Shown: positions 1 to 64,000 of the stretch, in pieces
How the letters are laid out: each line of letters begins with the position of its first letter
How positions within the stretch are numbered: position 1 is the stretch's first letter
Source: Nesterenkonia sandarakina
GTDB taxonomy: Bacteria > Actinomycetota > Actinomycetes > Actinomycetales > Micrococcaceae
Length of the DNA: 64,000 nucleotides
Direction: 5' to 3'
Assembly: GCF_013410215.1 (NCBI RefSeq)
Contig: NZ_JACCFQ010000001.1
Location: 186,001 to 250,000 of the forward strand
The notes under the pieces: model-generated
Database searches by the model: none
Told to the model about the DNA's origin: nothing
Seen by the model: only the letters and a program-made list of their open reading frames with translations
Made by a program: the position numbers and the translations under genes

Positions 1-379
1 GCGCCGGCAGCAGCTCGGGCTGACCCACGGGATGGACCCGGACGGGGCGTCCTCCGGGGCGGGACTCGCAGAGCCGCTCCAAGGTGTCTGCGATGATCTC
101 CATGAGCTGGTCCAGCTCCTCGGCGGAGCGGCTCATATTGTCTGTGGAGAGCATGTAGAGGGTCACGGTGGGCACGCCGAGCTCGGCGCACCAGTCGATG
201 AACTCCACGATCTTGTTCGCACCAGCCAGGTGCCCGTCGGCGGTGGGAGTGCCGGCCAGCTTGGCCCAGCGCCTGTTCCCGTCCACCACGACACCGATGT
301 GCTGCGGGATCCGATCCTGCGGCAGCGCACGGCTGATCTGCCGTTCATAGACGGCATAGGCGAGGGAACGCAGCCCCAT
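1..379 (-). CDS. uppS: Isoprenyl transferase (undecaprenyl diphosphate synthase family), 5' part
   Basis: Cis-prenyltransferase that condenses isopentenyl diphosphate units onto an allylic primer to make the polyprenyl carrier used in cell-wall synthesis; cytoplasmic, membrane-associated. Reading the minus strand from ATG 379 gives about 126 residues including VVDGNRRWAKLAG, the family signature whose Asp and Asn-Arg-Arg bind diphosphate and magnesium, followed by FIDWCAELGVPTVTLYMLST, the conserved second block. An AGGAGG lies 4 nt before the ATG (384-389). The gene runs off the left edge, so the C-terminal half is missing. It is divergent from the hemolysin-III-like gene. Family call is secure; chain length of the product cannot be told. 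Confidence 0.92.
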   Translation of the reverse strand, partial: MGLRSLAYAVYERQISRALPQDRIPQHIGVVVDGNRRWAKLAGTPTADGHLAGANKIVEFIDWCAELGVPTVTLYMLSTDNMSRSAEELDQLMEIIADTLERLCESRPGGRPVRVHPVGQPELLPA

Positions 380-481
380 GGGACCTCCTGCGGTATTGAC
401 GCATTCCCCACCCTAAGGGACGGCACCGCGATCTCCGCCAGGAGAGGGCAGGTCGTCGAGTGCGGCGTGCGACACATGATG

Positions 482-510
482 TTACTGGTGAGTCACCTGT
501 GGCTCTACAC
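482..510 (+). promoter_or_regulatory. Promoter of the hemolysin III family gene (leaderless)
   Basis: TTACTG (482-487), a 17-nt spacer and TACACT (505-510) end 7 nt before a GTG at 518, so transcription would start on or beside the start codon. No Shine-Dalgarno precedes that GTG. Inference from spacing only. Confidence 0.55.
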
Positions 511-517
511 TGGTGTC

Positions 518-1222
518 GTGGCCCCGAAAGAGCATGAGACCGAGCTTCCCGACCGCAGGACCGCGCCCGCTGAGCGGCTCTTCGACTCCGAGGTGCCGCT
601 GAAGCCGCGAATGCGCGGCTGGCTTCACGCGGGCATGGTGCCGCTGGCCCTGATTGCAGGGATCGTGCTGATCGCCCTGGCGCCCTCCGGCACGCTGCGC
701 GCGGCCTCGGTGGTCTACGTCATCACCGGACTGCTGCTCTTCGCAGTCTCCGCCACCTATCACCTGGGGACCTGGTCGGCGCGCACACAGCGGGTGCTCA
801 AGCGGCTGGACCATACCAACATCATGCTGATCATCGCCGGCACCTACACCCCGCTGACCCTGGCGCTGCTCCCCGAGCCCCGCGATGTGATCCTTCTCGC
901 CGCGGTCTGGATCGGCGCCCTGGGCGGGGTCGCGTTCCGGGTGTTCTGGACCGATGCCCCGCGCTGGCTCTACACCCCGGTCTACATCATCCTCGGACTC
1001 GCGGCCGTGGTGTTCCTCGGAGACTTCTTCGCCGCCGATGTCGCCGCGGCCACGCTGATCTGCGTCGGCGGGCTGTTCTACATCGTTGGGGCGGTCTTCT
1101 ACGCGCTGAAGCGGCCGAACATCTCGCTGCACTGGTTCGGGTTCCATGAGCTCTTCCACGCCTGCACCCTGATCGGGTTCATCTGCCACTACATCGCGAT
1201 CATGTTCGCGCTGCTGGACTGA
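518..1222 (+). CDS. Hemolysin III / PAQR family membrane protein
   Basis: Integral membrane protein of about 234 residues with seven hydrophobic segments, of the YqfA/hemolysin III (PAQR-like) family. Conserved polar residues are visible: ATYHLGTW near residue 85, RLDHTNIMLIIAGTYTP, and near the C-terminus LHWFGFHELFHACTLIGF, the His cluster proposed to bind a metal in this superfamily. I chose GTG 518 because it sits 7 nt behind a good promoter; in-frame ATGs at 476 and 479 are possible but would lie upstream of the -10 box. A still longer upstream reading frame overlaps uppS and is not credible. Function in bacteria is poorly defined despite the hemolysin name. Confidence 0.85.
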   Translation: MAPKEHETELPDRRTAPAERLFDSEVPLKPRMRGWLHAGMVPLALIAGIVLIALAPSGTLRAASVVYVITGLLLFAVSATYHLGTWSARTQRVLKRLDHTNIMLIIAGTYTPLTLALLPEPRDVILLAAVWIGALGGVAFRVFWTDAPRWLYTPVYIILGLAAVVFLGDFFAADVAAATLICVGGLFYIVGAVFYALKRPNISLHWFGFHELFHACTLIGFICHYIAIMFALLD

Positions 1223-1226
1223 TCCC

Positions 1227-3530
1227 TCAGCCGCGCAGCGCGTCCAGCGCCTGTTCCACCGAGCTTACCGGGGGCAGGCAGACCATCGCGCCCACGGAGT
1301 TCAGGCACACGCTCAGCTGAAGGTCAGCTTCAGGGCGCTGGGACCCCTTCTCGACGGGCTCCACCGGGACCCCGAGCAGCGCACCCGTCCGGCGCACCTG
1401 CACGAGGTCCTCCGTGGTGCCGGCGATGAAGCGGAAGGCTGGGGACCTGCGACCCGCCCGCCGGGCGACCAGCAGGGAAGCCCCGATCACCGTGGGGGCC
1501 TTGGCCGCGGCAAGTCTGACGTGCTGCAGGATCTGCTCCGGCCTGAGGTCCTCGGCGTCGAGCAGCTCCAGCGCCTCCGCCATCTGCAGCGCCTGGGCCA
1601 AAGCGGCGACGCTGCTGGGCTCCGGACCGTCCAGCGGAGTCGCCAGCAGCGGACCCTGCTGCGCCGTGGCGAGCAGCCCGGCGGTGTCCGGGTTCTCCAG
1701 GATCTCGATCACACCGTCCTGCTCACGCACGAAGTTCTGCAGGATCTGGCGCAGCACCGCGGCGCCGCGGCGGATCCACCCGGGATCCGCCCCGGCGGAG
1801 CTCAGCTGGAAGCAGGCCACGGCGAGGTGTGCGTGATCGGCGAGTCCGCCCAGCCCAGAGGCGGGGACTCCGGCGTAGGAGATGCGCCGCACCCGCGCCC
1901 GGCCGGCGTCATCCTCAGCGGGCATCCCTTCGGCAGCGCCGGAGGCACCCCTGGAATCGGCCTCGGATGCTCCGGTCGGCTCCTGCTGCACGTGGACCTG
2001 CCAGAGCCGGTCCGCGAGCGCCTCGGCCTGCCCCAGAAGCGCGGAATCCTCCCAGAGCGCGGCAGCGGTCGCCATCGAAGAGATGGCCTGCGCATTCCAG
2101 GCGGCGACGACCTTCTCATCCCGGGCCGGCTGATCCCGCAGCACCCGACGACGGCGCAGCTCCGGCACCAGCTGCTGCCACAGCTGCTGCTGGGCCTGAC
2201 TCAGGGGCGCGTCGAAGTGCAGCGTGCGCGGGGTGTCTTCGTCGATGTGCAGCGGAGCACCCCGGGTGATCGCCTGTTCATCGGCAGGCACCCCTCGATT
2301 CAGCGCCACCAGCAGCTCCTGGCGCTGCTCCCCCAGACCCACGGCCGCGGCGGCATCGCGCAGCTCGGCGTCGGAGAACAGGTAGGTGGCACCTTCGGCG
2401 TGGTGGCCCTGGGCATCCACCGTGTCGGCATCCAAGGAGGACGCGAGCAGACCGGTCTCTGCCAGCCGCATCCGTTCGCGGAGCCAGTCCAGGCTGAGCC
2501 TGGCCACCCGCTCGGCGCGCTCTCGGCAGGGCTGATCCGCCGCCGGGTGCACACTGAGCCGGGCGTAGTGCCCGATGAGCGGGGCGTTGTCGTAGAGCAT
2601 CTTCTCAAAGTGCGGCAGCGCCCAGGCCAGGTCGGTGGCGTAGCGCGCGAAGCCGCCTTCGACCTGGTCGAAGAGCGCGGAGCGGCCGAGGGTCTCCAGC
2701 GTGCGGACCGCCAGTCCTGCCGCGGCGGAGCCCGGATCCCAGGCGGACTCCTCGAGCAGGAAGCCCAGCAGCGGGGAGGGCGGGAACTTCGGTGCGGAGC
2801 CGAAGCCGCCATGGACCCGGTCCTCCTGTTCGGTGAGCACCGCCAGCGCCACGGTCACGAGCCCGTCGAGCTCTTCGGAGTCCATGCCCGCCGGGCGCGG
2901 CGTCCCTGAGCGCGGCCCGGCGCCCTCGGGGCCACCAGGCCCCTCTGGGACGCCCGGCTCCTCGCGGCGGCGGGGCGCGGCGTCGTCGTCCTGGGTGGTG
3001 ACCGTGGTGGCGAGTCCTGCCTGCTGCCGCCGCTGGGAACCCAGCGATGCTGCGATCTGGCCTGCGGAGGTCTCCACCTCGGCCCGGCGCTGGGTCCAGG
3101 CCTGGTGCACGGCGTCGAGGACCTCGCTGAAAGAGGGGACCTGACCCACCCGGCGGGGCGGGAAATAGGTCCCGGCGTGGAAGACCCGCGCGTCGGGCAG
3201 GGTGAACACGCTCATCGGCCAGCCGCCCTGCCCGGTCATCGCCTGGGTGGCGGCCATATAGGTGTCATCCACATCCGGGTGCTCCTCGCGATCCACCTTG
3301 ATCGCGACGAACCGCTCATTGAGCTTCTCGGCGAGCCCCGGGTCCGCGAAGGACTCCCGCGCCATCACGTGGCACCAATGGCAGGCCGCGTAGCCGATGG
3401 ACACGAACACCGGGACATCCCGGCGGCGCGCCTCGGCGAACGCCTCGGCTCCCCAGAGGTGCCAGTCCACGGGGTTCTCCGCGTGAGAACGGAGGTAGAG
3501 CGACGAGCTTGCGGCGAGGCGGTGTCCCAT
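1227..3530 (-). CDS. DUF255 thioredoxin-fold protein (YyaL/SSP411 family)
   Basis: Protein of 767 residues related to YyaL and mammalian SPATA20: an N-terminal thioredoxin-like domain followed by an alpha/alpha-barrel resembling glycosidase or epimerase folds. The N-terminus carries the family hallmarks [12 protein letters not shown] and a CHWC motif (Cys50 and Cys53) within [18 protein letters not shown]. Later blocks include [14 protein letters not shown] and [11 protein letters not shown] Pro/Gly/Glu-rich insert of about 45 residues interrupts the chain near residue 200 and looks like an unstructured local expansion. Start ATG 3530 aligns with the usual family start; an in-frame GTG pair 6-7 codons upstream is an alternative. 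The biochemical role is not established. It ends 4 nt from the convergent hemolysin-III gene. Confidence 0.88.
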
Positions 3531-3600
3531 CAGCCCAGTCTCGCGCACCACCGAGCGAGCGTCGAGCGCCCCTCGGGTGTCAGCCGGCCACCCCCCTCCG

Positions 3601-3674
3601 CGTTGAGAGGCGGAATCTGCGCGCATCTCGGGGTCCGATCCCACTCAACTGCTCGGAGAATCAGCCGCTCAAGA
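3601..3674. repeat. 74-bp palindromic intergenic element, copy A
   Basis: Begins CGTTGAGAGGCGGAATCTGC and ends with a diverged inverted copy (CAGCCGCTCAAGA). It shares length, ends and an 18-bp core (ATCCCACTCAACTGCTCG) with copy B at 5944-6017. It fills the gap between the start of the DUF255 gene and the end of the S9 peptidase gene. Confidence 0.75.
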
Positions 3675-3689
3675 TTGACGCGGGAGGGG

Positions 3690-5915
3690 TCAGCGGCTCA
3701 ATTCGAGGTGTGGGATCCCCGCGGGCTCGAAGCCGAAGATCTGGCCGTAGAAGCTCAGCGAGGCCTCGAAGCTGGCGATGATGTTCTCGGCCTTGCGGAA
3801 TCCGTGCTGCTCTCCGGCGAAGAGCAGGTAGGCATGCGGGATGGACTTCGCGGCCAGGGCGTCGCGGAACATCTCAGCCTGGTTGGGTGGGACGATCGGA
3901 TCCTCGTCGCCCTGGAGCAGCAGCACCGGGCAGCTCAGGGAGTCCACGTGGTTCAGCGGGGCCCGCTCGCGGTAGATCTCAGCAGCCTCCGGATAGGGAC
4001 CCACCAGCCCGTCGAGGTAGCGGGATTCGAAGTCGTGGGTGTCCTCGGCCAGCGCCACCAGGTCCGCCACGCCGAAGCTGGAGACGCCTGCCGCGAAGGT
4101 CTCGGTGCGGGTCAGGCACGCCAGGGTGGTCCATCCTCCGGCGCTCCCGCCCTCGATCCCCAGCCGCTGCGGGTCGGCGATGCCCTGGTTGACGAGGTGC
4201 TCCATCACCGCGACGGTGTCTGCCACGTCCACCACGCCCCACTGGCCCTTGAGCCGGTCGCGGTAGGCCCGACCGAATCCGGTGGATCCGCCGTAGTTGA
4301 TGTCCACCACGCCGATGCCGCGCGAGGTGTAGTACGCGATGCCCAGCGAGAGCCCGACGGCGGCCTGTCCAGTGGGTCCGCCGTGGACCTGCGCGATGAA
4401 CGGCGGCAGCTCCCCCGCCGGCGCCGCGTATCCGGTCTGGCGCGGCCGGTAGAGCACCGCGTGGACCTCTTCGCCCCCGGGCCCGGGCACCGTGATCGGC
4501 TCCGGGCTCGGCAGCAGCCCCGGATCTGGCGCGTCCTCACGGGAGGACCGGACGACGCCGAGCTGGTCGAGCCGCCACTGAGGTTCGGGGGCGCTGAGCC
4601 GCCCCACGCTGATCGCGGAGAACTCGGTCCGGGAGGCGCCGTGCAGCGCAAGCGCTCCGTCCGGGCGCAGGCTGACCCCGGTGATGCTGGTGTGCGGCAG
4701 CTCCAGCGGGGTCACCTCGCCGGTGTTCAGATCCAACACACCCAGCGTCTCCGTGGCCGTGCCATGGATGCTCAGCGCATGGTCGGCGTCGATCAGGCTG
4801 AGCCAGCTCGCACCCAGCTGCCACAGCGGACCGGCATACTCTTGCGGATCCTGAAGCAGCTGGCGCGGAGCCGGTGCCGCAGAGGGACCTGCTGAAGTCT
4901 GGACCGTCCAGGGATTCCACCAGCCGGAGCGGTCGCTGAGGTAGAGCAGCTCGCCGTCTCGGCGCCACTGCGGCTGCAGCACCGAGACCTCGGTTCCCCC
5001 GTCGAGCACCGAATCCTCGACCACGATCCCGCCGGCGACCCGGCCCAGGCGCAGCTCGGTCCCGTCCCACGGCATCTGCGGGTGCTCCCAGGAGATCCAG
5101 GCCAGCTGGGTCCCATCGGGTGAGAGCTGCGGGTGCGCCAGGAACCGGGAGGAGGGCGTCACCTTGCGCACCATCGACTGATCCTCGGCCGCGGCGCCAT
5201 CCAGCGGGAGCGCCGCGATGTAGCGCTCGATCAGCGGGGCGCCGTGTACGTCTGCTCCGTCGAGGTGCTCCTCGCAGACCCACCACACCTCCGTGGCGCC
5301 ATCGGAGAGCCTGACCGCAGTGGGCTGCGCCCAGCGCAGCGACGGTCCCCCGGCGGAGCTCACCTCGGGCCCCACCGGGCTGATCGGCTGCGGGGTGCCG
5401 CCCTCGACGAAGGCGTAGACCCGCTGATCGGTGAAGTTCACGAACAGCACCACCGGAGCCTGCGCCGCGCCGCCCTCGGGCAGGACCCCAGCGGGCAGGG
5501 CCCCAGCTGGCAGCGACGCGACAGGGGCTCCACCGGTGACGGAACAAGCAGCCTGCGAGTCGGCAGCGTGCGAGTCAGCAGCCGGTGAGTCAGCAGCCGC
5601 GGGCAGCGCGATCCAGGAGGCACCGCCGTATTCATGGACCCGAGACCGGGCATTGAACGGTGCCGGCAGCACGGTCACCGTTGCGGAGGGCGGCGGGGAG
5701 CTGGGGCGGGCGGCGCCGTCGTCGGCGTCATCAGCGCTGCGCGGATCCGCGTGGGTCCGGACGATGGTCTGCCGGCCGCCCTCGGCGGCGAGCGCCTCGC
5801 TCCAGAAGAGCTGCTCGCCCACCCACTGCGGGGAGCCCAGTCGGTTGCCACCGACGGCGAGCTGTTCAGCGGAGATCATAGAGGGCCAAGAGCCGTACGG
5901 AAGAGTTCTCACCAT
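3690..5915 (-). CDS. S9 family prolyl oligopeptidase-like peptidase
   Basis: Serine peptidase of 741 residues with an N-terminal beta-propeller-like region and a C-terminal alpha/beta-hydrolase domain. The nucleophile elbow is GGSAGGW (Ser near residue 590), the acid is in GDEDPIVP (near 670) and the catalytic His is in GEQHGF (near 704). There is no signal peptide, so it is probably cytosolic; it resembles dipeptidyl aminopeptidase/acylaminoacyl-peptidase homologues. The propeller region contains an Ala/Ser/Pro-rich insert with AADS repeats and [14 protein letters not shown], typical of slippage expansion. Start ATG 5915 was preferred over a longer frame because a TACACT box lies 6 nt upstream. 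It is flanked on both sides by copies of the 74-bp element. Confidence 0.9.
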   Translation of the reverse strand: MVRTLPYGSWPSMISAEQLAVGGNRLGSPQWVGEQLFWSEALAAEGGRQTIVRTHADPRSADDADDGAARPSSPPPSATVTVLPAPFNARSRVHEYGGASWIALPAAADSPAADSHAADSQAACSVTGGAPVASLPAGALPAGVLPEGGAAQAPVVLFVNFTDQRVYAFVEGGTPQPISPVGPEVSSAGGPSLRWAQPTAVRLSDGATEVWWVCEEHLDGADVHGAPLIERYIAALPLDGAAAEDQSMVRKVTPSSRFLAHPQLSPDGTQLAWISWEHPQMPWDGTELRLGRVAGGIVVEDSVLDGGTEVSVLQPQWRRDGELLYLSDRSGWWNPWTVQTSAGPSAAPAPRQLLQDPQEYAGPLWQLGASWLSLIDADHALSIHGTATETLGVLDLNTGEVTPLELPHTSITGVSLRPDGALALHGASRTEFSAISVGRLSAPEPQWRLDQLGVVRSSREDAPDPGLLPSPEPITVPGPGGEEVHAVLYRPRQTGYAAPAGELPPFIAQVHGGPTGQAAVGLSLGIAYYTSRGIGVVDINYGGSTGFGRAYRDRLKGQWGVVDVADTVAVMEHLVNQGIADPQRLGIEGGSAGGWTTLACLTRTETFAAGVSSFGVADLVALAEDTHDFESRYLDGLVGPYPEAAEIYRERAPLNHVDSLSCPVLLLQGDEDPIVPPNQAEMFRDALAAKSIPHAYLLFAGEQHGFRKAENIIASFEASLSFYGQIFGFEPAGIPHLELSR

Positions 5916-5921
5916 GGCGCC

Positions 5922-5927
5922 AGTGTA
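5922..5927 (-). promoter_or_regulatory. -10 box of the S9 peptidase gene
   Basis: TACACT on the minus strand, 6 nt before ATG 5915, same hexamer and spacing as at 505-510. No convincing -35 box; probably a leaderless transcript. Confidence 0.5.
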
Positions 5928-5943
5928 GGACACCCCACCGGCT

Positions 5944-6017
5944 GGTTGAGGGGCTGAATCTGCGGGTATCTGGCGCCGAGATCCCACTCAACTGCTCGCG
6001 AAATCCGCCCCTCAACG
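5944..6017. repeat. 74-bp palindromic intergenic element, copy B
   Basis: Ends are GGTTGAGGGGCTGAATC and, inverted, AAATCCGCCCCTCAACG, which can pair as a long hairpin. Hand alignment to copy A shows about three quarters identity over 74 bp, with a perfectly conserved 18-bp core. Confidence 0.8.
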
Positions 6018-6042
6018 CAACGGCGGCGGGGGGAGGTTGGGC

Positions 6043-6420
6043 TCAGCGGGAGGGCGGCTGGGGTTCGTTCTCCACCGGCGGGGTCGCCGTGGTGGGGGCC
6101 GGGCCGAAGCGCGCCTCGGCGGCAGCGTCGCGGGAGCGCTGCTGAGCGGCGGAGATCTCCGCCTCGGTGATCTCCCCGGGGAACTCGGCCTCGTCCTCGA
6201 CGGACTCCGCCTCTACCTGCGCCCGGTACTTCATCCGGCGCATCCGCTTGACCAGGTCGCGGACCACCACGATCAGCAGCACCACGACCAGAGCGGTGAA
6301 CAGGAAGCCCTCGATCCCCGGCGTGATCTCGGCCTCTTCCAGGCCAGGACGGAGCTCGGGCGCGTCACCGCCGTCGCCACCACCTGGCCATGGGTTGTTG
6401 ACCGAGGGAATTAGAACCAC
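6043..6420 (-). CDS. Small single-pass membrane protein, conserved beside mca
   Basis: 125-residue protein with an N-terminal Gly/Pro/Asn stretch (NNPWPGGGDGGDAPELRPG), one hydrophobic segment (FLFTALVVVLLIVVVRDLVKR, about residues 40-60) with positive residues after it, and a charged, Ala/Glu-rich cytoplasmic tail. I recognise the general type as a small membrane protein found next to mca in related actinobacteria, but no function is known to me. GTG 6420 is the longest start; no good ribosome site is visible. It lies downstream of mca on the same strand, so it may be co-transcribed with it. Confidence 0.7.
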   Translation of the reverse strand: MVLIPSVNNPWPGGGDGGDAPELRPGLEEAEITPGIEGFLFTALVVVLLIVVVRDLVKRMRRMKYRAQVEAESVEDEAEFPGEITEAEISAAQQRSRDAAAEARFGPAPTTATPPVENEPQPPSR

Positions 6421-6538
6421 AGGTGTCTCTGCCTTCGAACGTCGTCAGTCCTGCCGGACCGGGCCTCTTCGACAGCCGCCGACGGCGACCGCTGGTCCAA
6501 GTCTACGCGCTGTAGAAATCCAGCGGTGAACCGAGTCG

Positions 6539-7642
6539 TCAGCGCAGTCCGCTGAAGAGATCGTGTTCCGGCAGCTCGGTCTCCACCCGGGAATCCACCA
6601 GCACATAATCGTCCCAGGGCCACACCTCGCGCAGGAACTCGTTGGGCGTCGCGAAGAAGAAGCCATCGGGCTCCACCTGGGTGCGGTGGGCGCGCAGTGC
6701 GCGGTCCCGGTGCTCCAGGAACGTGCCCACCGGGATCTGCGTGGTGACCTTGTGCTCGGTCATCCATGGGATCGAACCGTCCCGGAAGCGCAGGAGTCGA
6801 TCCTCGTACGGGGACTCGTGTCCGGCTTCGATCAGGGCGTTATGGATCGCCTCGAACCTGCCTGGGTTGAAGGCGCGGTCGTAGTACAGCTTCTGCGGCT
6901 CCCAGGCCTCCCCCAGGCCCGGATACTGCGTGGGATCCCCGGCGGCACGGTAGGCCTCCACCGTGATCTTGTGGCTCATGATGTGATCCGGATGCGGGTA
7001 GCCCCCGACCTCGTCGTAGGAGAGGATCACGTGCGGCCGGAAGCGGCGGACCAGGCGCACCAACGGAGCTGCGGCTTGTTCCAGCGGCAGCGTCGCGAAG
7101 CTGCCGAACGGCAGCGGCGGGGTCGGGTCGCCCTCGGGGAGACCGGAATCGGCGAAGCCCAGCCAGACGTGGGAGATGTTCAGCGCCTCGGCAGCCTCGG
7201 CCATCTCCATCCGGCGTACCCCTGGGAGGTCGCGGTGGGTCTGCAGGATCTCTTCGGCCGCGGGATTCAGCAGATCACCCTGCTCACCGCCGGTGGCCGT
7301 GGCCACCATGACCTCCGCCCCGGCCGCGGCGTAGGCCGCCATCATCGCAGCACCCTTGGAGGACTCGTCATCGGGGTGTGCGTGCACGGCCAGCATGCGC
7401 AGCCCGCTCGAGGGCGGCAGGCTCCGGGCCGCAGCTCCGGTCACCTGAGTATGGACCACGTCGGTGCTCATATCGGTGCCGTGATGTTCGGTGCCGGGCT
7501 GTTCGGCCGCGCGAGGTGCGGGATCGGTGTGCGTATCCAGTGAGCCCTCCTGGTCTCCGGCCAGCGAGCTCTTCTCAGCCGAGGAACGGGTGGAGGCATC
7601 CGTCGAGGACGTCTGCGGGAGGGTGCGATGTGAACTCTGCAT
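6539..7642 (-). CDS. mca: Mycothiol S-conjugate amidase
   Basis: Zinc amidase that hydrolyses mycothiol S-conjugates, releasing a mercapturic acid for export and recovering GlcN-inositol; part of detoxification in mycothiol-making actinobacteria. The LmbE-like fold shows HAHPDDESS (zinc ligands His and Asp near residues 89-92), SHVWLGFADSGLPEG and GGYPHPDHIMSHK with the third zinc His. The product of 367 residues has an N-terminal extension of about 80 residues, rich in Ser/Thr/Glu, compared with usual family length near 290; an internal ATG at 7471 would give a more typical size. I chose ATG 7642 because a TATTCT box is 8 nt upstream. It is divergent from the DUF4307 gene and shares its -10 region. 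Confidence 0.93.
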   Translation of the reverse strand: MQSSHRTLPQTSSTDASTRSSAEKSSLAGDQEGSLDTHTDPAPRAAEQPGTEHHGTDMSTDVVHTQVTGAAARSLPPSSGLRMLAVHAHPDDESSKGAAMMAAYAAAGAEVMVATATGGEQGDLLNPAAEEILQTHRDLPGVRRMEMAEAAEALNISHVWLGFADSGLPEGDPTPPLPFGSFATLPLEQAAAPLVRLVRRFRPHVILSYDEVGGYPHPDHIMSHKITVEAYRAAGDPTQYPGLGEAWEPQKLYYDRAFNPGRFEAIHNALIEAGHESPYEDRLLRFRDGSIPWMTEHKVTTQIPVGTFLEHRDRALRAHRTQVEPDGFFFATPNEFLREVWPWDDYVLVDSRVETELPEHDLFSGLR

Positions 7643-7649
7643 AAGCACC

Positions 7650-7656
7650 TAGAATA
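7650..7656. promoter_or_regulatory. Overlapping divergent -10 boxes for mca and the DUF4307 gene
   Basis: The sequence TAGAATA reads TAGAAT rightward (7650-7655, 7 nt before ATG 7663) and TATTCT leftward (7656-7651, 8 nt before ATG 7642). One AT-rich heptamer appears to serve both genes, each with essentially no 5' leader. Confidence 0.6.
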
Positions 7657-7662
7657 GTCCTG

Positions 7663-8100
7663 ATGACTGAGTCCAGCACCACCGACGCCGAGTCCTCCAC
7701 CGAGCTGGAGTCACGGTACGGCGCCCGCAGGCGCAGCGCCTCGCCGAAGTCCCAGCGCTGGATGATCATCGGCGCCCTGATCCTCGCGCTCGGCGCGATG
7801 GTCTACTTCACGGTGGGCAACGCGGTCGGTCAGATTACGCACAACGACGTCGGATACACGATCATTTCGGACACCGAGGCCACCGTCGACTTCGAGGTCT
7901 CGAAGGACCAAGATGTTACGGTGCAGTGCATGATCCACGTGCTGGACAACAGCTATGCGGTTGTCGGCGCCCGGGTCATCACGATCGGCCCTCACGAAGG
8001 GTCGGAACCAGGAGATCGCAGCGAGTACTACCGCACCGAGCTGCGGACCGAGTCCCGCGGAGTCACCGGAGTGGTGGACTCCTGCTGGGACATCGAGTAG
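7663..8100 (+). CDS. DUF4307 domain membrane protein
   Basis: 145-residue protein with a charged N-terminus containing ESRYGARRR, one transmembrane segment (WMIIGALILALGAMVYFTVG, about residues 33-52) and an extracytoplasmic beta-rich domain with two Cys (VQCMIHVLDNSYAVVGA and VVDSCWDIE) that could form a disulfide. This matches the DUF4307 family, which is regularly found near mca and greA in actinobacteria. Function unknown. Start ATG 7663 lies 7 nt behind its -10 box, so it is probably translated from a leaderless mRNA. Confidence 0.85.
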   Translation: MTESSTTDAESSTELESRYGARRRSASPKSQRWMIIGALILALGAMVYFTVGNAVGQITHNDVGYTIISDTEATVDFEVSKDQDVTVQCMIHVLDNSYAVVGARVITIGPHEGSEPGDRSEYYRTELRTESRGVTGVVDSCWDIE

Positions 8101-8169
8101 CCAGCTGCCTCTTCGCATCACACAAAGAGCTCTAGCAGACGGGCTCCACACCCTTTTGGGGGCCTGCCC

Positions 8170-9027
8170 ATGAAACCCGACTCTCTCTTCTACCGCATGC
8201 GCGGCGTGATCGCTCTGGTGCTGCTGCTCTGCTTCGTCGCCGCCTTCGTGCTCAGCGCCTGCGGTCCCGCCACCCAGATCTCCACGGCAGACCAGCGCAG
8301 CGTGAAGGTGCTCGCCGCACCCTCCACCGCCCCGGCACTGGATGCGCTCAACGCCGAGCTCCACGACCGGCAGAGCGGAGTCTCCGCCCACGTCGAATAC
8401 CTGGACAGCGAGGCCCTGCAGCGCAGGGTCGAGACCGATCCCGACGCCGACCTGATCCTCACCGCCTCCCGAGAACAGATGCAGTCGTTCACCCAGGCTG
8501 GAGACATCGACGGCGACGCGCGTGCCCTGGCGAGCAATCGCCTGGTGCTGGTGGCCACGGCGGAGAACCCGCAGGCGATCACCGGCTTCGATGACTTCAC
8601 TGCGCGGGCCGCTGATCTGCGGGTGAGCACCTGCGCCGGGGATGCTCCCTGCACCGAGGCGATCACCGGCCTCGCCGGGGACTTCGACCTCGACCTCGGC
8701 GTCGATGAGTTCGATGTCACCCCTGCAGGACCCAACTCGGAGCCGCCCCACCCGGTGCAGAGCCTGACGGCCGGCGAGAGCGACGCCGCCCTGGACTACG
8801 TCACCGAGGTGCTGGCCCAGGATGCGGCCCTTCAGACCTTCGACATTCCACAGTCCTTCCAGAGCACCACCCAGATCTGGGGTGCCGTGCTGGCCGAGCC
8901 CACCAGCGCCGGCGACGCCAACGAGTTCATGGGCATCCTCACGTCAGAGCGCGCACGTTCAGCGTTCAGCGGAGCAGGTTTCCTTCCCGCCCCGGCCGCG
9001 GAAGCCGAGGCCAGTTCCGATCAGTAG
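8170..9027 (+). CDS. ModA-like periplasmic substrate-binding lipoprotein (orphan)
   Basis: 285-residue lipoprotein: basic N-terminus, hydrophobic segment VLLLCFVAAFVLSACG ending in a lipobox with Cys about residue 31, then a type-II periplasmic-binding fold. VKVLAAPSTAPALDALNAEL, DLILTASREQMQSF, NRLVLVA and the C-terminal block are arranged as in molybdate-binding ModA. No modB or modC permease or ATPase lies nearby, so the partner transporter and the ligand are unknown; anions other than molybdate are possible. It sits between DUF4307 and greA, 69 nt after the former. The ATG at 8170 has only a weak G-rich stretch upstream. Confidence 0.75.
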   Translation: MKPDSLFYRMRGVIALVLLLCFVAAFVLSACGPATQISTADQRSVKVLAAPSTAPALDALNAELHDRQSGVSAHVEYLDSEALQRRVETDPDADLILTASREQMQSFTQAGDIDGDARALASNRLVLVATAENPQAITGFDDFTARAADLRVSTCAGDAPCTEAITGLAGDFDLDLGVDEFDVTPAGPNSEPPHPVQSLTAGESDAALDYVTEVLAQDAALQTFDIPQSFQSTTQIWGAVLAEPTSAGDANEFMGILTSERARSAFSGAGFLPAPAAEAEASSDQ

Positions 9028-9039
9028 CCACGGTCCTGA

Positions 9040-9068
9040 TTGAGAATCCGGAGCACCCCCACTAGCAT
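9040..9068 (+). promoter_or_regulatory. greA promoter
   Basis: TTGAGA (9040-9045), a 17-nt spacer and TAGCAT (9063-9068), predicting a start near 9075 and a leader of roughly 95 nt before greA. Confidence 0.6.
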
Positions 9069-9086
9069 GTGGGGAACGCATCAACA

Positions 9087-9143
9087 CCCCGCCGAGGCAT
9101 GTTCCGGGCCCAAGGCCGAACACCATGCCGCCCCACGGCGGGG
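9087..9143 (+). promoter_or_regulatory. Structured 5' leader of greA (terminator-like hairpin)
   Basis: Arms CCCCGCCG (9087-9094) and GGCATGTTC (9096-9104) pair with GAACACCATGCC (9118-9129, one bulge) and CGGCGGGG (9136-9143), followed by TCTTT. A shorter hairpin, CCGCC/GGCGG, competes for the 3' arm. The layout resembles an attenuator between the greA promoter and its ribosome site. Confidence 0.6.
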
Positions 9144-9171
9144 TCTTTGCATGAATAAGGAGAGATGAAAA

Positions 9172-9672
9172 GTGTCAACGAACACCCCCGAGATCGACGA
9201 GAACGCTCAGTGGCTGACCCAGGAGGCCTACGACCGGCTGGAGAGCGAGCTCAAGCACCTCAGCGGACCCGGTCGCCAGGAGATCGTTGACCGCATCGAG
9301 TCTGCTCGCGAAGAAGGCGACCTCAAGGAGAACGGCGGCTACCACGCGGCCAAGGAGGAGCAGGGCAAGGCCGAGGCGCGGATCCGCTACCTCAGCGACC
9401 TGCTCGAGAACGCCTACGTCGGCGAGGCCCCCACCGGAGACACCGTGGTTCCCGGAATGCTCGTCGAGGCCAAGATCGCAGGCAACACCATGAAGTTCCT
9501 CTTCGGCAACCGCGAGATCGCTGGGGACACCGACCTCGAGGTGTACTCCGAGCGCTCCCCCATCGGTGAGGCCATCAACGGCGCCAAGCCCGGAGACAAG
9601 CTCAGCTACTCCGCGCCCAACGGCAAGGACATCCCGGTGGAGATCGTCTCCGCCGAGCCCTTCGGCGGCTGA
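9172..9672 (+). CDS. greA: Transcription elongation factor GreA
   Basis: 166-residue factor that enters the RNA polymerase secondary channel and stimulates cleavage of backtracked transcripts. The N-terminal coiled coil contains LTQEAYDRLESELKHL and ESAREEGDLKENGGYHAAKEEQGKAE, with the acidic tip residues (Asp-Leu-Lys-Glu-Asn region) that position catalytic magnesium; the C-terminal FKBP-like domain follows with VEIVSAEPFGG at the end. Length and motifs are normal. Start GTG 9172 has AAGGAGAG about 7 nt upstream. The gene has its own promoter and a structured leader, and is followed by a strong terminator. Confidence 0.96.
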   Translation: MSTNTPEIDENAQWLTQEAYDRLESELKHLSGPGRQEIVDRIESAREEGDLKENGGYHAAKEEQGKAEARIRYLSDLLENAYVGEAPTGDTVVPGMLVEAKIAGNTMKFLFGNREIAGDTDLEVYSERSPIGEAINGAKPGDKLSYSAPNGKDIPVEIVSAEPFGG

Positions 9673-9693
9673 GAGCCAGGCTCACAGCGCATA

Positions 9694-9740
9694 ACGACGA
9701 CGGCGGCTCCCTCCACCACGGAGGGGCCGCCGTCGTCGTC
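9694..9740. terminator. Bidirectional terminator between greA and ilvA
   Basis: GACGACGGCGGC and CCCTCC pair with GGAGGG and CCGCCGTCGTCGTC around a short loop, an 18-bp-class stem between two convergent genes. The following TGTGT is only a weak U tract. Confidence 0.85.
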
Positions 9741-9807
9741 TGTGTACAGCCCGATGCTGCCAGGGCGTCAGTCCTGCAGTCCGGCGATGCGGGTCAGTGC
9801 TGCCGAG

Positions 9808-11088
9808 TCAGTGTTGCGGAACCATCGGTTCGTAGCCCTGGGCGCGGAGCCGGTTGAGCACCCGTTCGGAGTGTTCGGCGCCCTTGGTCTCCATGTTGAT
9901 CACGATGGAGACCTCCCCCATGGACAGCGCCCCGCCGATCCGGCTGTGGTCGACTCCGGTGACGTTCGCGTCGGCGTCGGCGATGATCTGAGAGATCGTC
10001 GCGAGCTCCCCGGGCAGGTCCTTGAGCATCATCTTCACCGTGAGGAACCGGTCGGCCGCGGAGAGGCCGTGCTGGATCACGCGCAGCATGAGCATCGGGT
10101 CGATGTTGCCCCCGGAGAGCACCGCGACGATGTTCTTGGAATCGATGCCCAGGTCCGCGAGCTTGCCCTCCATCAGCGCGGCGACCGGCACCGCACCGGC
10201 CGGTTCCACGACCATCTTTGAGCGTTCCAGCAGGAAGATCAGCGCGCGTGCGATCGCATCCTCGCTGACCGTGACGACCTCATCGACCAGGTCCTTGATG
10301 ATCTCGAAGGGGATCTCCCCCGGACGGCCCACGGCGATGCCGTCGGCAATCGTGCGCTCCCCCTCGATCGGAACCAGGGCGTCGGCCGCGAGCGAGGGCG
10401 GATACGCGGCCGCGTTCTCCGCCTGGACGCCGATGATCTTGACCTCACGACCCAGCCGGGCAGCCTGTTGTTTGATCGCGACCGCCGAGCCGGCGAGAAG
10501 TCCGCCGCCGCCGATGCCCATGATCACGGTGTCCACGTCTGGCTCCTGCTCCAGGATCTCCAGCCCGATGGTCCCCTGCCCGGCCACGACGTCAGTGTTG
10601 TTGAACGGGTGGATGAAGACCGACCCGGTCGCATCAGACTCCCGCTGCGCCTCGGCCAGTGCCTCGTCGACGTTGGAGCCGTGCAGGATCACCTCGGCCC
10701 CGTGGTCACGTGTGGCGGCGAGCTTGGGCAGGGCGACGCCGCGCGGCATGTAGATCTTCGCGGTGATCCCCAGCTTCTTCGCCGCCAGCGCCACACCTTG
10801 GGCGTGGTTGCCTGCTGAGGCGGCGACGACGCCGCGAGCCTTCTCCTCCTCGGAGAGCCGCGCCATGCGCACATAGGCCCCGCGCACCTTGAAGGACCCG
10901 GCGCGCTGCAGATTCTCGGCCTTCAGGTGCACCGTGGCATCCACCATCCGGCCCAGGGCTCGCGAGTGCTCCATGGGGGTGCGCACGATGATGTCGGCGA
11001 GCAGCTTCTGCGCGGCCTCGATGTCCTCAAGCTGCACGCTCAGCTGCGCGCCGGGTCGATCCTGCGCGTCGTGCTGGATCTGCGTCAT
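9808..11088 (-). CDS. ilvA: Threonine ammonia-lyase (threonine dehydratase)
   Basis: PLP enzyme converting threonine to 2-oxobutanoate and ammonia, feeding isoleucine synthesis or threonine breakdown. 426 residues: fold-type II catalytic domain with Lys67 in GSFKVRGA forming the Schiff base, SAGNHAQGVA as the substrate-binding loop and the glycine-rich phosphate loop GIGGGGLLAG; then one C-terminal ACT domain (about residues 345-420). The single ACT domain and length fit the shorter, catabolic-type or TIGR01127 class rather than the two-ACT biosynthetic enzyme, so feedback control is uncertain. Its ATG overlaps the stop of the upstream AI-2E-family gene by 4 nt (ATGA), implying translational coupling. 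Confidence 0.93.
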   Translation of the reverse strand: MTQIQHDAQDRPGAQLSVQLEDIEAAQKLLADIIVRTPMEHSRALGRMVDATVHLKAENLQRAGSFKVRGAYVRMARLSEEEKARGVVAASAGNHAQGVALAAKKLGITAKIYMPRGVALPKLAATRDHGAEVILHGSNVDEALAEAQRESDATGSVFIHPFNNTDVVAGQGTIGLEILEQEPDVDTVIMGIGGGGLLAGSAVAIKQQAARLGREVKIIGVQAENAAAYPPSLAADALVPIEGERTIADGIAVGRPGEIPFEIIKDLVDEVVTVSEDAIARALIFLLERSKMVVEPAGAVPVAALMEGKLADLGIDSKNIVAVLSGGNIDPMLMLRVIQHGLSAADRFLTVKMMLKDLPGELATISQIIADADANVTGVDHSRIGGALSMGEVSIVINMETKGAEHSERVLNRLRAQGYEPMVPQH

Positions 11089-12551
11089 GCTCGCCCGCCC
11101 TCGTCGTCGTGCCGCGAGTCGTGCCGCGAGTCGTGCCGCGCAGGGCCGGCCTGGCCGTGGTCCTCACCCGCATGGTCAGCGTCGGGGTGCGGTCGCGTCC
11201 CGGCCGCGGTGTGCGTCTCGGTGCGAGTCAGGTGCCCCTCGGGGGCGTCTCCGCGGCGGCCGAAGCCGCGCTTCTCCGGGTCCAGTCCGGGGATCGTCTC
11301 CTTGAGCCGGCGGGTGATGTTCGCCAGGGAGGCCTGCTCCTCGGCCTCGTGGACCTCCTTCTGCGCGGCGCGCTTGATCGCTTCCTCCTTCTCCAGCTTC
11401 TCCATCTCTTTCGCCTCGGGGTCGCCGCGCCACTCCTCCTTCACCAGGTACCTCGCGGCGCGAGTGACGAAGGCCAGCACCGGCACGGCGAAGAGCGCGC
11501 CGACGATGCCCAGCAGAGTGGTGCCGGCGGTGACGGCGAGGATCACGGCCAGCGGGTGCAGCCGCACGGCCTTGCCCATCACGATGGGCTGCAGGATGTT
11601 GGACTCGATCTGCTGGACCAGCAGCACCACGCCGACCATGAGCAGCGCGTTGCCCAGGCCGTTGGCCACCAGGGCCAGGATCACCGCGACGGCACCGGTG
11701 ACCACGGCGCCCACGATCGGGATGAAGGAGCCCAGGAAGACCAGCACGGCCACCGGCAGCGCCAGCGGGACGCCCAGCAGCGCCGCGCCGATCCCGATCC
11801 CGACGGCGTCGACGGCCGCGACGAAGACCTGGACCCGCATATAGGAGCCCAGCGCGGTCCAGCCTCGGCGGCCCGCGCCATGAATGGCGGGACGGTGCTT
11901 GCCGGGGGCGAAGAACACCAGGAAGTCCCAGATCTTGCGACCATCGGCGAGGAAGAAGATCAGCGTGAACAGGGCCAGAATCCCGCCCACAACGATGTTG
12001 CCGGCGGTGGAGCCGATGGCCATCGCTCCGCCGAGGATCGTCTCGGAGTTGTCCTGCAGATAAGTCAGGCCCTCTTCAAGACCCTGGTTGATCTGGTCGG
12101 TGGAGAGCTCGATCCCGAACCCGGCGGCGGTCTCCTCGGCGAGGGTGACCAGCTCGAAGAGGCCCGCGGTGACCTGGCTGGCCATGTCGGCAAAGCCCTC
12201 CACGAGCTGCTGGCCGACCAGCCAGAGCAGTCCCGCGACGAACCCGATGAGCACCAGCAGCGTGGTGATCGCGGCGACCACGCGCGGGAACTTCCACTTC
12301 ACGAAGAGGTTGTGCAGCGGGCGCAGCAGCGTGGCCAGCAGCGCTGCCACCAGCAGCGGGATCAGCAGCAGCGAGATGTGACTGAGCAGCCAGATCAGCA
12401 CGCCCGCGAAGAGCAGGATGATGATGACGCGCCAGGACCAGGCGGCGGCGATCCGGATCCCCCACGGGACATCGTCCTGGATTCGCTGCTCCTCGGCCAT
12501 CCTGGGCGGGACGTCCTCTTCCATCAGCTCAAGCTTCTCGACGGTGTTCAT
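11085..12551 (-). CDS. AI-2E family transporter (PerM-like permease)
   Basis: 488-residue integral membrane protein with about eight transmembrane segments arranged as in the AI-2E exporter/PerM family, including WSWRVIIILLFAGVLIWLLS near the N-terminus and the conserved GSFIPIVGAVVTGAVA and QQIESNILQPIVMGKAVRLHPL blocks near residues 300-370. Substrate is unknown; family members include autoinducer-2 exporters and sodium/proton antiporters. The C-terminal tail is highly charged and ends in a His/Asp-rich region with three tandem copies of SRHD encoded by a 12-bp repeat (about 11104-11140). Start ATG 12551 has AGGA about 7 nt upstream. Transcribed ahead of ilvA. Confidence 0.88.
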   Translation of the reverse strand: MNTVEKLELMEEDVPPRMAEEQRIQDDVPWGIRIAAAWSWRVIIILLFAGVLIWLLSHISLLLIPLLVAALLATLLRPLHNLFVKWKFPRVVAAITTLLVLIGFVAGLLWLVGQQLVEGFADMASQVTAGLFELVTLAEETAAGFGIELSTDQINQGLEEGLTYLQDNSETILGGAMAIGSTAGNIVVGGILALFTLIFFLADGRKIWDFLVFFAPGKHRPAIHGAGRRGWTALGSYMRVQVFVAAVDAVGIGIGAALLGVPLALPVAVLVFLGSFIPIVGAVVTGAVAVILALVANGLGNALLMVGVVLLVQQIESNILQPIVMGKAVRLHPLAVILAVTAGTTLLGIVGALFAVPVLAFVTRAARYLVKEEWRGDPEAKEMEKLEKEEAIKRAAQKEVHEAEEQASLANITRRLKETIPGLDPEKRGFGRRGDAPEGHLTRTETHTAAGTRPHPDADHAGEDHGQAGPARHDSRHDSRHDDEGGRA

Positions 12552-12589
12552 TGCTACATCCTGCCATGGCGGTCGGGGGTCAAGACGAC

Positions 12590-12632
12590 GACGGGCCCGC
12601 CTGATGCGCTCACGCATCGGACGGGCCCGGTG
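12590..12632 (-). terminator. Terminator downstream of the Bax-inhibitor-1 gene
   Basis: GGGCCCG plus GATGCG/CGCATC arms form a long stem; read on the minus strand it is followed by TCGTCGTCTTG. It lies about 70 nt after the BI-1 stop codon and just before the AI-2E gene. Confidence 0.65.
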
Positions 12633-12698
12633 TCTACGGCGGAGAGTCCATCACGTGCGCTCTTCAGCGCAGAGAAGGAACTCGGTTCAAGGGTGGGC

Positions 12699-13613
12699 CT
12701 ATTCGGCCATTGATCGGACGATGGCGATCACCCGGAGGATCTCGATGTAGAGCCACACCAGGGACACGGTGAGCCCGAAGGCAGCGGCCCAGCCGTACTT
12801 CTGCGACACCCCAGCTTCGACACCCTCCTGGATGTTGGTGAAGTCCATGACCAGGGAGTACGTGGCCAGCAGGATGGCGAAGGCGCCGATGGCGACTCCC
12901 ATCCAGCCCGCACGCAGACCGAACATTCCGATATCGGTGAACATCACCAGGCCGAAGTTCATCAGCGAGAAGACCGCGTAGCCGATGATCGCCACGAAGA
13001 ACATCTTGTTCAGCTTCGGGGTGGCGCGGACCTTGCCGGACTTGAACAGCGCCAGCACGGTGCCGAAGACCGCCAGAGTGGCCAGCACGGCCTGCACCGC
13101 GATACCCGGGAACATCATCTCCATGACCATGGTGAAGGCACCCAGGAAGAAGCCCTGGGTGGCCGAGTAGGCCAGGATCAGAGCCGGGTTGGGCTCCTTC
13201 TTGAAGGCGTTGACCAGGCCGAGCCCGAAGCCGGCCAGGGCGGCGACCAGCGCCAGCGCCATGACCGCGCCCGGCATCACCAGACCGATGGCGACGGCGC
13301 CGGCGGCACCGAGCAGCACGACGGCGAAGCTGGTGACGGTCTTGCGGATGACATCGTCATAGGTCATCGCCGCACCCTGGGAGCCGGCGGCGTCGGGCAG
13401 GTTGAACTGCTGGTTGAGCTGGTCTGCACCGGCACGGCCGGCCTGCTGGCCCGGCATGCCGTATTGAGCGGCGAAGGGCTGGCCCTGCCCGGGGCTCTGC
13501 TGGCGCGACTGCTCGGTCACACCCTGGTCATTCATGTAGAACCGGCGCCGTTCGCGCTTCTTCTCGTTGAACTGGTCAGGGAAGGCACCGGTGTTGAAGA
13601 TCGGGTTGGACAT
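12699..13613 (-). CDS. Bax inhibitor-1 / YccA family membrane protein
   Basis: 304-residue protein: a Gln/Gly-rich cytoplasmic N-terminus of about 90 residues (QSPGQGQPFAAQYG region), then seven transmembrane helices of the BI-1/YccA (TMBIM) family, including TYDDVIRKTVTSFAVVLLG, ILAYSATQGFFLGAFTMVMEMM and the C-terminal WLYIEILRVIAIVRSMAE. Bacterial relatives form calcium-leak channels or modulate FtsH. Start ATG 13613 (MSNPIFNTG) is the usual family start in actinobacteria and has AGGAG upstream, 11 nt away. It is divergent from bioY. Confidence 0.9.
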   Translation of the reverse strand: MSNPIFNTGAFPDQFNEKKRERRRFYMNDQGVTEQSRQQSPGQGQPFAAQYGMPGQQAGRAGADQLNQQFNLPDAAGSQGAAMTYDDVIRKTVTSFAVVLLGAAGAVAIGLVMPGAVMALALVAALAGFGLGLVNAFKKEPNPALILAYSATQGFFLGAFTMVMEMMFPGIAVQAVLATLAVFGTVLALFKSGKVRATPKLNKMFFVAIIGYAVFSLMNFGLVMFTDIGMFGLRAGWMGVAIGAFAILLATYSLVMDFTNIQEGVEAGVSQKYGWAAAFGLTVSLVWLYIEILRVIAIVRSMAE

Positions 13614-13792
13614 GTGTGACCGCACTCCTATCGGTGCTCGGTTGAATATCTCGACATCCGCCCTCACCGGACACGGGTGATCCACTGATCTGGTGAGGGA
13701 CGTCTCCTGAAGTATTCTACCGTCCGGTCCCCGCCTGAGCTGGTGATTACCTGAGAATCTGCCAGCGGCGGACGACCCAGACCCGCAGAGGC

Positions 13793-13812
13793 TATATTTG
13801 AACGGTGTTCAA
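13793..13812 (+). promoter_or_regulatory. bioY -10 box and palindromic operator overlapping the start codon
   Basis: TATATT (13793-13798) lies 6 nt before GTG 13805. A perfect inverted repeat, TTGAAC-GGT-GTTCAA (13798-13812), covers the end of the -10 box and the start codon. It has the half-sites reported for the TetR-type biotin repressor BioQ of corynebacteria and mycobacteria (TGAAC-N3-GTT...). Confidence 0.65.
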
Positions 13813-14431
13813 CAGATCTCAGGTCGCCTCCGCGCCGACGCGCCCAGCCTCCATCGCGCCCGCCTCACCCAGTGCCGCCGTGCGTGGGATCAGCCAGATG
13901 GCCATGTTCGCCGCGCTCATCGCAGTGCTGGGACAGCTCCCCGCCATCCCCCTGGCCGGCGGCGTGCCCATCACCCTGCAGACGCTCGGGGTGATGCTCG
14001 CCGGCGCCGTGCTGGGCCCGTGGCGCGGAGCCGGGGCCGTCATGCTCCTGCACGCGCTCGTCGCCGCGGGTCTGCCGCTGCTCGCCCAGGGGTCTGGCGG
14101 GCTCGGGGCCTTCGCCGGACCCAGTGCCGGCTTCGCCCTGGGCTGGATCCCGGGGGCGTTCCTGGTGGGTCTGATCACTCAGGCGTCGTGGCCTCTGCGG
14201 CTCTGGCGCACCATCCTCGGCGTCACGCTCGGCGGGATCGTTGTGGTCTATGCCTGCGGACTGCCGGTGCTGGCGTTCCAGATGGGCCTGAGCCTGGAAC
14301 AGGCCGCACTGATCAACCTGGCATTCCTGCCCGGCGACGTGCTGAAGGCCGTGATCGCCGTGGCGCTGACCCATTCGCTGGCTCGCGCCTACCCGACCCC
14401 GTTCAGCCACGCCCGGCGTCGCAGGCGGTGA
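13805..14431 (+). CDS. bioY: Biotin transporter substrate-binding subunit BioY
   Basis: S-component of the biotin energy-coupling-factor transporter. 208 residues, six hydrophobic segments; family blocks visible are MAMFAALIAVLGQLPAIPL, GGVPITLQTLGVMLAGAVLG, the glycine-rich GSGGLGAFAGPSAGFALGW that forms part of the biotin site, and FLPGDVLKAVIAV near the end. Start GTG 13805 is leaderless and covered by a BioQ-like palindrome, so repression by biotin status is likely. Its stop overlaps the next gene by 4 nt (GTGA). The gene set lacks the usual ATPase between the two membrane components. Confidence 0.92.
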   Translation: MFNRSQVASAPTRPASIAPASPSAAVRGISQMAMFAALIAVLGQLPAIPLAGGVPITLQTLGVMLAGAVLGPWRGAGAVMLLHALVAAGLPLLAQGSGGLGAFAGPSAGFALGWIPGAFLVGLITQASWPLRLWRTILGVTLGGIVVVYACGLPVLAFQMGLSLEQAALINLAFLPGDVLKAVIAVALTHSLARAYPTPFSHARRRRR

Positions 14432-15036
14432 TCCCGCTCTACCGACCCGGGACCTCGCTGCTGCACCGGCTGCCAGTGGGTGCGAAGTTCCTGGGGATCT
14501 TCCTGGCCGCACTCATCGCCTCGATGTTCCGGGAGAGCCTCGGCGTGCTGCTGGTCATCTGGGCCGCGAGCCTGCTGGGGTTTCTCCTCGCCGGGATCGG
14601 GGTTCGAGGGCTGCTCGCCCAGCTCTGGCGGCTGAAGTGGCTGGTGGTGGTGCTGAGCGTCCCGCAGCTGATCTTCCTGACTCCGGCGGAGACCGGCTAC
14701 AACGTGGCGCGCGTGCTCGCCGTCGTGCTGCTGGCGGCGCTGTTCACGCTGACCACGGCGACGTCCGAGATCCTCGCCAGCTTCGAGCGGGTCCTGCGAC
14801 CGCTGGATCCGTTGCTGCGCAGGCTGGGACTCAGCGCCGAACGGATCTCCTTGGCCCTGTCGCTGACGATCCGTTCGGTGCCGGTGATCCTGTCCTTCTA
14901 CGCCGAGATCCGGGAGGCGCAGCGGGCCCGTGGAATGCGCCCGACGCCGCGCGGCACGGTGCTGCCGCTGCTGGTGATGAGCCTGCGCCACGCGGAGGAG
15001 ACCGCCGAGGCGCTGGCTGCGCGCGGAGTCCGCTGA
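14428..15036 (+). CDS. bioN: Energy-coupling factor transporter transmembrane protein (BioN/EcfT)
   Basis: 202-residue T-component that couples ATPase movement to the S-component. Starts at GTG 14428 inside the bioY stop and reads IPLYRPGTSLLHRLPVGAKF, a typical EcfT N-terminus. The two short coupling motifs expected near the C-terminus are present in degenerate form: REAQRARGMRP and ETAEALAARGVR (Ala-Arg-Gly signature). About five transmembrane segments. Because it is translationally coupled to bioY it is almost certainly the biotin transporter T-component. No ATPase (BioM) gene follows; the next gene is convergent. Confidence 0.88.
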   Translation: MIPLYRPGTSLLHRLPVGAKFLGIFLAALIASMFRESLGVLLVIWAASLLGFLLAGIGVRGLLAQLWRLKWLVVVLSVPQLIFLTPAETGYNVARVLAVVLLAALFTLTTATSEILASFERVLRPLDPLLRRLGLSAERISLALSLTIRSVPVILSFYAEIREAQRARGMRPTPRGTVLPLLVMSLRHAEETAEALAARGVR

Positions 15037-15085
15037 GCCGCCGCCGCACCCCGGCAGATTGCACGCCCGCCAGGATCCGTGCGGT

Positions 15086-15913
15086 TCAGCCCTGTGACTC
15101 GGGTTCCGGTCCGGTCCAGGTCTGGAGCCGGCCGCACATGCCCCAGAGCCGAGGTTCCGGGCGAGGTGTCCCACGGATGACCGCGGCCTCGCGCAGATGA
15201 CTGCCATCGCCTGTGCCCAGCGCCTGCAGCTGAGCCTTGGTGCGCCGAGTCTCGGTCTCGACGTTGTCCTCCCAGATCTGCCGCCAGTCCCCCACCCGGG
15301 GACGGACCAGAGCCACCGCGAGCTCGTGGAAACGCCGCATGGCTTCGGCGCCGTCGGCCTGGATCCTGCCCAGCAGCTGCTCGTAGCCGTCGATGGCCAG
15401 ATCCCGGCGGGCCCGCGCGGCGTCGGCACGGGCGCCTTCGTCACCTGCGGCGGGCAGCGTCACCGCTTCTCGGTAGCGCTGCGGATCGGCGACGATCTCC
15501 TCGGGGAAGGTCAGCACCGCGTCCCCTGCCTCGGGAAGCCCGGCGTTGGACATGATGACCTGCATCTGCAGCTGGTCCTGGTTGACCAGCCGGTGCACGG
15601 TGCCCGGGGTGAACCAGAGCAGCGAACCGGCGGTGAGCTCGTCCACCGCCGGACCGGCAGCGCTGATGGTGTGCACCTCGCCTCGGCCGGAGGTGACCAC
15701 ATAGGCCTCGGTGGAGAGCGTGTGCAGGTGCGGCGAGCCGCCGTGCAGCCCGTCGGAGGTCTCCCAGTCATAGACGCACAGGTGGCTCAGCGAGGTTCCG
15801 CCGGGAAAACGAGGCAGCGACCGTGGCAGCGACCGATGCGCCGCCCGGGCCGGATCAGGGATCGAGCTCTGGTCCTGGACCGGGCCGCCCGTGCCTGGAT
15901 TCTGGCTGCCCAT
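15086..15913 (-). CDS. Cupin-domain protein of the Gfo/Idh operon
   Basis: 275-residue soluble protein. The N-terminal half is a cupin barrel with a likely metal site: HLHTLSTEAYVV (His-X-His and Glu) and GTVHRLVN (third His), separated by the usual Gly-rich turn. The C-terminal half (about residues 150-275) is helical and of no family I recognise. Cupins beside sugar oxidoreductases are often isomerases or sensors; the substrate is unknown. Start ATG 15913 shares one base with the stop of the upstream DUF6807 gene, so the three minus-strand genes form a tight operon. A longer frame running into the DUF6807 gene is not credible. Confidence 0.78.
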   Translation of the reverse strand: MGSQNPGTGGPVQDQSSIPDPARAAHRSLPRSLPRFPGGTSLSHLCVYDWETSDGLHGGSPHLHTLSTEAYVVTSGRGEVHTISAAGPAVDELTAGSLLWFTPGTVHRLVNQDQLQMQVIMSNAGLPEAGDAVLTFPEEIVADPQRYREAVTLPAAGDEGARADAARARRDLAIDGYEQLLGRIQADGAEAMRRFHELAVALVRPRVGDWRQIWEDNVETETRRTKAQLQALGTGDGSHLREAAVIRGTPRPEPRLWGMCGRLQTWTGPEPESQG

Positions 15914-16896
15914 CAGAGCGTGAACTCCTGCCCGATCCGCGTCCGCTCCTCGGGCTCCAACACCCGGGCGATGAAGAGGAAGCGGTGGTGCAGCCGCAGG
16001 GTGGCCCCGGCCGGGAGATGGATCTCTTCGTCGAACGCAGGAGACTGGCTGGCCACGGCGAAGATCGAGCTGCGGGTGAACCACTTGATCGGCGGCAGAG
16101 CGGTTCCGGCGCATTCGGAGGTGCCTGCGAAGGCCATGATGGTGCCGCCGCCGTCGAGGTCATCGTGCTCGGAGGAGAAGGCGACCCAGTCGGCCACCTG
16201 GCCCATGGTGTTCTCCTCACCCTCAGCCCCGGCCGAGTTGACCACCTGGCAGCCGCTCCAGGAGCGGGGCCCGCGCCAGAACCAGCCGGTGTATCCGGCA
16301 TTGGGGCGCCCCGCCGTCGTCGGGCTGCCCAGCGGCAGCGTGTCCCCGGAGACGTTGGTGAGTTCGGTGGTCAGGTCGATGGCCCAGATGCCGCGCGCGG
16401 TGTCCAGGGAGTGCACGCGCTGGACCCGGTGCTCGTCGATCCAGTGCTCCTCGCGGGAGGTGATCCATTCCAGGGTCTCGTCGAAGACGACCTCGTCGCC
16501 TCCGCTGGGAGTGGCGCTGAATCCCTTGTGGTCCATGCGCCCCAGATTGCCGCGCATCTTATAGCCGTCCTCGGCGGCGAAGGTGGGCCCGCCCCAGAAG
16601 TTCTGGTCGGCCACATGGGACCAGGTGAACTGCAGCCCGGTGTGCCAGCGGTGGTCCCAGGGGCGACGGACGGAGGCCTCGCCGCCGTCGAGGAAGCGCA
16701 GCGGATACAGATAGGGCTTGGGGGCCTCCTCCTGCGGGGAGTCAGGGTGCGTGACGTAGCGCAGGATCTCGGTGCCTGCGGCGGTGACCACGATCTCCTT
16801 CTCCCCGGGGGTGACCTCGAACTGGGCGGCCTCGACGCCTGCGTGAGTCCCGGCGGCGGCCTCTGCCGCAGTCGTGGTGGTCTGCTCGGTGGTCAT
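15913..16896 (-). CDS. DUF6807 (PmoA-like) family protein
   Basis: 327-residue protein matching the family annotated PmoA or DUF6807, found in carbohydrate catabolic operons of soil actinobacteria. Visible features: KPYLYPLRFLDGGEASVRRPWDHRWHTGLQFTWSHV (given by its key His residues near 85-95), NFWGGPTF and the beta-rich middle region. No signal peptide. Family function is unknown; the name PmoA is misleading, since it is unrelated to methane monooxygenase in this context. Start ATG 16896 has CAGGG 8 nt upstream and lies just 4 nt after the stop of the Gfo/Idh gene; an ATG seven codons upstream overlaps that gene. Confidence 0.78.
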   Translation of the reverse strand: MTTEQTTTTAAEAAAGTHAGVEAAQFEVTPGEKEIVVTAAGTEILRYVTHPDSPQEEAPKPYLYPLRFLDGGEASVRRPWDHRWHTGLQFTWSHVADQNFWGGPTFAAEDGYKMRGNLGRMDHKGFSATPSGGDEVVFDETLEWITSREEHWIDEHRVQRVHSLDTARGIWAIDLTTELTNVSGDTLPLGSPTTAGRPNAGYTGWFWRGPRSWSGCQVVNSAGAEGEENTMGQVADWVAFSSEHDDLDGGGTIMAFAGTSECAGTALPPIKWFTRSSIFAVASQSPAFDEEIHLPAGATLRLHHRFLFIARVLEPEERTRIGQEFTL

Positions 16897-16900
16897 CGGA

Positions 16901-18031
16901 TCAGCCCTGCTTTCCATAGGTGTGGGACTCGTCGTGCATGGCGGTGTAGTAGGTGCCCTCGTTGCGCAGCTCGGAGCGCTTCACGCTCTTCCCGGTCTCC
17001 GCGGACTGATACAGCGCCGCGATGAACTCCAGGGTGCGGCGGCCTTCCTCCCCAGAGGCGCGCGGCCGTTCCTTGGCCTCCATGGAGTCCAGCAGCTCAG
17101 CCAGCTGCTGCCGGTGCGAGGAGGGCACGTTCTCCTGCGGAGACCAGGAGTCCACGGTCGCCAGATCCTCAGCCGCATGCGGTGCCGGGGTCCACCTCCA
17201 GGAGCTGTTGTCATAGCCGTAGAGGTGCTCGACCTCCACGGTGGCGTCCTGGAAGTCGAAGCGCAGGTAGGAGACCTCTCGGGGGGAGAGCACGGACGTC
17301 ACCACGGTGGCGATCGCACCGTTGGCGAAGCGCACGATGGCGGAGGAGAAGTCCTCGGTCTCCACATCCCGGTCCAGCTTCTCGGCCACCGCGGTGATCT
17401 CGGTCCACTCCCCCAACACCTCCAGGAGCAGGTCGATCTGGTGGATCCCGTGGCCCATCGCCGGGCCGCCACCCTCGGTAGCCCATTTCCCGCGCCAGGG
17501 CACGTCGTAGTAGGCATGGGGCCGGTACCAGAGGGTGTTGCACAGCGCGACCAGTGGGCGGCCCAGAGTGGCCTCGGCGACCTGCTTCTTCAGCGTCTTC
17601 GCCCCGGAGCCGAAGCGGTGCTGGTAGACGTAGGACGCATACGGGCCGCCCTCGGCCTCCTCGGCGGCGACTGCGTCGTATTCAGCCAGGGTGAGCACCG
17701 GTGGCTTCTCACACCAGACCCAGGCACCGGCCCGCAGGCCGGCGATGGCCGCGTCCTTATGCGCCGAGGGTGGGGTGCAGATGATCAGCAGGTCAGGGGA
17801 CTCTGCGTCGAGCAGCTCCTGCGCGGAGCGGTAGCGTCCCGCGATCCCCCACTCGTCGGCGACCTGACCCACCCGATCAGGATCCAGATCGGCGATGCCG
17901 ACGACCTCCACTCGGTCCTGGTGGGCCTTCAGCGTGGGCAGATGGGCGATGGTGGCGATCCCGCCCGCGCCGATGAGCCCGGCTCGGATCTTGCGATCCG
18001 GACCGGTCGGTGAGTGTGCGGCCTCTGACAT
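16901..18031 (-). CDS. Gfo/Idh/MocA family NAD(P)-dependent oxidoreductase
   Basis: 376-residue sugar-derivative or inositol-type dehydrogenase. The N-terminal Rossmann fold begins IRAGLIGAGGIATIAHLP; the family motif is WCEKPPVL (EKP type, Lys is catalytic) near residue 118; the C-terminal domain has GGGPAMGHGIHQIDLL with the catalytic His region. First gene of an operon with DUF6807 and a cupin protein, divergent from a LacI regulator, which suggests an inducible pathway for an unusual sugar or sugar acid. Start ATG 18031 has GAGGAGA upstream. Substrate cannot be read from sequence. Confidence 0.9.
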   Translation of the reverse strand: MSEAAHSPTGPDRKIRAGLIGAGGIATIAHLPTLKAHQDRVEVVGIADLDPDRVGQVADEWGIAGRYRSAQELLDAESPDLLIICTPPSAHKDAAIAGLRAGAWVWCEKPPVLTLAEYDAVAAEEAEGGPYASYVYQHRFGSGAKTLKKQVAEATLGRPLVALCNTLWYRPHAYYDVPWRGKWATEGGGPAMGHGIHQIDLLLEVLGEWTEITAVAEKLDRDVETEDFSSAIVRFANGAIATVVTSVLSPREVSYLRFDFQDATVEVEHLYGYDNSSWRWTPAPHAAEDLATVDSWSPQENVPSSHRQQLAELLDSMEAKERPRASGEEGRRTLEFIAALYQSAETGKSVKRSELRNEGTYYTAMHDESHTYGKQG

Positions 18032-18075
18032 GCGATCTCCTCGGTGACGGGGCGATGGGCAGGTGACGCCCGAAT

Positions 18076-18134
18076 GTGAACGATCACTTTGATCGTCCCA
18101 CCTGAGGTTATTGACTCTGCAGTGTGACTGTCAA
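18076..18134 (-). promoter_or_regulatory. Promoter and LacI-type operators of the Gfo/Idh operon
   Basis: On the minus strand TTGACA (18134-18129), 18 nt, TAACCT (18110-18105) form a promoter reading into the Gfo/Idh gene. Just downstream are two overlapping palindromes: GTGAACGATCAC (18076-18087, imperfect) and ACGATCA-CTT-TGATCGT (18080-18096, perfect). They sit where a LacI repressor would block elongation. Confidence 0.6.
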
Positions 18135-18222
18135 CACATTCCCTCAGGCGCATCGATCACCCGGTGTGCGAGGATCATCGCAACAGTCCACATCCGGTTC
18201 CGATCCAGTCCAGGAGCACCCC

Positions 18223-19257
18223 ATGACCAGCCGACCCCCGCGCGCGGCCACTCTGCACGAAGTGGCTGCCCTGGCCGGGGTCTCCCACCAGACGGTCTCC
18301 CGGTTCCTGCACAACCGGGGCCCGTTCAAGCCAGCCACGGTGGAGCGGGTCGAGGCGGCCATCAAGGAGCTGAACTACCGCCCGAACATGATCGCGCGCT
18401 CGATGCGCACCCGTGAGACCGGGATCCTGGCGGCGATCCTGCCCTCACCAGTCACCGCCATGCCGACACCCACCCTCGCGGCCGCCGCGGAGGTGGCCCG
18501 AGGCAGCGGCTATTTCATGGAGATCTCTGTGATCGAGGGGCCCGCGACGGACCGCGCCCGACGCGCCCAGGAACTCCTGGACTCCGGACGACTGGAGGGC
18601 GTGCTGTCTCTGGGGTCACTGCCCGGCATGGCGGAACAGGCACGCACCTCCTCGACGACGGCGCTGGCGATCCTTGATCAGTACGATGACAAGCTGCGCG
18701 GGATCGGTCCGCTGGCGGACGCCTCGGTGCTGCGGGAGATCATGCAGACCCTGGCTGACATGGGGCATCGTCGCTTCCTGCACATCCAGGGGCCGCAGGA
18801 ATGGTCCTCCGCGCGTGCCCGGCGCGAGGAGTACCTGCGCAGCATCGAGGTCCTTGGGCTGGAGTCCCATGGGGTGCGAGGCGGCGATTGGACCACCGAG
18901 TCCGGCTACTCGGCGATCAGTGGACTGGAGGAGGACTCTGGGGTCACTGCCGTGATCGCCGCCAATGACTACCTCGCCCTCGGTGCGGTGCGGGCGGCCC
19001 ATGACCGGGGGTGGCAGGTGCCCCGGCGCCTGAGCGTCACCGGCTGGGATGATCTGGCCACCGCACGGTATGCCATCCCGTCGCTGTCCACCGTGACCGT
19101 CGACCGGGCCTCCCAGGGACGCTCCGCGATGCAGCGGTTGATCGCCCTGGTGCGCAACGAGCCCGCGCCGCAGCCGCAGATCCCGGCGAGCCGGTTGATC
19201 CTGCGCGAGTCCACGGGCCCAGCTCCAGAACTGGAGCCATCCGGGCTCCAACGGTGA
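18223..19257 (+). CDS. LacI family transcriptional regulator
   Basis: 344-residue repressor. The N-terminal helix-turn-helix is TLHEVAALAGVSHQTVSRFL followed by the hinge helix region ELNYRPNMIARSMR; then a periplasmic-binding-like effector domain (about residues 65-335) with LDQYDDK and SVTGWDDLATARYAIPSLSTV, typical of sugar-binding LacI proteins. Start ATG 18223 has AGGAG 6 nt upstream. It is divergent from the Gfo/Idh-DUF6807-cupin operon and very likely controls it through the palindromes at 18076-18096. The inducer is probably a carbohydrate. Confidence 0.9.
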   Translation: MTSRPPRAATLHEVAALAGVSHQTVSRFLHNRGPFKPATVERVEAAIKELNYRPNMIARSMRTRETGILAAILPSPVTAMPTPTLAAAAEVARGSGYFMEISVIEGPATDRARRAQELLDSGRLEGVLSLGSLPGMAEQARTSSTTALAILDQYDDKLRGIGPLADASVLREIMQTLADMGHRRFLHIQGPQEWSSARARREEYLRSIEVLGLESHGVRGGDWTTESGYSAISGLEEDSGVTAVIAANDYLALGAVRAAHDRGWQVPRRLSVTGWDDLATARYAIPSLSTVTVDRASQGRSAMQRLIALVRNEPAPQPQIPASRLILRESTGPAPELEPSGLQR

Positions 19258-19657
19258 ACCAGGGCGAGCAGCCAGCCTCGAAACTCCGCGTGAACGTTCA
19301 CAGGGCGTTCTGCACCTGGCGCACACCAAGGCTCAGCGCGGTCGGCCGATCGGTCGGATCGTCGCGATCGGCATGACGGGTTGCCGCTCCGCGACCAACG
19401 GGCCGTCAGACTGCGGCGACGCATAGAGCAGCGAGGACGGCGAGGTCGAACCGAGCATCCATTGATGGCACTCTGACGGCCAGCACCCGAGAGGGCCGAC
19501 GCCGCGGCAAGATCCAGAGCGAGATGAGCTCACACGACGGCTCTCTGACCACGGTGGATCTTCGAGACACCCGCGGGGGGTGCCGTCGCTGACGGCCCAC
19601 CCCGCCGGACCCTGCTGTGTACCGTGGGGCAGAAGAGAGAATCTTTACGGGAGACAT
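19258..19657. other. 400-bp intergenic region after lacI
   Basis: Contains a perfect LacI-type palindrome near its left end (19290-19301) and the probable promoter of the following lipoprotein gene near 19615-19625 (TGTACCGT). Short frames here, for example a 66-codon and an 86-codon frame on the minus strand, have no ribosome site and no recognisable similarity. I see no gene. Confidence 0.5.
19290..19301. promoter_or_regulatory. Perfect LacI-type palindrome
   Basis: GTGAACGTTCAC is a perfect 12-bp palindrome with the central CG typical of LacI-family operators. It is 33 bp after the lacI stop codon and shares GTGAACG with the operator at 18076. Confidence 0.5.
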
Positions 19658-20710
19658 ATGAGACACAGAACCGCACCTCAGACCGCCTTGCTCTCGACGT
19701 TGGCTTCCCTGCTAGCGCTGGCGATGGTCGGCTGCGGCAGCTCCGAGTCGACCTCAACGGACCCCTCCCCGGGCTCTGCTCCGGAGGTGTCTGATACGCC
19801 CAGCTCCGACGCGGACTCTTCGGCCCCCGTCGATAGCGGGGACCTTGCCGATCCGCAGGAACCAGAGGGCTCAGCGTCTGAGGACGCCGAGGAGCCCCAG
19901 AGCGCCGAGGAGACCGAATCTCAGGAACGGCGGGCTCCAGGCAGCGGACTCCCGGCGGGCGGTGTCGAGCGCCTCGCAGCGGATGACTTCGACGAGGAGC
20001 GTCACGGCGAGGATGCCGAGAGGATCTACAACTCCGAAGAGGGCGACGAGGTCGGGGTTGCCGGGCTCGACCCGGTTGAGGAGCCACTTCCGGTCTACGC
20101 CGAACCCACCCGGTCCAGCGAGGTCACGGCGGAGCTCCAGTCACTCGATGCTGTGAACCTGGGCGGCCGGGAGCGTCATCACCCCAGCGGAGCCGATCGT
20201 GGCGACCTTCTGGAAGACGCCGAAGATGACCAGGGCGAACCCTCAGAGTCATCGGTTCAGGAGCAGACCTCCAACGGCGCAGCGGAGGATGAAGGCTTCT
20301 GGAGCGAGATCGAGCTCTCCGACGGCTACGGGTGGTTCCACCGCTCGGCGCAGGACGCCGGGCTCTTCTGGTTCGGCGAGACCACGGAGGTCACCGAGGA
20401 CTTCGCCGAGGTGTCTGCGGCCCAGGACCCGAACGAGCTCGCAGAGTCGGTGGGCGTCCGCGCCACCGAGAGCCGCCAGGAGCCGGGGTTGGACTCCGAG
20501 ATGGGGCCCTCCTGGGTGCTGGTGAGCGAACCGGCGGATTTCGATGAAGACTTCTATCGGATCGATGTGACCGGCGCCCTGGACGACTCGGTGGCCGGCC
20601 AACGCTTCTTCGTGCACGTGGATCAGGCTGAATACGGATACGAGCTCACCCGGGTGGAGCAGACCCTGCTCTGTTCCCGTGGCGTGGGTGAGACTGGGCT
20701 CTGCGCCTGA
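19658..20710 (+). CDS. Acidic secreted lipoprotein with an SH3-like region
   Basis: 350-residue protein. The signal peptide LASLLALAMVGCGSS gives a lipobox Cys near residue 26. Next comes a long Ser/Asp/Glu/Pro-rich linker (about residues 28-110). A region resembling a bacterial SH3 domain follows: EEPLPVYAEPTRSSEVTAEL, then after a second acidic insert WSEIELSDGYGWFHRS. The C-terminal part (about 235-350) is not recognised. Start ATG 19658 has GGGAGA 5 nt upstream. Possibly a cell-wall-bound sensor or inhibitor; function unknown. The excess of acidic residues suits a surface protein of a salt-tolerant organism, which is inference. Confidence 0.72.
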   Translation: MRHRTAPQTALLSTLASLLALAMVGCGSSESTSTDPSPGSAPEVSDTPSSDADSSAPVDSGDLADPQEPEGSASEDAEEPQSAEETESQERRAPGSGLPAGGVERLAADDFDEERHGEDAERIYNSEEGDEVGVAGLDPVEEPLPVYAEPTRSSEVTAELQSLDAVNLGGRERHHPSGADRGDLLEDAEDDQGEPSESSVQEQTSNGAAEDEGFWSEIELSDGYGWFHRSAQDAGLFWFGETTEVTEDFAEVSAAQDPNELAESVGVRATESRQEPGLDSEMGPSWVLVSEPADFDEDFYRIDVTGALDDSVAGQRFFVHVDQAEYGYELTRVEQTLLCSRGVGETGLCA

Positions 20711-20817
20711 GCGGGGCTGTGTCAGCCTCGCCCCGCGGGTGAGGGCGCTCAGCTACGCGGCTTGCGGCGCGGGTGACCCGAGCTGGCACGCCAGCATCGA
20801 TGAACTCCGCTGCAAGG

Positions 20818-20891
20818 TGCCCCCAGTGGGACTCGAACCCACACTGGACCGATTTTAAGTCGGTTGCCTCTGCCGATTGGGCTATAGGGGC
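20818..20891 (-). tRNA. tRNA with anticodon UAA (predicted leucine), class-I variable loop
   Basis: 74 nt, folds perfectly: acceptor GCCCCTA/TGGGGGC with discriminator A, three-pair D stem GCC/GGC with the leucine-type loop AATCGGCAGA, anticodon stem ACCGA/TCGGT with loop CTTAAAA (anticodon TAA at 20857-20855), variable loop CCAGT of only 5 nt, T arm GTGGG-TTCGAGT-CCCAC. CCA is not encoded (CCT follows). Leucine tRNAs normally carry a long variable arm; this one does not, though the D arm and A73 look leucine-like. It sits 2 nt downstream of a strong hairpin and after ndh on the same strand. Confidence 0.88.
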
Positions 20892-20892
20892 A

Positions 20893-20923
20893 GAAGGCGG
20901 GCTGTCATGGACAGCCCGCCTTC
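20893..20923. terminator. 13-bp perfect hairpin between ndh and the tRNA
   Basis: GAAGGCGGGCTGT (20893-20905) pairs with ACAGCCCGCCTTC (20911-20923) around a 5-nt loop. The plus strand continues TTGTT, a fair terminator for the lipoprotein gene; on the minus strand it continues TG and then the tRNA, so it would also sit between ndh and the tRNA. Confidence 0.8.
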
Positions 20924-20950
20924 TTGTTCAGTCTTGCGAGATCCTCACGC

Positions 20951-22342
20951 TCAGCCCTTGGCGGCTTCCTTCTTCTTCACGCCGCCGGCAGCCTCCTGGA
21001 ACTGGCCGTAGGGGTTCTCCAGGTCGCGCACCGGGGTGTAGTCCCGGCCCAGCACCAGTTCGTTGACCCAGCCGCCGATCACGCGGATCTTGCGCTCCAC
21101 GGTGGGGATGGCCAGTGCGTGGTAGCCGCGGTGAGCCATCCAGGCGGGGAATCCGTTGATCTTGACCTTCAGCGGGTTGCCCACGCCCTGGAACATGCCC
21201 AGACCGGCGACTGCTCCGAGGGAGTCGTGCTTGTACTCGCTGAGCTGGCCCTGGCCGTAGCTGGCCGCCAGCAGGTTCTTCGCCAGCACCTTGGCCTGCC
21301 GGGAGGCGTGCTGCGCGTTCGGCACGCAGGTGCCGTCGGGCAGTCCGCCGCCGCTGAGGTCCGGGATCGCGGAGATGTCGCCGGCGGTCCAGGCGTTCTG
21401 CAGCACCTTGCCGTCTTCATCTGCGATCTGCAGCGTGGCCGTGCCGGTGACGCGGCCGCGCGGATCCACCGGGAAGCCGGAGTTCTTGGCCACCACGTTG
21501 GCGGCCACCCCTGCGGTCCACACCAGGGTGTCGGACTCGAATCGATCAGCCTCGGACTTGTCCTTCATGTTGACCAGGCGCATCTCGCCGTCCACGACGG
21601 AGCCCAGCGAGGTGTTCAGCAGCACCTCGATGCCGCGGCCGCGCAGGTGCTCGACGACGCCGACGGCCTGGTCCTCGGTGACCTCGGGCATGACCCGACC
21701 CATGGCCTCGACCATCAGGATGCGGACATCGGTCTGGCTGATGCGCGGGTTGGCCCCCACGGCGGCCCGGATGATGTCTTCCATCTCGGCCACGGTCTCG
21801 ATGCCGGCGAATCCGCCGCCGACCACGGTGAAGGTCAGGGCGCGGGACTTGGCTTTCTCATCCGTCATCACCGAGGCGGCCTCGATGCGCTCCAGGACGT
21901 GGTTGCGCAGAGTCAGCGCCTCTTCGATGGTCTTCAGGCCGATGCCGTGCTCGGCGAGGCCCTCGATCGGGAAGGTCTTGGTGGTGGCACCGGCAGACAT
22001 GATGATGTCCTGGTACGGAAGCTCCACGGTCTCACCCTGGGAGAGCTCCACCGTGGCGGTCCGGCCGTCGTGGTCCACGGCGGTGACCTTGCCGGTGATG
22101 ATCTCGGAGTCCTTGAGGTGACGGCGATGCGAGACGACCGCGTGGCGCGCCTCGATGTGGCCGCCCACGACCTCGGGAAGGAAGGGCTGGTAGGTCATGT
22201 AAGGCATCGGGTCGACGACGGTCACGATCCCGCCGGCAGCCTTCACCTTCTTCTGAAGCAGCTGCGCGGTGGTCAGACCGACATAGCCGCCGCCGACGAT
22301 GAGAACACGGGGTTTCGCGGAAAGCGTCTGTGGGATAGCCAT
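20951..22342 (-). CDS. ndh: Type II NADH dehydrogenase (NDH-2)
   Basis: 463-residue single-subunit NADH:quinone oxidoreductase of the membrane face, feeding menaquinone without proton pumping. FAD-binding motif RVLIVGGGYVGLTTA at the N-terminus; NAD-binding motif FTVVGGGFAGIETVAE near residue 165; second FAD motif AWTAGDISAIPDLSG near 320; the C-terminus is Lys-rich and amphipathic (VKKKEAAKG), as in membrane-anchored NDH-2. Start ATG 22342 (MAIPQTLSAKPRVLIV) is preceded by TTGACC-18-TATAGG with only 9 nt to the ATG. An ATG two codons upstream is possible. Strongly expressed housekeeping promoter likely. Confidence 0.92.
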   Translation of the reverse strand: MAIPQTLSAKPRVLIVGGGYVGLTTAQLLQKKVKAAGGIVTVVDPMPYMTYQPFLPEVVGGHIEARHAVVSHRRHLKDSEIITGKVTAVDHDGRTATVELSQGETVELPYQDIIMSAGATTKTFPIEGLAEHGIGLKTIEEALTLRNHVLERIEAASVMTDEKAKSRALTFTVVGGGFAGIETVAEMEDIIRAAVGANPRISQTDVRILMVEAMGRVMPEVTEDQAVGVVEHLRGRGIEVLLNTSLGSVVDGEMRLVNMKDKSEADRFESDTLVWTAGVAANVVAKNSGFPVDPRGRVTGTATLQIADEDGKVLQNAWTAGDISAIPDLSGGGLPDGTCVPNAQHASRQAKVLAKNLLAASYGQGQLSEYKHDSLGAVAGLGMFQGVGNPLKVKINGFPAWMAHRGYHALAIPTVERKIRVIGGWVNELVLGRDYTPVRDLENPYGQFQEAAGGVKKKEAAKG

Positions 22343-22351
22343 ATGCATCAT

Positions 22352-22381
22352 CCTATACGTAGCTCGATTGTGAGTGGTCAA
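22352..22381 (-). promoter_or_regulatory. ndh promoter
   Basis: Minus strand TTGACC (22381-22376), 18-nt spacer, TATAGG (22357-22352); the ndh ATG is 9 nt further, so the mRNA has almost no leader. Confidence 0.6.
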
Positions 22382-22416
22382 CGTCTGAGCCCCTGGGCGG
22401 AACTGGGTCGGGGACT

Positions 22417-23874
22417 TCAGCGATCTTGCTGGCGGTGGAGGAGCCGGTAGTGGATGGCGGCCATGCAGAGCACGGCGAGCACCAGCAGTGCGGCCGCGCT
22501 GACGGCCACCGGACCGGCCCAGTCCTGGGCTGTGCTGGACGCCTCGGGCTGGGGCATGGCGCGCGGCTCTCCCTCGGGTCCGGCCACCACCCCGGAGTCC
22601 TCGGGAATCTCATTGGTCGCGGTGTCCTCGACCTCGCCTCGGCGGTGGACTCGCACCCACTCCTGAAGCGTCGGGTACTGCGAGGCGTCGAAGGCGGGAA
22701 CATCACCGGTGACCGCATCGGCGACATTGAGCACTCCGTGCCCGTACTCGGGGTCGACCCCCTCTGCACCTTCGGAATCCGCGGTGGAGAGCACCCGGTG
22801 CTTCACCTCCTGGGCGCTGAGCTCGGGGTTTGCGGCCCAGACCAGCGCGGCGGCGCCGGCGACGATGGGCGAGGCTCCGGAGGTGCCGTTCCACTGCATG
22901 TAGTCGTCCCCCGGCAGCGCGCCGACCAGCGGCTCTGAGGCGGCGGCGATCCCGATCGCGATGCCCTGCGAGGAGGAGTCCGCGCTGATCCGGCGGGACT
23001 CATCCACCCCCGCCACAGCGATCACTCCCGGGATGGTCGCCGGGGCGCCCACGGAGAGGTGCCCCGAGGCGCGGTTGCCCGAGGCCGCGACGACGAGCAC
23101 GTCGTTCTGCTCTGCGTAGAGGAACGCCTCGTCCCATGACTCAGGCCATTCCTGGAAGCCCGAGCCCAGGGACATGTTGATGATGTCGGCGCCGTTGTCC
23201 ACGGACCAGGTCACCGCCGCGGCGATCTGCTCCTCGGTGCCGCCGCCGTAGGGGTTGGGATCCTGCAGCAGCAGCGAGACCGAGAGGATGGAGGCCTCAG
23301 GTGCGACCCCTACGACCCCGTCGTCGGGGTTCTCCGCCTGGGTCAGCTCGCGGGGGGCAGACCGGGTCTGCTGAAACTCATCGAGGGCGTCGGGGTCGAC
23401 CTCGTCCTGCCAGTCCTCGCCGTAGATCTCCTCCAGCGCGGCCTCGAAGTCCTCCCACCAGTCTTCCCACTCCTGCTCATCGAGGTCCTCGACGTTCTCC
23501 TCCACCAGGGCGGCCACCTCGTCGGCCTCTGCCGAGGTGCCGCGCCCGGCGGCCAGTGATGCCACCAGTGTGCCGTGTTCGGTGGCGATCTGGTCCACCG
23601 GGGCCCCGCCGTCGCCGGCGCCGGAGACATCGGTCCCGCCCACGACCGCACCGGAGAGGGTGGGGTGGCCCGAGTCCACGCCGGTGTCGATGACAGCGAT
23701 CGTCATGCCTTCCCCGCGGGTGGTCTCCCAGGCCTCGGTGATGCCGTAGTCCTCGAGCCAGTACTGCTGGTCTCGCCACTGATCCGCGTGCGCTGCCGGG
23801 GCGGAGAGGAACACCGCGCTGACCGCGAGGCCGGCGGCCAGCGCGGCTCCGAGCGGGCGTGCGGCTGCTGTCAT
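22417..23874 (-). CDS. Subtilisin-like (S8) serine protease, mycosin-like, membrane-anchored
   Basis: 485-residue exported protease. Signal peptide ends near AHA30; catalytic Asp63 (AVIDTGVDSGHP), His100 (EHGTLVA), oxyanion Asn267 (ASGN) and Ser332 (NGTSGASP); one transmembrane helix near residues 445-470 (VAVSAAALLVLAVLCMAA) and a short basic tail. This layout is that of mycosins, the proteases of type VII secretion, but no ESX genes are nearby. An unusually acidic, Trp-rich insertion of about 70 residues (114-186) separates the His region from the core. Its ATG overlaps the ppx stop by 4 nt, so it is co-translated with ppx. Confidence 0.88.
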   Translation of the reverse strand: MTAAARPLGAALAAGLAVSAVFLSAPAAHADQWRDQQYWLEDYGITEAWETTRGEGMTIAVIDTGVDSGHPTLSGAVVGGTDVSGAGDGGAPVDQIATEHGTLVASLAAGRGTSAEADEVAALVEENVEDLDEQEWEDWWEDFEAALEEIYGEDWQDEVDPDALDEFQQTRSAPRELTQAENPDDGVVGVAPEASILSVSLLLQDPNPYGGGTEEQIAAAVTWSVDNGADIINMSLGSGFQEWPESWDEAFLYAEQNDVLVVAASGNRASGHLSVGAPATIPGVIAVAGVDESRRISADSSSQGIAIGIAAASEPLVGALPGDDYMQWNGTSGASPIVAGAAALVWAANPELSAQEVKHRVLSTADSEGAEGVDPEYGHGVLNVADAVTGDVPAFDASQYPTLQEWVRVHRRGEVEDTATNEIPEDSGVVAGPEGEPRAMPQPEASSTAQDWAGPVAVSAAALLVLAVLCMAAIHYRLLHRQQDR

Positions 23875-24890
23875 CTCTGCTGCTCCGCACCTGACGGTGC
23901 GTCTGGGACGGCCTGGATGTGCGTGGGGCTCGGGGCGGGCGAGACCCCCTTCGAGTGCGCCAGGGACATCGCGATGCCGTCGAGGATGTCGTGTTCGGAG
24001 GCGACCGCGGAGGTGACCCGCCCGTCGGTGACCTTGTTCAGGTAGTCCAGGATGGTGCCCCAGATCAGCGCGCCGGCACCGATGACGTCGACCCTGCCGG
24101 GATGCATGATCGGCATCTGGGCTCGCACGTCTCGGGTGGAGTGCACCAGCTGATCCACCGACTGATGCAAGGTGTCGAGGTCGATCCGTGCCCCGTGGAT
24201 CAGATCCGGCTCATAGTCTTCCAGGCTCAGTGCATGCGCGGCCACCGTGGTGACGGTGCCGGCCACCCCGATGACCACCTCGGTCTCGTGCAGCGGCATC
24301 ACCTCGGAGACGTTCTCGAGGAAGGAGAGCGTCTCGAAGCTCGCCATCGAGGTCTCGGTCTCCGTGGGCGGGTCGGTGCGCATGTGTCGCTCGGTGAAGC
24401 GCACGCAGCCCATGTCGGTGGAGATGGCGTGCTCGACCCCGGCGGAGGTGCCCAGCACGAACTCCGTGGATCCCCCGCCCAGGTCTACGACCAGGATCTT
24501 GCGCTCGGCGTCCCAGTCCAGCACCGAGGCGGCCCCGGCGAAGGAGAGTCCGGCCTCCTCGCTGCCGCGGATCACCTCGGGCTCCACACCGAGCCGATGC
24601 CGGACCCCGTCGATGAATCGGTCTCGGTTCGCTACGTCCCTGGAGGCGGAGGTGGCGACGAACCGCACGGCGTCCACGTGGTGCCGACGAATCAGCGCGC
24701 CGTAGTTGTCGACGGCGGCGAAGGTGCGGGTCAGCGCATCGTCTGAGAACTCTCCGGTCTCATCCACACCCTCGCCGAGGCGGACCACGGTCATCTGCCG
24801 GACCACATCGGAGACCCGGCCGTTGTCGTGGACATCGGCGATCAGCAGTCGGATGGAGTTGGTTCCGCAATCGATGGCAGCAACTCTCAT
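23871..24890 (-). CDS. ppx: Exopolyphosphatase / guanosine pentaphosphate phosphohydrolase family
   Basis: 339-residue Ppx/GppA enzyme (sugar kinase/Hsp70 fold) that releases phosphate from polyphosphate or converts pppGpp to ppGpp. N-terminal phosphate-1 motif VAAIDCGTNSIRLLIAD; phosphate-2 motif ILVVDLGGGSTEFVLG near residue 135; EVIRGSEEAGLSFAGA contains the catalytic Glu. Length is that of the shorter actinobacterial Ppx (about 310-340) without the C-terminal HD domain. Start ATG 24890 has GGAGAAGG upstream. It follows DUF501 on the same strand, an order common in actinobacteria. Confidence 0.92.
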   Translation of the reverse strand: MRVAAIDCGTNSIRLLIADVHDNGRVSDVVRQMTVVRLGEGVDETGEFSDDALTRTFAAVDNYGALIRRHHVDAVRFVATSASRDVANRDRFIDGVRHRLGVEPEVIRGSEEAGLSFAGAASVLDWDAERKILVVDLGGGSTEFVLGTSAGVEHAISTDMGCVRFTERHMRTDPPTETETSMASFETLSFLENVSEVMPLHETEVVIGVAGTVTTVAAHALSLEDYEPDLIHGARIDLDTLHQSVDQLVHSTRDVRAQMPIMHPGRVDVIGAGALIWGTILDYLNKVTDGRVTSAVASEHDILDGIAMSLAHSKGVSPAPSPTHIQAVPDAPSGAEQQR

Positions 24891-24965
24891 GGGGTGTCCT
24901 TCTCCTCGCCGGTTCTGGTGTGGGATCGACGGTGCGACCGTCGATTCGGGGTCCTTCCGAGCACT

Positions 24966-25616
24966 CTATGCCGTCTCTTCGCTCGGCTGCGAGGCGGGGT
25001 GCGGCGCGGCGGACTTCTCCCCTCGGGCGAAGCCCTGGTTCCCCCGGCGCACGTGTCGGCTGAGATCGCGCTGCGGGACGGCGGCCTCGTGGTCCCAGGA
25101 CGTGGCGCAGACACAGGTGTCAGGCGTGAACTCATCGGCGATGAGCCCCAGCACCTCATCCCCGAGCGGGTTGATCCCCGGTCCGACCGCCAGCGAGTGC
25201 CCGACGAGCACGTGGAGGCACTTGACCCGTTCCGGCATTCCCCCGGCGCTGATGCCTTCGATCTCCCATACCGGGTCCAGCCCGGCGAGGCCACGGATCC
25301 GTTCCCGCTCGGTGAGGTAGCTCTCGTGAGCGCCGCGGTAGGCCTGGGCCAGCTCCGCGTCGGCGCTCAGCCGCTGGGTCATCTCGGCCATGACTCCGGC
25401 GGCCTCCAGGCGGGAGACGGCTGCGGTGGCGGCCGGGTGGGTGAGGTAGAAGGTGGTCGGGAAGGGGATCCCGTTGCTCAGCCGCGGGGCCGTGGCTGCC
25501 ACCAGGGGGTTCCCGCAGGTGCAGCGGGCAGGAATCTCGACGACGTCGCGCACCGGCCGGCTCAGCTGCAGGCTCAGGGTGTCCAGGTCTTCAGGCTGCG
25601 GAGTAGTCGAGTTCAC
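24966..25616 (-). CDS. DUF501 domain-containing protein
   Basis: 216-residue protein of the DUF501 family, almost always encoded between divIC and ppx in actinobacteria. Conserved blocks: GNPLVAATAPRLSNGIPFPTTFYLTHP with a preceding CTCG pair, WEIEGISAGGMPERVKCLHVLVGHSLAVGPGINPLGDE and the Cys-containing DTCVCA. The Cys/His pattern may bind a metal. Function unknown. Start GTG 25616 (encoding NSTTPQPEDLDTL) was chosen because the longer frame runs into divIC; a TAAACT box 8 nt upstream suggests it may be leaderless. The last 30 residues are Arg/Gly/Ser-rich. Confidence 0.85.
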   Translation of the reverse strand: MNSTTPQPEDLDTLSLQLSRPVRDVVEIPARCTCGNPLVAATAPRLSNGIPFPTTFYLTHPAATAAVSRLEAAGVMAEMTQRLSADAELAQAYRGAHESYLTERERIRGLAGLDPVWEIEGISAGGMPERVKCLHVLVGHSLAVGPGINPLGDEVLGLIADEFTPDTCVCATSWDHEAAVPQRDLSRHVRRGNQGFARGEKSAAPHPASQPSEETA

Positions 25617-25640
25617 GGGAGCCGAGTTTACTGCACCGCC

Positions 25641-25680
25641 GGGCCTCCCCGGCTCAGTCCGGGGCCTCCCTGGCTCAGTC
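25641..25680. repeat. 20-bp tandem duplication at the end of the divIC gene
   Basis: GGGCCTCCCCGGCTCAGTCC is followed directly by GGGGCCTCCCTGGCTCAGTC (18 of 20 equal). The right copy contains the divIC stop codon. Confidence 0.8.
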
Positions 25681-26244
25681 TTCGGCGGCGGAGCGGACCA
25701 GGGAGTCCCAGAGCGCCTCGGCCCAGGGCAGATCGTGACGCACTTCTTCGGAGTCCAGCTCCGGGGCCTGCTCGGGGCTCGGCTCGGACTCACCCATGAC
25801 CTGATAGCGGCGCTCCCCCGGCATGACCAGGTTGATGCGCTCCCGGGCCTGCTGGCGCACGAAGTCTGGATCATCCCAGCGCACCAGTTCCGACTGCAGC
25901 TGGGCCTGTTCCTCCTGCTCCGCGGCGATCTGGGTCTGCAGCTCGTTCATCTCCGAGCGCTGCTGGAAGAAGCTGTTCACGGTGGGCACCAGGAAGGAGA
26001 TGACCACCAGGACCACGATGCTCAGCACGATCATCCTGCCGGGGAAGGTCCGCTCCGGAACCACCGTGGCGGCACTGACCGGGGTCTTCGTCGACCCGGA
26101 GGCGCTGGAGCTGCGCTTCTTGCGCCGGGCCGTGATGTCTGCGGGGGTGCGGATCTCTGAAGAGACCTGCTCGCGTTCGGCCAGTCGGCGCGCCTGGGCC
26201 GCGCGCGCTTTGGTCTGCGCTGAAGAGGCACGTCTGTTCGGCAC
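25675..26244 (-). CDS. Septum formation initiator, FtsB/DivIC family
   Basis: 189-residue bitopic cell-division protein that forms a complex with FtsL and FtsQ at the septum. Cytoplasmic basic N-terminus (about 70 residues, Arg/Lys/Ser-rich), one transmembrane helix (MIVLSIVVLVVISFLVPTV), then a coiled coil (QQRSEMNELQTQIAAEQEEQAQLQSEL region) and the family signature DPDFVRQQARERINLVMPGE. The C-terminal tail is acidic. The position between eno and DUF501-ppx is the standard actinobacterial arrangement. Start is GTG 26244 with no clear ribosome site. Confidence 0.9.
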   Translation of the reverse strand: MPNRRASSAQTKARAAQARRLAEREQVSSEIRTPADITARRKKRSSSASGSTKTPVSAATVVPERTFPGRMIVLSIVVLVVISFLVPTVNSFFQQRSEMNELQTQIAAEQEEQAQLQSELVRWDDPDFVRQQARERINLVMPGERRYQVMGESEPSPEQAPELDSEEVRHDLPWAEALWDSLVRSAAED

Positions 26245-26405
26245 GAGATGTCACCGCCTAGGAGGGGAAGAGGGGGAAGTCGGCGTGGCTTCCAAGGATA
26301 TCGGGACTGCGGCCCGGGTTCGGATCTGACACGCGAACACGGCGGGGCGCCAGGTGGTGAGTCGTCGGTCGAAACCACGACTCCGCCCCTGACGCCCCGT
26401 GTGCT

Positions 26406-26456
26406 CAGTGCTCAGTGCTCGGACTTCCAGTGCTCAGTGCTCGAACTTCCAGTGCT
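26406..26456. repeat. 22-bp tandem repeat downstream of eno
   Basis: Two complete units (26406-26427 and 26428-26449, one mismatch) and a partial third of CAGTGCTCAGTGCTCGGACT-type sequence. Within each unit the heptamer GTGCTCA is itself nearly doubled. Confidence 0.8.
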
Positions 26457-26478
26457 TAGCCTCGCTGAACACTGGAAG
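26446..26478 (-). terminator. Hairpin downstream of eno
   Basis: CTTCCAGTG (26446-26454) pairs perfectly with CACTGGAAG (26470-26478), about 10 nt after the eno stop codon. It lacks a clear U tract; it may terminate or protect the eno mRNA. A second large imperfect hairpin lies at 26336-26402. Confidence 0.55.
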
Positions 26479-26487
26479 CCCTGTGCG

Positions 26488-28662
<2,175 letters not shown>

Positions 28663-28666
<4 letters not shown>

Positions 28667-29814
28667 TGCCAGGCTTCGAGGATCATGCCGGCCAGGGCCT
28701 CGCGCTCCTCGTGCCCGAGGAAGGAGGATTCCAGGGCGTTGATCTGGAAGTCGGCGAGCTCGCCGAGGCCGTAGTCGAAGGTGCTGGCGATCAGCGCGAG
28801 CTCCCCGGAGAGGGTGACCCCGGAGACCAGCCGGTTGTCGGTGTTGACCCCGACGTTGAAGCCCAGCTGGTAGAGCATGTCGAAGGGGTGGTCGCTGAGC
28901 TCAGCGGCGTCCCCCTCGGCGAAGCCGGCGATCGCGCCGGTCTGCACGTTGGAGGTGGGGCTGACCTCGAGGTGGATCTGGCGGTCCCGGACCCAGCGGG
29001 CCACGGGACCCAGCTCCACCTGGAAGACCTCTTCTCCGGCCTCGGAGTCGGCGTCGCTCTCGATCACGCTGATGTCCTCGGCGACACGCACCCCGTGGCC
29101 CAGGCGCTGAGCCCGGCCGGAGACCAGCGCATCGCGGACCGACTCGATGCCGTCTCCTTCCCCGGCGTGGACCGTGGCGGGCAGCATCTCGGTGGCCAGT
29201 CGGGTGAAGGCATCGGCGAAGCGGCTGGGCGGGAAGCCGGCCTCGGGGCCGGCGATGTCGAAGCCGACGACGCCCTTGTCGCGGTGGCGCAGGGCGACCT
29301 CGACGATCTCATCGGCGCGGTCGGACTGACGCATCGCGGAGACCAGCTGGCCGACGACGATCACGCCGTCCTGAGCGGCCACGGTCTCCATGCCCTGGTT
29401 GAGTCCCTCCTGGACCGCCTCCACGGCCTCGTCCAGGCTCAGGCCCTGCTCCTGATGCTGCTCCGGGGCCCAGCGGACCTCGGAGTAGATCACACCGTCG
29501 GCTGCCAGGTCCTCGACGTACTCCTTGGCGACGCGGCGCAGGTTCTGCGCGGTCTGCATCACCGCGGTGGTGTGCGCGAAGGTCTCCAGGTACTTCTCCA
29601 GGGATCCCGAGTTCGCGTTCTCGCGGAAGTGCACCGCGAGCTCCTCGGAGTCCTGGGAGGGAAGCTCGTGGCCGATCTCGGCGGCCAGCTCGATCAGCGT
29701 GCCCGGTCGGAGGGACCCGTCCAGGTGATCGTGCAGCGAGACCTTGGGCAGGTTGCGCAGCTGCTCTTCGAGCTTGGCGGCGGCGGAACGGAGATCTGCA
29801 GCAGTGGAAGTCAT
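28663..29814 (-). CDS. ada: Adenosine deaminase
   Basis: 383-residue zinc enzyme deaminating adenosine and deoxyadenosine to inosine forms in purine salvage. TIM-barrel motifs: KVSLHDHLDGSLRP (two zinc His), the HAGEG block with the catalytic Glu and His near residue 215, LGHGVR, and NTDNRLVSG with the catalytic Asp pair near the C-terminus. Start ATG 29814 has TAGACT 7 nt upstream and is probably leaderless; a longer frame extends into the DedA gene and is unlikely. Grouped with deoA and cdd nearby, it completes a nucleoside-salvage neighbourhood. Confidence 0.94.
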
Positions 29815-29821
29815 GGTGATG

Positions 29822-29827
29822 AGTCTA
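29822..29827 (-). promoter_or_regulatory. -10 box of ada
   Basis: TAGACT on the minus strand, 7 nt before ATG 29814. No strong -35. Confidence 0.45.
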
Positions 29828-29875
29828 TCGAGGACCGGAGCTGAAGTCGCCCGAGACCACGACCCGGCGCGCGCC

Positions 29876-30664
29876 TCAGCGGGGCAGGCCATCCTCCGGA
29901 GGGTTTTCGTGATCCCGCCGGTGGCCGTGGCCGCGCGGGTGGTCGTGGTCCTCATCGTGATCCCCGCGGTCGCGGTGCAGCCGCAGCGGGGGCTCCACCG
30001 GCAGCGCGGCGGTGTCGAAGTAGCCCTCCGGGTCCAGGTGCACGCCCTTGCGATCCAGCCAGCGCGTGAGGAGTCGGAAGATCCGGTCGAAGATCCAGCC
30101 CAGCAGCACCGCCCCGGTGATCGAGACCGTCATCGCGACCAGCACCGAGTCGAAGATGTTCGCGCTGATCGCACCGATTCCCACCGAGTAGGACGCCCAG
30201 ACCAGCGAGGCGATGGCGTCGATCACCAGGAATCGGCGCAGCGAGAACCCGGTGGTGCCGGCGACGAAGTTGATCGCCACCCGGGCTCCGGGGATGAATC
30301 GGCCGACGAAGATCAGCAGCACCCCGCGCTTGTCGAGCTCGTGGCGGGCCCAGATCAGCGTGCGCTGCGGGGTGGGGCGGCGCATCCACCCGAAGCGCAT
30401 CGGCCCGATCGCGCGCCCGATCCGGTAGGCGATGAAGTCTCCGAGCAGCGCCCCCGAGGCCGCGACCAGGATCACCCAGAGCAGGAACGGAGTGCCGGGC
30501 TCCCCGGAGAGCGATCCCAGTCCGACCACCAGCGAGTCGGAGGGCACGAGGGGGAAGAACCCGTCGACCACGCACAGCACGAAGAGTCCCACCAGGGTCC
30601 ACCATCCGGAGGCGGCCTCCAGGATGGTCTGGTTGATGGCGTCGAGGATCTGCCCAGGACTCAT
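29876..30664 (-). CDS. DedA family membrane protein with a His-rich tail
   Basis: 262-residue VTT-domain (DedA/SNARE-associated) protein, a family implicated in lipid flipping and envelope homeostasis. Hallmarks: FVLCVVDGFFPLVPSDSLVVG, GALLGDFIAYRIGRAIG and the conserved FVGRFIPGARVAINFVAGTTG re-entrant segment. After the last helix and a short loop the final 35 residues are very rich in His, Asp and Arg (HRDRGDHDEDHDHPRGHGHR), a possible metal-binding tail. ATG 30664 lies 10 nt after the deoA stop on the same strand, so it belongs to the cdd-deoA-dedA run. Confidence 0.9.
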   Translation of the reverse strand: MSPGQILDAINQTILEAASGWWTLVGLFVLCVVDGFFPLVPSDSLVVGLGSLSGEPGTPFLLWVILVAASGALLGDFIAYRIGRAIGPMRFGWMRRPTPQRTLIWARHELDKRGVLLIFVGRFIPGARVAINFVAGTTGFSLRRFLVIDAIASLVWASYSVGIGAISANIFDSVLVAMTVSITGAVLLGWIFDRIFRLLTRWLDRKGVHLDPEGYFDTAALPVEPPLRLHRDRGDHDEDHDHPRGHGHRRDHENPPEDGLPR

Positions 30665-30674
30665 CCGGGCGGCC

Positions 30675-32018
30675 TCAGTCGGTCAGATCCGAGGCACTGA
30701 TGCGATCAAAGACCAGCTCAGGGGTCTCGTACGGGCCGCCCTCGGCGTCGACGTCCACGGCACCCTCGAGCGCCTGCTGCGCCCTGGCGATCCGGTGCTC
30801 GTCATCGGTGAGCAGGGTGAACAGCGGCTGACCTTCGGTGATCCGGTCCCCGGGCTTGGCGTGCATACGCACCCCGGCTCCGGCCTGCACGGCGTCCTGC
30901 TTGCGCGCCCTGCCGGCTCCGAGCCGCCAGGCCGCGAGACCCACAGACATGGCGTCCATCCGGGTCATGGTGCCGGAGACCCCGGCGTTGATCGTGTGGC
31001 TGTGCGCCGCCTGCGGCAGCGCCGCGTCGGGATTGCCGCTCTGCGCGGCGATCATCTGGCGCCAGGAGTCCATGGCGCGTCCGTTGCGCAGGTTCTCCGC
31101 CGGGTCTGCCCCGGTGATCCCCACCGCGGTGAGCATCTCCTGCGCCAGCGCGACGGTGAGTTCGACGACGTCGGCCGGTCCGCCCCCGGCGAGCACCTCC
31201 ACGGACTCCTCGACCTCGATGGCGTTGCCGGCGGTCAGTCCCAGCGGGGTGTCCATATCGGTGAGCAGCGCGGTGGTCTTCACCCCGGCGTCGGTGCCCA
31301 GGGCGACCATGGTGCGCGCCAGTTCGACGGCGTCGGCCCGGGACTTCATGAAGGCGCCGGACCCCGCCTTGACGTCGAGGACCAGAGCGTCGGTTCCCTC
31401 GGCGATCTTCTTGGACATGATCGAGGAGGCGATCAGCGGGATGGCTTCCACGGTGCCGGTGACGTCACGCAGCGCGTAGAGCTTCTTGTCGGCCGGAGCC
31501 AGGCCGGGGCCAGCCGCACAGATCACGGCATTGACCTCGTCGAGCTGGCGCAGCAGCGCGTCGTTGCTCAGGTCCGCCTGCCAGCCGGCGATGGCCTCAA
31601 GCTTGTCCAGGGTGCCGCCGGTGTGCCCCAGCCCGCGCCCGGAGAGCTGCGGGACGGGCACGCCGAAGCTTGCCACCAGCGGTGCCAGCGGAAGGGTGAT
31701 CTTGTCCCCGACACCCCCGGTGGAGTGCTTGTCCGCGGTGAGCCTGCGTCCGCCCTCGGGCGTGCGCAGGGAGGAGAAGTCCATCCGCTCGCCGGAGGCG
31801 ATCATCGCGGCGGTCCAGTGCCCGATCTCCTCACGGGTCATCCCGTTGAGCAGGATCGCCATCGCCAGCGCTGACATCTGCTCGTCCCCGACGTAGCCGT
31901 CGGTGTAGGCGGCGATCATCCATCGGATCTGCTCCTGGGAGAGCCGGCCGTGGTCTCGCTTGAGCCGGATCAGCTCGACGGCGTCATGGGCGGAACGGTC
32001 ATAGGTGGCAGCTGTCAT
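30675..32018 (-). CDS. deoA: Thymidine phosphorylase
   Basis: 447-residue pyrimidine nucleoside phosphorylase cleaving thymidine or deoxyuridine to base and deoxyribose-1-phosphate. Signature region near residue 105-120: SGRGLGHTGGTLDKLEAIAG with phosphate-binding residues; KHSTGGVGDKITLPLAPLVA just before it; KAGSGAFMKS later; C-terminal barrel-sandwich domain ending RISASDLTD. Its ATG overlaps the cdd stop by 4 nt. Together with cdd it degrades pyrimidine nucleosides. Family could also be read as broad-specificity Pyn; the sequence does not decide. Confidence 0.94.
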   Translation of the reverse strand: MTAATYDRSAHDAVELIRLKRDHGRLSQEQIRWMIAAYTDGYVGDEQMSALAMAILLNGMTREEIGHWTAAMIASGERMDFSSLRTPEGGRRLTADKHSTGGVGDKITLPLAPLVASFGVPVPQLSGRGLGHTGGTLDKLEAIAGWQADLSNDALLRQLDEVNAVICAAGPGLAPADKKLYALRDVTGTVEAIPLIASSIMSKKIAEGTDALVLDVKAGSGAFMKSRADAVELARTMVALGTDAGVKTTALLTDMDTPLGLTAGNAIEVEESVEVLAGGGPADVVELTVALAQEMLTAVGITGADPAENLRNGRAMDSWRQMIAAQSGNPDAALPQAAHSHTINAGVSGTMTRMDAMSVGLAAWRLGAGRARKQDAVQAGAGVRMHAKPGDRITEGQPLFTLLTDDEHRIARAQQALEGAVDVDAEGGPYETPELVFDRISASDLTD

Positions 32019-32479
32019 CGGGTCTCCATGGTGTTGATCTCAAGGTCGCGGGGGCCGAAGGACTGCGGCAGCAGCGCGTCCAGCGTGGTGGCGCCCTGCG
32101 CGGTGCGCACGTGCATGGTCTCGGCGGAGAACTCCAGCAGCAGCTGGCGGCAGCGGCCACAGGGGGTGATGTACTCGCCCTGTCGATTCACGCAGGTGAA
32201 CGCCACGATCTTGCCTCCCCCTGCCATCTGCAGCGCACCGATCATGGTGCATTCGGCGCAGAGGGTGAGCCCGTAGGAGGCGTTCTCCACATTGCAGCCG
32301 GAGATCACCGACCCGTCCTCCAACAGCGCGGCCGCCCCGACCGGGTAGTCGGAGTAGGGCACATAGGCGCGGGTCATCGCGATCCTGGCCTGGGTGGTGA
32401 GGCGCTCCCAGTCGGCGTCGTGGTCCGGAACCGGGATGCGGGCGATCCGTCCGGTCAGAAAGTCATCGTCCTGAGTCAT
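32015..32479 (-). CDS. cdd: Cytidine deaminase
   Basis: 154-residue zinc enzyme converting cytidine and deoxycytidine to uridine forms. Motifs: YVPYSDYPVGAAALLEDG, GCNVENASYGLTLCAECTMI (Cys-Ala-Glu: zinc Cys and catalytic Glu) and ITPCGRCRQLLLEF (two zinc Cys). Homotetrameric small type. I chose ATG 32479 (MTQDDDF) because TAGGAT ends 7 nt upstream; an ATG three codons earlier is in frame. First gene of a cdd-deoA-dedA operon. Confidence 0.94.
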   Translation of the reverse strand: MTQDDDFLTGRIARIPVPDHDADWERLTTQARIAMTRAYVPYSDYPVGAAALLEDGSVISGCNVENASYGLTLCAECTMIGALQMAGGGKIVAFTCVNRQGEYITPCGRCRQLLLEFSAETMHVRTAQGATTLDALLPQSFGPRDLEINTMETR

Positions 32480-32486
32480 AGGGCTC

Positions 32487-32492
32487 ATCCTA
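32487..32492 (-). promoter_or_regulatory. -10 box of cdd
   Basis: TAGGAT on the minus strand, 7 nt before ATG 32479; leaderless spacing. Confidence 0.45.
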
Positions 32493-32545
32493 CGAGGCCG
32501 TGCGAGGACCCGGGCGCCGATGTTGCAGGCGCGGAGCAGATTCGG

Positions 32546-33793
32546 CTAGCCGCGGCGAAGCTCGTTGATGGCGCTGAGCGCCGTGGTGACCATGATCTTG
32601 GTGCCGTAGCCGATGCAGCGCTCATCCGGGACATAGTCTCCGCGGTGCAGATCGAAGTCGGCGCCTCCGGGGGTCTTGGTCCCGAGCCGGAACATGGCCC
32701 CGGGAAGCTCCTGGGTCATCCAGGCGAAGTCTTCTCCACCCATGGACTGGGGAGCCAGTTCCAGGCCCTCCGAGCCGAGCACCTCGCGACCGGCATGCTC
32801 CAACAAGGTGGTCTCCCGTTCGCTGTTGATCACCGGCGGCACGCCGCGGATGTGTTCGAGCTCCACGTCGACCCCCCAGGGTGCGGCGACCTGTTCGACG
32901 ATCTCGTCCAGAAGCTTCCCGGCGTCGCGCCAGGCATCGGCGTCGAGGATCCGCATCGTGCCCACCAGGGTGCCGCTGGAGGGGATCGCGTTGTGCGCGC
33001 TGCCAGCCTCGATCTGACCCCACACGAGTGAGACCGCGGAGCGCACGTCGACCCGGCGGGAGAGCACCGCGGGGACGGCAGAGGCGATGTGCGCCAGCGC
33101 GGAGACCATGTCCTCGGTCAGGTGCGGGCGGGAGGTGTGTCCACCGCGGCCGGTGACGTTGATCCGGACCACATCGGCCGCCGAGGTGATGGCCCCGATC
33201 CGTGTCCCGATCATGCCCACCTCGATGCGCGGGTCGCAGTGCAGCGCGAAGATCCTGGGCAGCGGCTTCAGGACGCCCTGCTGGACCATCTCCAGGGCAC
33301 CTCCGGGCATGGTCTCCTCAGCGGGCTGGAAGATGACGCGCACCTTTGCGCCCAGCCCGTCCGGCTCGCCGCCTTCGATCCGGTCCTGATGCAGCCGCTG
33401 CAGGCTCAGCGCCACGCCCAGAGCGATGGTGGTGTGGATGTCGTGGCCGCAGGCGTGGGCGACGCCGGGGTGGGTGGAGGCGAAGGGCAGCTCCGTCAGC
33501 TCAGCCACCGGCAGCGCATCGATGTCCCCGCGGAACCCTGCGGCGAACTCCCCGGTGCCGATGTCCACGTAGAGCCCGGTGGTCTCGGGCATAAGCTCGG
33601 GCTGAAGGCCCGCTGCCTGCAGCTGTGCGGCGAGTCGCTCGGTGGTGCGTTCTTCCTTCCACGAGAGCTCGGGGTGGGAGTGGAGGTCTCGGCGCACCTC
33701 TATCAGGGACGCTTCCAACGCGTCGACCACCTCGGAGGCCGAGGCGTGGGCGGCCTTGAGCATCACCGTGTGGGGCGCGGGCTCAGAGGACAT
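32546..33793 (-). CDS. M20 family amidohydrolase
   Basis: 415-residue dinuclear metal hydrolase of the IAA-amino-acid hydrolase/hippurate hydrolase group (M20D). Metal-binding blocks: RRDLHSHPELSWKEE, GFRGDIDALPVAEL, HACGHDIHTTIALG, FQPAEETMPGGALEMVQQG and the final SMGGEDFAWMTQELPGAMFRLG. The dimerisation lid domain lies between residues about 200 and 310. Substrate is probably an N-acyl amino acid. ATG 33793 lies inside the 3' end of manC (11-nt overlap), so the two are translationally linked. Confidence 0.9.
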   Translation of the reverse strand: MSSEPAPHTVMLKAAHASASEVVDALEASLIEVRRDLHSHPELSWKEERTTERLAAQLQAAGLQPELMPETTGLYVDIGTGEFAAGFRGDIDALPVAELTELPFASTHPGVAHACGHDIHTTIALGVALSLQRLHQDRIEGGEPDGLGAKVRVIFQPAEETMPGGALEMVQQGVLKPLPRIFALHCDPRIEVGMIGTRIGAITSAADVVRINVTGRGGHTSRPHLTEDMVSALAHIASAVPAVLSRRVDVRSAVSLVWGQIEAGSAHNAIPSSGTLVGTMRILDADAWRDAGKLLDEIVEQVAAPWGVDVELEHIRGVPPVINSERETTLLEHAGREVLGSEGLELAPQSMGGEDFAWMTQELPGAMFRLGTKTPGGADFDLHRGDYVPDERCIGYGTKIMVTTALSAINELRRG

Positions 33794-34913
33794 CGGATTC
33801 TCCCTGCGCCCGCAGCGCCTCCACGGCCTGCTTCACCGACTGTGCGTGGTCGGTGGTCGTCACCAGCAGCGCGTCGGGGGTGTCCACCACCACGATGTTC
33901 TCCACCCCGATCAGGGCCACCACCCGCTGGGTGTCGGAGACCACCACTCCGGAGGACTGGTCCGAGTAGACCCGGGCCTTCTCTCCGAGCACCGTCATGG
34001 ATTCCTGTTCCCGCGCCGGGTTCAGCCGCGCGATCGCCGCGAAGTCCCCGACGTCGTCCCAGGTGAAGTTCCCGGGAATCACCGCGACGTCCCCGGCCGC
34101 AGCGGCCGGTTCGGCCACGGCATAGTCGATCGCGATCTTCGGAAGCTCCGGCCAGACCCGTGCGGTGACTGCGGCCTGCTCAGGCGTCCCCCATGCGGCG
34201 GCGATCTCGGTGAGCCCGGCGTAGAGCGCGGGCTCGGCGCGGGCGAGATGATCCAGCAGCAGCGCCACCGGGGCGACGAACATGCCGGCGTTCCAGAGGT
34301 ACTCCCCCGAGTCGACGTACTTCTCAGCGAGCTCCTGGCCCGGCTTCTCGACGAACTCCGCGACGTCCCTGGCGTGCGGCGCCCCCTCGATCGGTGCGCC
34401 GTCGACCTCAAGCGTCGCGCCCTTGCGGATGTAGCCGAAGCCTGTGGAGGGGTGCGTGGGGGTGATCCCGATGGTGACGATCCGGCCCGTGGCCGCAGTC
34501 GCGACGGCCTCCCGCACCGCCTGCTGGAAGATCTCCACCGGCGCGATGACCTGGTCGGCGGCGAAGGAGCCCATGATGATCTCGGGGTCCCGGCGGTGCA
34601 GGATCGCTGCCGCCAGGCCGATCGCGGCCGCAGAGTCCTTCGGCTCGGACTCGAGCACGAGGTCGTTCTCGTCGAGCTCGGGGATCTGCACCCGAACGGC
34701 CTCCCGATGCGACTCCCCGGTGACCACCATCACGCGAGGGCCGGTCAGCGGGGCGAGCCGCTCGTAGGTGCTGCGGATCAGCGTGGTGCCGGACCCGGTG
34801 AGGTCGTGGAGGAACTTCGGCGCGCTGGCCCGGGAGAGCGGCCAGAGCCGCGTTCCCACCCCGCCTGCGGGGATCACGGTATAGAACTTGTCCAAAGATT
34901 CCTGTGAAGTCAC
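33783..34913 (-). CDS. manC: Mannose-1-phosphate guanylyltransferase
   Basis: 376-residue nucleotidyltransferase making GDP-mannose for mannosylated lipids and polysaccharides. N-terminal GT-A motif PAGGVGTRLWPLSRASAPKFL with the pyrophosphorylase signature; EPKDSAAAIGLAAAIL; GSFAADQVI; STGFGYIRKG; FVEKP (FVEKP is the sugar-phosphate-binding motif); ending with WDDVGDFAAI. It lacks the isomerase (cupin) domain of bifunctional ManC/AlgA. Start GTG 34913 lies 6 nt behind TACCCT. Downstream gene is the M20 amidohydrolase, an unrelated function, so the coupling is probably only structural. Confidence 0.92.
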   Translation of the reverse strand: MTSQESLDKFYTVIPAGGVGTRLWPLSRASAPKFLHDLTGSGTTLIRSTYERLAPLTGPRVMVVTGESHREAVRVQIPELDENDLVLESEPKDSAAAIGLAAAILHRRDPEIIMGSFAADQVIAPVEIFQQAVREAVATAATGRIVTIGITPTHPSTGFGYIRKGATLEVDGAPIEGAPHARDVAEFVEKPGQELAEKYVDSGEYLWNAGMFVAPVALLLDHLARAEPALYAGLTEIAAAWGTPEQAAVTARVWPELPKIAIDYAVAEPAAAAGDVAVIPGNFTWDDVGDFAAIARLNPAREQESMTVLGEKARVYSDQSSGVVVSDTQRVVALIGVENIVVVDTPDALLVTTTDHAQSVKQAVEALRAQGESDVL

Positions 34914-34919
34914 CTCACC

Positions 34920-34925
34920 AGGGTA
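34920..34925 (-). promoter_or_regulatory. -10 box of manC
   Basis: TACCCT on the minus strand, 6 nt before GTG 34913. Confidence 0.45.
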
Positions 34926-35086
34926 GTCCCATCCGTCCTGCAGCCCGCTCCGCCGCGCAGCGGACCCTGCAGACGAGGAGCGCCGGGCCGGCCAGGACGC
35001 CGCGCAGGTGCGTCTGCAGGCGCTGCACGCCCCCTCGGCGGATCCCGGGCCGCGCGGTGCGGAATTGAGTCTTCATATTGCGGTTT

Positions 35087-35103
35087 TTCTACACGTTGTA
35101 GAA
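35087..35103. promoter_or_regulatory. 17-bp palindrome upstream of sdhCDAB
   Basis: TTCTACA-CGT-TGTAGAA is a perfect inverted repeat in an AT-rich stretch 240 bp before sdhC. The half-site contains TACA/TGTA as in BlaI/MecI-type operators. Binding protein unknown. Confidence 0.6.
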
Positions 35104-35190
35104 GTCATTTGGCTCTCGCCGCCATTTCGCCAACAAGCCTGCATCAGGTCTAGGCTGAGCGGCGCAACAAAGCCTCCTGAAAGGCACCAC

Positions 35191-35313
35191 GAGCCGCATC
35201 GACGGTTGCGGTGCTCTAGTCTGGTAGCTGAGAACAGACTCGCATCGGCGTCACGCATTCCGCACCGCCGCAGCGAAGAAAAACACGTACGTGACTGTGC
35301 GGCGCGGAACGCC
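35191..35313 (+). promoter_or_regulatory. Structured leader of sdhCDAB
   Basis: Hairpin GAGCCGCA/TGCGGTGCTC (35191-35216), then a long imperfect stem between 35255-35273 and 35295-35313 whose loop includes the palindrome CACGTACGTG (35284-35293). The ribosome site (GGGAGG, 35327-35332) follows directly. Confidence 0.5.
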
Positions 35314-35341
35314 ATGCAACGATGCAGGGAGGTAATGACAG

Positions 35342-35728
35342 GTGACGCAGACTAAGGGCACCCTCTACAGAGGCCGGGAAGGCATGTGGTCCTGGGTGGG
35401 ACACCGGATCACAGGCGTGGGGATCTTCTTCTTCCTCCTGGTCCATGTGCTCGACACCTCTCTGGTGCGAGTCTCTCCGGAGGCCTACGACGCGGTGATC
35501 GGCGCGTATAAGAACCCGATCATGATCGTCGGTGAGATCGGCCTGGTCGGCGCGATCGTCTTCCACGCGTTCAACGGACTGCGGATCATCCTGGTGGACT
35601 TCTGGTCCCAGGGCACCCGCTACCACCGTCAGATGCTGTGGGCCGTGATGGGCCTCTGGGTCATCACGATGATCGGCTTCACCGTCCGCCACTTGATGCT
35701 GTTCCTTGACGGCTGGGGAGGGTTCTGA
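35342..35728 (+). CDS. sdhC: Succinate dehydrogenase cytochrome b556 subunit
   Basis: 128-residue membrane anchor of complex II with three transmembrane helices. SdhC signature GMWSWVGHRITGVGIFFFLLVHVLD contains the quinone-site Ser/Arg region and a haem His; a second His, in AIVFHAFNGLRIIL, is the other haem ligand. Start GTG 35342 follows GGGAGG by about 10 nt. First gene of sdhCDAB, in the order usual for actinobacterial Sdh2-type enzymes. Confidence 0.94.
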   Translation: MTQTKGTLYRGREGMWSWVGHRITGVGIFFFLLVHVLDTSLVRVSPEAYDAVIGAYKNPIMIVGEIGLVGAIVFHAFNGLRIILVDFWSQGTRYHRQMLWAVMGLWVITMIGFTVRHLMLFLDGWGGF

Positions 35729-35730
35729 GA

Positions 35731-36237
35731 ATGACCACCACGCAATCTGACGCACTGCTGCCCGCGCAGGGCATCGAAGCCCCGCGCTCCGGTCGCATCG
35801 ACCCGAAGTACCTGCGCAGCGGCTCCTCGAAGTCCAGCAGCTTCGAGATGGCCGCCTGGGTCTTCATGCGCGTCTCCGGCGCCGCCCTGGTGGTCCTGAT
35901 CTTCGTCCACCTGGCAGTGAATCTCCTGGTCGGCGAGGGCATCCACCAGATCGACTTCGGCTTCGTCGCCGGCAAGTGGGCCAATCCGGTCTGGCAGTTC
36001 TGGGACCTCACCATGCTCTGGCTGGCGATGCTGCACGGCGGCAACGGGATGCGCACGATCATCAACGACTACGCAGAGAAGGACTCCACCCGAGTGTGGC
36101 TCAAGTCCATCCTCTACCTCTCGGTGATCGTCATCATCGTCCTGGGCACCATGGTCATCTTCACCTTCGAGCCCTGCCTGCTCGACAACGCTGGCCAGCT
36201 GCTCGAGTCCTCCCCCTCCTTCTGCCAGAACGTCTGA
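35731..36237 (+). CDS. sdhD: Succinate dehydrogenase hydrophobic membrane anchor subunit
   Basis: 168-residue anchor with a charged N-terminus (PRSGRIDPKYLRSGSSKSSSF region) and three transmembrane helices; MRVSGAALVVLIFVHLAVN carries the haem-ligand His and LHGGNGMRTIINDYAEKDSTR is the conserved loop. ATG 35731 lies 2 nt after the sdhC stop. C-terminus after the third helix is short and contains two Cys of unknown relevance. Confidence 0.92.
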   Translation: MTTTQSDALLPAQGIEAPRSGRIDPKYLRSGSSKSSSFEMAAWVFMRVSGAALVVLIFVHLAVNLLVGEGIHQIDFGFVAGKWANPVWQFWDLTMLWLAMLHGGNGMRTIINDYAEKDSTRVWLKSILYLSVIVIIVLGTMVIFTFEPCLLDNAGQLLESSPSFCQNV

Positions 36238-36316
36238 TGCGCACCGGGTCCGCCCGGTGCGCATCCGTGCGCGTTCACATGCCTTTCGAACACCAAGAAA
36301 AGAGAGCCACAAGCTG

Positions 36317-38104
36317 ATGCAGGTTCACAAGTACGACGTCGTCATCGTCGGCGCCGGTGGCGCCGGAATGCGCGCAGCCATCGAATCCGGGCAGCGCGCC
36401 CATACCGCCGTGCTGACCAAGCTCTACCCCACCCGGTCCCACACCGGCGCGGCGCAGGGCGGCATGTGTGCCGCGCTGGCCAACGTCGAGGAGGACAACT
36501 GGGAGTGGCACACCTTTGACACCGTCAAGGGTGGCGACTACCTGGTGGACCAGGATGCCGCCGAGGTCATGGCCAAAGAAGCCATCGACGCCGTGCTGGA
36601 CCTGGAGAAGATGGGCCTGCCCTTCAACCGCACCCCCGAGGGCAAGATCGACCAGCGGCGCTTCGGCGGGCACACCCGCGATCACGGCAAAGCCGCCGTG
36701 CGTCGCGCCTGCTATGCCGCGGACCGCACCGGGCACATGATCCTGCAGACGCTGTACCAGAACTGCGTGAAGCACAACGTCGAGTTCTACAACGAGTACT
36801 ACGTGCTGGATCTGCTCACCGTGGACGAAGAGGTGACCCGTGAAGACGGCACCACCTACATGCAGAAGAAGACCGCCGGCGTCGTCTCCTACGACCTGGC
36901 CAACGGTGAGATTCACGTCTTCCAGGCCAAGTCGGTGGTCTTCGCCACCGGTGGTCTGGGCAAGATCTTCAAGACCACCTCCAATGCGCACACGCTGACC
37001 GCCGACGGCATGGCTCTGGCCTACCGCGCGGGCATCCCGCTGGAGGACATGGAGTTCGTGCAGTTCCACCCCACCGGCCTGGCCGGGCTGGGGATCCTGC
37101 TCTCCGAGGCCGCACGCGGCGAAGGCGGGATTCTGCGAAACTCCGAGGGAGAGCGCTTCATGGAGCGCTACGCCCCCACCATCAAGGACCTCGCCCCACG
37201 TGACATCGTGGCCCGGTCCATGGCCAACGAGGTGCGCGAAGGCCGGGGTGCGGGTCCGAACAAGGATTACGTGCTGCTGGACCTGACCCACCTGGAGCCG
37301 GCGCACATCGACGCCAAGCTCCCGGACATCACCGAGTTCGCCCGCACCTACCTCGGTGTGGAGCCCTACACCGAGCCGGTGCCGGTCTTCCCGACCTGCC
37401 ACTACGCCATGGGCGGGGTGCCCACCACGGTGAAGTCCGAGGTGCTTCAGGACAACGACACCATCGTCCCGGGCCTCTTCGCCGCCGGCGAGGTCGCCTG
37501 CGTCTCGGTCCACGGATCCAACCGCCTGGGTACCAACTCGCTGCTGGACATCAACGTCTTCGGCAAGCGCGCCGGCCTGGCCGCCGCCGAGTACGCGGCC
37601 ACCGCCGAGTTCGTGGACATCCCGGAGAACCCGACGGCGTTCACCGAGAACCAGCTCAACGCGATGCGCGCCTCCACCGGTGGAGAGCGCACCGCGACGC
37701 TGCGCGCCGAGCTGCAGGAGACCATGGACGCGAACATGCAGGTGTTCCGCTCCGAGGAGACCATCAAGGAAGCCCTTGCGGTCATTGCTGACCTGCGCAA
37801 GCGCTATAAGAATGTGCAGATCCAGGACAAGGGCAAGCGCTTCAACCTGGACCTGCTCGAGGCTGTGGAACTCGGCTTCCTGCTGGACATGGCCGAGGTC
37901 ATGACCGTGGCAGCCCTGCACCGCAAGGAGTCCCGCGGCGGACACTACCGCGAGGACTTCCCGGAGCGTGATGATGAGAACTTCATGCTCCACTCGATGA
38001 TGTACCTGGACCCCGAGTCCTCGACCGATGGCACGAACGGCATCCGCGCCGACACCAAGCCGGTCGTCTTCACCCGTTACGAGCCGATGGAGCGTAAGTA
38101 CTGA
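36317..38104 (+). CDS. sdhA: Succinate dehydrogenase flavoprotein subunit
   Basis: 595-residue catalytic subunit oxidising succinate to fumarate with covalent FAD. N-terminal VVIVGAGGAGMRAAIESG dinucleotide-binding motif; SHTGAAQGGMCAALAN with the His that carries FAD; MEFVQFHPTGLAG; RGEGGILRN; CVSVHGSNRLGTNSLLD; catalytic Arg region in the CHYAMGG block. Start ATG 36317 (MQVHKYDVVIVG) gives the normal family N-terminus; a longer frame begins at 36257 without support. The stop shares one base with the sdhB ATG. Confidence 0.96.
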   Translation: MQVHKYDVVIVGAGGAGMRAAIESGQRAHTAVLTKLYPTRSHTGAAQGGMCAALANVEEDNWEWHTFDTVKGGDYLVDQDAAEVMAKEAIDAVLDLEKMGLPFNRTPEGKIDQRRFGGHTRDHGKAAVRRACYAADRTGHMILQTLYQNCVKHNVEFYNEYYVLDLLTVDEEVTREDGTTYMQKKTAGVVSYDLANGEIHVFQAKSVVFATGGLGKIFKTTSNAHTLTADGMALAYRAGIPLEDMEFVQFHPTGLAGLGILLSEAARGEGGILRNSEGERFMERYAPTIKDLAPRDIVARSMANEVREGRGAGPNKDYVLLDLTHLEPAHIDAKLPDITEFARTYLGVEPYTEPVPVFPTCHYAMGGVPTTVKSEVLQDNDTIVPGLFAAGEVACVSVHGSNRLGTNSLLDINVFGKRAGLAAAEYAATAEFVDIPENPTAFTENQLNAMRASTGGERTATLRAELQETMDANMQVFRSEETIKEALAVIADLRKRYKNVQIQDKGKRFNLDLLEAVELGFLLDMAEVMTVAALHRKESRGGHYREDFPERDDENFMLHSMMYLDPESSTDGTNGIRADTKPVVFTRYEPMERKY

Positions 38105-38892
38105 TGAGCACTCCCACCAAAGAAGCCGCAGAGCCCGCCTCCAAGATCGACATGAAGGAGAGCGGGGGCGGAGGCGAGGTCCCCAGCTTCGACGTGACCA
38201 TCCAGGTGCGCCGCTATGACCCGGAGTTCTCCGACGAGGCACGCTGGGATGAGTGGACGGTCACCATGTACGGCACCGACCGTGTGCTCGACGCGCTGCA
38301 CAAGGTCAAGTGGGAGATCGACGGCTCGCTGACCTTCCGCCGCTCCTGCGCCCACGGCGTCTGCGGCTCGGACGCGATGCGCATCAACGGTCGCAACCGC
38401 CTGGCCTGCAAGGTCCTGCTCAAGGATCTGGACCTCTCCAAGCCGGTCCTGGTCGAGCCCATCAAGGGTCTGCCCGTGGAGAAGGACCTGATCGTGGACA
38501 TGGAACCTTTCTTCCAGTCCTACCGCGAGATCATGCCCTTCATGGTGAACAACTCCCCCGCCCCGACCGGCGAGCGGATCCAGTCCCCGGAGGAGCGGGA
38601 ACGCTTCGATGACACCACCAAGTGCATCCTGTGCGCCGCCTGCACCTCCTCCTGCCCGGTCTTCTGGACCGACGGGCAGTACTTCGGCCCGGCGGCGATC
38701 GTCAACGCGCACCGGTTCATCTTCGACTCCCGCGACGACGCCGGCGACATGCGCCTGGAGGTCCTCAACGACAAAGAGGGAGTGTGGCGCTGCCGCACCA
38801 CCTTCAACTGCACCGACGCGTGCCCGCGCGGCATCGAGGTCACCAAGGCCATCCAAGAGGTCAAGCGTGCGGTGCTGACCCGCAGCATGTGA
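38104..38892 (+). CDS. sdhB: Succinate dehydrogenase iron-sulfur subunit
   Basis: 262-residue electron-transfer subunit. 2Fe-2S ligands in RRSCAHGVCGSDAMRINGRN and the following RLAC; 4Fe-4S and 3Fe-4S ligands in CILCAACTSSCPVF and CTDACPRGIEVTKAIQ. N-terminus has an acidic/gly-rich extension of about 20 residues. ATG 38104 overlaps the sdhA stop (TGATG). Last gene of the operon; a strong terminator follows. Confidence 0.96.
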   Translation: MSTPTKEAAEPASKIDMKESGGGGEVPSFDVTIQVRRYDPEFSDEARWDEWTVTMYGTDRVLDALHKVKWEIDGSLTFRRSCAHGVCGSDAMRINGRNRLACKVLLKDLDLSKPVLVEPIKGLPVEKDLIVDMEPFFQSYREIMPFMVNNSPAPTGERIQSPEERERFDDTTKCILCAACTSSCPVFWTDGQYFGPAAIVNAHRFIFDSRDDAGDMRLEVLNDKEGVWRCRTTFNCTDACPRGIEVTKAIQEVKRAVLTRSM

Positions 38893-38906
38893 TCCACTGT
38901 GCCTTC

Positions 38907-38957
38907 AGAGGTGGGGCGTCGGGCGCGAGCAGCACTCGCACCCGGCGCCCCACCTCT
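38907..38957 (+). terminator. Terminator of sdhCDAB
   Basis: AGAGGTGGGGCG (38907-38918) pairs with CGCCCCACCTCT (38946-38957); inner GCGAG/CTCGC extends the stem. TTGGT follows. Confidence 0.85.
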
Positions 38958-38992
38958 TGGTGCATCCCGCTCCCCTACGATGAGGTGTTGTC

Positions 38993-39994
38993 ATGCAACG
39001 TTACGATGAGGCCGCCCGGCATCTGATCGAGGTGGGTGTGGGTCCGACCAACTTCACGAACATCGTGGTCGCCGCGGAGGCGCTGGAGCGCGGCATCACG
39101 GTCCGCAAGTCCACCAGCAGCCGCAGGATGGTCCTGGAGCACCAGGGACGCATGCGCACCTGGAGCGGCGGGAGCACCAACCACAACAGCGACCTGGTCA
39201 AGAAGATCGCCTCCTATAAGGATGTGGCCAGCCGGCTCTTCCGCGACCTGAAGATCAGCGCCCCGGAGAACGCCGTCTTCGCCGTGACCGAGGTCGAGCG
39301 GGCCTGGGCCTGGGCTGCTCCCTTCACCCGCAGCGTGATCAAGCCGCACAACGGCAGGCAGGGCCAGAACGTCCACGCCGGACTGCAGACCGAGGCGGAG
39401 TTCCACGCCGCCTTCGAGAAGGTGGCCGCGAAGAGCAGCCAGGTGCTGGTCGAGGAGTTCTACACCGGGGTGGAGCATCGATGCCTGGTCGTAGAAGGTC
39501 GCCTGGTGGCGGCCACGCGACGCCGGCCCGCGAGCGTCCTGGGAGACGGTGTCAGCAGCATCGCGCAGCTGGTCACCGCGAAGAACCGGGACCGCGGCCC
39601 CATCCACAAGGACCTGGTCCTCGACGGCGACTCCCGCGAGTATCTCGCCAGGCATTCTCTGGCCCCGGACTCAATCCCGACGGCCGGTGAACGCATCTAT
39701 CTCCGGAGCACCTCCAACCTGCATACAGGCGGGGACGCGGTGGACGCGACCGATGAGCTGCGCGCGCCGGAGCAGGAGCTGGTCGAGCGTGCGGCCCGGG
39801 CCCTGCCCGGGCTGAAGATCGTCGGTTTCGACGTGCTGCTCCCGCGCGGCGAGGCGGACCTGCACGAACCCTCGATCCTGGAGATCAACGCCAGCCCGAT
39901 GGTCTCGATGCACCATTTCCCCTGGTCTGGCCAGCCCCGCGACGCGGCCCGACATGTGGTCGACTCGCTCTTCCCGCGCACCGCACGCAGCTGA
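38993..39994 (+). CDS. Stand-alone ATP-grasp ligase, GshAB/CphA-like
   Basis: 333-residue protein consisting of one ATP-grasp module. The N-terminal part (about residues 1-70) includes TNFTNIVVAAEALERGI; ATP-binding blocks are TRSVIKPHNGRQGQNVHAGL (Lys and glycine-rich loop), VLVEEFYTGVEHRCLVVEGRLVAATRRRPASVLGDG (given by its Glu and His near 155-165) and, at the metal site, GFDVLLP...LEINASPMVSMHHFPWSGQPRD. These resemble the ATP-grasp domain of bifunctional GshAB glutathione synthetase and cyanophycin synthetase. It is alone, with its own TACGAT box (38976-38981) and terminator upstream. It should ligate a carboxylate to an amine or thiol-containing amino acid; substrates unknown. Confidence 0.75.
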   Translation: MQRYDEAARHLIEVGVGPTNFTNIVVAAEALERGITVRKSTSSRRMVLEHQGRMRTWSGGSTNHNSDLVKKIASYKDVASRLFRDLKISAPENAVFAVTEVERAWAWAAPFTRSVIKPHNGRQGQNVHAGLQTEAEFHAAFEKVAAKSSQVLVEEFYTGVEHRCLVVEGRLVAATRRRPASVLGDGVSSIAQLVTAKNRDRGPIHKDLVLDGDSREYLARHSLAPDSIPTAGERIYLRSTSNLHTGGDAVDATDELRAPEQELVERAARALPGLKIVGFDVLLPRGEADLHEPSILEINASPMVSMHHFPWSGQPRDAARHVVDSLFPRTARS

Positions 39995-40010
39995 GACCCC
40001 ACGCACCTCG

Positions 40011-40061
40011 GGCCGTGCGGCAGCTGAGGCCGTGCGGCAGCTCGGGCCGTGCGGAAGATCA
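40011..40061. repeat. 17-bp unit repeated three times between convergent genes
   Basis: GGCCGTGCGGCAGCTGA, GGCCGTGCGGCAGCTCG and GGCCGTGCGGAAGATCA lie head to tail; the third copy contains the YihY stop codon. Confidence 0.85.
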
Positions 40062-41162
40062 GCGGCTGCGCGGGCGGAGCGCTCGGCTGCGGTCGTCGGT
40101 GGCCAGGGCTGCCCAGGAGGCGCAGAGCAGGTAGATCAGGCTGAGCAGGAAGAAGTAGACGAAGAAGCCCAGCACCGTGGCGAAGGAAGACACGATCAGG
40201 TTTCCGTCCTCCACGCCGCTGAGCAGGAACGTCGAGAGGTGGCGCAGCAGCGATGAGCCGACGGCGGCGATCAGCGCCGCACGCCACAGCACCGAGACCG
40301 GCATCACCACCCGTGAGGCCACCCGGAAGATCAGGATCGCCACCAGCACGTCCAGGATCAACGGCACGGCGAGGGTGATCACCGTGCCGACCAGTCCTTG
40401 CAGCACGTTGAGGTTCCATCCCAGCAGGTCTTCGCTGAACACCAGGACAGATTCTGAGAGCAGGCTGGTGGCGGTGGCGGCGAGCAGCATCACGGCCAGC
40501 AGCAGCATCACAGCCAGATCCCGTGACTTCACCACGAACACGTTCTCATCCATCAGCGGCCGGTCGAAGATGCTGCGGATACCCGCGCGCAGCCCGTTGA
40601 TCCAGCTCAGCGAGGCCACCGCGGCGACCAGCAGCGAGACCACCAGGGTGAGCCCGAAGCCCTCGGTGTTGAAGAGCTGCGCCTGGGTCGCCAGTCCGTC
40701 CTCGCCGATCACCCCGGGCAGCGCGTCATTGGTGAGGTCCACGATCGTGTCCTGCAGCTGTTGATCACCACCGATGACCAGTCCTGCCACGGAGAACCCA
40801 GCCACGAGCGCAGCCGAGACGGAGAAGAACATCATGTAGGCCGCGCCGGCGGCCATCACCGTGCCGTAGTGGAACAGGAAGAGGTTGAATATCCGCATGC
40901 CGCGGGTGGTGTCGAGTCGGGTGAGGCCCCAGAACAAGGTCAGCCCGAACATGGCGGCCCCGCTGCGACCCTCCCGCCGGGCATGGCCCCAGGCCTGGCG
41001 TGCCCGGACCTCGCGGCGACGCAGCCCCTCGAGGTCCAGCGGGTTGACCATGCCGGAGACTTCCTCGCGGTCATTCATCGCCTTCGCCGCGGCACGCGCG
41101 TGCCCGGCGATCAGCCCGTGACCGCCGGTGCGTGGTCGCAGTCTGGAGGGGTCCTCGTTCAC
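40059..41162 (-). CDS. YihY/virulence factor BrkB family membrane protein
   Basis: 367-residue inner-membrane protein with six transmembrane helices, of the YihY/BrkB family (often annotated, without proof, as ribonuclease BN). Recognisable blocks: RIFNLFLFHYGTVMAAGAAYMMFFSVSAAL near the first helix, SLSWINGLRAGIRSIF and the C-terminal FATVLGFFVYFFLLSLIYLLCASWAAL. Possible role in transport of lipid or siderophore-type molecules by analogy to YhjD of actinobacteria. Start GTG 41162 lies 18 nt after the trpS stop on the same strand, so it is probably co-transcribed with trpS. An internal ATG is possible. Confidence 0.87.
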   Translation of the reverse strand: MNEDPSRLRPRTGGHGLIAGHARAAAKAMNDREEVSGMVNPLDLEGLRRREVRARQAWGHARREGRSGAAMFGLTLFWGLTRLDTTRGMRIFNLFLFHYGTVMAAGAAYMMFFSVSAALVAGFSVAGLVIGGDQQLQDTIVDLTNDALPGVIGEDGLATQAQLFNTEGFGLTLVVSLLVAAVASLSWINGLRAGIRSIFDRPLMDENVFVVKSRDLAVMLLLAVMLLAATATSLLSESVLVFSEDLLGWNLNVLQGLVGTVITLAVPLILDVLVAILIFRVASRVVMPVSVLWRAALIAAVGSSLLRHLSTFLLSGVEDGNLIVSSFATVLGFFVYFFLLSLIYLLCASWAALATDDRSRALRPRSR

Positions 41163-41180
41163 CGCAGGCTCACCCTCTGC

Positions 41181-42188
41181 TCAGCGCCCGCTCGCCGGAA
41201 GGAACCCGACCTTGTCGTAGACCTCGGCGAGGGTCTCCCCCGCCACGGCCCGCGCCTTGGCGGCTCCGGTGGCCAGCAGCGCGTCGAGCTGGGCCGGGTC
41301 TTCCAGCAGCTCCTCGGTGCGATCGCGGATCGGACCGAGCTTGGCCACCACCACCTCGGCCAGCTCCACCTTCAGGTGCCCGTACATCCGACCCTGGTAC
41401 TCCTCGACGATCTCAGCGATCGGGCGGTCGGTGAGCGCGGAGTAGATGCTCAGCAGGTTCGAGACACCCGGCTTCTCGGCCTGGTCGAAGCGGATCTCGG
41501 CGCCGTCGTCGGTCACGGCGGACTTGATCTTCTTCGCGATCTGCTTGTCGGTGTCCATCAGGTTCAGCAGCCCGGCGGGCGAGGCCGCGGACTTCGACAT
41601 CTTCGCCGTGGGGTTCTGCAGGTCATAGATCCGCGCCCCGGCCTCGGGGATCAGCGGCTGGGGCACCCGGAAGGTCTCCCCGTAGCGGTGATTGAACCGT
41701 TGGGCGAGGTTGCGTGAGAGCTCCACGTGCTGCTTCTGGTCCTGACCCACCGGGACCCCGTGCGGCTGGTAGAGCAGGATGTCAGCGGCCTGCAGCATCG
41801 GGTAGGTGAAGAGCCCGACCCCGGCCGCATCGGCGCCCTGCTTGGCGGACTTGTCCTTGAACTGGGTCATCCGGGCGGCCTCCCCCATCCCGGTCAGGCA
41901 GGTCATGATCCAGCCCAGCTGCGCATGTTCGGGCACGTGGGACTGCACGAACACCGTGGAGCGCTCGACGTCGAGGCCTCCGGCCAGGTACTGGGCCGCG
42001 GTCCGACGCACCCGGGTGCGCAGCTCAGCGGGGTCCTGGTGCACGGTGATCGCATGCATGTCCGGGATGAAGAAGAAGGCGTCATAGCGCTCCTGCATCT
42101 TCACCCAGTTGACCAGCGCTCCCAGGTAGTTGCCCAGGTGCAGGGAGTCAGCGGAGGGCTGCATCCCGGAGAGTACGCGCTCAGTCAC
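41181..42188 (-). CDS. trpS: Tryptophan-tRNA ligase
   Basis: 335-residue class Ic aminoacyl-tRNA synthetase. The HIGH-like motif is [13 protein letters not shown] at the N-terminus and KMSKS is present ([16 protein letters not shown] near residue 195); [20 protein letters not shown] and [25 protein letters not shown] line the tryptophan and ATP pocket. Length and motifs are normal. No T-box or other leader is apparent upstream; the 113-nt gap before it contains GGTGTCCTTCGGG repeats and a run of nine G. Confidence 0.96.
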
Positions 42189-42245
42189 GGCGGTTCCTTC
42201 GTGTTGTCGGGGTCAGGCGGGGGCGGGTCCGCCGGAGGTAGGGCC

Positions 42246-42298
42246 GGTGTCCTTCGGGAGCCGGTGCCCTCTAGGGGCGGTGTCCTTCGGGGGGGGGC
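42246..42298. repeat. Degenerate 16-17-bp repeats and G9 run between xthA and trpS
   Basis: GGTGTCCTTCGGG occurs at 42246-42258 and 42279-42291 with a related unit GGTGCCCTCTAGGGG between them; the right copy runs into nine G. A likely slippage site. Confidence 0.7.
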
Positions 42299-42301
42299 CG
42301 C

Positions 42302-43231
42302 TCAGGGCAGCTGGTAGTCCACGACCAGCGGGGCGTGATCGGACCAGCGCAGCGAGTAGTCCTGTGCCCGGTCCACCTTGAGGTTGCCCGCCAGCTCGGC
42401 CAGGGCCGGGGTGGCCATGTGATAGTCGATCCGCCATCCGGTGTCGTTGTCGAAGGCCTTCCCCCGGTAGGACCACCAGGTGTAGGGGCCATCAATCTCT
42501 CCGGCCAGGTCTCGTGCGACGTCGCGGAAGCCGAGCTCGCCGAAGTAGGCATCGAAGTATGCCCGCTCCTCCGGGAGGAACCCGGAGTTCTTCACGTTGC
42601 CCTTCCAGTTCTTGATGTCGAGCTCGCGGTGGCCCACGTTGAGGTCACCCATGACCAGCAGATGATCGGTGCGCTGCGCGAGCTGCGGCAGGTACTCGGT
42701 CATGTACTGCAGGAATCGCATCTTGTGGTCCTGCTTGGGCGAGCCCACTTCCCCGGAGTGCACGTAGACGCTGACCACGGTCAGCGTGGAGCCGTCGCCG
42801 AGCTCATAGTCGGCTTCGATCCAGCGGCCGTCATCCTCGGGGTGGCCCTCGCCGATGCCGCGGCGGGTGGCGATGGGCGGCTTCCGGGAGATGATCGCGA
42901 CGCCGGCCCGGCCCTTGTCGGCCGCTTCATACTCATGCACATGCCAAGTCTCGGGGGCGGTCATCTCACCGACCAGCTTGGTCAGGATCTCCTCATTGGC
43001 ACGCACCTCTTGGAGCGCCAGGATGTCGATCTCACGGTCCGCGAGCCATTCACCCATGCCTTTGCGGTGCGCGGCGCGGATCCCATTGACGTTGACCGAG
43101 GCGATCCGGGTCTGCTGGCCCGATTTGGCGTCCTGGATCCGGTGCGGGTGCTCGCCGAAGTCTGCTGCCTCGGTGGGGGCGGCGCTGGACGCCGGGGCGG
43201 TCTTGGGCGTGGCTGTGCTGTTCGGGGTCAC
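42302..43231 (-). CDS. xthA: Exodeoxyribonuclease III / AP endonuclease
   Basis: 309-residue EEP-fold nuclease for abasic-site repair. Motifs: RIASVNVNGIRAAHRKGMGEWL, LALQEVRA (catalytic Glu), YVHSGEVG, MGDLNVGHRELDI (Asp/Asn metal site), GWRIDYHMATP and the final LRWSDHAPLVVDY with catalytic Asp-His. The N-terminus has about 40 extra Ala/Thr/Pro residues relative to the usual start. GTG 43231 is the longest start; none of the alternatives has a better ribosome site. It lies 11 nt after the next upstream gene. Confidence 0.93.
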   Translation of the reverse strand: MTPNSTATPKTAPASSAAPTEAADFGEHPHRIQDAKSGQQTRIASVNVNGIRAAHRKGMGEWLADREIDILALQEVRANEEILTKLVGEMTAPETWHVHEYEAADKGRAGVAIISRKPPIATRRGIGEGHPEDDGRWIEADYELGDGSTLTVVSVYVHSGEVGSPKQDHKMRFLQYMTEYLPQLAQRTDHLLVMGDLNVGHRELDIKNWKGNVKNSGFLPEERAYFDAYFGELGFRDVARDLAGEIDGPYTWWSYRGKAFDNDTGWRIDYHMATPALAELAGNLKVDRAQDYSLRWSDHAPLVVDYQLP

Positions 43232-43242
43232 CTGGGGTCCTC

Positions 43243-43878
43243 TCAGGGCACGATCTCGCCCGTGATGGGCTGGTCGTCGTCGTTGTTCCGGGTCTTCGCG
43301 CGGCTGTTCTGGTCTCGGCGCCGGCTGTCGGGGGCGTCCTGGCGCTCCTGCGTCGAGTCGCCTGCTCCGCGCCCGACGTGCTCTGCGAGCATGTCTCGGC
43401 CGTTGCCTGCGGTCATCTCGATGGTGTCCAGGGCGCGATCCACCATGGCAAGGTCTGCCTCTTCGCCCTTGGCGAGCTCCTGAGCGATGACCCGCTTCTG
43501 GACCTCGACGATCTTGAAGGAATGATCCAGCTTCAGGTTCCTTCCGTGGGTGTCCTCGTCGACCACGGTGGCGCCGCCCAGGGTGTCGGCTCGGCGGGAG
43601 GCCGCGTCGGCGCGCGCCGAGTCCAGCGTCTGCCCGAACTTCTTGGCCCCGGAACGCACCGAGACCACCAGCACGGTGGCCAGCAGCAGCCAGCCTCCGG
43701 CGATGACGGCGATGATCCAGCCGATCACGTCGTTCTGGTTGGCGGCGAAGATCAGGGCCACCAGGAGCACAGTGATCATCACCGCGAAGCTGATGCCTGA
43801 GGTCCGGCGGCCGAAGTTCTTCAGGGTTTCCTGCGCGCCAGATGCGCCACCCGTGGGCAGTGACTGCTGAGAGCTCAT
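43243..43878 (-). CDS. Two-helix membrane protein of unknown function
   Basis: 211 residues: short cytoplasmic N-terminus, two adjacent transmembrane helices (SFAVMITVLLVALIFAAN and VIGWIIAVIAGGWLLLATVLVV), then a charged cytoplasmic domain with a helical region (HSFKIVEVQKRVIAQELAKG) and a disordered Arg/Asp/Asn tail ending QPITGEIVP. I do not recognise the family. ATG 43878 has GATAAT 6 nt upstream, so it is likely leaderless. It is immediately upstream of xthA on the same strand and probably co-transcribed. Confidence 0.7.
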   Translation of the reverse strand: MSSQQSLPTGGASGAQETLKNFGRRTSGISFAVMITVLLVALIFAANQNDVIGWIIAVIAGGWLLLATVLVVSVRSGAKKFGQTLDSARADAASRRADTLGGATVVDEDTHGRNLKLDHSFKIVEVQKRVIAQELAKGEEADLAMVDRALDTIEMTAGNGRDMLAEHVGRGAGDSTQERQDAPDSRRRDQNSRAKTRNNDDDQPITGEIVP

Positions 43879-43884
43879 GGGGCG

Positions 43885-43890
43885 ATTATC
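43885..43890 (-). promoter_or_regulatory. -10 box of the two-helix membrane protein gene
   Basis: GATAAT on the minus strand, 6 nt before ATG 43878, one of the closest matches to TATAAT in the window. Confidence 0.55.
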
Positions 43891-44040
43891 CCTGCGATCA
43901 CGGCTTGATGGCGAATCGACTCCCCCGCCGGACTGCCACGCGGCTGCTCCCCCGCGGCAGCCTGCTCGGAACTGCCTGTTGGTCTCTTATGATGGCCGTG
44001 GACCTCGTCCAGAACTGTCCCGACGATCCAGGAGGACCCG

Positions 44041-44382
44041 ATGGTCGCCCAACCCGAGACCCCTCGCCCCGCAGACGCCGCCGAGCGGACCACGTATATG
44101 CGCCGCTACGCCCTGGACCCGGCGCTGGCCGAGGAGTTCGTCAGCTTCCTCACCAAGCAGGTCATCCCGGCGCGTGAGGAGCGCGGGTTCACCGTGGAAT
44201 CGATCTGGCTCTCAGACGGCAAGGACGAGCTGACCTGGTTCGTCAGCCGCCCCGGCGATCGCGAGGAGTTCGCCCAGGCGGAGCAGGCCTGGGAGGAATC
44301 CGACGAGCGCGCGGAGATCTTCGCCGGGGCCCCGGCCTATGTGAAGGCCAAGGACCTGCGCCCGGTCACGCGTCTGCGCTGA
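44041..44382 (+). CDS. Small NIPSNAP-like / dimeric alpha-beta barrel protein
   Basis: 113 residues. The core reads as a ferredoxin-like alpha+beta fold: RRYALDPALAEEFVSFLTKQVIPAREERGF, then VESIWLSDGKDELTWFVSRPGD and a helix, ending with the strand AYVKAKDLRPVTRL. This is like NIPSNAP or antibiotic-biosynthesis-monooxygenase folds; no catalytic residues stand out. ATG 44041 has AGGAGG 6 nt upstream; the -10 is probably TATGAT near 43988. Monocistronic. Confidence 0.6.
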   Translation: MVAQPETPRPADAAERTTYMRRYALDPALAEEFVSFLTKQVIPAREERGFTVESIWLSDGKDELTWFVSRPGDREEFAQAEQAWEESDERAEIFAGAPAYVKAKDLRPVTRLR

Positions 44383-44385
44383 GCC

Positions 44386-44420
44386 GGACCACTCGGCGCT
44401 GCGGCAGACCAATCGGCGCT
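44386..44420. repeat. 20-bp-period duplication between convergent genes
   Basis: GGACCACTCGGCGCT (44386-44400) and AGACCAATCGGCGCT (44406-44420), 13 of 15 equal, just after the stop of the NIPSNAP-like gene. Confidence 0.6.
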
Positions 44421-44454
44421 TCACCAGCCCCGGTGGGCCAGCGCTGACCTGGTT

Positions 44455-46086
44455 CTACGCGGTCTGCTGGTCCTGGGCTGCCTGCTTATTCTGAACCTCC
44501 TGCTGATCCTGCATTTCTCGCTGGCCCTGGGCTCCCTGCTGGTCATGGGCTGCCTGCCGGGCCTGACGGGCGGCGAAGAGCGCGGCCGCCACCGAGGTGA
44601 GCATCAGCGCCGCGATCACCAGCGAGCTGGTCACGATGGCACTCTGATGTCCGGCGTCTGCGCTGACCGAGAAGTAGATCCCGGTGACCACCGCGATGCC
44701 GATCGCGGTGAACACCCGCTGAGCGGTCTGCGCCACCCCGCCTGCGGCGCCGGCCATGGGCTCCGGGACCTCCCGCATGGACAGCGTCTGTGCGCTGGGG
44801 ATGATCAGCGCCTGGGAGAGACCGACGACGCCCAGAGCGGCGCCGATCAGCCAGAGCGAGCCGTAGCCGGTGCCCATGAGCGCCGCCGCTCCGGCCAGGG
44901 AGAGCATCGCGACGACGCCGGCCAGGGTTCCGCTGACCAGCATCCGGGGCCCCTTGCGCTCCACCGCCCGGCCCACCCGTGCCGAGAGCAGCATCACCAT
45001 CACGGCGCTGGGCAGCGTCACCAGCCCGGCGATCAGCGCGCCCTCCCCGCGACCCTGCTGGACGTAGACCGCCACCACCGCCCAGGTCGCTGGCATCCCC
45101 GCGAAGTACAGGCCCAGCACCAGGGAGTTCAACGTATAGCTGGGCAGGGTGAACAGAGCCAGGTTGACCATCGGGGCATCGGCGTCGCGCCGGCCCAGCC
45201 GGCGCTCCCAGAGTGCCCACAGCACCAGCACCCCCACTCCGGCGGCGCCGAAGAGTCCGCCGAGCAGGCTGCGGAACTGGATGAAGGGCAGCATCAGCAG
45301 CAGCACTGCGACGCTGAGCAGCACCACTCCGAGCGGATCGAGCCGGGCGATGCCGCGCGTAGCAGCCCTCGGCTCGGCCGGTTCGGATGTCCCGCGCGGC
45401 GGGGTGGGCCTCGACTCCGCAGCGGCTTCGGGCTCCGCGGCGGGTTTGGGCTCCGCGGCGGGAGTCGGTTTCTCGGTGGCAGCCGGGGGCTCGGCGTCGT
45501 CGAGGGTCTTGGGCAGCCACGCCACGATCGAGATCAGCGCGATGATGGTGACCGGAACATTGATCAGGAAGGTCATCCGCCAGCCGAGGTCTGATCCGGT
45601 GGTGTCGATGATCAACCCGCCCAGCGCCGGCCCTGCCGCGACTGCGACCCCGATGACGGTGCCCATCATCCCGTAGGCCCGCCCCCGCGCGGCACCGCTG
45701 AACAGGCGCTGGATCATCCCGATGACCTGCGGGGTGAGGATGCCCGCGGCGAACCCCATGAAGACGCGTGCGATGTTGAGCACCAGCGGGGTCAACGCCA
45801 GAGCAGCGCCGAGGGAGGCCAGACCGAAGAGCAGCACGCCGAACATGAACAGGCCACGCCGGCCCCAGATGTCTCCCGCACGGCCGGCCGGGACCAGTGC
45901 CATGCCGAAGGCCAGCGCGTAGCCGGAGAGCACCCACTGCAGATCCGCCGAGGCGGCACCGAGGCTCTCCTCGATCGCTGGCAGTGCGACATTGACGATG
46001 CTGATGCTCAGCAGCGAGGCGAAGAGCGGCAGGAACATCGCCGTCATCATCCGGCGCGAGCTGCCCGTGGCAGAGGTCTGGTTCAC
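44455..46086 (-). CDS. MFS transporter, DHA2-like drug exporter
   Basis: 543-residue major facilitator of the 14-helix EmrB/QacA type. N-terminal helices with SISIVNVALPAIEESLGA (motif D1-like), WVLSGYALAFGMALVPAGRAGDIWGRR (motif A) and GPALGGLIID (motif C of antiporters). A Pro/Ala/Glu-rich loop of about 45 residues joins the halves (near 205-250). The C-terminal 30 residues after the last helix are Gln/Ala-rich (DQQGAQGQREMQDQQEVQNK), an odd low-complexity tail. Start GTG 46086 lies 6 nt behind TAGGCT. Substrate unknown. Confidence 0.88.
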   Translation of the reverse strand: MNQTSATGSSRRMMTAMFLPLFASLLSISIVNVALPAIEESLGAASADLQWVLSGYALAFGMALVPAGRAGDIWGRRGLFMFGVLLFGLASLGAALALTPLVLNIARVFMGFAAGILTPQVIGMIQRLFSGAARGRAYGMMGTVIGVAVAAGPALGGLIIDTTGSDLGWRMTFLINVPVTIIALISIVAWLPKTLDDAEPPAATEKPTPAAEPKPAAEPEAAAESRPTPPRGTSEPAEPRAATRGIARLDPLGVVLLSVAVLLLMLPFIQFRSLLGGLFGAAGVGVLVLWALWERRLGRRDADAPMVNLALFTLPSYTLNSLVLGLYFAGMPATWAVVAVYVQQGRGEGALIAGLVTLPSAVMVMLLSARVGRAVERKGPRMLVSGTLAGVVAMLSLAGAAALMGTGYGSLWLIGAALGVVGLSQALIIPSAQTLSMREVPEPMAGAAGGVAQTAQRVFTAIGIAVVTGIYFSVSADAGHQSAIVTSSLVIAALMLTSVAAALFAARQARQAAHDQQGAQGQREMQDQQEVQNKQAAQDQQTA

Positions 46087-46092
46087 CAGCTC

Positions 46093-46098
46093 AGCCTA
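46093..46098 (-). promoter_or_regulatory. -10 box of the MFS gene
   Basis: TAGGCT on the minus strand, 6 nt before GTG 46086. Confidence 0.45.
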
Positions 46099-46147
46099 TC
46101 CCCGCGAGCGCCTCGCGGATCTTCATGTAACTCCTCCCGGATCTCCC

Positions 46148-46185
46148 GGTGCAGCGGTCACGACTCGGTGCAGCGGTCACGACGC
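46148..46185. repeat. 19-bp tandem duplication
   Basis: GGTGCAGCGGTCACGACTC followed by GGTGCAGCGGTCACGACGC, 18 of 19 equal, between the MFS gene and the terminator of the next gene. Confidence 0.85.
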
Positions 46186-46188
46186 AGA

Positions 46189-46220
46189 ACGGGGACGCCC
46201 CCGTGAAGGAGCGTCCCCGT
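46189..46220 (-). terminator. Hairpin after the proline-rich membrane protein gene
   Basis: ACGGGGACGC (46189-46198) pairs perfectly with GCGTCCCCGT (46211-46220), 17 nt after the stop codon; the minus strand continues TCTGCG. Confidence 0.7.
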
Positions 46221-46236
46221 CGAGCAGGAGAAGAGA

Positions 46237-46959
46237 CTACCGGCGGAACTGCGCCAGGTAGGTCTTGACCTCGGAGCTGAAGGCCAGCACCAGCCAGTAG
46301 GCGGCGACGCCCACGTGGGCCAGCGCGAGCACCAGGGTCAGCGGGTCCGCGCCGATGACGCCGATCATCGTGAACACTATGCCCAGGATCGCGAAGACGA
46401 TGCCAGTGATCCGCGCCCAGTTCTTGTTCTTCTGGAGCCCGAAGAACACCAGCAGGTAGAGCCCCACCCCCACGATCAGGCTGACCCAGATGAAACCGGT
46501 CAGGAGTCCCCCGAACAAGTCCGCAGCCTCGGCTGCCTCGGCAGCCGTCATCCCTTGCTGCTCCATGCCGGTGATCATCTCTTGCCGAGTTGCGTCACCG
46601 CTGAGGAAGAGGCCCGGCAACGAGCTCAGCACGTAGACCGCCAGCGAGACCAGGGTCATCGTCTTGAGCAGGCTGTACTTCTTGGGCTCCGCGACCGGTC
46701 CGCCGTAGCTGCCCGGCGCGTAGGGGTCGGTGCCGTACTTCGAGGCGGGTGCCCCCTGGCCACCGCCCTGCTGGGCCGGGTAGCCACCCTGCTGGACCGG
46801 GTAGCCACCCTGCTGGGAGGGGTAACCGCCCTGCTGCGCGGGGTAGTCACCCCCCGGCTGGCCGCCGTAGCCGCCGGACGGGTTGGCGCCGTAGCCGCCT
46901 GGCTGGCCGGACTGGCCGCCGGGGACGCCGGGCTGCTCGCCTTGGGGAGGGTTGCTCAT
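46237..46959 (-). CDS. Gly/Pro/Gln-rich membrane protein
   Basis: 240 residues. The N-terminal 90 residues are low-complexity, with GGYPAQQ-type heptapeptide repeats ([28 protein letters not shown]). Four transmembrane helices follow: [64 protein letters not shown] and [18 protein letters not shown]. Such Gly/Pro/Tyr/Gln tails precede many actinobacterial membrane proteins of unknown function. ATG 46959 has AAGGAG 6 nt upstream; an ATG ten codons earlier lacks one. Confidence 0.7.
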
Positions 46960-47017
46960 GTCTGCTCCTTGTTCATTGGTTGTGTTCACGAATCACTCTA
47001 GGCCCCGCGGACCGCGC

Positions 47018-48313
47018 TCACTCGTAGCGAAGCGCCTCGATCGGGTCCTTCTTCGCGGCTCGTGCCGCCGGCAGCGTTCCGGCGAGGAACGCGATGAACA
47101 CGATCAGTGCGGTGATCCCCAGGATCGCCAGCGGATCCACGGCGAAGAGCGTCAGTCCCGCCACCGCACCCAGCGGACCGCCTTCTCCGGTGAGCCAGGC
47201 GTTGCCGGCCAGGCCGGCGCCGAGTCCGAGCACCACGCCGATGACCGATCCCAGGATCCCGATGACCACGGCCTCCATGGAGAAGAGCCCGAAGACCTTG
47301 CCGCTGGACATGCCCAGCGCCTTCATCAGGCCGATCTCTCGGGTGCGTTCCTGGACCGACATCAGCAGCGTGTTCACGATGCCGAAGCTGGCCGCGAGCA
47401 GCGCGATCAGTCCGAAGCCGGAGAGCACCCAGGCGACGGCGTCGATCACGCCCTGGACGGCCCCGATCTGATCCTCCACGGTCAGACCCAGCAGGTCCTC
47501 CTCGAGCAGCGCGTCCTTGACGCCCTGCTCGTTGGCCTCGATGTCATCGACGTCGAGCACGGCCATGGCGTAGGCGTTCTCTGCCTGGCCCTGGTAGCCC
47601 TCCATGGAGAGGTCGTTGAGCTCCTGGTTCAGCTCCCGGGAGGGCATCGGGGTCGCGCCGATCCCGGAGAGCGCCTCCTCGGAGACGCCGACGATCTCGG
47701 CCTCCACGGTGGACTGCTGACCGGTGACATCGCTGATCCCGATGCTCACGGTCTCGCCGAGGACCTCTTCCGCGTCCTCGGTGTCGAAGATGCTCAACCA
47801 GTCTGCCGGGATGCTGAGCTCCATCCCATCTTCACCGGGGGCCTCCCCGGCCTCGAGCTCGAGCCCCAGCGCGTTGGCCGGGACGTCGAGCTCCATGTCG
47901 TACTGAGACCCGTCGGGGGTCTCGATATAGTCCGGCGAGACGAAGACCATCGGGTCCACCGCCGAGACGTTCTCGATCTGCTCGATCGTCTCGATGTCCG
48001 AGTCGGTGAGCACACCTCCGCCGGAGCCCGGCCCGAACATGCCGCCGGTGCTGGCCGCGGCCTCCGGGTCATACTCGGCCGGACCATCGGTGGGCTCCGC
48101 ATCGGAGGCCCCGGTGCTCATCACGAACATCTGCGAGGACCCGCCGAAACCGGCGACCACATTGTCCACGTATTTGTTGACTCCGGCGCCGAGCCCCGAG
48201 GTCAGGGTCAGCGTGAAGGAGCCGATCACGATGGCGACCACCGTCAGGGCGGTGCGCAGCTTGGAGCGGAAGGTGTTGCCCAGCGCGGTGCGTGCGACGT
48301 CGACTGATCTCAT
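47018..48313 (-). CDS. ABC transporter permease, MacB/FtsX type
   Basis: 431 residues with the type VII ABC architecture: an N-terminal helix (TALTVVAIVIGSFTLTLTSG), a large extracellular domain (about residues 45-285, acidic, Glu/Asp-rich) and three C-terminal helices starting with LSGFGLIALLAASFGIVNTLLMSVQERTREIGLMKALG, the FtsX-domain signature, and ending ARAAKKDPIEALRYE. Probably a mechanotransmission or lipoprotein/peptide extrusion system rather than an importer. ATG 48313 overlaps the ATPase stop by 4 nt. No adaptor (MacA) gene is present. Confidence 0.88.
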   Translation of the reverse strand: MRSVDVARTALGNTFRSKLRTALTVVAIVIGSFTLTLTSGLGAGVNKYVDNVVAGFGGSSQMFVMSTGASDAEPTDGPAEYDPEAAASTGGMFGPGSGGGVLTDSDIETIEQIENVSAVDPMVFVSPDYIETPDGSQYDMELDVPANALGLELEAGEAPGEDGMELSIPADWLSIFDTEDAEEVLGETVSIGISDVTGQQSTVEAEIVGVSEEALSGIGATPMPSRELNQELNDLSMEGYQGQAENAYAMAVLDVDDIEANEQGVKDALLEEDLLGLTVEDQIGAVQGVIDAVAWVLSGFGLIALLAASFGIVNTLLMSVQERTREIGLMKALGMSSGKVFGLFSMEAVVIGILGSVIGVVLGLGAGLAGNAWLTGEGGPLGAVAGLTLFAVDPLAILGITALIVFIAFLAGTLPAARAAKKDPIEALRYE

Positions 48314-49017
48314 GCGTGCACCCCCGTCGCGCCGTGCTCCTCGGCGTGGATCTCGCCGTCCTGCATCATCAGGCGACGCTGACACTTCCCGGCCAGGTCC
48401 TCGTCGTGGGTGACCACGACCAGGGTGATGCCGTGGTCCCGGTGCAGACCGAAGAGGATGTCCTCGACGATCTCTGAGGTGGCGGTGTCCAGGTTGCCGG
48501 TGGGCTCATCGGCGAAGAGCACGGTGGGCCGGTTGACCAGGGCGCGCGCGATGCAGGCGCGCTGCTTCTGTCCGCCGGAGAGGTTGGTCGCCTTGTTCTT
48601 GGCCTTATCGGCCATATCCAGCTGTTCCAGGACCTCCATCCCGCGGCGGTTGCGCTCAGACTTGCCCACCCCGGCGATCTTCAGCGGCAAGGTGATGTTC
48701 TCCAGCACCGTCTGGTTCGGGTTCAGGAAGAACTGCTGGAAGACGAACCCGAAGGTGGCGTTGCGCAGCTGGGAGACCTTCTTGGGCTTCAGCGCGGTGA
48801 CCGGCTCGCCTCCCAGGGCGACGACGCCGGAGGTCGGCTCGTCGAGCAGCGCCAAGAGGTGCATGAGGGTGGACTTGCCGGAACCTGATTTACCTACGAT
48901 GGCGACGGACTCGCCCTCATGGATCTCGAAGGTCAGGCCTTTGAGCGCATCAAAACGAGTTGCGCCCTTGCCATAGACCTTGACCAGGTTCTCGGTCTCG
49001 AGAACTGGGGTGGACAT
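48310..49017 (-). CDS. ABC transporter ATP-binding protein, MacB/LolD type
   Basis: 235-residue ATPase partner of the permease at 47018-48313. Walker [16 protein letters not shown]-loop [20 protein letters not shown], signature [17 protein letters not shown], Walker [13 protein letters not shown] and switch His VVVTHDEDL. The LNP and GNLD blocks place it with LolD/MacB-type ATPases. ATG 49017 ([16 protein letters not shown]) has GAAAGG 6 nt upstream; the in-frame ATG nine codons before lacks one. Confidence 0.92.
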
Positions 49018-49209
49018 TGCATACCTTTCATCCTGCGGTGACATCGTGCTCGGTGGGCTGCTGAGGTGCTCCGCAGCCCGAAGATTCGACTACCCGTTCA
49101 TTCTCCCGGATGAGAGCACCGGGCACATCGGCCCAAAGGATGAGCCTCAGCCTGGCCAGAGCCCCAAGATCAGGCCCATCTGGCTCTCACCAGGGATCAT
49201 CACCCCGAG

Positions 49210-49215
49210 TACACT
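49210..49215 (+). promoter_or_regulatory. -10 box of the DrrA-like ABC operon
   Basis: TACACT, 7 nt before ATG 49223. Same hexamer as in front of the hemolysin-III and S9 peptidase genes. Confidence 0.5.
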
Positions 49216-49222
49216 GCAACCC

Positions 49223-50203
49223 ATGCCCGTTGAACATGCGATCCGCGCCACAGGTCTGACCAAACGCTACGGTGATTTCACCGCAGTGGACGGCATCGAT
49301 TTCACGGTGAACCGAGGTGAGTCCTTCGGCCTGCTCGGACCCAATGGCGCAGGGAAGTCCACGACCATGCGGATGATCGCCGCGGTGGCCTCGCGCAGTG
49401 CCGGCACGATGTCTGTGGCCGGACTGGATCCGGAGCAGAACGGACCCGAGGTCCGGGCGCGGCTGGGGGTGATCCCGCAGCAGGACAACCTGGATGAGGA
49501 GCTCAGCGTCCGGGAGAACATCATCATGTACGGGCGCTACTTCGGTCTGCCGCGTCGCTGGCTCAACGCCAAGACCGAGGAGCTTCTGGAGTTCGCCCAG
49601 CTCAGCCACAAGGCGACCGCCCGGGTGGAGGACCTCTCCGGGGGCATGAAGCGCCGGCTCACCATCGCCCGCGCGCTGGTCAACGAGCCCGAGATCCTGC
49701 TCCTGGATGAGCCCACCACCGGCCTGGACCCGCAGGCCCGGCACATCCTCTGGGACCGGCTGTTCCGACTCCGGGAGTCCGGGACCACGCTGGTGCTCAC
49801 CACCCACCATATGGATGAGGCGGAGCAGCTCTGCGAGCGCCTGATCGTGGTGGATGAAGGCCGCATCATGGCGGAGGGCTCCCCCGCGGGACTGATCCGA
49901 GACCACTCCACCCGCGAGGTGCTCGAGCTGCGCTTCGGCATGGACCGCAACCAGGAGCAGGCTCAGCAGCTGACCACGCTGCTCTCCTCCGTCGACGCGG
50001 GCTCCCATGGCGCCGCAGCCGGGGACCTCGGCTTCAGCCACGTGGAGGTGCTCCCAGACCGGCTGCTGGTCTACGCCGGCTCCGCCGAGTCTGCGCTGGA
50101 GCGCATCCACGCGTCCGGACTGCGTCCGATGACCTCGCTGGTCCGCCGGTCCTCCCTGGAGGACGTCTTCCTGCGACTGACCGGGAGGACCCTTGTCGAC
50201 TGA
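49223..50203 (+). CDS. ABC exporter ATP-binding protein, DrrA/NodI type
   Basis: 326-residue ATPase. Walker A GLLGPNGAGKSTTMRM, Q-loop VIPQQDNLDEELSVRENI, signature DLSGGMKRRLTIARALVN, Walker B ILLLDEPTTGLDPQARH, H-loop LTTHHMDEAEQLCERLIVVDEG, then the C-terminal accessory domain of about 90 residues seen in DrrA and NodI. The start is ATG 49223, 7 nt behind TACACT. The next gene overlaps by 11 nt. Related systems export drugs, lipo-oligosaccharides or glycolipids; substrate unknown. Confidence 0.92.
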   Translation: MPVEHAIRATGLTKRYGDFTAVDGIDFTVNRGESFGLLGPNGAGKSTTMRMIAAVASRSAGTMSVAGLDPEQNGPEVRARLGVIPQQDNLDEELSVRENIIMYGRYFGLPRRWLNAKTEELLEFAQLSHKATARVEDLSGGMKRRLTIARALVNEPEILLLDEPTTGLDPQARHILWDRLFRLRESGTTLVLTTHHMDEAEQLCERLIVVDEGRIMAEGSPAGLIRDHSTREVLELRFGMDRNQEQAQQLTTLLSSVDAGSHGAAAGDLGFSHVEVLPDRLLVYAGSAESALERIHASGLRPMTSLVRRSSLEDVFLRLTGRTLVD

Positions 50204-52016
50204 TCACCTGACCCGGGATCCCGAGCTGAAGGACCCCGTCGGTCCCGCCGCGGACAAGCACACCATGGCCGGGCGGGCACGGCGCTTCGGTGCGCTGCAC
50301 CAGGCCGAGCGGACGCTGCGCAGCATGCGCGCCTATGGCACCGTGATCCTCTTCTCCTCGGTGAGCCAGCCGATCATGTACATCCTGGCCATGGGGCTCG
50401 GACTGGGCATGCTGGTCGGCGAGGGCGGGGACTTCGCGGAATACGGGGCCAGCAGCTACCTGATGTACATCGCACCTGCGATCCTGGCCTCCACCGTCGC
50501 CATGGCCGCCGGCATCGAGTTCACCTTCCCGGTGATGGAGGGGTTCAAGTGGCGGCGGCTCTACTACGGCGCCCAGGCCTCCCCGCTGAGCCCGGGCCAG
50601 ATCGCCTCTGGCCACCTCCTGGCGGTCAGCGTGCGCTTCGGCATCCACGCCGCGATCTTCACCCTGGTGCTCTACCTCTTCGGGGCGATCAGCTCCCCGC
50701 TGGGGGTGCTGATGATCGCCAGCGCGATGCTCGGCGGGCTCGCGATCGGGCTGCCGATCATGGCGTATGTCTCCACGCTGCGCGATGAGAAGGGGCAGAT
50801 GTCCCTGATCCAGCGCTTCGTCATCATGCCGCTCTTCCTCTTCTCCGGCACCTTCTACCCACTGACCAACCTTCCGGCATTCCTGCAGGTCCTGGGCTGG
50901 TTCTCCCCCATCTGGCACGCCAATGAGTTGGGCCGGGTGCTCGCCTTCGGCCAGCCCACCCCGGCCTGGCTGATCCTGATCCATGTGCTCTACCTCCTGG
51001 GCATCACCGTCGCCGCCTGGCTCGCCACGGTGCGGATCTTCACCCGCCGGCTGGGTCTGGAAGAGTGGCGCGGCCGGACCCCGGGCGCCAAGGCCGATGC
51101 CAGACGTCAGGACCGGCTGGCGGTGAAGGACGCGGCCGACGTCGACCGATCGGTCGACACCGGGACAGCCAGCACGCCGGCACGCGCCGAGCTGCCCCGG
51201 ATCTCGTTCCGCCGCGGGTTCGGCGCGAACTACTACTCCGGGAACATCCGCGCGGTGTTCGGGCGAGGACTCACCGCGATCCGAAACAACCGTGGCGTCA
51301 TCTTCCTCTCCGGGCTGCTGGAACCGGTGCTGTTCCTGACCTCCTTCGGCCTGGGCATCTCCCCGATGATCGCCGGGGTCGACTCCGAAGCGGTGGGACT
51401 CAGCGGCGGGGGGACCATCAGCTACGCGGCATTCATCGCCCCGGCGCTGTTGGCGGTCTCCGCGATGAACGGCGCGATCTTCGACTCCACCTGGAACGTG
51501 TTCTTCAAGCTCAAGATCACCAAGCTCTACCGCACCATGATGTCGACATCGCTGGGCCCGGTGGACGTGGCGGTGGGCGAGATCTGCCTGGCGCTCTTCC
51601 GCGGCGGACTCTACGCGCTGGGCTTTCTGGGCGTGCTGATGGTCAGCGGCCTGGTGGATCCGCTGGCGGCGGTGCTGATGTGGTGCACCGCGCTCTTCGT
51701 CGCACTGGGCTTCGCGTCGATCGGGATGGCGGTGACCTCCTTCATGACCCGGTTCCAGCAGATGGACTGGATGATGATGGTGCTGATGCCGATGTTCCTG
51801 TTCTCGGCCACGCTCTTCCCGATCAGCGTCTACCCCGCGGGAGTGCAGGCGTTCATCCAGGCGCTGCCGCTCTGGCACGCGGTGGAGCTGATGCGCGATA
51901 TCGCGTTCTGGGACTTCAGCGGCCTGACCCTGGTGCACATCGGTTACTACCTGGTGATGATCGTGGCCGGTCTGGCGTTGACCACGTACCGGATGAAGAA
52001 GCTCTTCCTGCGCTGA
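50193..52016 (+). CDS. Fused double ABC-2 type permease
   Basis: 607-residue protein containing two complete ABC-2 membrane domains in tandem. First (about residues 30-295): GTVILFSSVSQPIMYILAMG, FTFPVMEGFKWRRLYYGAQASPLSPGQIASG, VIMPLFLFSGTFYPLTNLP. A charged linker (295-345) follows, then the second (345-607): NNRGVIFLSGLLEPVLFLTSFG, FDSTWNVFFKLKITKLYRTMMSTSLGPVDV, LMPMFLFSATLFPISVYP. Each half is the size of a normal NodJ/DrrB subunit, so the pair has become one chain. TTG 50193 with GGGAGG 5 nt upstream lies inside the end of the ATPase gene, indicating translational coupling. Confidence 0.88.
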   Translation: MSTDHLTRDPELKDPVGPAADKHTMAGRARRFGALHQAERTLRSMRAYGTVILFSSVSQPIMYILAMGLGLGMLVGEGGDFAEYGASSYLMYIAPAILASTVAMAAGIEFTFPVMEGFKWRRLYYGAQASPLSPGQIASGHLLAVSVRFGIHAAIFTLVLYLFGAISSPLGVLMIASAMLGGLAIGLPIMAYVSTLRDEKGQMSLIQRFVIMPLFLFSGTFYPLTNLPAFLQVLGWFSPIWHANELGRVLAFGQPTPAWLILIHVLYLLGITVAAWLATVRIFTRRLGLEEWRGRTPGAKADARRQDRLAVKDAADVDRSVDTGTASTPARAELPRISFRRGFGANYYSGNIRAVFGRGLTAIRNNRGVIFLSGLLEPVLFLTSFGLGISPMIAGVDSEAVGLSGGGTISYAAFIAPALLAVSAMNGAIFDSTWNVFFKLKITKLYRTMMSTSLGPVDVAVGEICLALFRGGLYALGFLGVLMVSGLVDPLAAVLMWCTALFVALGFASIGMAVTSFMTRFQQMDWMMMVLMPMFLFSATLFPISVYPAGVQAFIQALPLWHAVELMRDIAFWDFSGLTLVHIGYYLVMIVAGLALTTYRMKKLFLR

Positions 52017-52033
52017 CCCCTCCCCGCTTCCTG

Positions 52034-52107
52034 CGTTGAGGGGCGGTTTCTGCGTGTACTTCAGGCCTTCTGGCCCATGAGATGCCCGCAGAATCCGCCC
52101 TTCAACG
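52034..52107. repeat. 74-bp palindromic intergenic element, copy C
   Basis: Starts CGTTGAGGGGCGGTTTCTGC and ends with its inverted copy GCAGAATCCGCCCTTCAACG, the most perfect inverted repeat of the three copies. The centre differs from copies A and B. Confidence 0.8.
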
Positions 52108-52152
52108 AGTGTGGGTGAGCGCGTGTCCTTGAATATCTCAATCATTGACTTC

Positions 52153-52205
52153 TTGAACTATTGGCGGCCGGCCTCTATCCTGAATGAGATGTGTTCTGCA
52201 TCACA
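52153..52205 (+). promoter_or_regulatory. Promoter and 16-bp operator of the ABC importer genes
   Basis: TTGAAC (52153-52158), 17 nt, TATCCT (52176-52181); operator S1 at 52190-52205 reads, on the minus strand, TGTGATGCAGAACACA and covers the expected start. ATCATTGACTT (52141-52151) just upstream is shared with the SDR promoter. Confidence 0.65.
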
Positions 52206-52258
52206 GTGGAGACAACTTCACGGTGGTGATCCGAGCAACCTTGCACAAGGAGTCATAG

Positions 52259-53308
52259 ATGACTGATGAGAGCTCCGGCCTGGGGCCGGTCCCCCGCGGC
52301 GAAGCCCCTCACGCCCGCGATGCCGAGATCCACCGGCTGCACCGCTGGGAGGCCTCCGCCGCCACACACCGCAGGGGCGGTGACATCCGCCGGCACACCG
52401 ACGTCTCCACCTCGGCAGCCCTGGACATCGCCACTCGACCCGACCCCGCAGCGCCGCTGACCTCGGTGGCGCAGAGCGGTGCCACCGGTCGCGCGACGAC
52501 CTCGGGGCCAGGGCGGGCCCGACGACGACGACGGCGCGGACTCGGCACCAAGGCCCTGGGCGCCGCCGGCGTGGTCGGCATGCTGCTGACCTGGGAGATC
52601 GTCCCGCGCACCGGGCTGGTCAATGAGCGGTTCATGCCGCCGGCCTCCGAGGCCATCGGCGGCCTGATCAGCAACTTCGGGCTCACCGACTTCTGGGTCG
52701 CGGTCGGCGACACGATGCACGCCTGGGCGCTGGGCATGGTCATCGCGGTGGTCGCAGCCACGGTGCTGGGCTTCGTCATCGGCTCCTCGACGTTCCTGCG
52801 CCGCTTCACGAACTCCACCATCGAGTTCCTGCGCCCGGTCCCCTCGGTCGCGCTGATCCCCCTGGCGGTCCTGCTCTTCGGCGTGGGCATCGAGTCCTCC
52901 CTGATGCTCATCGTCTACGCCTGCTTCTGGCAGGTCCTGATCCAGGTGCTCTACGGCGTGGCCGATGTGGACTCGGTGGCGATGAACACCGCACGGTCCT
53001 ACGGGTTGGGACCGATGGCACGGATGCGCCACGTGACCTTTCCGACCGCCCTGCCCTACATCATGACCGGGGTACGTCTGGCGGCGGCCGTGGCGCTGAT
53101 CCTGGCGGTCACCGCCCAGCTGATCATCGGCACCCCAGGGCTGGGGGCTGAGATCAGCCGAGCCCAGTCCGGAGGCAACTACGTCTCCATGTACGCCCTC
53201 GTGCTGGCAACCGGCCTGCTCGGGGTCCTGATCAATCTGGTCATGCGGATGGTCGAGCGCAAGGTCCTCTCCTGGCACTCCTCGGTCCGCACGGAGGTGG
53301 CGGCATGA
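52259..53308 (+). CDS. ABC importer permease, TauC/SsuC family
   Basis: 349-residue inner-membrane permease of the nitrate/sulfonate/taurine type. The first 95 residues are hydrophilic and Arg/Thr/Ala-rich with an RRRRRRG stretch, an extension not usual in the family. Then six helices and the EAA-like loop around SVAMNTARSYGLGPMARMRHVTFPTALPYIMTG. ATG 52259 has AAGGAGT 7 nt upstream. It overlaps the next permease by 4 nt. With the permease at 53305, the ATPase at 54150 and the two binding proteins at 59559 and 60668 it forms a full importer. Confidence 0.9.
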   Translation: MTDESSGLGPVPRGEAPHARDAEIHRLHRWEASAATHRRGGDIRRHTDVSTSAALDIATRPDPAAPLTSVAQSGATGRATTSGPGRARRRRRRGLGTKALGAAGVVGMLLTWEIVPRTGLVNERFMPPASEAIGGLISNFGLTDFWVAVGDTMHAWALGMVIAVVAATVLGFVIGSSTFLRRFTNSTIEFLRPVPSVALIPLAVLLFGVGIESSLMLIVYACFWQVLIQVLYGVADVDSVAMNTARSYGLGPMARMRHVTFPTALPYIMTGVRLAAAVALILAVTAQLIIGTPGLGAEISRAQSGGNYVSMYALVLATGLLGVLINLVMRMVERKVLSWHSSVRTEVAA

Positions 53309-54078
53309 CATATATCCGGAGTTTCCTCAATATCGTGGCCCTGCCGCTGATCCTGCTCTTCATCTGGTTCCTCGCCACGCTCGGGGAGGAGAGCTTCTTC
53401 GTCCCGACCCCACAGCTGCTGGTCGAGACCTTCATCAACACCTGGACCGTGGACCGCTTCGTCGGCGACGTCTTCCCCTCGCTGGGGCGGCTCATCGTGG
53501 GCATCACGCTCTCCATCCTGATCGGGATCATCGGAGGCCTGCTGATCGGCTCCTTCCGCTGGCTGCGGGCCCTGCTGGAGCCCACCCTGGAGTTCTTCCG
53601 CGCCATCCCACCTACGGTGCTGATCCCGGTGCTGATGCTCCTGGTCGGCATCGGCGACGAGATGAAGGTCTCGGTGATCGTGCTCGGCGCCGTCTGGCCG
53701 ATCCTGCTGAACACCATCGAAGGTGTGCGCTCCATGGATGAGGTGCTGGCCGACACCAGCCGGACCTACGGGATGACCAAGATCAACAGCATCCGCTATC
53801 TGATCCTGCCCTCGGCCATGCCGCAGATCATGGCCGGGATCCGGCAGTCACTCTCCATCGCGCTGATCCTGATGGTGATCTCGGAGATGTTCGCCTCTAC
53901 CGAGGGCCTCGGCTTCACCATCGTGCAGTTCCAGCGCTCCTTCGCCATCCCTGAGATGTGGTCCGGGATCGTCCTGCTGGGACTGATCGGCGTGATCCTC
54001 TCGTTCGTCTTCCAGCTCGCCGAACGCTGGATCCTGGGCTGGTACCACGGCCTGCGCGAGATCGAACAGGCTGCCTGA
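53305..54078 (+). CDS. ABC importer permease, TauC/SsuC family (second subunit)
   Basis: 257-residue permease with six helices and the coupling loop DEVLADTSRTYGMTKINSIRYLILPSAMPQIMAGIRQSL (given by its Ala/Gly/Leu pattern near 145-180). Usually Tau/Ssu systems have one permease gene forming a homodimer; here two different ones are paired, suggesting a heterodimeric pore. ATG 53305 overlaps the preceding stop (ATGA). Confidence 0.9.
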   Translation: MTYIRSFLNIVALPLILLFIWFLATLGEESFFVPTPQLLVETFINTWTVDRFVGDVFPSLGRLIVGITLSILIGIIGGLLIGSFRWLRALLEPTLEFFRAIPPTVLIPVLMLLVGIGDEMKVSVIVLGAVWPILLNTIEGVRSMDEVLADTSRTYGMTKINSIRYLILPSAMPQIMAGIRQSLSIALILMVISEMFASTEGLGFTIVQFQRSFAIPEMWSGIVLLGLIGVILSFVFQLAERWILGWYHGLREIEQAA

Positions 54079-54149
54079 GCACCACGCAGCGCAAACACTT
54101 CCGCCGGGCACACCCACCCGGCCCCATTGCCAAGAGAAGGGACCCGGAG

Positions 54150-55058
54150 ATGACCTCCGCACACGCACAGCCCAGCAATCCCGTGATCAGCCAGTCCAGG
54201 ATCCAGGACACCCCCGATGGCCGGATCCCCGTGGGGAAGACCATGCCCGACGAGCAGCCGATGCTCTCGGTGAAGAATCTGAAGAAGGTGTACCACACCG
54301 ACGGCGGCGACATCGAGGCGGTCAGGAACCTCACCTTTGACCTCCCCAAAGGTCAGCTGGCCTGCCTGGTGGGACCCTCAGGTTCGGGCAAGACCACGCT
54401 GCTCAAGTGCATCTCGGGCCTGATGGCGCCCAGCGCCGGGGAGGTCACCCTGCACGGGGAGAAGGTCACCGGGCCGCCGAAGTCCATGGCTGTGGTCTTC
54501 CAGGAGTACGGCCGCTCGCTCTTCCCCTGGCTGCGCGTGGCCGAGAACGTGGAGCTTCCGCTGAAGAACCAGGGCATGGACAAGTCCACCCGCAAGGACA
54601 TGGTCGCCGAGGCGCTGGAGGCCGTGGGGCTCTCCCATGTGCCGAAGTCCTATCCCTGGCAGCTCTCCGGCGGCATGCAGCAGCGCGTGGCCATCGCCCG
54701 GGCGGTGGCCTACCAGCCGGAGGTGCTGCTGATGGATGAGCCCTTCGCCGCGGTGGACGCGCAGACCCGCGCCGATCTGGAGGACCTGGTCCGGGGCGTC
54801 TGGAAGAAGCTGGGCGTCTCGGTGCTCTTCGTCACCCATGACATCGACGAGTCGGTGTACCTGGGCGAGCGGGTGATCATACTGTCCTCCTCACCGACGA
54901 TCATCCAGGAAGACGTGCTGGTGGACCTTCCGGCCGAGCGGGATCAGCTCGAGACCCGATCCTCCCAGCGCTTCGCCGAGCTGCGCCACCATGTCTATGA
55001 GCAGATTCAGCTCGCCAAGAAGGGGTTCCGGCCCGAGGACGCCGCGGCGATGACCTAG
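54150..55058 (+). CDS. ABC importer ATP-binding protein, TauB/SsuB family
   Basis: 302-residue ATPase. Walker A LVGPSGSGKTTLLKCISG, Q-loop VVFQEYGRSLFPWLRVAENV, signature LSGGMQQRVAIARAVAYQ, Walker B VLLMDEPFAAVDAQTR, switch His FVTHDIDESVYLGERVIIL. The FPWLRV block is typical of nitrate/sulfonate/taurine importers. The first 40 residues are an extra hydrophilic extension. ATG 54150 is 72 nt after the permease stop, with GAAGGG upstream; a longer frame overlaps the permease gene and is rejected. Confidence 0.92.
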   Translation: MTSAHAQPSNPVISQSRIQDTPDGRIPVGKTMPDEQPMLSVKNLKKVYHTDGGDIEAVRNLTFDLPKGQLACLVGPSGSGKTTLLKCISGLMAPSAGEVTLHGEKVTGPPKSMAVVFQEYGRSLFPWLRVAENVELPLKNQGMDKSTRKDMVAEALEAVGLSHVPKSYPWQLSGGMQQRVAIARAVAYQPEVLLMDEPFAAVDAQTRADLEDLVRGVWKKLGVSVLFVTHDIDESVYLGERVIILSSSPTIIQEDVLVDLPAERDQLETRSSQRFAELRHHVYEQIQLAKKGFRPEDAAAMT

Positions 55059-55091
55059 TCACAGCCGAGCGACCCTGGGACCGTGGGGCTC

Positions 55092-55155
55092 GGCGCAGAG
55101 TCTGGGCTCAGCCCCAGGCCCAGGCCCAGGCCCAGCCCCAGCCCCAAACCCAAGC
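55092..55155. repeat. CCCAGG-type hexanucleotide repeats after marR
   Basis: Runs of CCCAGG and CCCAGC units (about 55112-55146) between the convergent ATPase and marR genes; a simple-sequence tract without coding sense. Confidence 0.7.
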
Positions 55156-55650
55156 TCAGAAGACGATCTTGGCGAGCAGCTCGCGCAGCTGATCCCGCTC
55201 GGCCGGGCTCAGCGCCTGCAGGGTCTGCTCCTCGGCCTCCCGGGTGCGCTCGGTGGCCTGGGCGTAGAGCTCGCGGCCGGTCTCGGTGGCGACCAGGATC
55301 TTCGAGCGCCGGTCCCGCGGGTCCGATTCCCGACGGATCGCACCGCGCCCTTCCAGCACGTCGACCAGCGCCACCACCTGACTGGGATCCAGGTCCAGGA
55401 ATCCACCGAGCTCGCGCTGGGAGGGATTGGTCCCGGAGCATGCCATGGCGAGCACCGAGAAGTGCCGCACCTTCAGGTCCAGATCGGCCAGCAGCTGATT
55501 CGCCAGAGCGTTCCCGCGGCCTCTGGCGCGGGCGGTGAGGAACGCGACCTCCCGTGCCAGCGGGGACTGTCGGAAGCGCTCCTCGCTCGTCTCGGGTGTC
55601 GCGGACTTCTCGGCTGACGGGGCGGGCGCCGCGGGGGTCGAGGGGGGCAT
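55156..55650 (-). CDS. MarR family transcriptional regulator
   Basis: 164-residue winged-helix regulator. A disordered Ala/Pro/Ser N-terminus of about 25 residues; then the dimerisation helix, LKVRHFSVLAMACSG, the DNA-reading region NPSQRELGGFLDLDPSQVVALVDVLEGRGAIRRESDPRDRRSKIL with the MarR wing (DPRDRRSK), and a C-terminal helix. ATG 55650 has AGGAGA 5 nt upstream; a TTG at 55704 would add 18 residues without support. It is divergent from the SDR gene. In Rhodococcus the equivalent regulator of hydroxycinnamate genes (CouR) is a MarR protein released by the CoA thioester. Confidence 0.9.
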   Translation of the reverse strand: MPPSTPAAPAPSAEKSATPETSEERFRQSPLAREVAFLTARARGRGNALANQLLADLDLKVRHFSVLAMACSGTNPSQRELGGFLDLDPSQVVALVDVLEGRGAIRRESDPRDRRSKILVATETGRELYAQATERTREAEEQTLQALSPAERDQLRELLAKIVF

Positions 55651-55692
55651 GGATTCTCCTAGCAGCGGGTCCCGCTTCGGGGGTGGAACGGA

Positions 55693-55745
55693 TTGAGAAG
55701 ACAAATCATTGACTTTCTCAATATTATCAAGTGAGATGTATCACA
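55693..55745 (+). promoter_or_regulatory. Regulatory region of the SDR gene, with operator S2
   Basis: ATCATTGACTT (55705-55715, TTGACT as likely -35) matches the importer promoter. ATTGAGAA (55692-55699) and TTTCTCAAT (55714-55722) form an inverted repeat. S2 (55730-55745), minus strand TGTGATACATCTCACT, is a weaker relative of the 16-bp operator. The -10 is unclear. Confidence 0.5.
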
Positions 55746-55783
55746 GTAAGCATAGGCCGTGAGGTCCCACAGAAGGAGAGACT

Positions 55784-56707
55784 ATGTCGTTGCAGGACAA
55801 GGTAGCCATCGTGACCGGTTCCGGAGCGGGGCTCGGCCTGGCATATGCCCAGGAGCTCGCCGCCCAGGGCGCCGCCGTCGTCGTCAACGACGTGGACCAG
55901 GCCCATGCAGATGCCGCCGTGGCAGCCATCGAGTCCGCCGGCGGGCGTGCCGTGGCCGTGGTGGCCCCGGTGGGCTCCACCGAGACCGCCGAGCAGCTGG
56001 TCGAAGCCGCGGTGAGCAGCTTCGGCGGCCTTGACATCCTGGTCACCAACGCCGGGATCCTGCGTGACAAGTCGCTGCTGAAGATGTCAGACGATGACTT
56101 CGACGCCGTGATCAACGTCCACCTCAAGGGCACCTTCACCTGTGTGCGGGCCGCGTATAAGCACTTCAAGACCGAGGGTGTGGCCGGACGGATCGTCTGC
56201 ATCGGCTCCCCCACGGGTCAGCGCGGGAACTACGGACAGACCAACTACGCGGCGGCCAAGGCCGGCATCGTCGGGATGGTGCGCACCTGGGCTTTGGAGA
56301 TGACACGTGCCGGGGTGAGCGTCAACGCCGTGATCCCGGTGGCGGCCACCGCGATGACCAAGACCGTGCCCTACTTCCAGAAGGCCGTCGAGGCCGACGA
56401 GCAGGGTGAGCCCATGCCCGACTTCTTCCGCAAGGGCCTGGGCTTCGGCACCGCCCAGGACGCGGCCGGCGTCGTCGCGTTCCTCTCCTCCGATGCGGTG
56501 AACGGCATCACCGGCCAGGTCATCGGCGCCGGCGGAGACCGGCTGCAGGTCTGGAGCCATCCGGAACCGGTGGTTCAGGAATTCCACGACGGCGGCTGGG
56601 ACTACACCACGCTGCAGACCCAGGGGCGGGAGATCCTCCAGGCGAACCTGCAGTCGGTGGGCGAATCCATGCCGGAGCTCCCCGCCGAGCTGCAGCCCAC
56701 CAGCTAG
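55784..56707 (+). CDS. Short-chain dehydrogenase, probable 3-hydroxyacyl-CoA dehydrogenase
   Basis: 307-residue NAD(P)-dependent SDR. Cofactor motif VTGSGAGLGLAYAQ (TGxxxGxG), NAG at 89-91, catalytic Ser142, Tyr155 and Lys159 (GSPTGQRGNYGQTNYAAAKAG). The SGAGLGLAYA start and the 40-residue C-terminal extension after the Rossmann core resemble the dehydrogenase module of peroxisomal multifunctional enzyme 2, which oxidises 3-hydroxyacyl-CoA. In the proposed pathway it makes the beta-ketoacyl-CoA. ATG 55784 has AAGGAGAG 5 nt upstream. First gene of the enzyme operon. Confidence 0.9.
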   Translation: MSLQDKVAIVTGSGAGLGLAYAQELAAQGAAVVVNDVDQAHADAAVAAIESAGGRAVAVVAPVGSTETAEQLVEAAVSSFGGLDILVTNAGILRDKSLLKMSDDDFDAVINVHLKGTFTCVRAAYKHFKTEGVAGRIVCIGSPTGQRGNYGQTNYAAAKAGIVGMVRTWALEMTRAGVSVNAVIPVAATAMTKTVPYFQKAVEADEQGEPMPDFFRKGLGFGTAQDAAGVVAFLSSDAVNGITGQVIGAGGDRLQVWSHPEPVVQEFHDGGWDYTTLQTQGREILQANLQSVGESMPELPAELQPTS

Positions 56708-56751
56708 TCCACCCGCCCGCTCCACCCGAGCCCAGCAGGAGAGGTTCACCG

Positions 56752-57705
56752 ATGCGCTACCAATCCGCGATCGACGTGCACGCCATCGAGGCCGTGGACA
56801 CCCACGTCCACCTGGAGATGGACTCGGCAGGACATCGCGCGCTGCCCGAGCTGTTCTTCGAAGCCTCCGCGAAGTACTTCAAGACCGCCGAGCGCACCCC
56901 GAGCATCGATCGCATCGCGGAGCTCTACCGGTCCCACCGGATGGCCGCGGTGGTCTTCACCGTGGACGCCCGGACCCAGATGCAGCACGCGCCGAACTCC
57001 ATCGATGACCTGGTGGCGGGGTGCCTGCGCAACAACGACGTCCTGCTGCCCTTCGGCTCGGTGGACCCGCGCACCGGCCCGGCGGCGCTCATCGAGGCGC
57101 GGCGGCAGGCCGAAGAGCTCGGCGTGCGGGGGTTCAAGTTCCATCCCACGGTGCAGGGCTTCGACCCCTCGGATGCGCAGTTCTACCCGCTGTGGGAGAC
57201 GCTGCAGGAGATCGGGCTGCCGGCGATCTTCCACACCGGGCAGAACGGCATGGGGGCCGGCACGCCGGGCGGGGCTGGGTTGAAGCTGAAGTACTCCAAC
57301 CCGCTGCTGCTCGACGACGTCGCCGCGGACTTCCCAGGACTGCCGATCATCATGGCGCACCCCTCGGTGCCCTGGCAGGATGAGGCGATCTCGATCGCCA
57401 CGCATAAGTCCAACGTCTACATCGACCTCTCCGGGTGGTCCCCGAAGTACTTCCCCGAGGTTCTGACCCGCAGCGCGAACAACATCCTCGCCTCGAAGCT
57501 GCTCTTCGGCACCGACTACCCGCTGATCACCCCCGAGAAGTGGCTCGGCGCCTTCGCCGAGCTGCCGATCAAGGAGGAGTCCCGGCCCAAGATCCTCAAG
57601 CACAACGCCGTGAAGCTGCTGGGACTCGACGCCGGAACGTCCACGGAGCCCGGCAGCCGCGCCGGCTCGGTGGACGCCGCGTCCTCAGGGGTCCACGATG
57701 CGTGA
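56752..57705 (+). CDS. Metal-dependent amidohydrolase, CouO-like
   Basis: 317-residue amidohydrolase-2 (TIM-barrel) protein. Metal ligands: His18 and His20 (AVDTHVHLE), His161 (IFHTGQNG), His203 (IMAHPSVPW) and Asp255 (LFGTDYPL). Family members include decarboxylases such as gamma-resorcylate decarboxylase and CouO of Rhodococcus, where the equivalent Asp is required for hydrolytic cleavage of aryl beta-ketoacyl-CoA to aryl acid and acetyl-CoA. The neighbouring SDR, MaoC and ligase favour the CouO role. ATG 56752 has GGAGAGG upstream, 44 nt after the SDR stop. Its end overlaps the acyl-CoA dehydrogenase start by 8 nt. Confidence 0.85.
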   Translation: MRYQSAIDVHAIEAVDTHVHLEMDSAGHRALPELFFEASAKYFKTAERTPSIDRIAELYRSHRMAAVVFTVDARTQMQHAPNSIDDLVAGCLRNNDVLLPFGSVDPRTGPAALIEARRQAEELGVRGFKFHPTVQGFDPSDAQFYPLWETLQEIGLPAIFHTGQNGMGAGTPGGAGLKLKYSNPLLLDDVAADFPGLPIIMAHPSVPWQDEAISIATHKSNVYIDLSGWSPKYFPEVLTRSANNILASKLLFGTDYPLITPEKWLGAFAELPIKEESRPKILKHNAVKLLGLDAGTSTEPGSRAGSVDAASSGVHDA

Positions 57706-58894
57706 ACCGGTCACCGGCAGCGTGATCCCCTCGGACCTCTACGGCTTCGCCGAACGGCTCACCCCGGCCGAGCGCGCGGTGATCACCGAGCTGCGCGGGG
57801 TGCTCACCGAGAGGGTGCATCCGCACCTGAACGCGGCCTGGGACGAGGCGCGCTTCCCCGAGGAGATCATCGCCCCGCTGCGAGAACTGCACCTGATGGA
57901 CCCGCCCGCGCTGCGCGAGGCCGGCGAGGGAGTCCGCGAGATCTTCCTGGGCTTCCGAAACTTCGAGCTCACCCGGTGTGACATCAACGTGGCCACCTAC
58001 TACAACGCCCAGGCCAGCCTGTTCCGCACGGTCTGCACCATGGGCGGCTCCGCCGAGCAGGCCCGTGAGCTCGACGCCAAGATCGCCTCCTATGAACTCA
58101 CCGGGGTGTTCGGACTGACCGAGCCCGAGCACGGCTCCGACGTCGCCGGAGGCCTGGCCACCGCAGCCACCCAGGACCCGGAGACCGGCGACTGGACCAT
58201 CGACGGCGCCAAACGCTGGATCGGCGGCGCCACGGCGGCCGACGTCGTCGCCACCTTCGCCCGGGACACCGCAGACGGGCAGGTCAAGTGCTTCCTGGTC
58301 CCCACGCATGCCCCGGGGGTCACCATGGAGGTCATCGCTCGCAAGGCCTCGCTGCGGATCATGCAGAACGCCGAGATCACCTACCAAGGGGTCCGGGTCC
58401 CGGACAGCGCGCGGCTGCAGCGGATCAACAGCTTCTCCGACGTCGCCGGATGTCTGCGCCGGATGCGCTCCGATGTGGCCTGGATGGCCACCGGGGCGAT
58501 GGCCGGCGCCTACGAGGCCGCCCTGGCCTACGTCGCGCGCCGTGAGCAGTTCGGCCGCCCGATCGCGGGCTTCCAGCTGATCCAGGAGAAGCTCGCGCTG
58601 ATGCTGGGCAACCTGACCGCCGCACTGGGGATGGTCGTCCAGCTCACCGAGCAGCAGGCCGCCGGGATCTACCGGGACGAGGACTCGGCGCTGGCCAAGA
58701 TGTACACCGCGCTGCGGCTGCGCGAGACCGTGGCGCTGGCTCGCGAGGTCTGCGGCGGCAACGGAATCACCCTGGACACCGATGTCGCCCGCTTCCACGC
58801 CGACGCCGAGGCCATCTACTCCTACGAGGGCACCCATGAGATCAACGCGCTGATCGTGGGGCGTGCGGTGACCGGAGTAGGAGCGTTCACCTAA
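57698..58894 (+). CDS. Acyl-CoA dehydrogenase, glutaryl-CoA dehydrogenase-like
   Basis: 398-residue FAD flavoprotein that desaturates an acyl-CoA at alpha-beta. FAD/substrate blocks FGLTEPEHGSDVAGG and TGVFGLTE, WTIDGAKRWIGGAT, EVCGGNGITLD; catalytic Glu about 377 in SYEGTHEINALIVGRAVTG, the position used in the glutaryl-CoA dehydrogenase subgroup. The presence of this enzyme suggests the substrate arrives saturated (an aryl-propanoate or dicarboxylate) and is converted to the 2-enoyl-CoA before hydration. ATG 57698 overlaps the amidohydrolase stop. Confidence 0.9.
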   Translation: MREPVTGSVIPSDLYGFAERLTPAERAVITELRGVLTERVHPHLNAAWDEARFPEEIIAPLRELHLMDPPALREAGEGVREIFLGFRNFELTRCDINVATYYNAQASLFRTVCTMGGSAEQARELDAKIASYELTGVFGLTEPEHGSDVAGGLATAATQDPETGDWTIDGAKRWIGGATAADVVATFARDTADGQVKCFLVPTHAPGVTMEVIARKASLRIMQNAEITYQGVRVPDSARLQRINSFSDVAGCLRRMRSDVAWMATGAMAGAYEAALAYVARREQFGRPIAGFQLIQEKLALMLGNLTAALGMVVQLTEQQAAGIYRDEDSALAKMYTALRLRETVALAREVCGGNGITLDTDVARFHADAEAIYSYEGTHEINALIVGRAVTGVGAFT

Positions 58895-58961
58895 CCCCTC
58901 CCCTGCCCCGCAGATCTCACCGTCGAGATTTCACCTGGGCATACGTCTACCCAGATCCAAA

Positions 58962-58977
58962 TGTGACCCAGAACACA
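58962..58977 (+). promoter_or_regulatory. 16-bp operator S3 upstream of maoC
   Basis: TGTGACCCAGAACACA, 31 nt before the maoC ATG. Flanked by inverted CTGGG/CCCAG pairs (58936-58952 and 58968-58983). Confidence 0.7.
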
Positions 58978-59008
58978 CTGGGCATCACGCACCACCTCAA
59001 GGAGCAGC

Positions 59009-59482
59009 ATGACCGACACCCACACCGCCCGTACCGTCGTCTCGTTCGAGGACGCCCGCAGCATGGCCGGGACCGACCTGGGCGAGACCGACTGGCGCGA
59101 GATCACCCAGGAGATGGTCAACACCTTCGCGGACGCCACCGATGATCACCAGTGGATCCACGTGGACCCGGAACGCGCCAAGGACGGCCCGTTCGGAGCC
59201 CCCATCGCCCACGGCTTCCTCACCCTGTCCCTGATCATCCCGTTCTGGGGCGAGCTCTTCGATGTCACCGACGTCAGCACCAAGCTCAACTACGGACTGG
59301 ACAAGGTCCGGTTCACCGCGCCGGTGACCGTGGGCTCGAAGGTGCGGATGCGCGGGCGCATCAGCGCCGTGGAAGAGGTCAAGGGCGGAGGCCTCCACCT
59401 CGTCGTCGACGCGACCTTCGAGGTCGAGGGTCAGGAGCGCCCCGCGGTGGTCGCGACCTTCCTGGCCCGCTTCTACCCCTGA
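59009..59482 (+). CDS. MaoC-like enoyl-CoA hydratase/dehydratase
   Basis: 157-residue hot-dog-fold hydratase. Catalytic Asp46 and His51 in FADATDDHQWIHVDPERA, with the following GPFGAPIAHGFLTLSLI block that closes the acyl-CoA site; NYGLDKVRFTAPVTVGSKVR is typical of R-specific enoyl-CoA hydratases (PhaJ/MaoC). It should add water to the aryl-enoyl-CoA. ATG 59009 has AAGGAG 6 nt upstream. It starts a separate unit behind operator S3 and is followed closely by the two binding-protein genes. Confidence 0.92.
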   Translation: MTDTHTARTVVSFEDARSMAGTDLGETDWREITQEMVNTFADATDDHQWIHVDPERAKDGPFGAPIAHGFLTLSLIIPFWGELFDVTDVSTKLNYGLDKVRFTAPVTVGSKVRMRGRISAVEEVKGGGLHLVVDATFEVEGQERPAVVATFLARFYP

Positions 59483-59558
59483 TCCACAACCCCCGCAACC
59501 GTCACTTCACACCCACTGAGGGCCGCCGTTCTGCGACCCCGCACCTGAAGGAGCACCC

Positions 59559-60563
59559 ATGAAGAAGAACATCGCATCGATCACCGGACTCGCAGCGGTC
59601 AGCATCCTGGCTCTGAGCGCCTGCGGCTCCGGCTCCCCCTCCGGCGGGGACGAGGCCGAGAACGGCGCCGAGGCCGGCGGCGGAAACGGCGAGATGACGC
59701 AGATCACCGTCGGCGTGCTGCCGATCGCCCCCTCGGTGGGGATCTACTACGGCATCGAGAACGGCGTGTTCGAGGAGCATGGGCTCGACGTCGAGCTCTC
59801 CGACTCCAACGCCGGAGCCGCGATGCTGCCCGCCGTGAGCAACCAGCAGCTGCAGTTCGGCATCGGCAACCCGAACTCGGTGCTCAACGCCAACGACCGT
59901 GGCCTGGACATGCGGATCATCACCGGATACTCCAACTCGCTGGCCGAAGGCGATGACATCGCCGGCGTCGTCGCCACCGCGGAGAGCGGCATCGAGGACT
60001 GGGATGACCTCGAGGGCAACACGGTCTCGGTCAACGCGCTGCAGACCCAGGGCGACCTGACCATCATGGAAGCGGTGGAGCAGGCCGGCGGCGACCCCAG
60101 CGCCGTGGAGTTCTCCGAGATGCCGTTCCCCGATATGCAGGCGCAGCTGGAACAGGGCAACACCGACGCCATCTGGGTCCCCGAGCCGTTCCTGAGCAAC
60201 GCACTGGCCGACGAGGCGAACCAGCTGGTCGGCTATTCCTTCCAGGACTCGATCCCAGGCATGCCGACCATGGTGAGCTTCAGCTCCGGGGAGTACGTGG
60301 AGGAGAACCCCGAGGTCGCTCAGGCCTTCAGCGATGCCATGAACGAGTCGCTGCAGATGGCAGAGGAAGACCCCGACGGCGTCCGCGCCCTGCTCCCGGA
60401 GTTCATCGACCTGCCCGAGGAGGCGGCCGAGAACCTGCGCATGGAGGAGCTCGACGGTGAGATCCGCACCGAGCAGCTCGAGCAGGCCGGGGAGCTGATG
60501 GTGAAGTTCGACTTCATCAGCGATGAGCCCGACACCTCCACGCTGTACTTCGACGGCGAGTAG
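59559..60563 (+). CDS. ABC importer substrate-binding lipoprotein 1 (NMT1/TauA-like)
   Basis: 334-residue lipoprotein: signal peptide ending LALSACGSG with lipidated Cys22, a Glu/Gly linker, then a type-II periplasmic binding fold beginning QITVGVLPIAPSVGIYYGIENGVFEEHGLDVEL, typical of the NMT1/TauA/SsuA family. Blocks AAMLPAVSNQQLQFGIGNP and FPDMQAQLEQGNTDAIWVPEPF line the ligand cleft. ATG 59559 has GAAGGAG 6 nt upstream. It is a paralogue of the next gene; both should serve the permeases at 52259-54078. Confidence 0.9.
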   Translation: MKKNIASITGLAAVSILALSACGSGSPSGGDEAENGAEAGGGNGEMTQITVGVLPIAPSVGIYYGIENGVFEEHGLDVELSDSNAGAAMLPAVSNQQLQFGIGNPNSVLNANDRGLDMRIITGYSNSLAEGDDIAGVVATAESGIEDWDDLEGNTVSVNALQTQGDLTIMEAVEQAGGDPSAVEFSEMPFPDMQAQLEQGNTDAIWVPEPFLSNALADEANQLVGYSFQDSIPGMPTMVSFSSGEYVEENPEVAQAFSDAMNESLQMAEEDPDGVRALLPEFIDLPEEAAENLRMEELDGEIRTEQLEQAGELMVKFDFISDEPDTSTLYFDGE

Positions 60564-60584
60564 CCCCACCCACCGCACCGCGCT

Positions 60585-60622
60585 GGTGGGCGGCAGAATC
60601 TGTTCTCCTGCCGCCTGCCACC
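60585..60622 (+). terminator. Intercistronic hairpin between the two binding-protein genes
   Basis: GGTGGGCGGCAG (60585-60596) pairs with CTGCCGCCTGCCACC (60608-60622) with a small bulge. No U tract follows, so mRNA protection or partial attenuation is more likely than full termination. Confidence 0.6.
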
Positions 60623-60667
60623 GCGCCTGCGAGATACCCTGACCCCACCGCACATCGGAGAATCACC

Positions 60668-61669
60668 ATGAAACACCCCTCCCATGGGGCCTTCGCCCTC
60701 TGCGCCGTTCTCGCCCTCACCGCCTGCGGCAGCGGCTCACCCTCCGGCGACGCCGACGGCGAGCCCGCCGAGGAGAACGCCGCGGCCGACGGCGAGCTCA
60801 CCGAGGTTGAGCTCGGCCTGATCCCCATCGTCGATGTCGCTCCGATCTACCTGGGACAGCGAGAAGGCATCTTCGAGGAGCACGGCCTGGACCTGACGCT
60901 GACCCTGGCACAGGGCGGCGCCGCGATCATCCCCGCTGTCTCCTCCGGGGATATGGACTTCGGGTTCTCCAATGTGACCTCGCTGCTCATCGCGGCGGAC
61001 AACGGGCTCCCGCTGCAGACCGTCGCGGCAGGACCGCAGACCACCGGCGATTCCGAGAACGACTTCGGGGCAGTCCTGGTCAAGCCGAATTCCGGCATCG
61101 AATCCGCCCAGGACCTCGAGGGCCAGCGGGTGGCGGTGAACACGCTGAACAACATCTCCGACTCGATGATCTCCCAGGGCGTGCTCGAGGCAGGAGGGGA
61201 CCCCTCCGCCGTGGACTTCGTCGAGGTCGGCTTCCCCGACATGCTCGCCCAGCTGGAAGCCGATAATGTGGACGCCATCTTCGCCGTAGACCCCTTTGCG
61301 AGCATGGCCGACGATGAGGGACACGACAGGATCTTCGCTCCCTACGCCGACGTCGTGGAAGACCTGGGCGTGGGCACCTACTTCGCCTCCCAGCAGCTGG
61401 TCGATGAGGACCCCGAGCTGGTGGAGAGCTTCCACACCGCGGTGCGGGAGTCCCAGGCCTATGCCGAGGAGAACCCTGAGGCGGTGCGGGAGGTGCTGCT
61501 GGAGTACACCAGCATCGATGAATCCATGTTGGAGGAGATCAGCATTCCGGCTTTCCCGGAGGATGTGAACCTGGGTTCCTTGGAGGAGGTCGCGGAGATC
61601 TCTGAGCGGCATGGGCTCATCGGCGAGCTCCCCGACGTCGAGGATCTGGTCTGGGAGGGCGCCCGATGA
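60668..61669 (+). CDS. ABC importer substrate-binding lipoprotein 2 (NMT1/TauA-like)
   Basis: 333-residue lipoprotein with Cys20 in LALTACGSG. The mature start EVELGLIPIVDVAPIYLGQREGIFEEHGLDL and the blocks AAIIPAVSSGDMDFGFSN and GFPDMLAQLEADNVDAIFAVDPF align with those of the preceding protein, clearly a tandem duplication that has diverged. Two receptors for one importer would widen or tune the substrate range. Weak GGAG before ATG 60668. The stop overlaps the ligase ATG (ATGA). Confidence 0.9.
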   Translation: MKHPSHGAFALCAVLALTACGSGSPSGDADGEPAEENAAADGELTEVELGLIPIVDVAPIYLGQREGIFEEHGLDLTLTLAQGGAAIIPAVSSGDMDFGFSNVTSLLIAADNGLPLQTVAAGPQTTGDSENDFGAVLVKPNSGIESAQDLEGQRVAVNTLNNISDSMISQGVLEAGGDPSAVDFVEVGFPDMLAQLEADNVDAIFAVDPFASMADDEGHDRIFAPYADVVEDLGVGTYFASQQLVDEDPELVESFHTAVRESQAYAEENPEAVREVLLEYTSIDESMLEEISIPAFPEDVNLGSLEEVAEISERHGLIGELPDVEDLVWEGAR

Positions 61670-63222
61670 GGAATCACGGACTGGGCGACTGGATCCACCG
61701 CCGCCGGGTGCGTTCGGCCGGTCAGACCGCGCTGATCAGTGCGGGTGGCGAACAGACCTATGACCAGCTGGCGCAGCGCATCGACAAGCTCGCCGACGCC
61801 CTGGCCGAGCGCGGGATCAGTCCCGGGGACCGAGTGGCGTATCTCGGGGAGAACTCCGCGGCCTTTCTTGAGACGCTCTTCGCCACCGGGAGCCTGGGAG
61901 CGGTGTTCGTGCCGCTGAACACGCGACTGGCTCCGCCGGAGATCGCGTTCGCGCTGCAGGACTCCGGGGCCCAGCTGCTCATCGCCTCCACCCCACTGAT
62001 CCCGTTGGCGGCTCCGGCCTGCCGGGAGACCGGGGTGCAACGCGTGCTGACCGTGGCGGAGGGAGCCGCTGCGGGTGGCGAGCTCGCCGAGTTCCCGGTA
62101 CCCGTGGAGGATTTCGCGGCGGCCCTGGAGGCAGGCGCGGAGTTCCACCGCGACGTCTCCGTGGAGCTCGACGACCTCGCCGTGATCCTCTACACCTCAG
62201 GGACCACCGGCAATCCCAAGGGCGCGATGCTCACGCACGGGAATCTGACCTGGAATGCGATCAACGTGCTCACCGACTTCGACCTCTCCAGCACCGACGT
62301 CGCACTGATGATCGCACCGCTCTTCCACGTCGCAGCGCTGGGCCAGGGGGCGCTGCCAGTGCTGCTCAAGGGTGGGAGCATCATCTTGGAGCAGCGCTTC
62401 GAACCGGGCCGGGTGCTGGCGCTGATCCAGGAGCACCGGGTCACCAACATCTCCGGGGTGCCCACCACGTTCCAGCTGCTGTGTGAGCATCCGACGTGGC
62501 AGGACACAGACATCTCCTCGTTGCGCAACCTCACCTGCGGGGGCTCCGCGGTGCCGCTGCGGGTGCTCGACGCCTACGAGAGCCGTGGACTGGCCTTCAC
62601 CATGGGCTACGGGATGACCGAGACCTCCCCGGGCGCCACCACGCTGCCCCCGGCGTACTCGCGATCGAAGCAGGGCTCCGGCGGACTCCCGCACTTCCAC
62701 ACCGATGTCCGGGTGGTGGACCCGGCCGATCAGCCCTGCCCGGTGGGCGAGGTCGGTGAGATCCAGGTGCACGGCCCCAACGTGATCGCTGAGTACTGGA
62801 ACCGACCCGAAGCGACGGCCTCCTCCTTCGTCCAGGAGCCTGATGGCCGCTGGCTCAAGACCGGGGATATGGGGTACTTCGATGAGGACGGCTTCCTCTT
62901 CATCTCTGACCGGCTCAAGGACATGATCATCTCCGGTGGAGAGAACATCTACCCGGCGCAGGTGGAGCAGCAGATCGCCGCTCTCGAGGCGGTGGCCGCC
63001 GTCGCCGTGATCGGGGTCGAGGATGCCCGCTGGGGCGAGGTCCCGCGTGCGGTGATCGTGGTGCGCGAGGGTCACGAGCTCACCGAGGAGCAGGTGCTGC
63101 GTCATCTGGACGGCAAGCTTGCCCGCTACAAGATCCCGAAGTCGGTGGTGTTCGTGGAGTCCATGCCGCGCACCGCCTCGGGCAAGATCCGCAAACCTGA
63201 CCTGCGCCGGCAGTACGCCTAG
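61666..63222 (+). CDS. Acyl-CoA synthetase (AMP-binding, class I adenylate-forming)
   Basis: 518-residue ligase that activates a carboxylic acid with ATP and CoA. Motifs: ILYTSGTTGNPKGAMLTHGN (P-loop), MGYGMTETSPGATTLP, WLKTGDMGYFDEDGFLFISDRLKDMIISGGENIYPAQVE (hinge Asp and ISGGENIYP) and the C-terminal catalytic Lys in PRTASGKIRK. Family range covers medium-chain, aryl and cinnamoyl acids; in context a CouL-like aryl-propanoid CoA ligase is proposed. Its 3' end overlaps the convergent padR by 4 nt, both stops lying in the palindrome CCTAGG. Confidence 0.9.
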   Translation: MRNHGLGDWIHRRRVRSAGQTALISAGGEQTYDQLAQRIDKLADALAERGISPGDRVAYLGENSAAFLETLFATGSLGAVFVPLNTRLAPPEIAFALQDSGAQLLIASTPLIPLAAPACRETGVQRVLTVAEGAAAGGELAEFPVPVEDFAAALEAGAEFHRDVSVELDDLAVILYTSGTTGNPKGAMLTHGNLTWNAINVLTDFDLSSTDVALMIAPLFHVAALGQGALPVLLKGGSIILEQRFEPGRVLALIQEHRVTNISGVPTTFQLLCEHPTWQDTDISSLRNLTCGGSAVPLRVLDAYESRGLAFTMGYGMTETSPGATTLPPAYSRSKQGSGGLPHFHTDVRVVDPADQPCPVGEVGEIQVHGPNVIAEYWNRPEATASSFVQEPDGRWLKTGDMGYFDEDGFLFISDRLKDMIISGGENIYPAQVEQQIAALEAVAAVAVIGVEDARWGEVPRAVIVVREGHELTEEQVLRHLDGKLARYKIPKSVVFVESMPRTASGKIRKPDLRRQYA

Positions 63223-63917
63223 GCGGTGGTCGAGGAGCCGGCCTCGGGGGTCTCGCCGGGCGATGCCGCGGGGTTCTCGGCGGGCGATGCCGCCTGCGGG
63301 GTCTCCTCGGGCGCTGCCGCGGCGTCGAGCGTTTCCAGCAGCTCCAGGCCCCGGTGCGCCCAGTCCACCTCGGCCTGGGCCTGGCGGATCAGCCCCTCAT
63401 AGGCGAAGGCCTTGAAGGCGACGATGCGCTCGTGCTGCTCGGCGGGGTAGCGCTCGAGCCGGGCGGCGATCATCGGATGTTCATGGGACTCGATCGCCTG
63501 GACCTGGCTGCTCCACTGCGCGATCTGCTCGGTGTAGTGCGCCGCGTGCTGCGTCAAGTGCATGCGCACGCTCGCCGGGTCCGCCCATTCGAAGTACGCG
63601 GCCTGCATATGGGCCACATCGCGCCAGGGGGCATATTTCAGCGGAGTGGCCATCCACTCGCGGAACGCCGTCACTCCGGCCTCGGTGATGTAGTAGCGCG
63701 TCTTGGTGCCCTTCGGACCCCAGCGTTCCTGGCGTCCCTCCACCAGCGCCTCGGACTCCATCCGGCGCAGCTCGGGATAGATCTGCGAGTCCGGGGCATG
63801 CCAGACGTGCCCCACCGAGCCCTCGAACCGCTTGGCGGTCTCGTACCCGGTCAGCGGAGCTGCGGTGAGGATCGCCAGGAGGGCGTAGCGCAGGCTCAAG
63901 GCGTGGGGACCTTCCAT
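63219..63917 (-). CDS. PadR family transcriptional regulator
   Basis: 232-residue regulator. N-terminal winged helix: SLRYALLAILTAAPLTGYETAKRF, SQIYPELRRMESEALVEGRQERWGPKGTKTRYYITEAG; then the longer C-terminal dimerisation domain of the PadR-s1 subfamily (Vir_act_alpha_C type, about residues 95-185) and a Pro/Ala/Glu-rich tail with SPAENPAASPGETPEAG repeats. PadR of lactic bacteria senses phenolic acids, which fits an aryl-propanoid island. ATG 63917 has no strong ribosome site; the promoter probably is TATAGT near 63942. The upstream region carries operator S4 and two further repeats. Confidence 0.88.
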   Translation of the reverse strand: MEGPHALSLRYALLAILTAAPLTGYETAKRFEGSVGHVWHAPDSQIYPELRRMESEALVEGRQERWGPKGTKTRYYITEAGVTAFREWMATPLKYAPWRDVAHMQAAYFEWADPASVRMHLTQHAAHYTEQIAQWSSQVQAIESHEHPMIAARLERYPAEQHERIVAFKAFAYEGLIRQAQAEVDWAHRGLELLETLDAAAAPEETPQAASPAENPAASPGETPEAGSSTTA

Positions 63918-63940
63918 GATGGGACAGATGCTTGCCCTCC

Positions 63941-63998
63941 ACTATATCCAGAGCTATTGTGTGACTCGGAACACATATAACTATGGAGATAGCTATTG
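63941..63998. promoter_or_regulatory. Operator cluster upstream of padR
   Basis: Two direct copies of ACTAT-N7-GCTATTG (63941-63959 and 63980-63998) flank operator S4, TGTGACTCGGAACACA (63960-63975). Candidate rightward -10 TATAAC (63975-63980) suggests a further gene beyond the window edge. Confidence 0.65.
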
Positions 63999-64000
63999 GC

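Follow-up and report, generated by a model that had tools for sequence, protein, structure and literature searches.

The gene at positions 20818–20891 (minus strand) of the window, i.e., of the whole 64,000-nt stretch of Nesterenkonia sandarakina DNA analyzed here, encodes a tRNA-Leu(UAA) of class I, and this class I tRNA-Leu(UAA) is a form common to much of Actinomycetota and no oddity of a single genome. Judging from sequence comparisons, it most likely works as a normal leucine tRNA and receives leucine from the usual LeuRS. We are highly confident that it is a functional class I elongator tRNA, that it is the sole reader of UUA, and that the phylum has two exchangeable classes of this tRNA.

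The gene comprises 74 nt, from G1 to A73. The Rfam tRNA model matches positions 20891–20818 on the minus strand over the full model length with 60.6 bits (E-value 1.2e-10; the gathering threshold of the model is 29 bits). ARAGORN places tRNA-Leu(taa) at 20816–20891, the two additional bases at the 3′ end being the CC of an incomplete CCA; CCA is not encoded, and A73 is followed by CCT. The acceptor stem has seven pairs, one of them U-G, while the anticodon and T stems have five pairs each. The D arm GCCCAATCGGCAGAGGC (20866–20882, minus strand) has a stem of three pairs, GCC/GGC, and the loop C-AATCGGCAG-A, with C13 and A22 unpaired and with A14, A15, GG, and A20a in place; the leucine-type D loop reads AATCGGCAGA. 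The leucine anticodon UAA (20855–20857, minus strand), found both in the sequence and by ARAGORN, lies in the loop CUUAAAA, and the T arm GUGGGUUCGAGUCCCAC occupies 20826–20842 of the same strand, as seen in the sequence and in the Rfam match. The variable loop, CCAGT (20843–20847, minus strand), consists of 5 nt, U48 being the last of them. This is the 4–5-nt loop of a class I cloverleaf and not the long variable arm of a textbook bacterial tRNA-Leu. Hence, the class I fold with UAA, CCAGT, A73, and a leucine D arm, described in the initial annotation, is confirmed by Rfam, ARAGORN, and the sequence itself.

The structure is conserved among relatives. The full complement of 20 stem pairs is present in 101 of the 118 class I gene calls from named genomes (a scan that yielded at least 118 loci), in 27 of 29 from the order, and in 30 of 30 from the phylum, the last set including the window's own copy. 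The 13.22 position is C·A in 117/118, 29/29, and 30/30 calls of the same sets, and the commonest type of the variable loop among relatives is NNAGT. Over 148 distinct sequences the stem pairs covary: pair 4:69 is CG in 124, GC in 20, TA in three, and GT in one, and pair 30:40 is GC in 116, CG in 31, and AT in one. Such pairing together with covariation among relatives shows that the cloverleaf fold is not due to chance.

All 29 relatives from the order, fetched by similarity, carry class I Leu(UAA) with a nearly identical D arm, and so the loss of the arm is not private to the host genome. The doubt expressed earlier, that the gene might represent a trait of the lineage, was justified, and the trait is wider than had been guessed (29/29 in the order and 93/197 in the class). 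Among the 197 sampled genomes of the class, the exact class I UAA pattern is found in 93 and a stricter exact class II UAA pattern in 29. No genome has both, against a chance expectation of 13.7 (P 1e-9, with relatedness ignored). The other 75 genomes match neither exact pattern, and some of them carry divergent forms, such as the class II UAA gene of genome G348, which was located by its position. With two mismatches allowed, the class I pattern matches 158 of the 197 genomes; it then mixes UAA, CAA, and UAG genes and hence gives no count of UAA genes. In this form it also matches 6 of the 15 genomes with class II UAA genes that we call Streptomyces-type (family f21, 6.1–9.9 Mb, a label that rests partly on the bldA-like sequence), and these sites could conceivably hold a divergent class I gene, with UAA or another anticodon. 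At the level of the phylum, the class I pattern lacking the D-loop constraint is found in 85 of 396 genomes, although a few of the matches did not look tRNA-like by eye. Two other counts were discarded. The first class II pattern, matching 301 of the 396 phylum genomes, proved to be mostly noise by a reversed control and gave way to the stricter one, and the 147 of 149 genomes matching the 74-nt query were not accepted as a count of UAA tRNAs, as the weaker matches may be other tRNAs.

In the scan of named genomes, ARAGORN confirmed class I Leu(UAA) in 117 of the 118 loci listed (all but L310). By title, 103 of these loci belong to Actinomycetota, 14 to other phyla, and one is untyped. The listed holders include Mycobacterium, Mycolicibacterium, Nocardia, Gordonia, Rhodococcus, Corynebacterium, and Bifidobacterium, as well as Nocardioides, Microbacterium, Arthrobacter, Amycolatopsis, Pseudonocardia, Streptosporangium, and Acidimicrobiaceae. 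No Streptomyces occurs among the 118 matches listed. The titles from outside Actinomycetota among the matches listed are those of Planctomycetota, Rokubacteria, a deltaproteobacterium, Armatimonadota, Synechococcus, and others; 13 of the 14 are metagenome bins and possibly mis-binned. One Rokubacteria bin has two tRNA-Gly–tRNA-Cys clusters, one of which is followed by class I Leu(UAA) (L278, 594–670) and the other, at the end of L430, by a seeming class II Leu(UAA) that is truncated where the contig stops, which may again reflect mis-binning. Three metagenome-bin contigs (L299, L312, and L365) carry phage-like arrays of 26–34 ARAGORN tRNA genes in 4–8 kb, each array including a class I Leu(UAA).

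Three complete chromosomes were scanned with a loose class II UAA pattern, with seven matches in IMCC26103, none in Mycolicibacter MYC123, and three in Mycolicibacterium sediminis; a Nanopelagicaceae bin gave eight. At these 18 sites ARAGORN found no Leu tRNA, while it detected 7 of 7 control class II UAA genes. The class I distribution is also in agreement with a remark in the accessible part of a study of Mycobacterium tuberculosis, where tRNA-Leu-2, 3, and 5 are named as tRNAs with long variable loops (PMC11541572).

The host genome (3.02 Mb in two contigs, completeness given as 99.92) yielded 47 tRNA matches, typed with ARAGORN, that represent 45 distinct sequences. Of these, the gene at 20818–20891 alone has the anticodon UAA, so that no second, class II tRNA-Leu(UAA) is present among the 47, and the remaining four leucine tRNAs, with anticodons CAA, UAG, CAG, and GAG, are all of class II. 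With these four the UAA tRNA shares A73, A14, A15, U48, GG, A20a, the three-pair D stem, and the unpaired 13.22. It differs from them in its 5-nt variable loop (12–17 nt in the class II tRNAs), and in having C13 and C-G at 12-23 instead of G13 and G-C.

In the accessible part of PMC9976931, the identity of Escherichia coli tRNA-Leu is ascribed to A73, A15-U48, G18G19, A20a, and the contacts between the D and T loops, and U8-A14 is reported as crucial in another bacterium; no correlation was seen between charging and the sequence or folding of the long arm, and activity is retained by minimal tRNAs devoid of it. The host UAA tRNA has the entire set, that is, U8, A14, A15, GG, A20a, U48, and A73, and it is complete in 114 of the 118 class I gene calls listed from named genomes, in 28 of 29 from the order, and in 30 of 30 from the phylum. 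The plain set is also present in three non-leucine tRNAs of the host, Ala(ugc), Gln(uug), and Lys(cuu), making 8 of 45 distinct sequences together with the five leucine ones; if the unpaired 13.22 is added, exactly the five leucine tRNAs remain. As bacterial LeuRS recognizes A73 and the core formed by the D and T loops (U8-A14, A15-U48, G18G19, A20a) rather than the long arm, the ordinary LeuRS would charge the class I UAA tRNA with leucine.

The host genome has a single LeuRS above the family cut-off. In the phylum, LeuRS occurs in two forms (L441–L470). The first aligns with the query end to end. The second is mostly 936–1052 aa long and aligns in three pieces with about 48% identity, the breaks being near query residues 142 and 578. 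The forms were assigned from the matches, one piece, or two at 62% or more, as opposed to three near 48%. In 30 genomes, out of 31 with G479 left out because of its weak partial match only, their spread relative to the tRNA class was 11 and 6 versus 8 and 5, and we reject a link between the LeuRS form and the tRNA class.

The tRNA gene stands at the end of a block of genes whose order, eno-ftsB-DUF501-ppx-ndh-tRNA, is conserved. From their sequences, we take the ORFs at 20951–22381, 23871–24890, and 26488–27768, all on the minus strand, to be ndh (an NADH dehydrogenase-like gene), a ppx/gppA-like gene, and eno (enolase-like), respectively. The first of these, with uncertain first codons, is the conserved upstream neighbor, its frame ending 59 bases before the tRNA, and eno marks the far end of the block. 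The closest relatives of the window's ndh are those of Citricoccus (64%) and Pseudarthrobacter (62%). The gap between ndh and the tRNA contains an inverted repeat (20893–20923) of 14 perfect pairs around an ATG loop that stops one base short of the 5′ end of the tRNA and has no T run on the minus strand; it was read from the sequence, and a simple terminator scan of 20700–21100, which found no terminator, was silent on it.

At least one of ndh, the S8 protease, ppx, DUF501, ftsB, and eno lies near the tRNA in 61 of the 118 class I gene calls listed from named genomes, in 15 of 29 from the order, and in 8 of 30 from the phylum (the window's own copy included), as counted in the fetched flanks, some misses being due to short flanks of 1.5 kb. 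The neighbors of class I UAA genes are on the same strand as the tRNA in all but four instances. The same block in the same order is found in three Streptomyces-type genomes, where a class II UAA gene follows ndh on the same strand at 5.9, 5.7, and 5.6 kb, and in G348 a class II UAA gene is situated about 190 bases past ndh. None of these neighbors was seen in the 1.5-kb flanks of the 20 other class II gene calls read from the phylum. In the genomes read, therefore, the class I and class II UAA genes share one locus in different families; one class may have replaced the other in place.

The class II genes of the three Streptomyces-type genomes (L421, L422, and L423) have variable arms of 15–17 nt and the D loop AATGCAGA lacking the usual GG, and we presume from their sequence that they are bldA. 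The window tRNA resembles bldA in its UAA anticodon, in the conserved eno-ftsB-DUF501-ppx-ndh block on the same strand, and in the rarity of its codon, whereas its structure is class I and not the class II structure of bldA. UUA is indeed very rare in the host, with 11 of 70,030 codons in genes called by a heuristic GC3 rule: 1 of 18,585 in the window and 10 of 51,445 in a sample of ten 20-kb stretches. The chromosomal part of these codons has 7 in 67,287. One of the sampled stretches comes from the second contig (L390), which is perhaps a plasmid and has lower GC (0.609); it has 4 TTAs in 2,743 codons, compared with 6 in 48,702 in the nine chromosomal stretches. The comparison with bldA made in the initial annotation is thus justified in part, by the position of the gene and the rarity of the codon.

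One may still ask whether the tRNA acts as a gate similar to that of bldA, being charged with leucine but limiting, by its scarcity or late maturation, the translation of the few UUA-containing genes. The rarity of UUA and the common locus would be compatible with such a gate, as would the nature of some TTA-containing frames, presumably NRPS-like, ABC substrate-binding-like and, on the second contig, MFS-like ORFs by our reading of their sequences. On the other hand, some of the ten sampled TTAs are in probably over-extended gene starts, and the enolase (L372_4) of a relative with the same class I tRNA contains 18 aligned UUA sites. According to the accessible part of PMC4255298, moreover, the developmental role of bldA may stop at Streptomycineae, and outside this group TTA shows no bias towards gene starts and can be found in growth-associated genes. 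We consider the gate unlikely, and a regulatory role in general possible but unsupported. As an elongator, the class I tRNA would decode the very rare UUA by itself and assist in the reading of UUG.

To see what UUA means in lineages with the class I tRNA, we used mutual alignments of 172 sequences, comprising the window, the ten host stretches, and class I loci of actinobacteria. Alignment columns at TTA (n = 297) had a weighted leucine fraction of 0.53, followed by valine (0.09) and isoleucine (7%). At control columns leucine accounted for 44% (CTG), 47% (CTA), 35% (TTG), and 21% (ATG). As the frames were taken from stop to stop, antisense frames contribute noise, and many TTA columns are not leucine. 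In clean TTA columns, all or nearly all of 14–41 homologues have leucine; in particular, leucine is seen in 37 of 37 and 40 of 41 homologues at TTA columns of DUF501 from IMCC26103, and in 18 of 18, 19 of 19, and 19 of 19 at those of enolase from the Nanopelagicaceae bin. Since the TTA columns are mainly leucine, the alignments indicate that UUA is leucine in relatives in which the class I tRNA is the only UAA tRNA seen.

The same columns bear on the suggestion of charging by a different synthetase and a consequent reassignment of UUA, for which we found no support. Seryl- and alanyl-tRNA synthetases ignore the anticodon, the former requiring the long arm and G73 and the latter G3-U70. Although the class I shape is unusual for leucine and the plain identity set also occurs in the Ala(ugc), Gln(uug), and Lys(cuu) tRNAs of the host, pair 3-70 is C-G here and the UUA columns of relatives are mainly leucine; in addition, UUA is absent from the main text of a genetic-code screen (PMC8629427). 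Reassignment is therefore very improbable. A pseudogene or an unacylated regulatory RNA is hardly credible either: a simple scan, limited to sigma-70-like promoters and thus not covering all promoter types, found none in 20700–21100, but all stems pair and covary, and no other UAA gene turned up in the genome, whose completeness is given as 99.92. The remaining suggestion of the initial annotation, a leucine tRNA without its arm, agrees with the leucine D arm, A73, A15/U48, the single UAA gene, and leucine at UUA columns. We thus prefer the ordinary class I leucine tRNA, which is probably expressed and charged with leucine.

Class I leucine tRNAs are not confined to UAA. When 11 genomes were searched directly for class I Leu(CAA), seven proved to have it (L471–L477), namely, Mycolicibacter, Mycolicibacterium, Corynebacterium, Amycolatopsis, Streptosporangium, Trueperella, and IMCC26103, and it was not found in the host genome, Nocardia mikamii, Citricoccus, and Rothia. 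A class I leucine tRNA with anticodon UAG is seen in family f102 (G614, G658, and others) among the two-mismatch matches listed. The accessible part of PMC6582537 likewise mentions one tRNA-Leu(TAG) with a short loop from a cluster of mycobacterial tRNA genes.

Similar genes are carried by phages. With the UAA gene plus CCA as the query, 167 phage records were retrieved at an E-value of 1e-5, 20 of them, by tally, from Mycobacterium phages, and many of the best 40 of the 167 are annotated as tRNA-Leu. Among the matches listed, enterobacterial phages reach 80.5% identity to the UAA gene. The matches include other leucine anticodons, the match in Citrobacter phage Moogle reading UAG; the phage genes examined were those of Moogle (Leu UAG, CAA, and UAA) and of Streptomyces phage Birchlyn (Leu UAA). 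On viral contigs the class I UAA pattern occurs in at least 120 stretches, and ARAGORN identified all 120 listed as class I Leu(UAA). The phage and window genes share the class I shape; C13·A22 is present in 116 of 120 listed viral gene calls and NNAGT loops are common, and the window tRNA has this phage-type combination of D arm and loop. The phage genes deviate more, having the full identity set in 77 of the 120 listed and several anticodons. Another parallel is mitochondrial tRNA-Leu(UUR), also a UUR reader without the long arm whose identity depends on A14 and A73, according to the accessible part of PMC9976931; it is organellar and has its own LeuRS, and we do not claim common descent. 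As a tentative scenario, in our estimation rather doubtful, a lineage of class I tRNA-Leu common to phages and actinobacteria could have taken over the decoding of UUR, and in places UAG, leucine codons in Actinomycetota by displacing class II genes at their own sites, bldA being an example of a reversal.

Our search of the literature, in full text with few subscription papers, found no description of class I tRNA-Leu as an actinobacterial trait, nor of a locus common to the class I UAA gene and bldA; what comes nearest are the mycobacterial tRNA-Leu(TAG) of PMC6582537 and the M. tuberculosis remark of PMC11541572. Such genes are annotated as plain tRNA-Leu, e.g., in phage records. In the accessible parts of reviews, tRNA-Leu is listed as class II and bacterial tRNA genes are called structurally uniform (PMC7609411, PMC4033280), and a tRNA-seq pipeline, as far as its accessible text goes, builds in the assumption of class II tRNA-Leu (PMC6297222). 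An exception extending over much of the phylum, including Mycobacterium, Corynebacterium, Bifidobacterium, and Nocardia, touches tRNA annotation, tRNA-seq, and the design of suppressors. The UAA gene of the phylum, often at the ndh/ppx/eno locus, exists in two seemingly exchangeable classes, class I here and class II, bldA-like, in Streptomyces-type genomes, and the locus shared with bldA provides a natural test of the purpose of the long arm. If the scenario of a class I takeover is true, tRNA-Leu would have switched its structural class at one locus with LeuRS being indifferent to the change, and Streptomyces bldA would be one outcome of this process.
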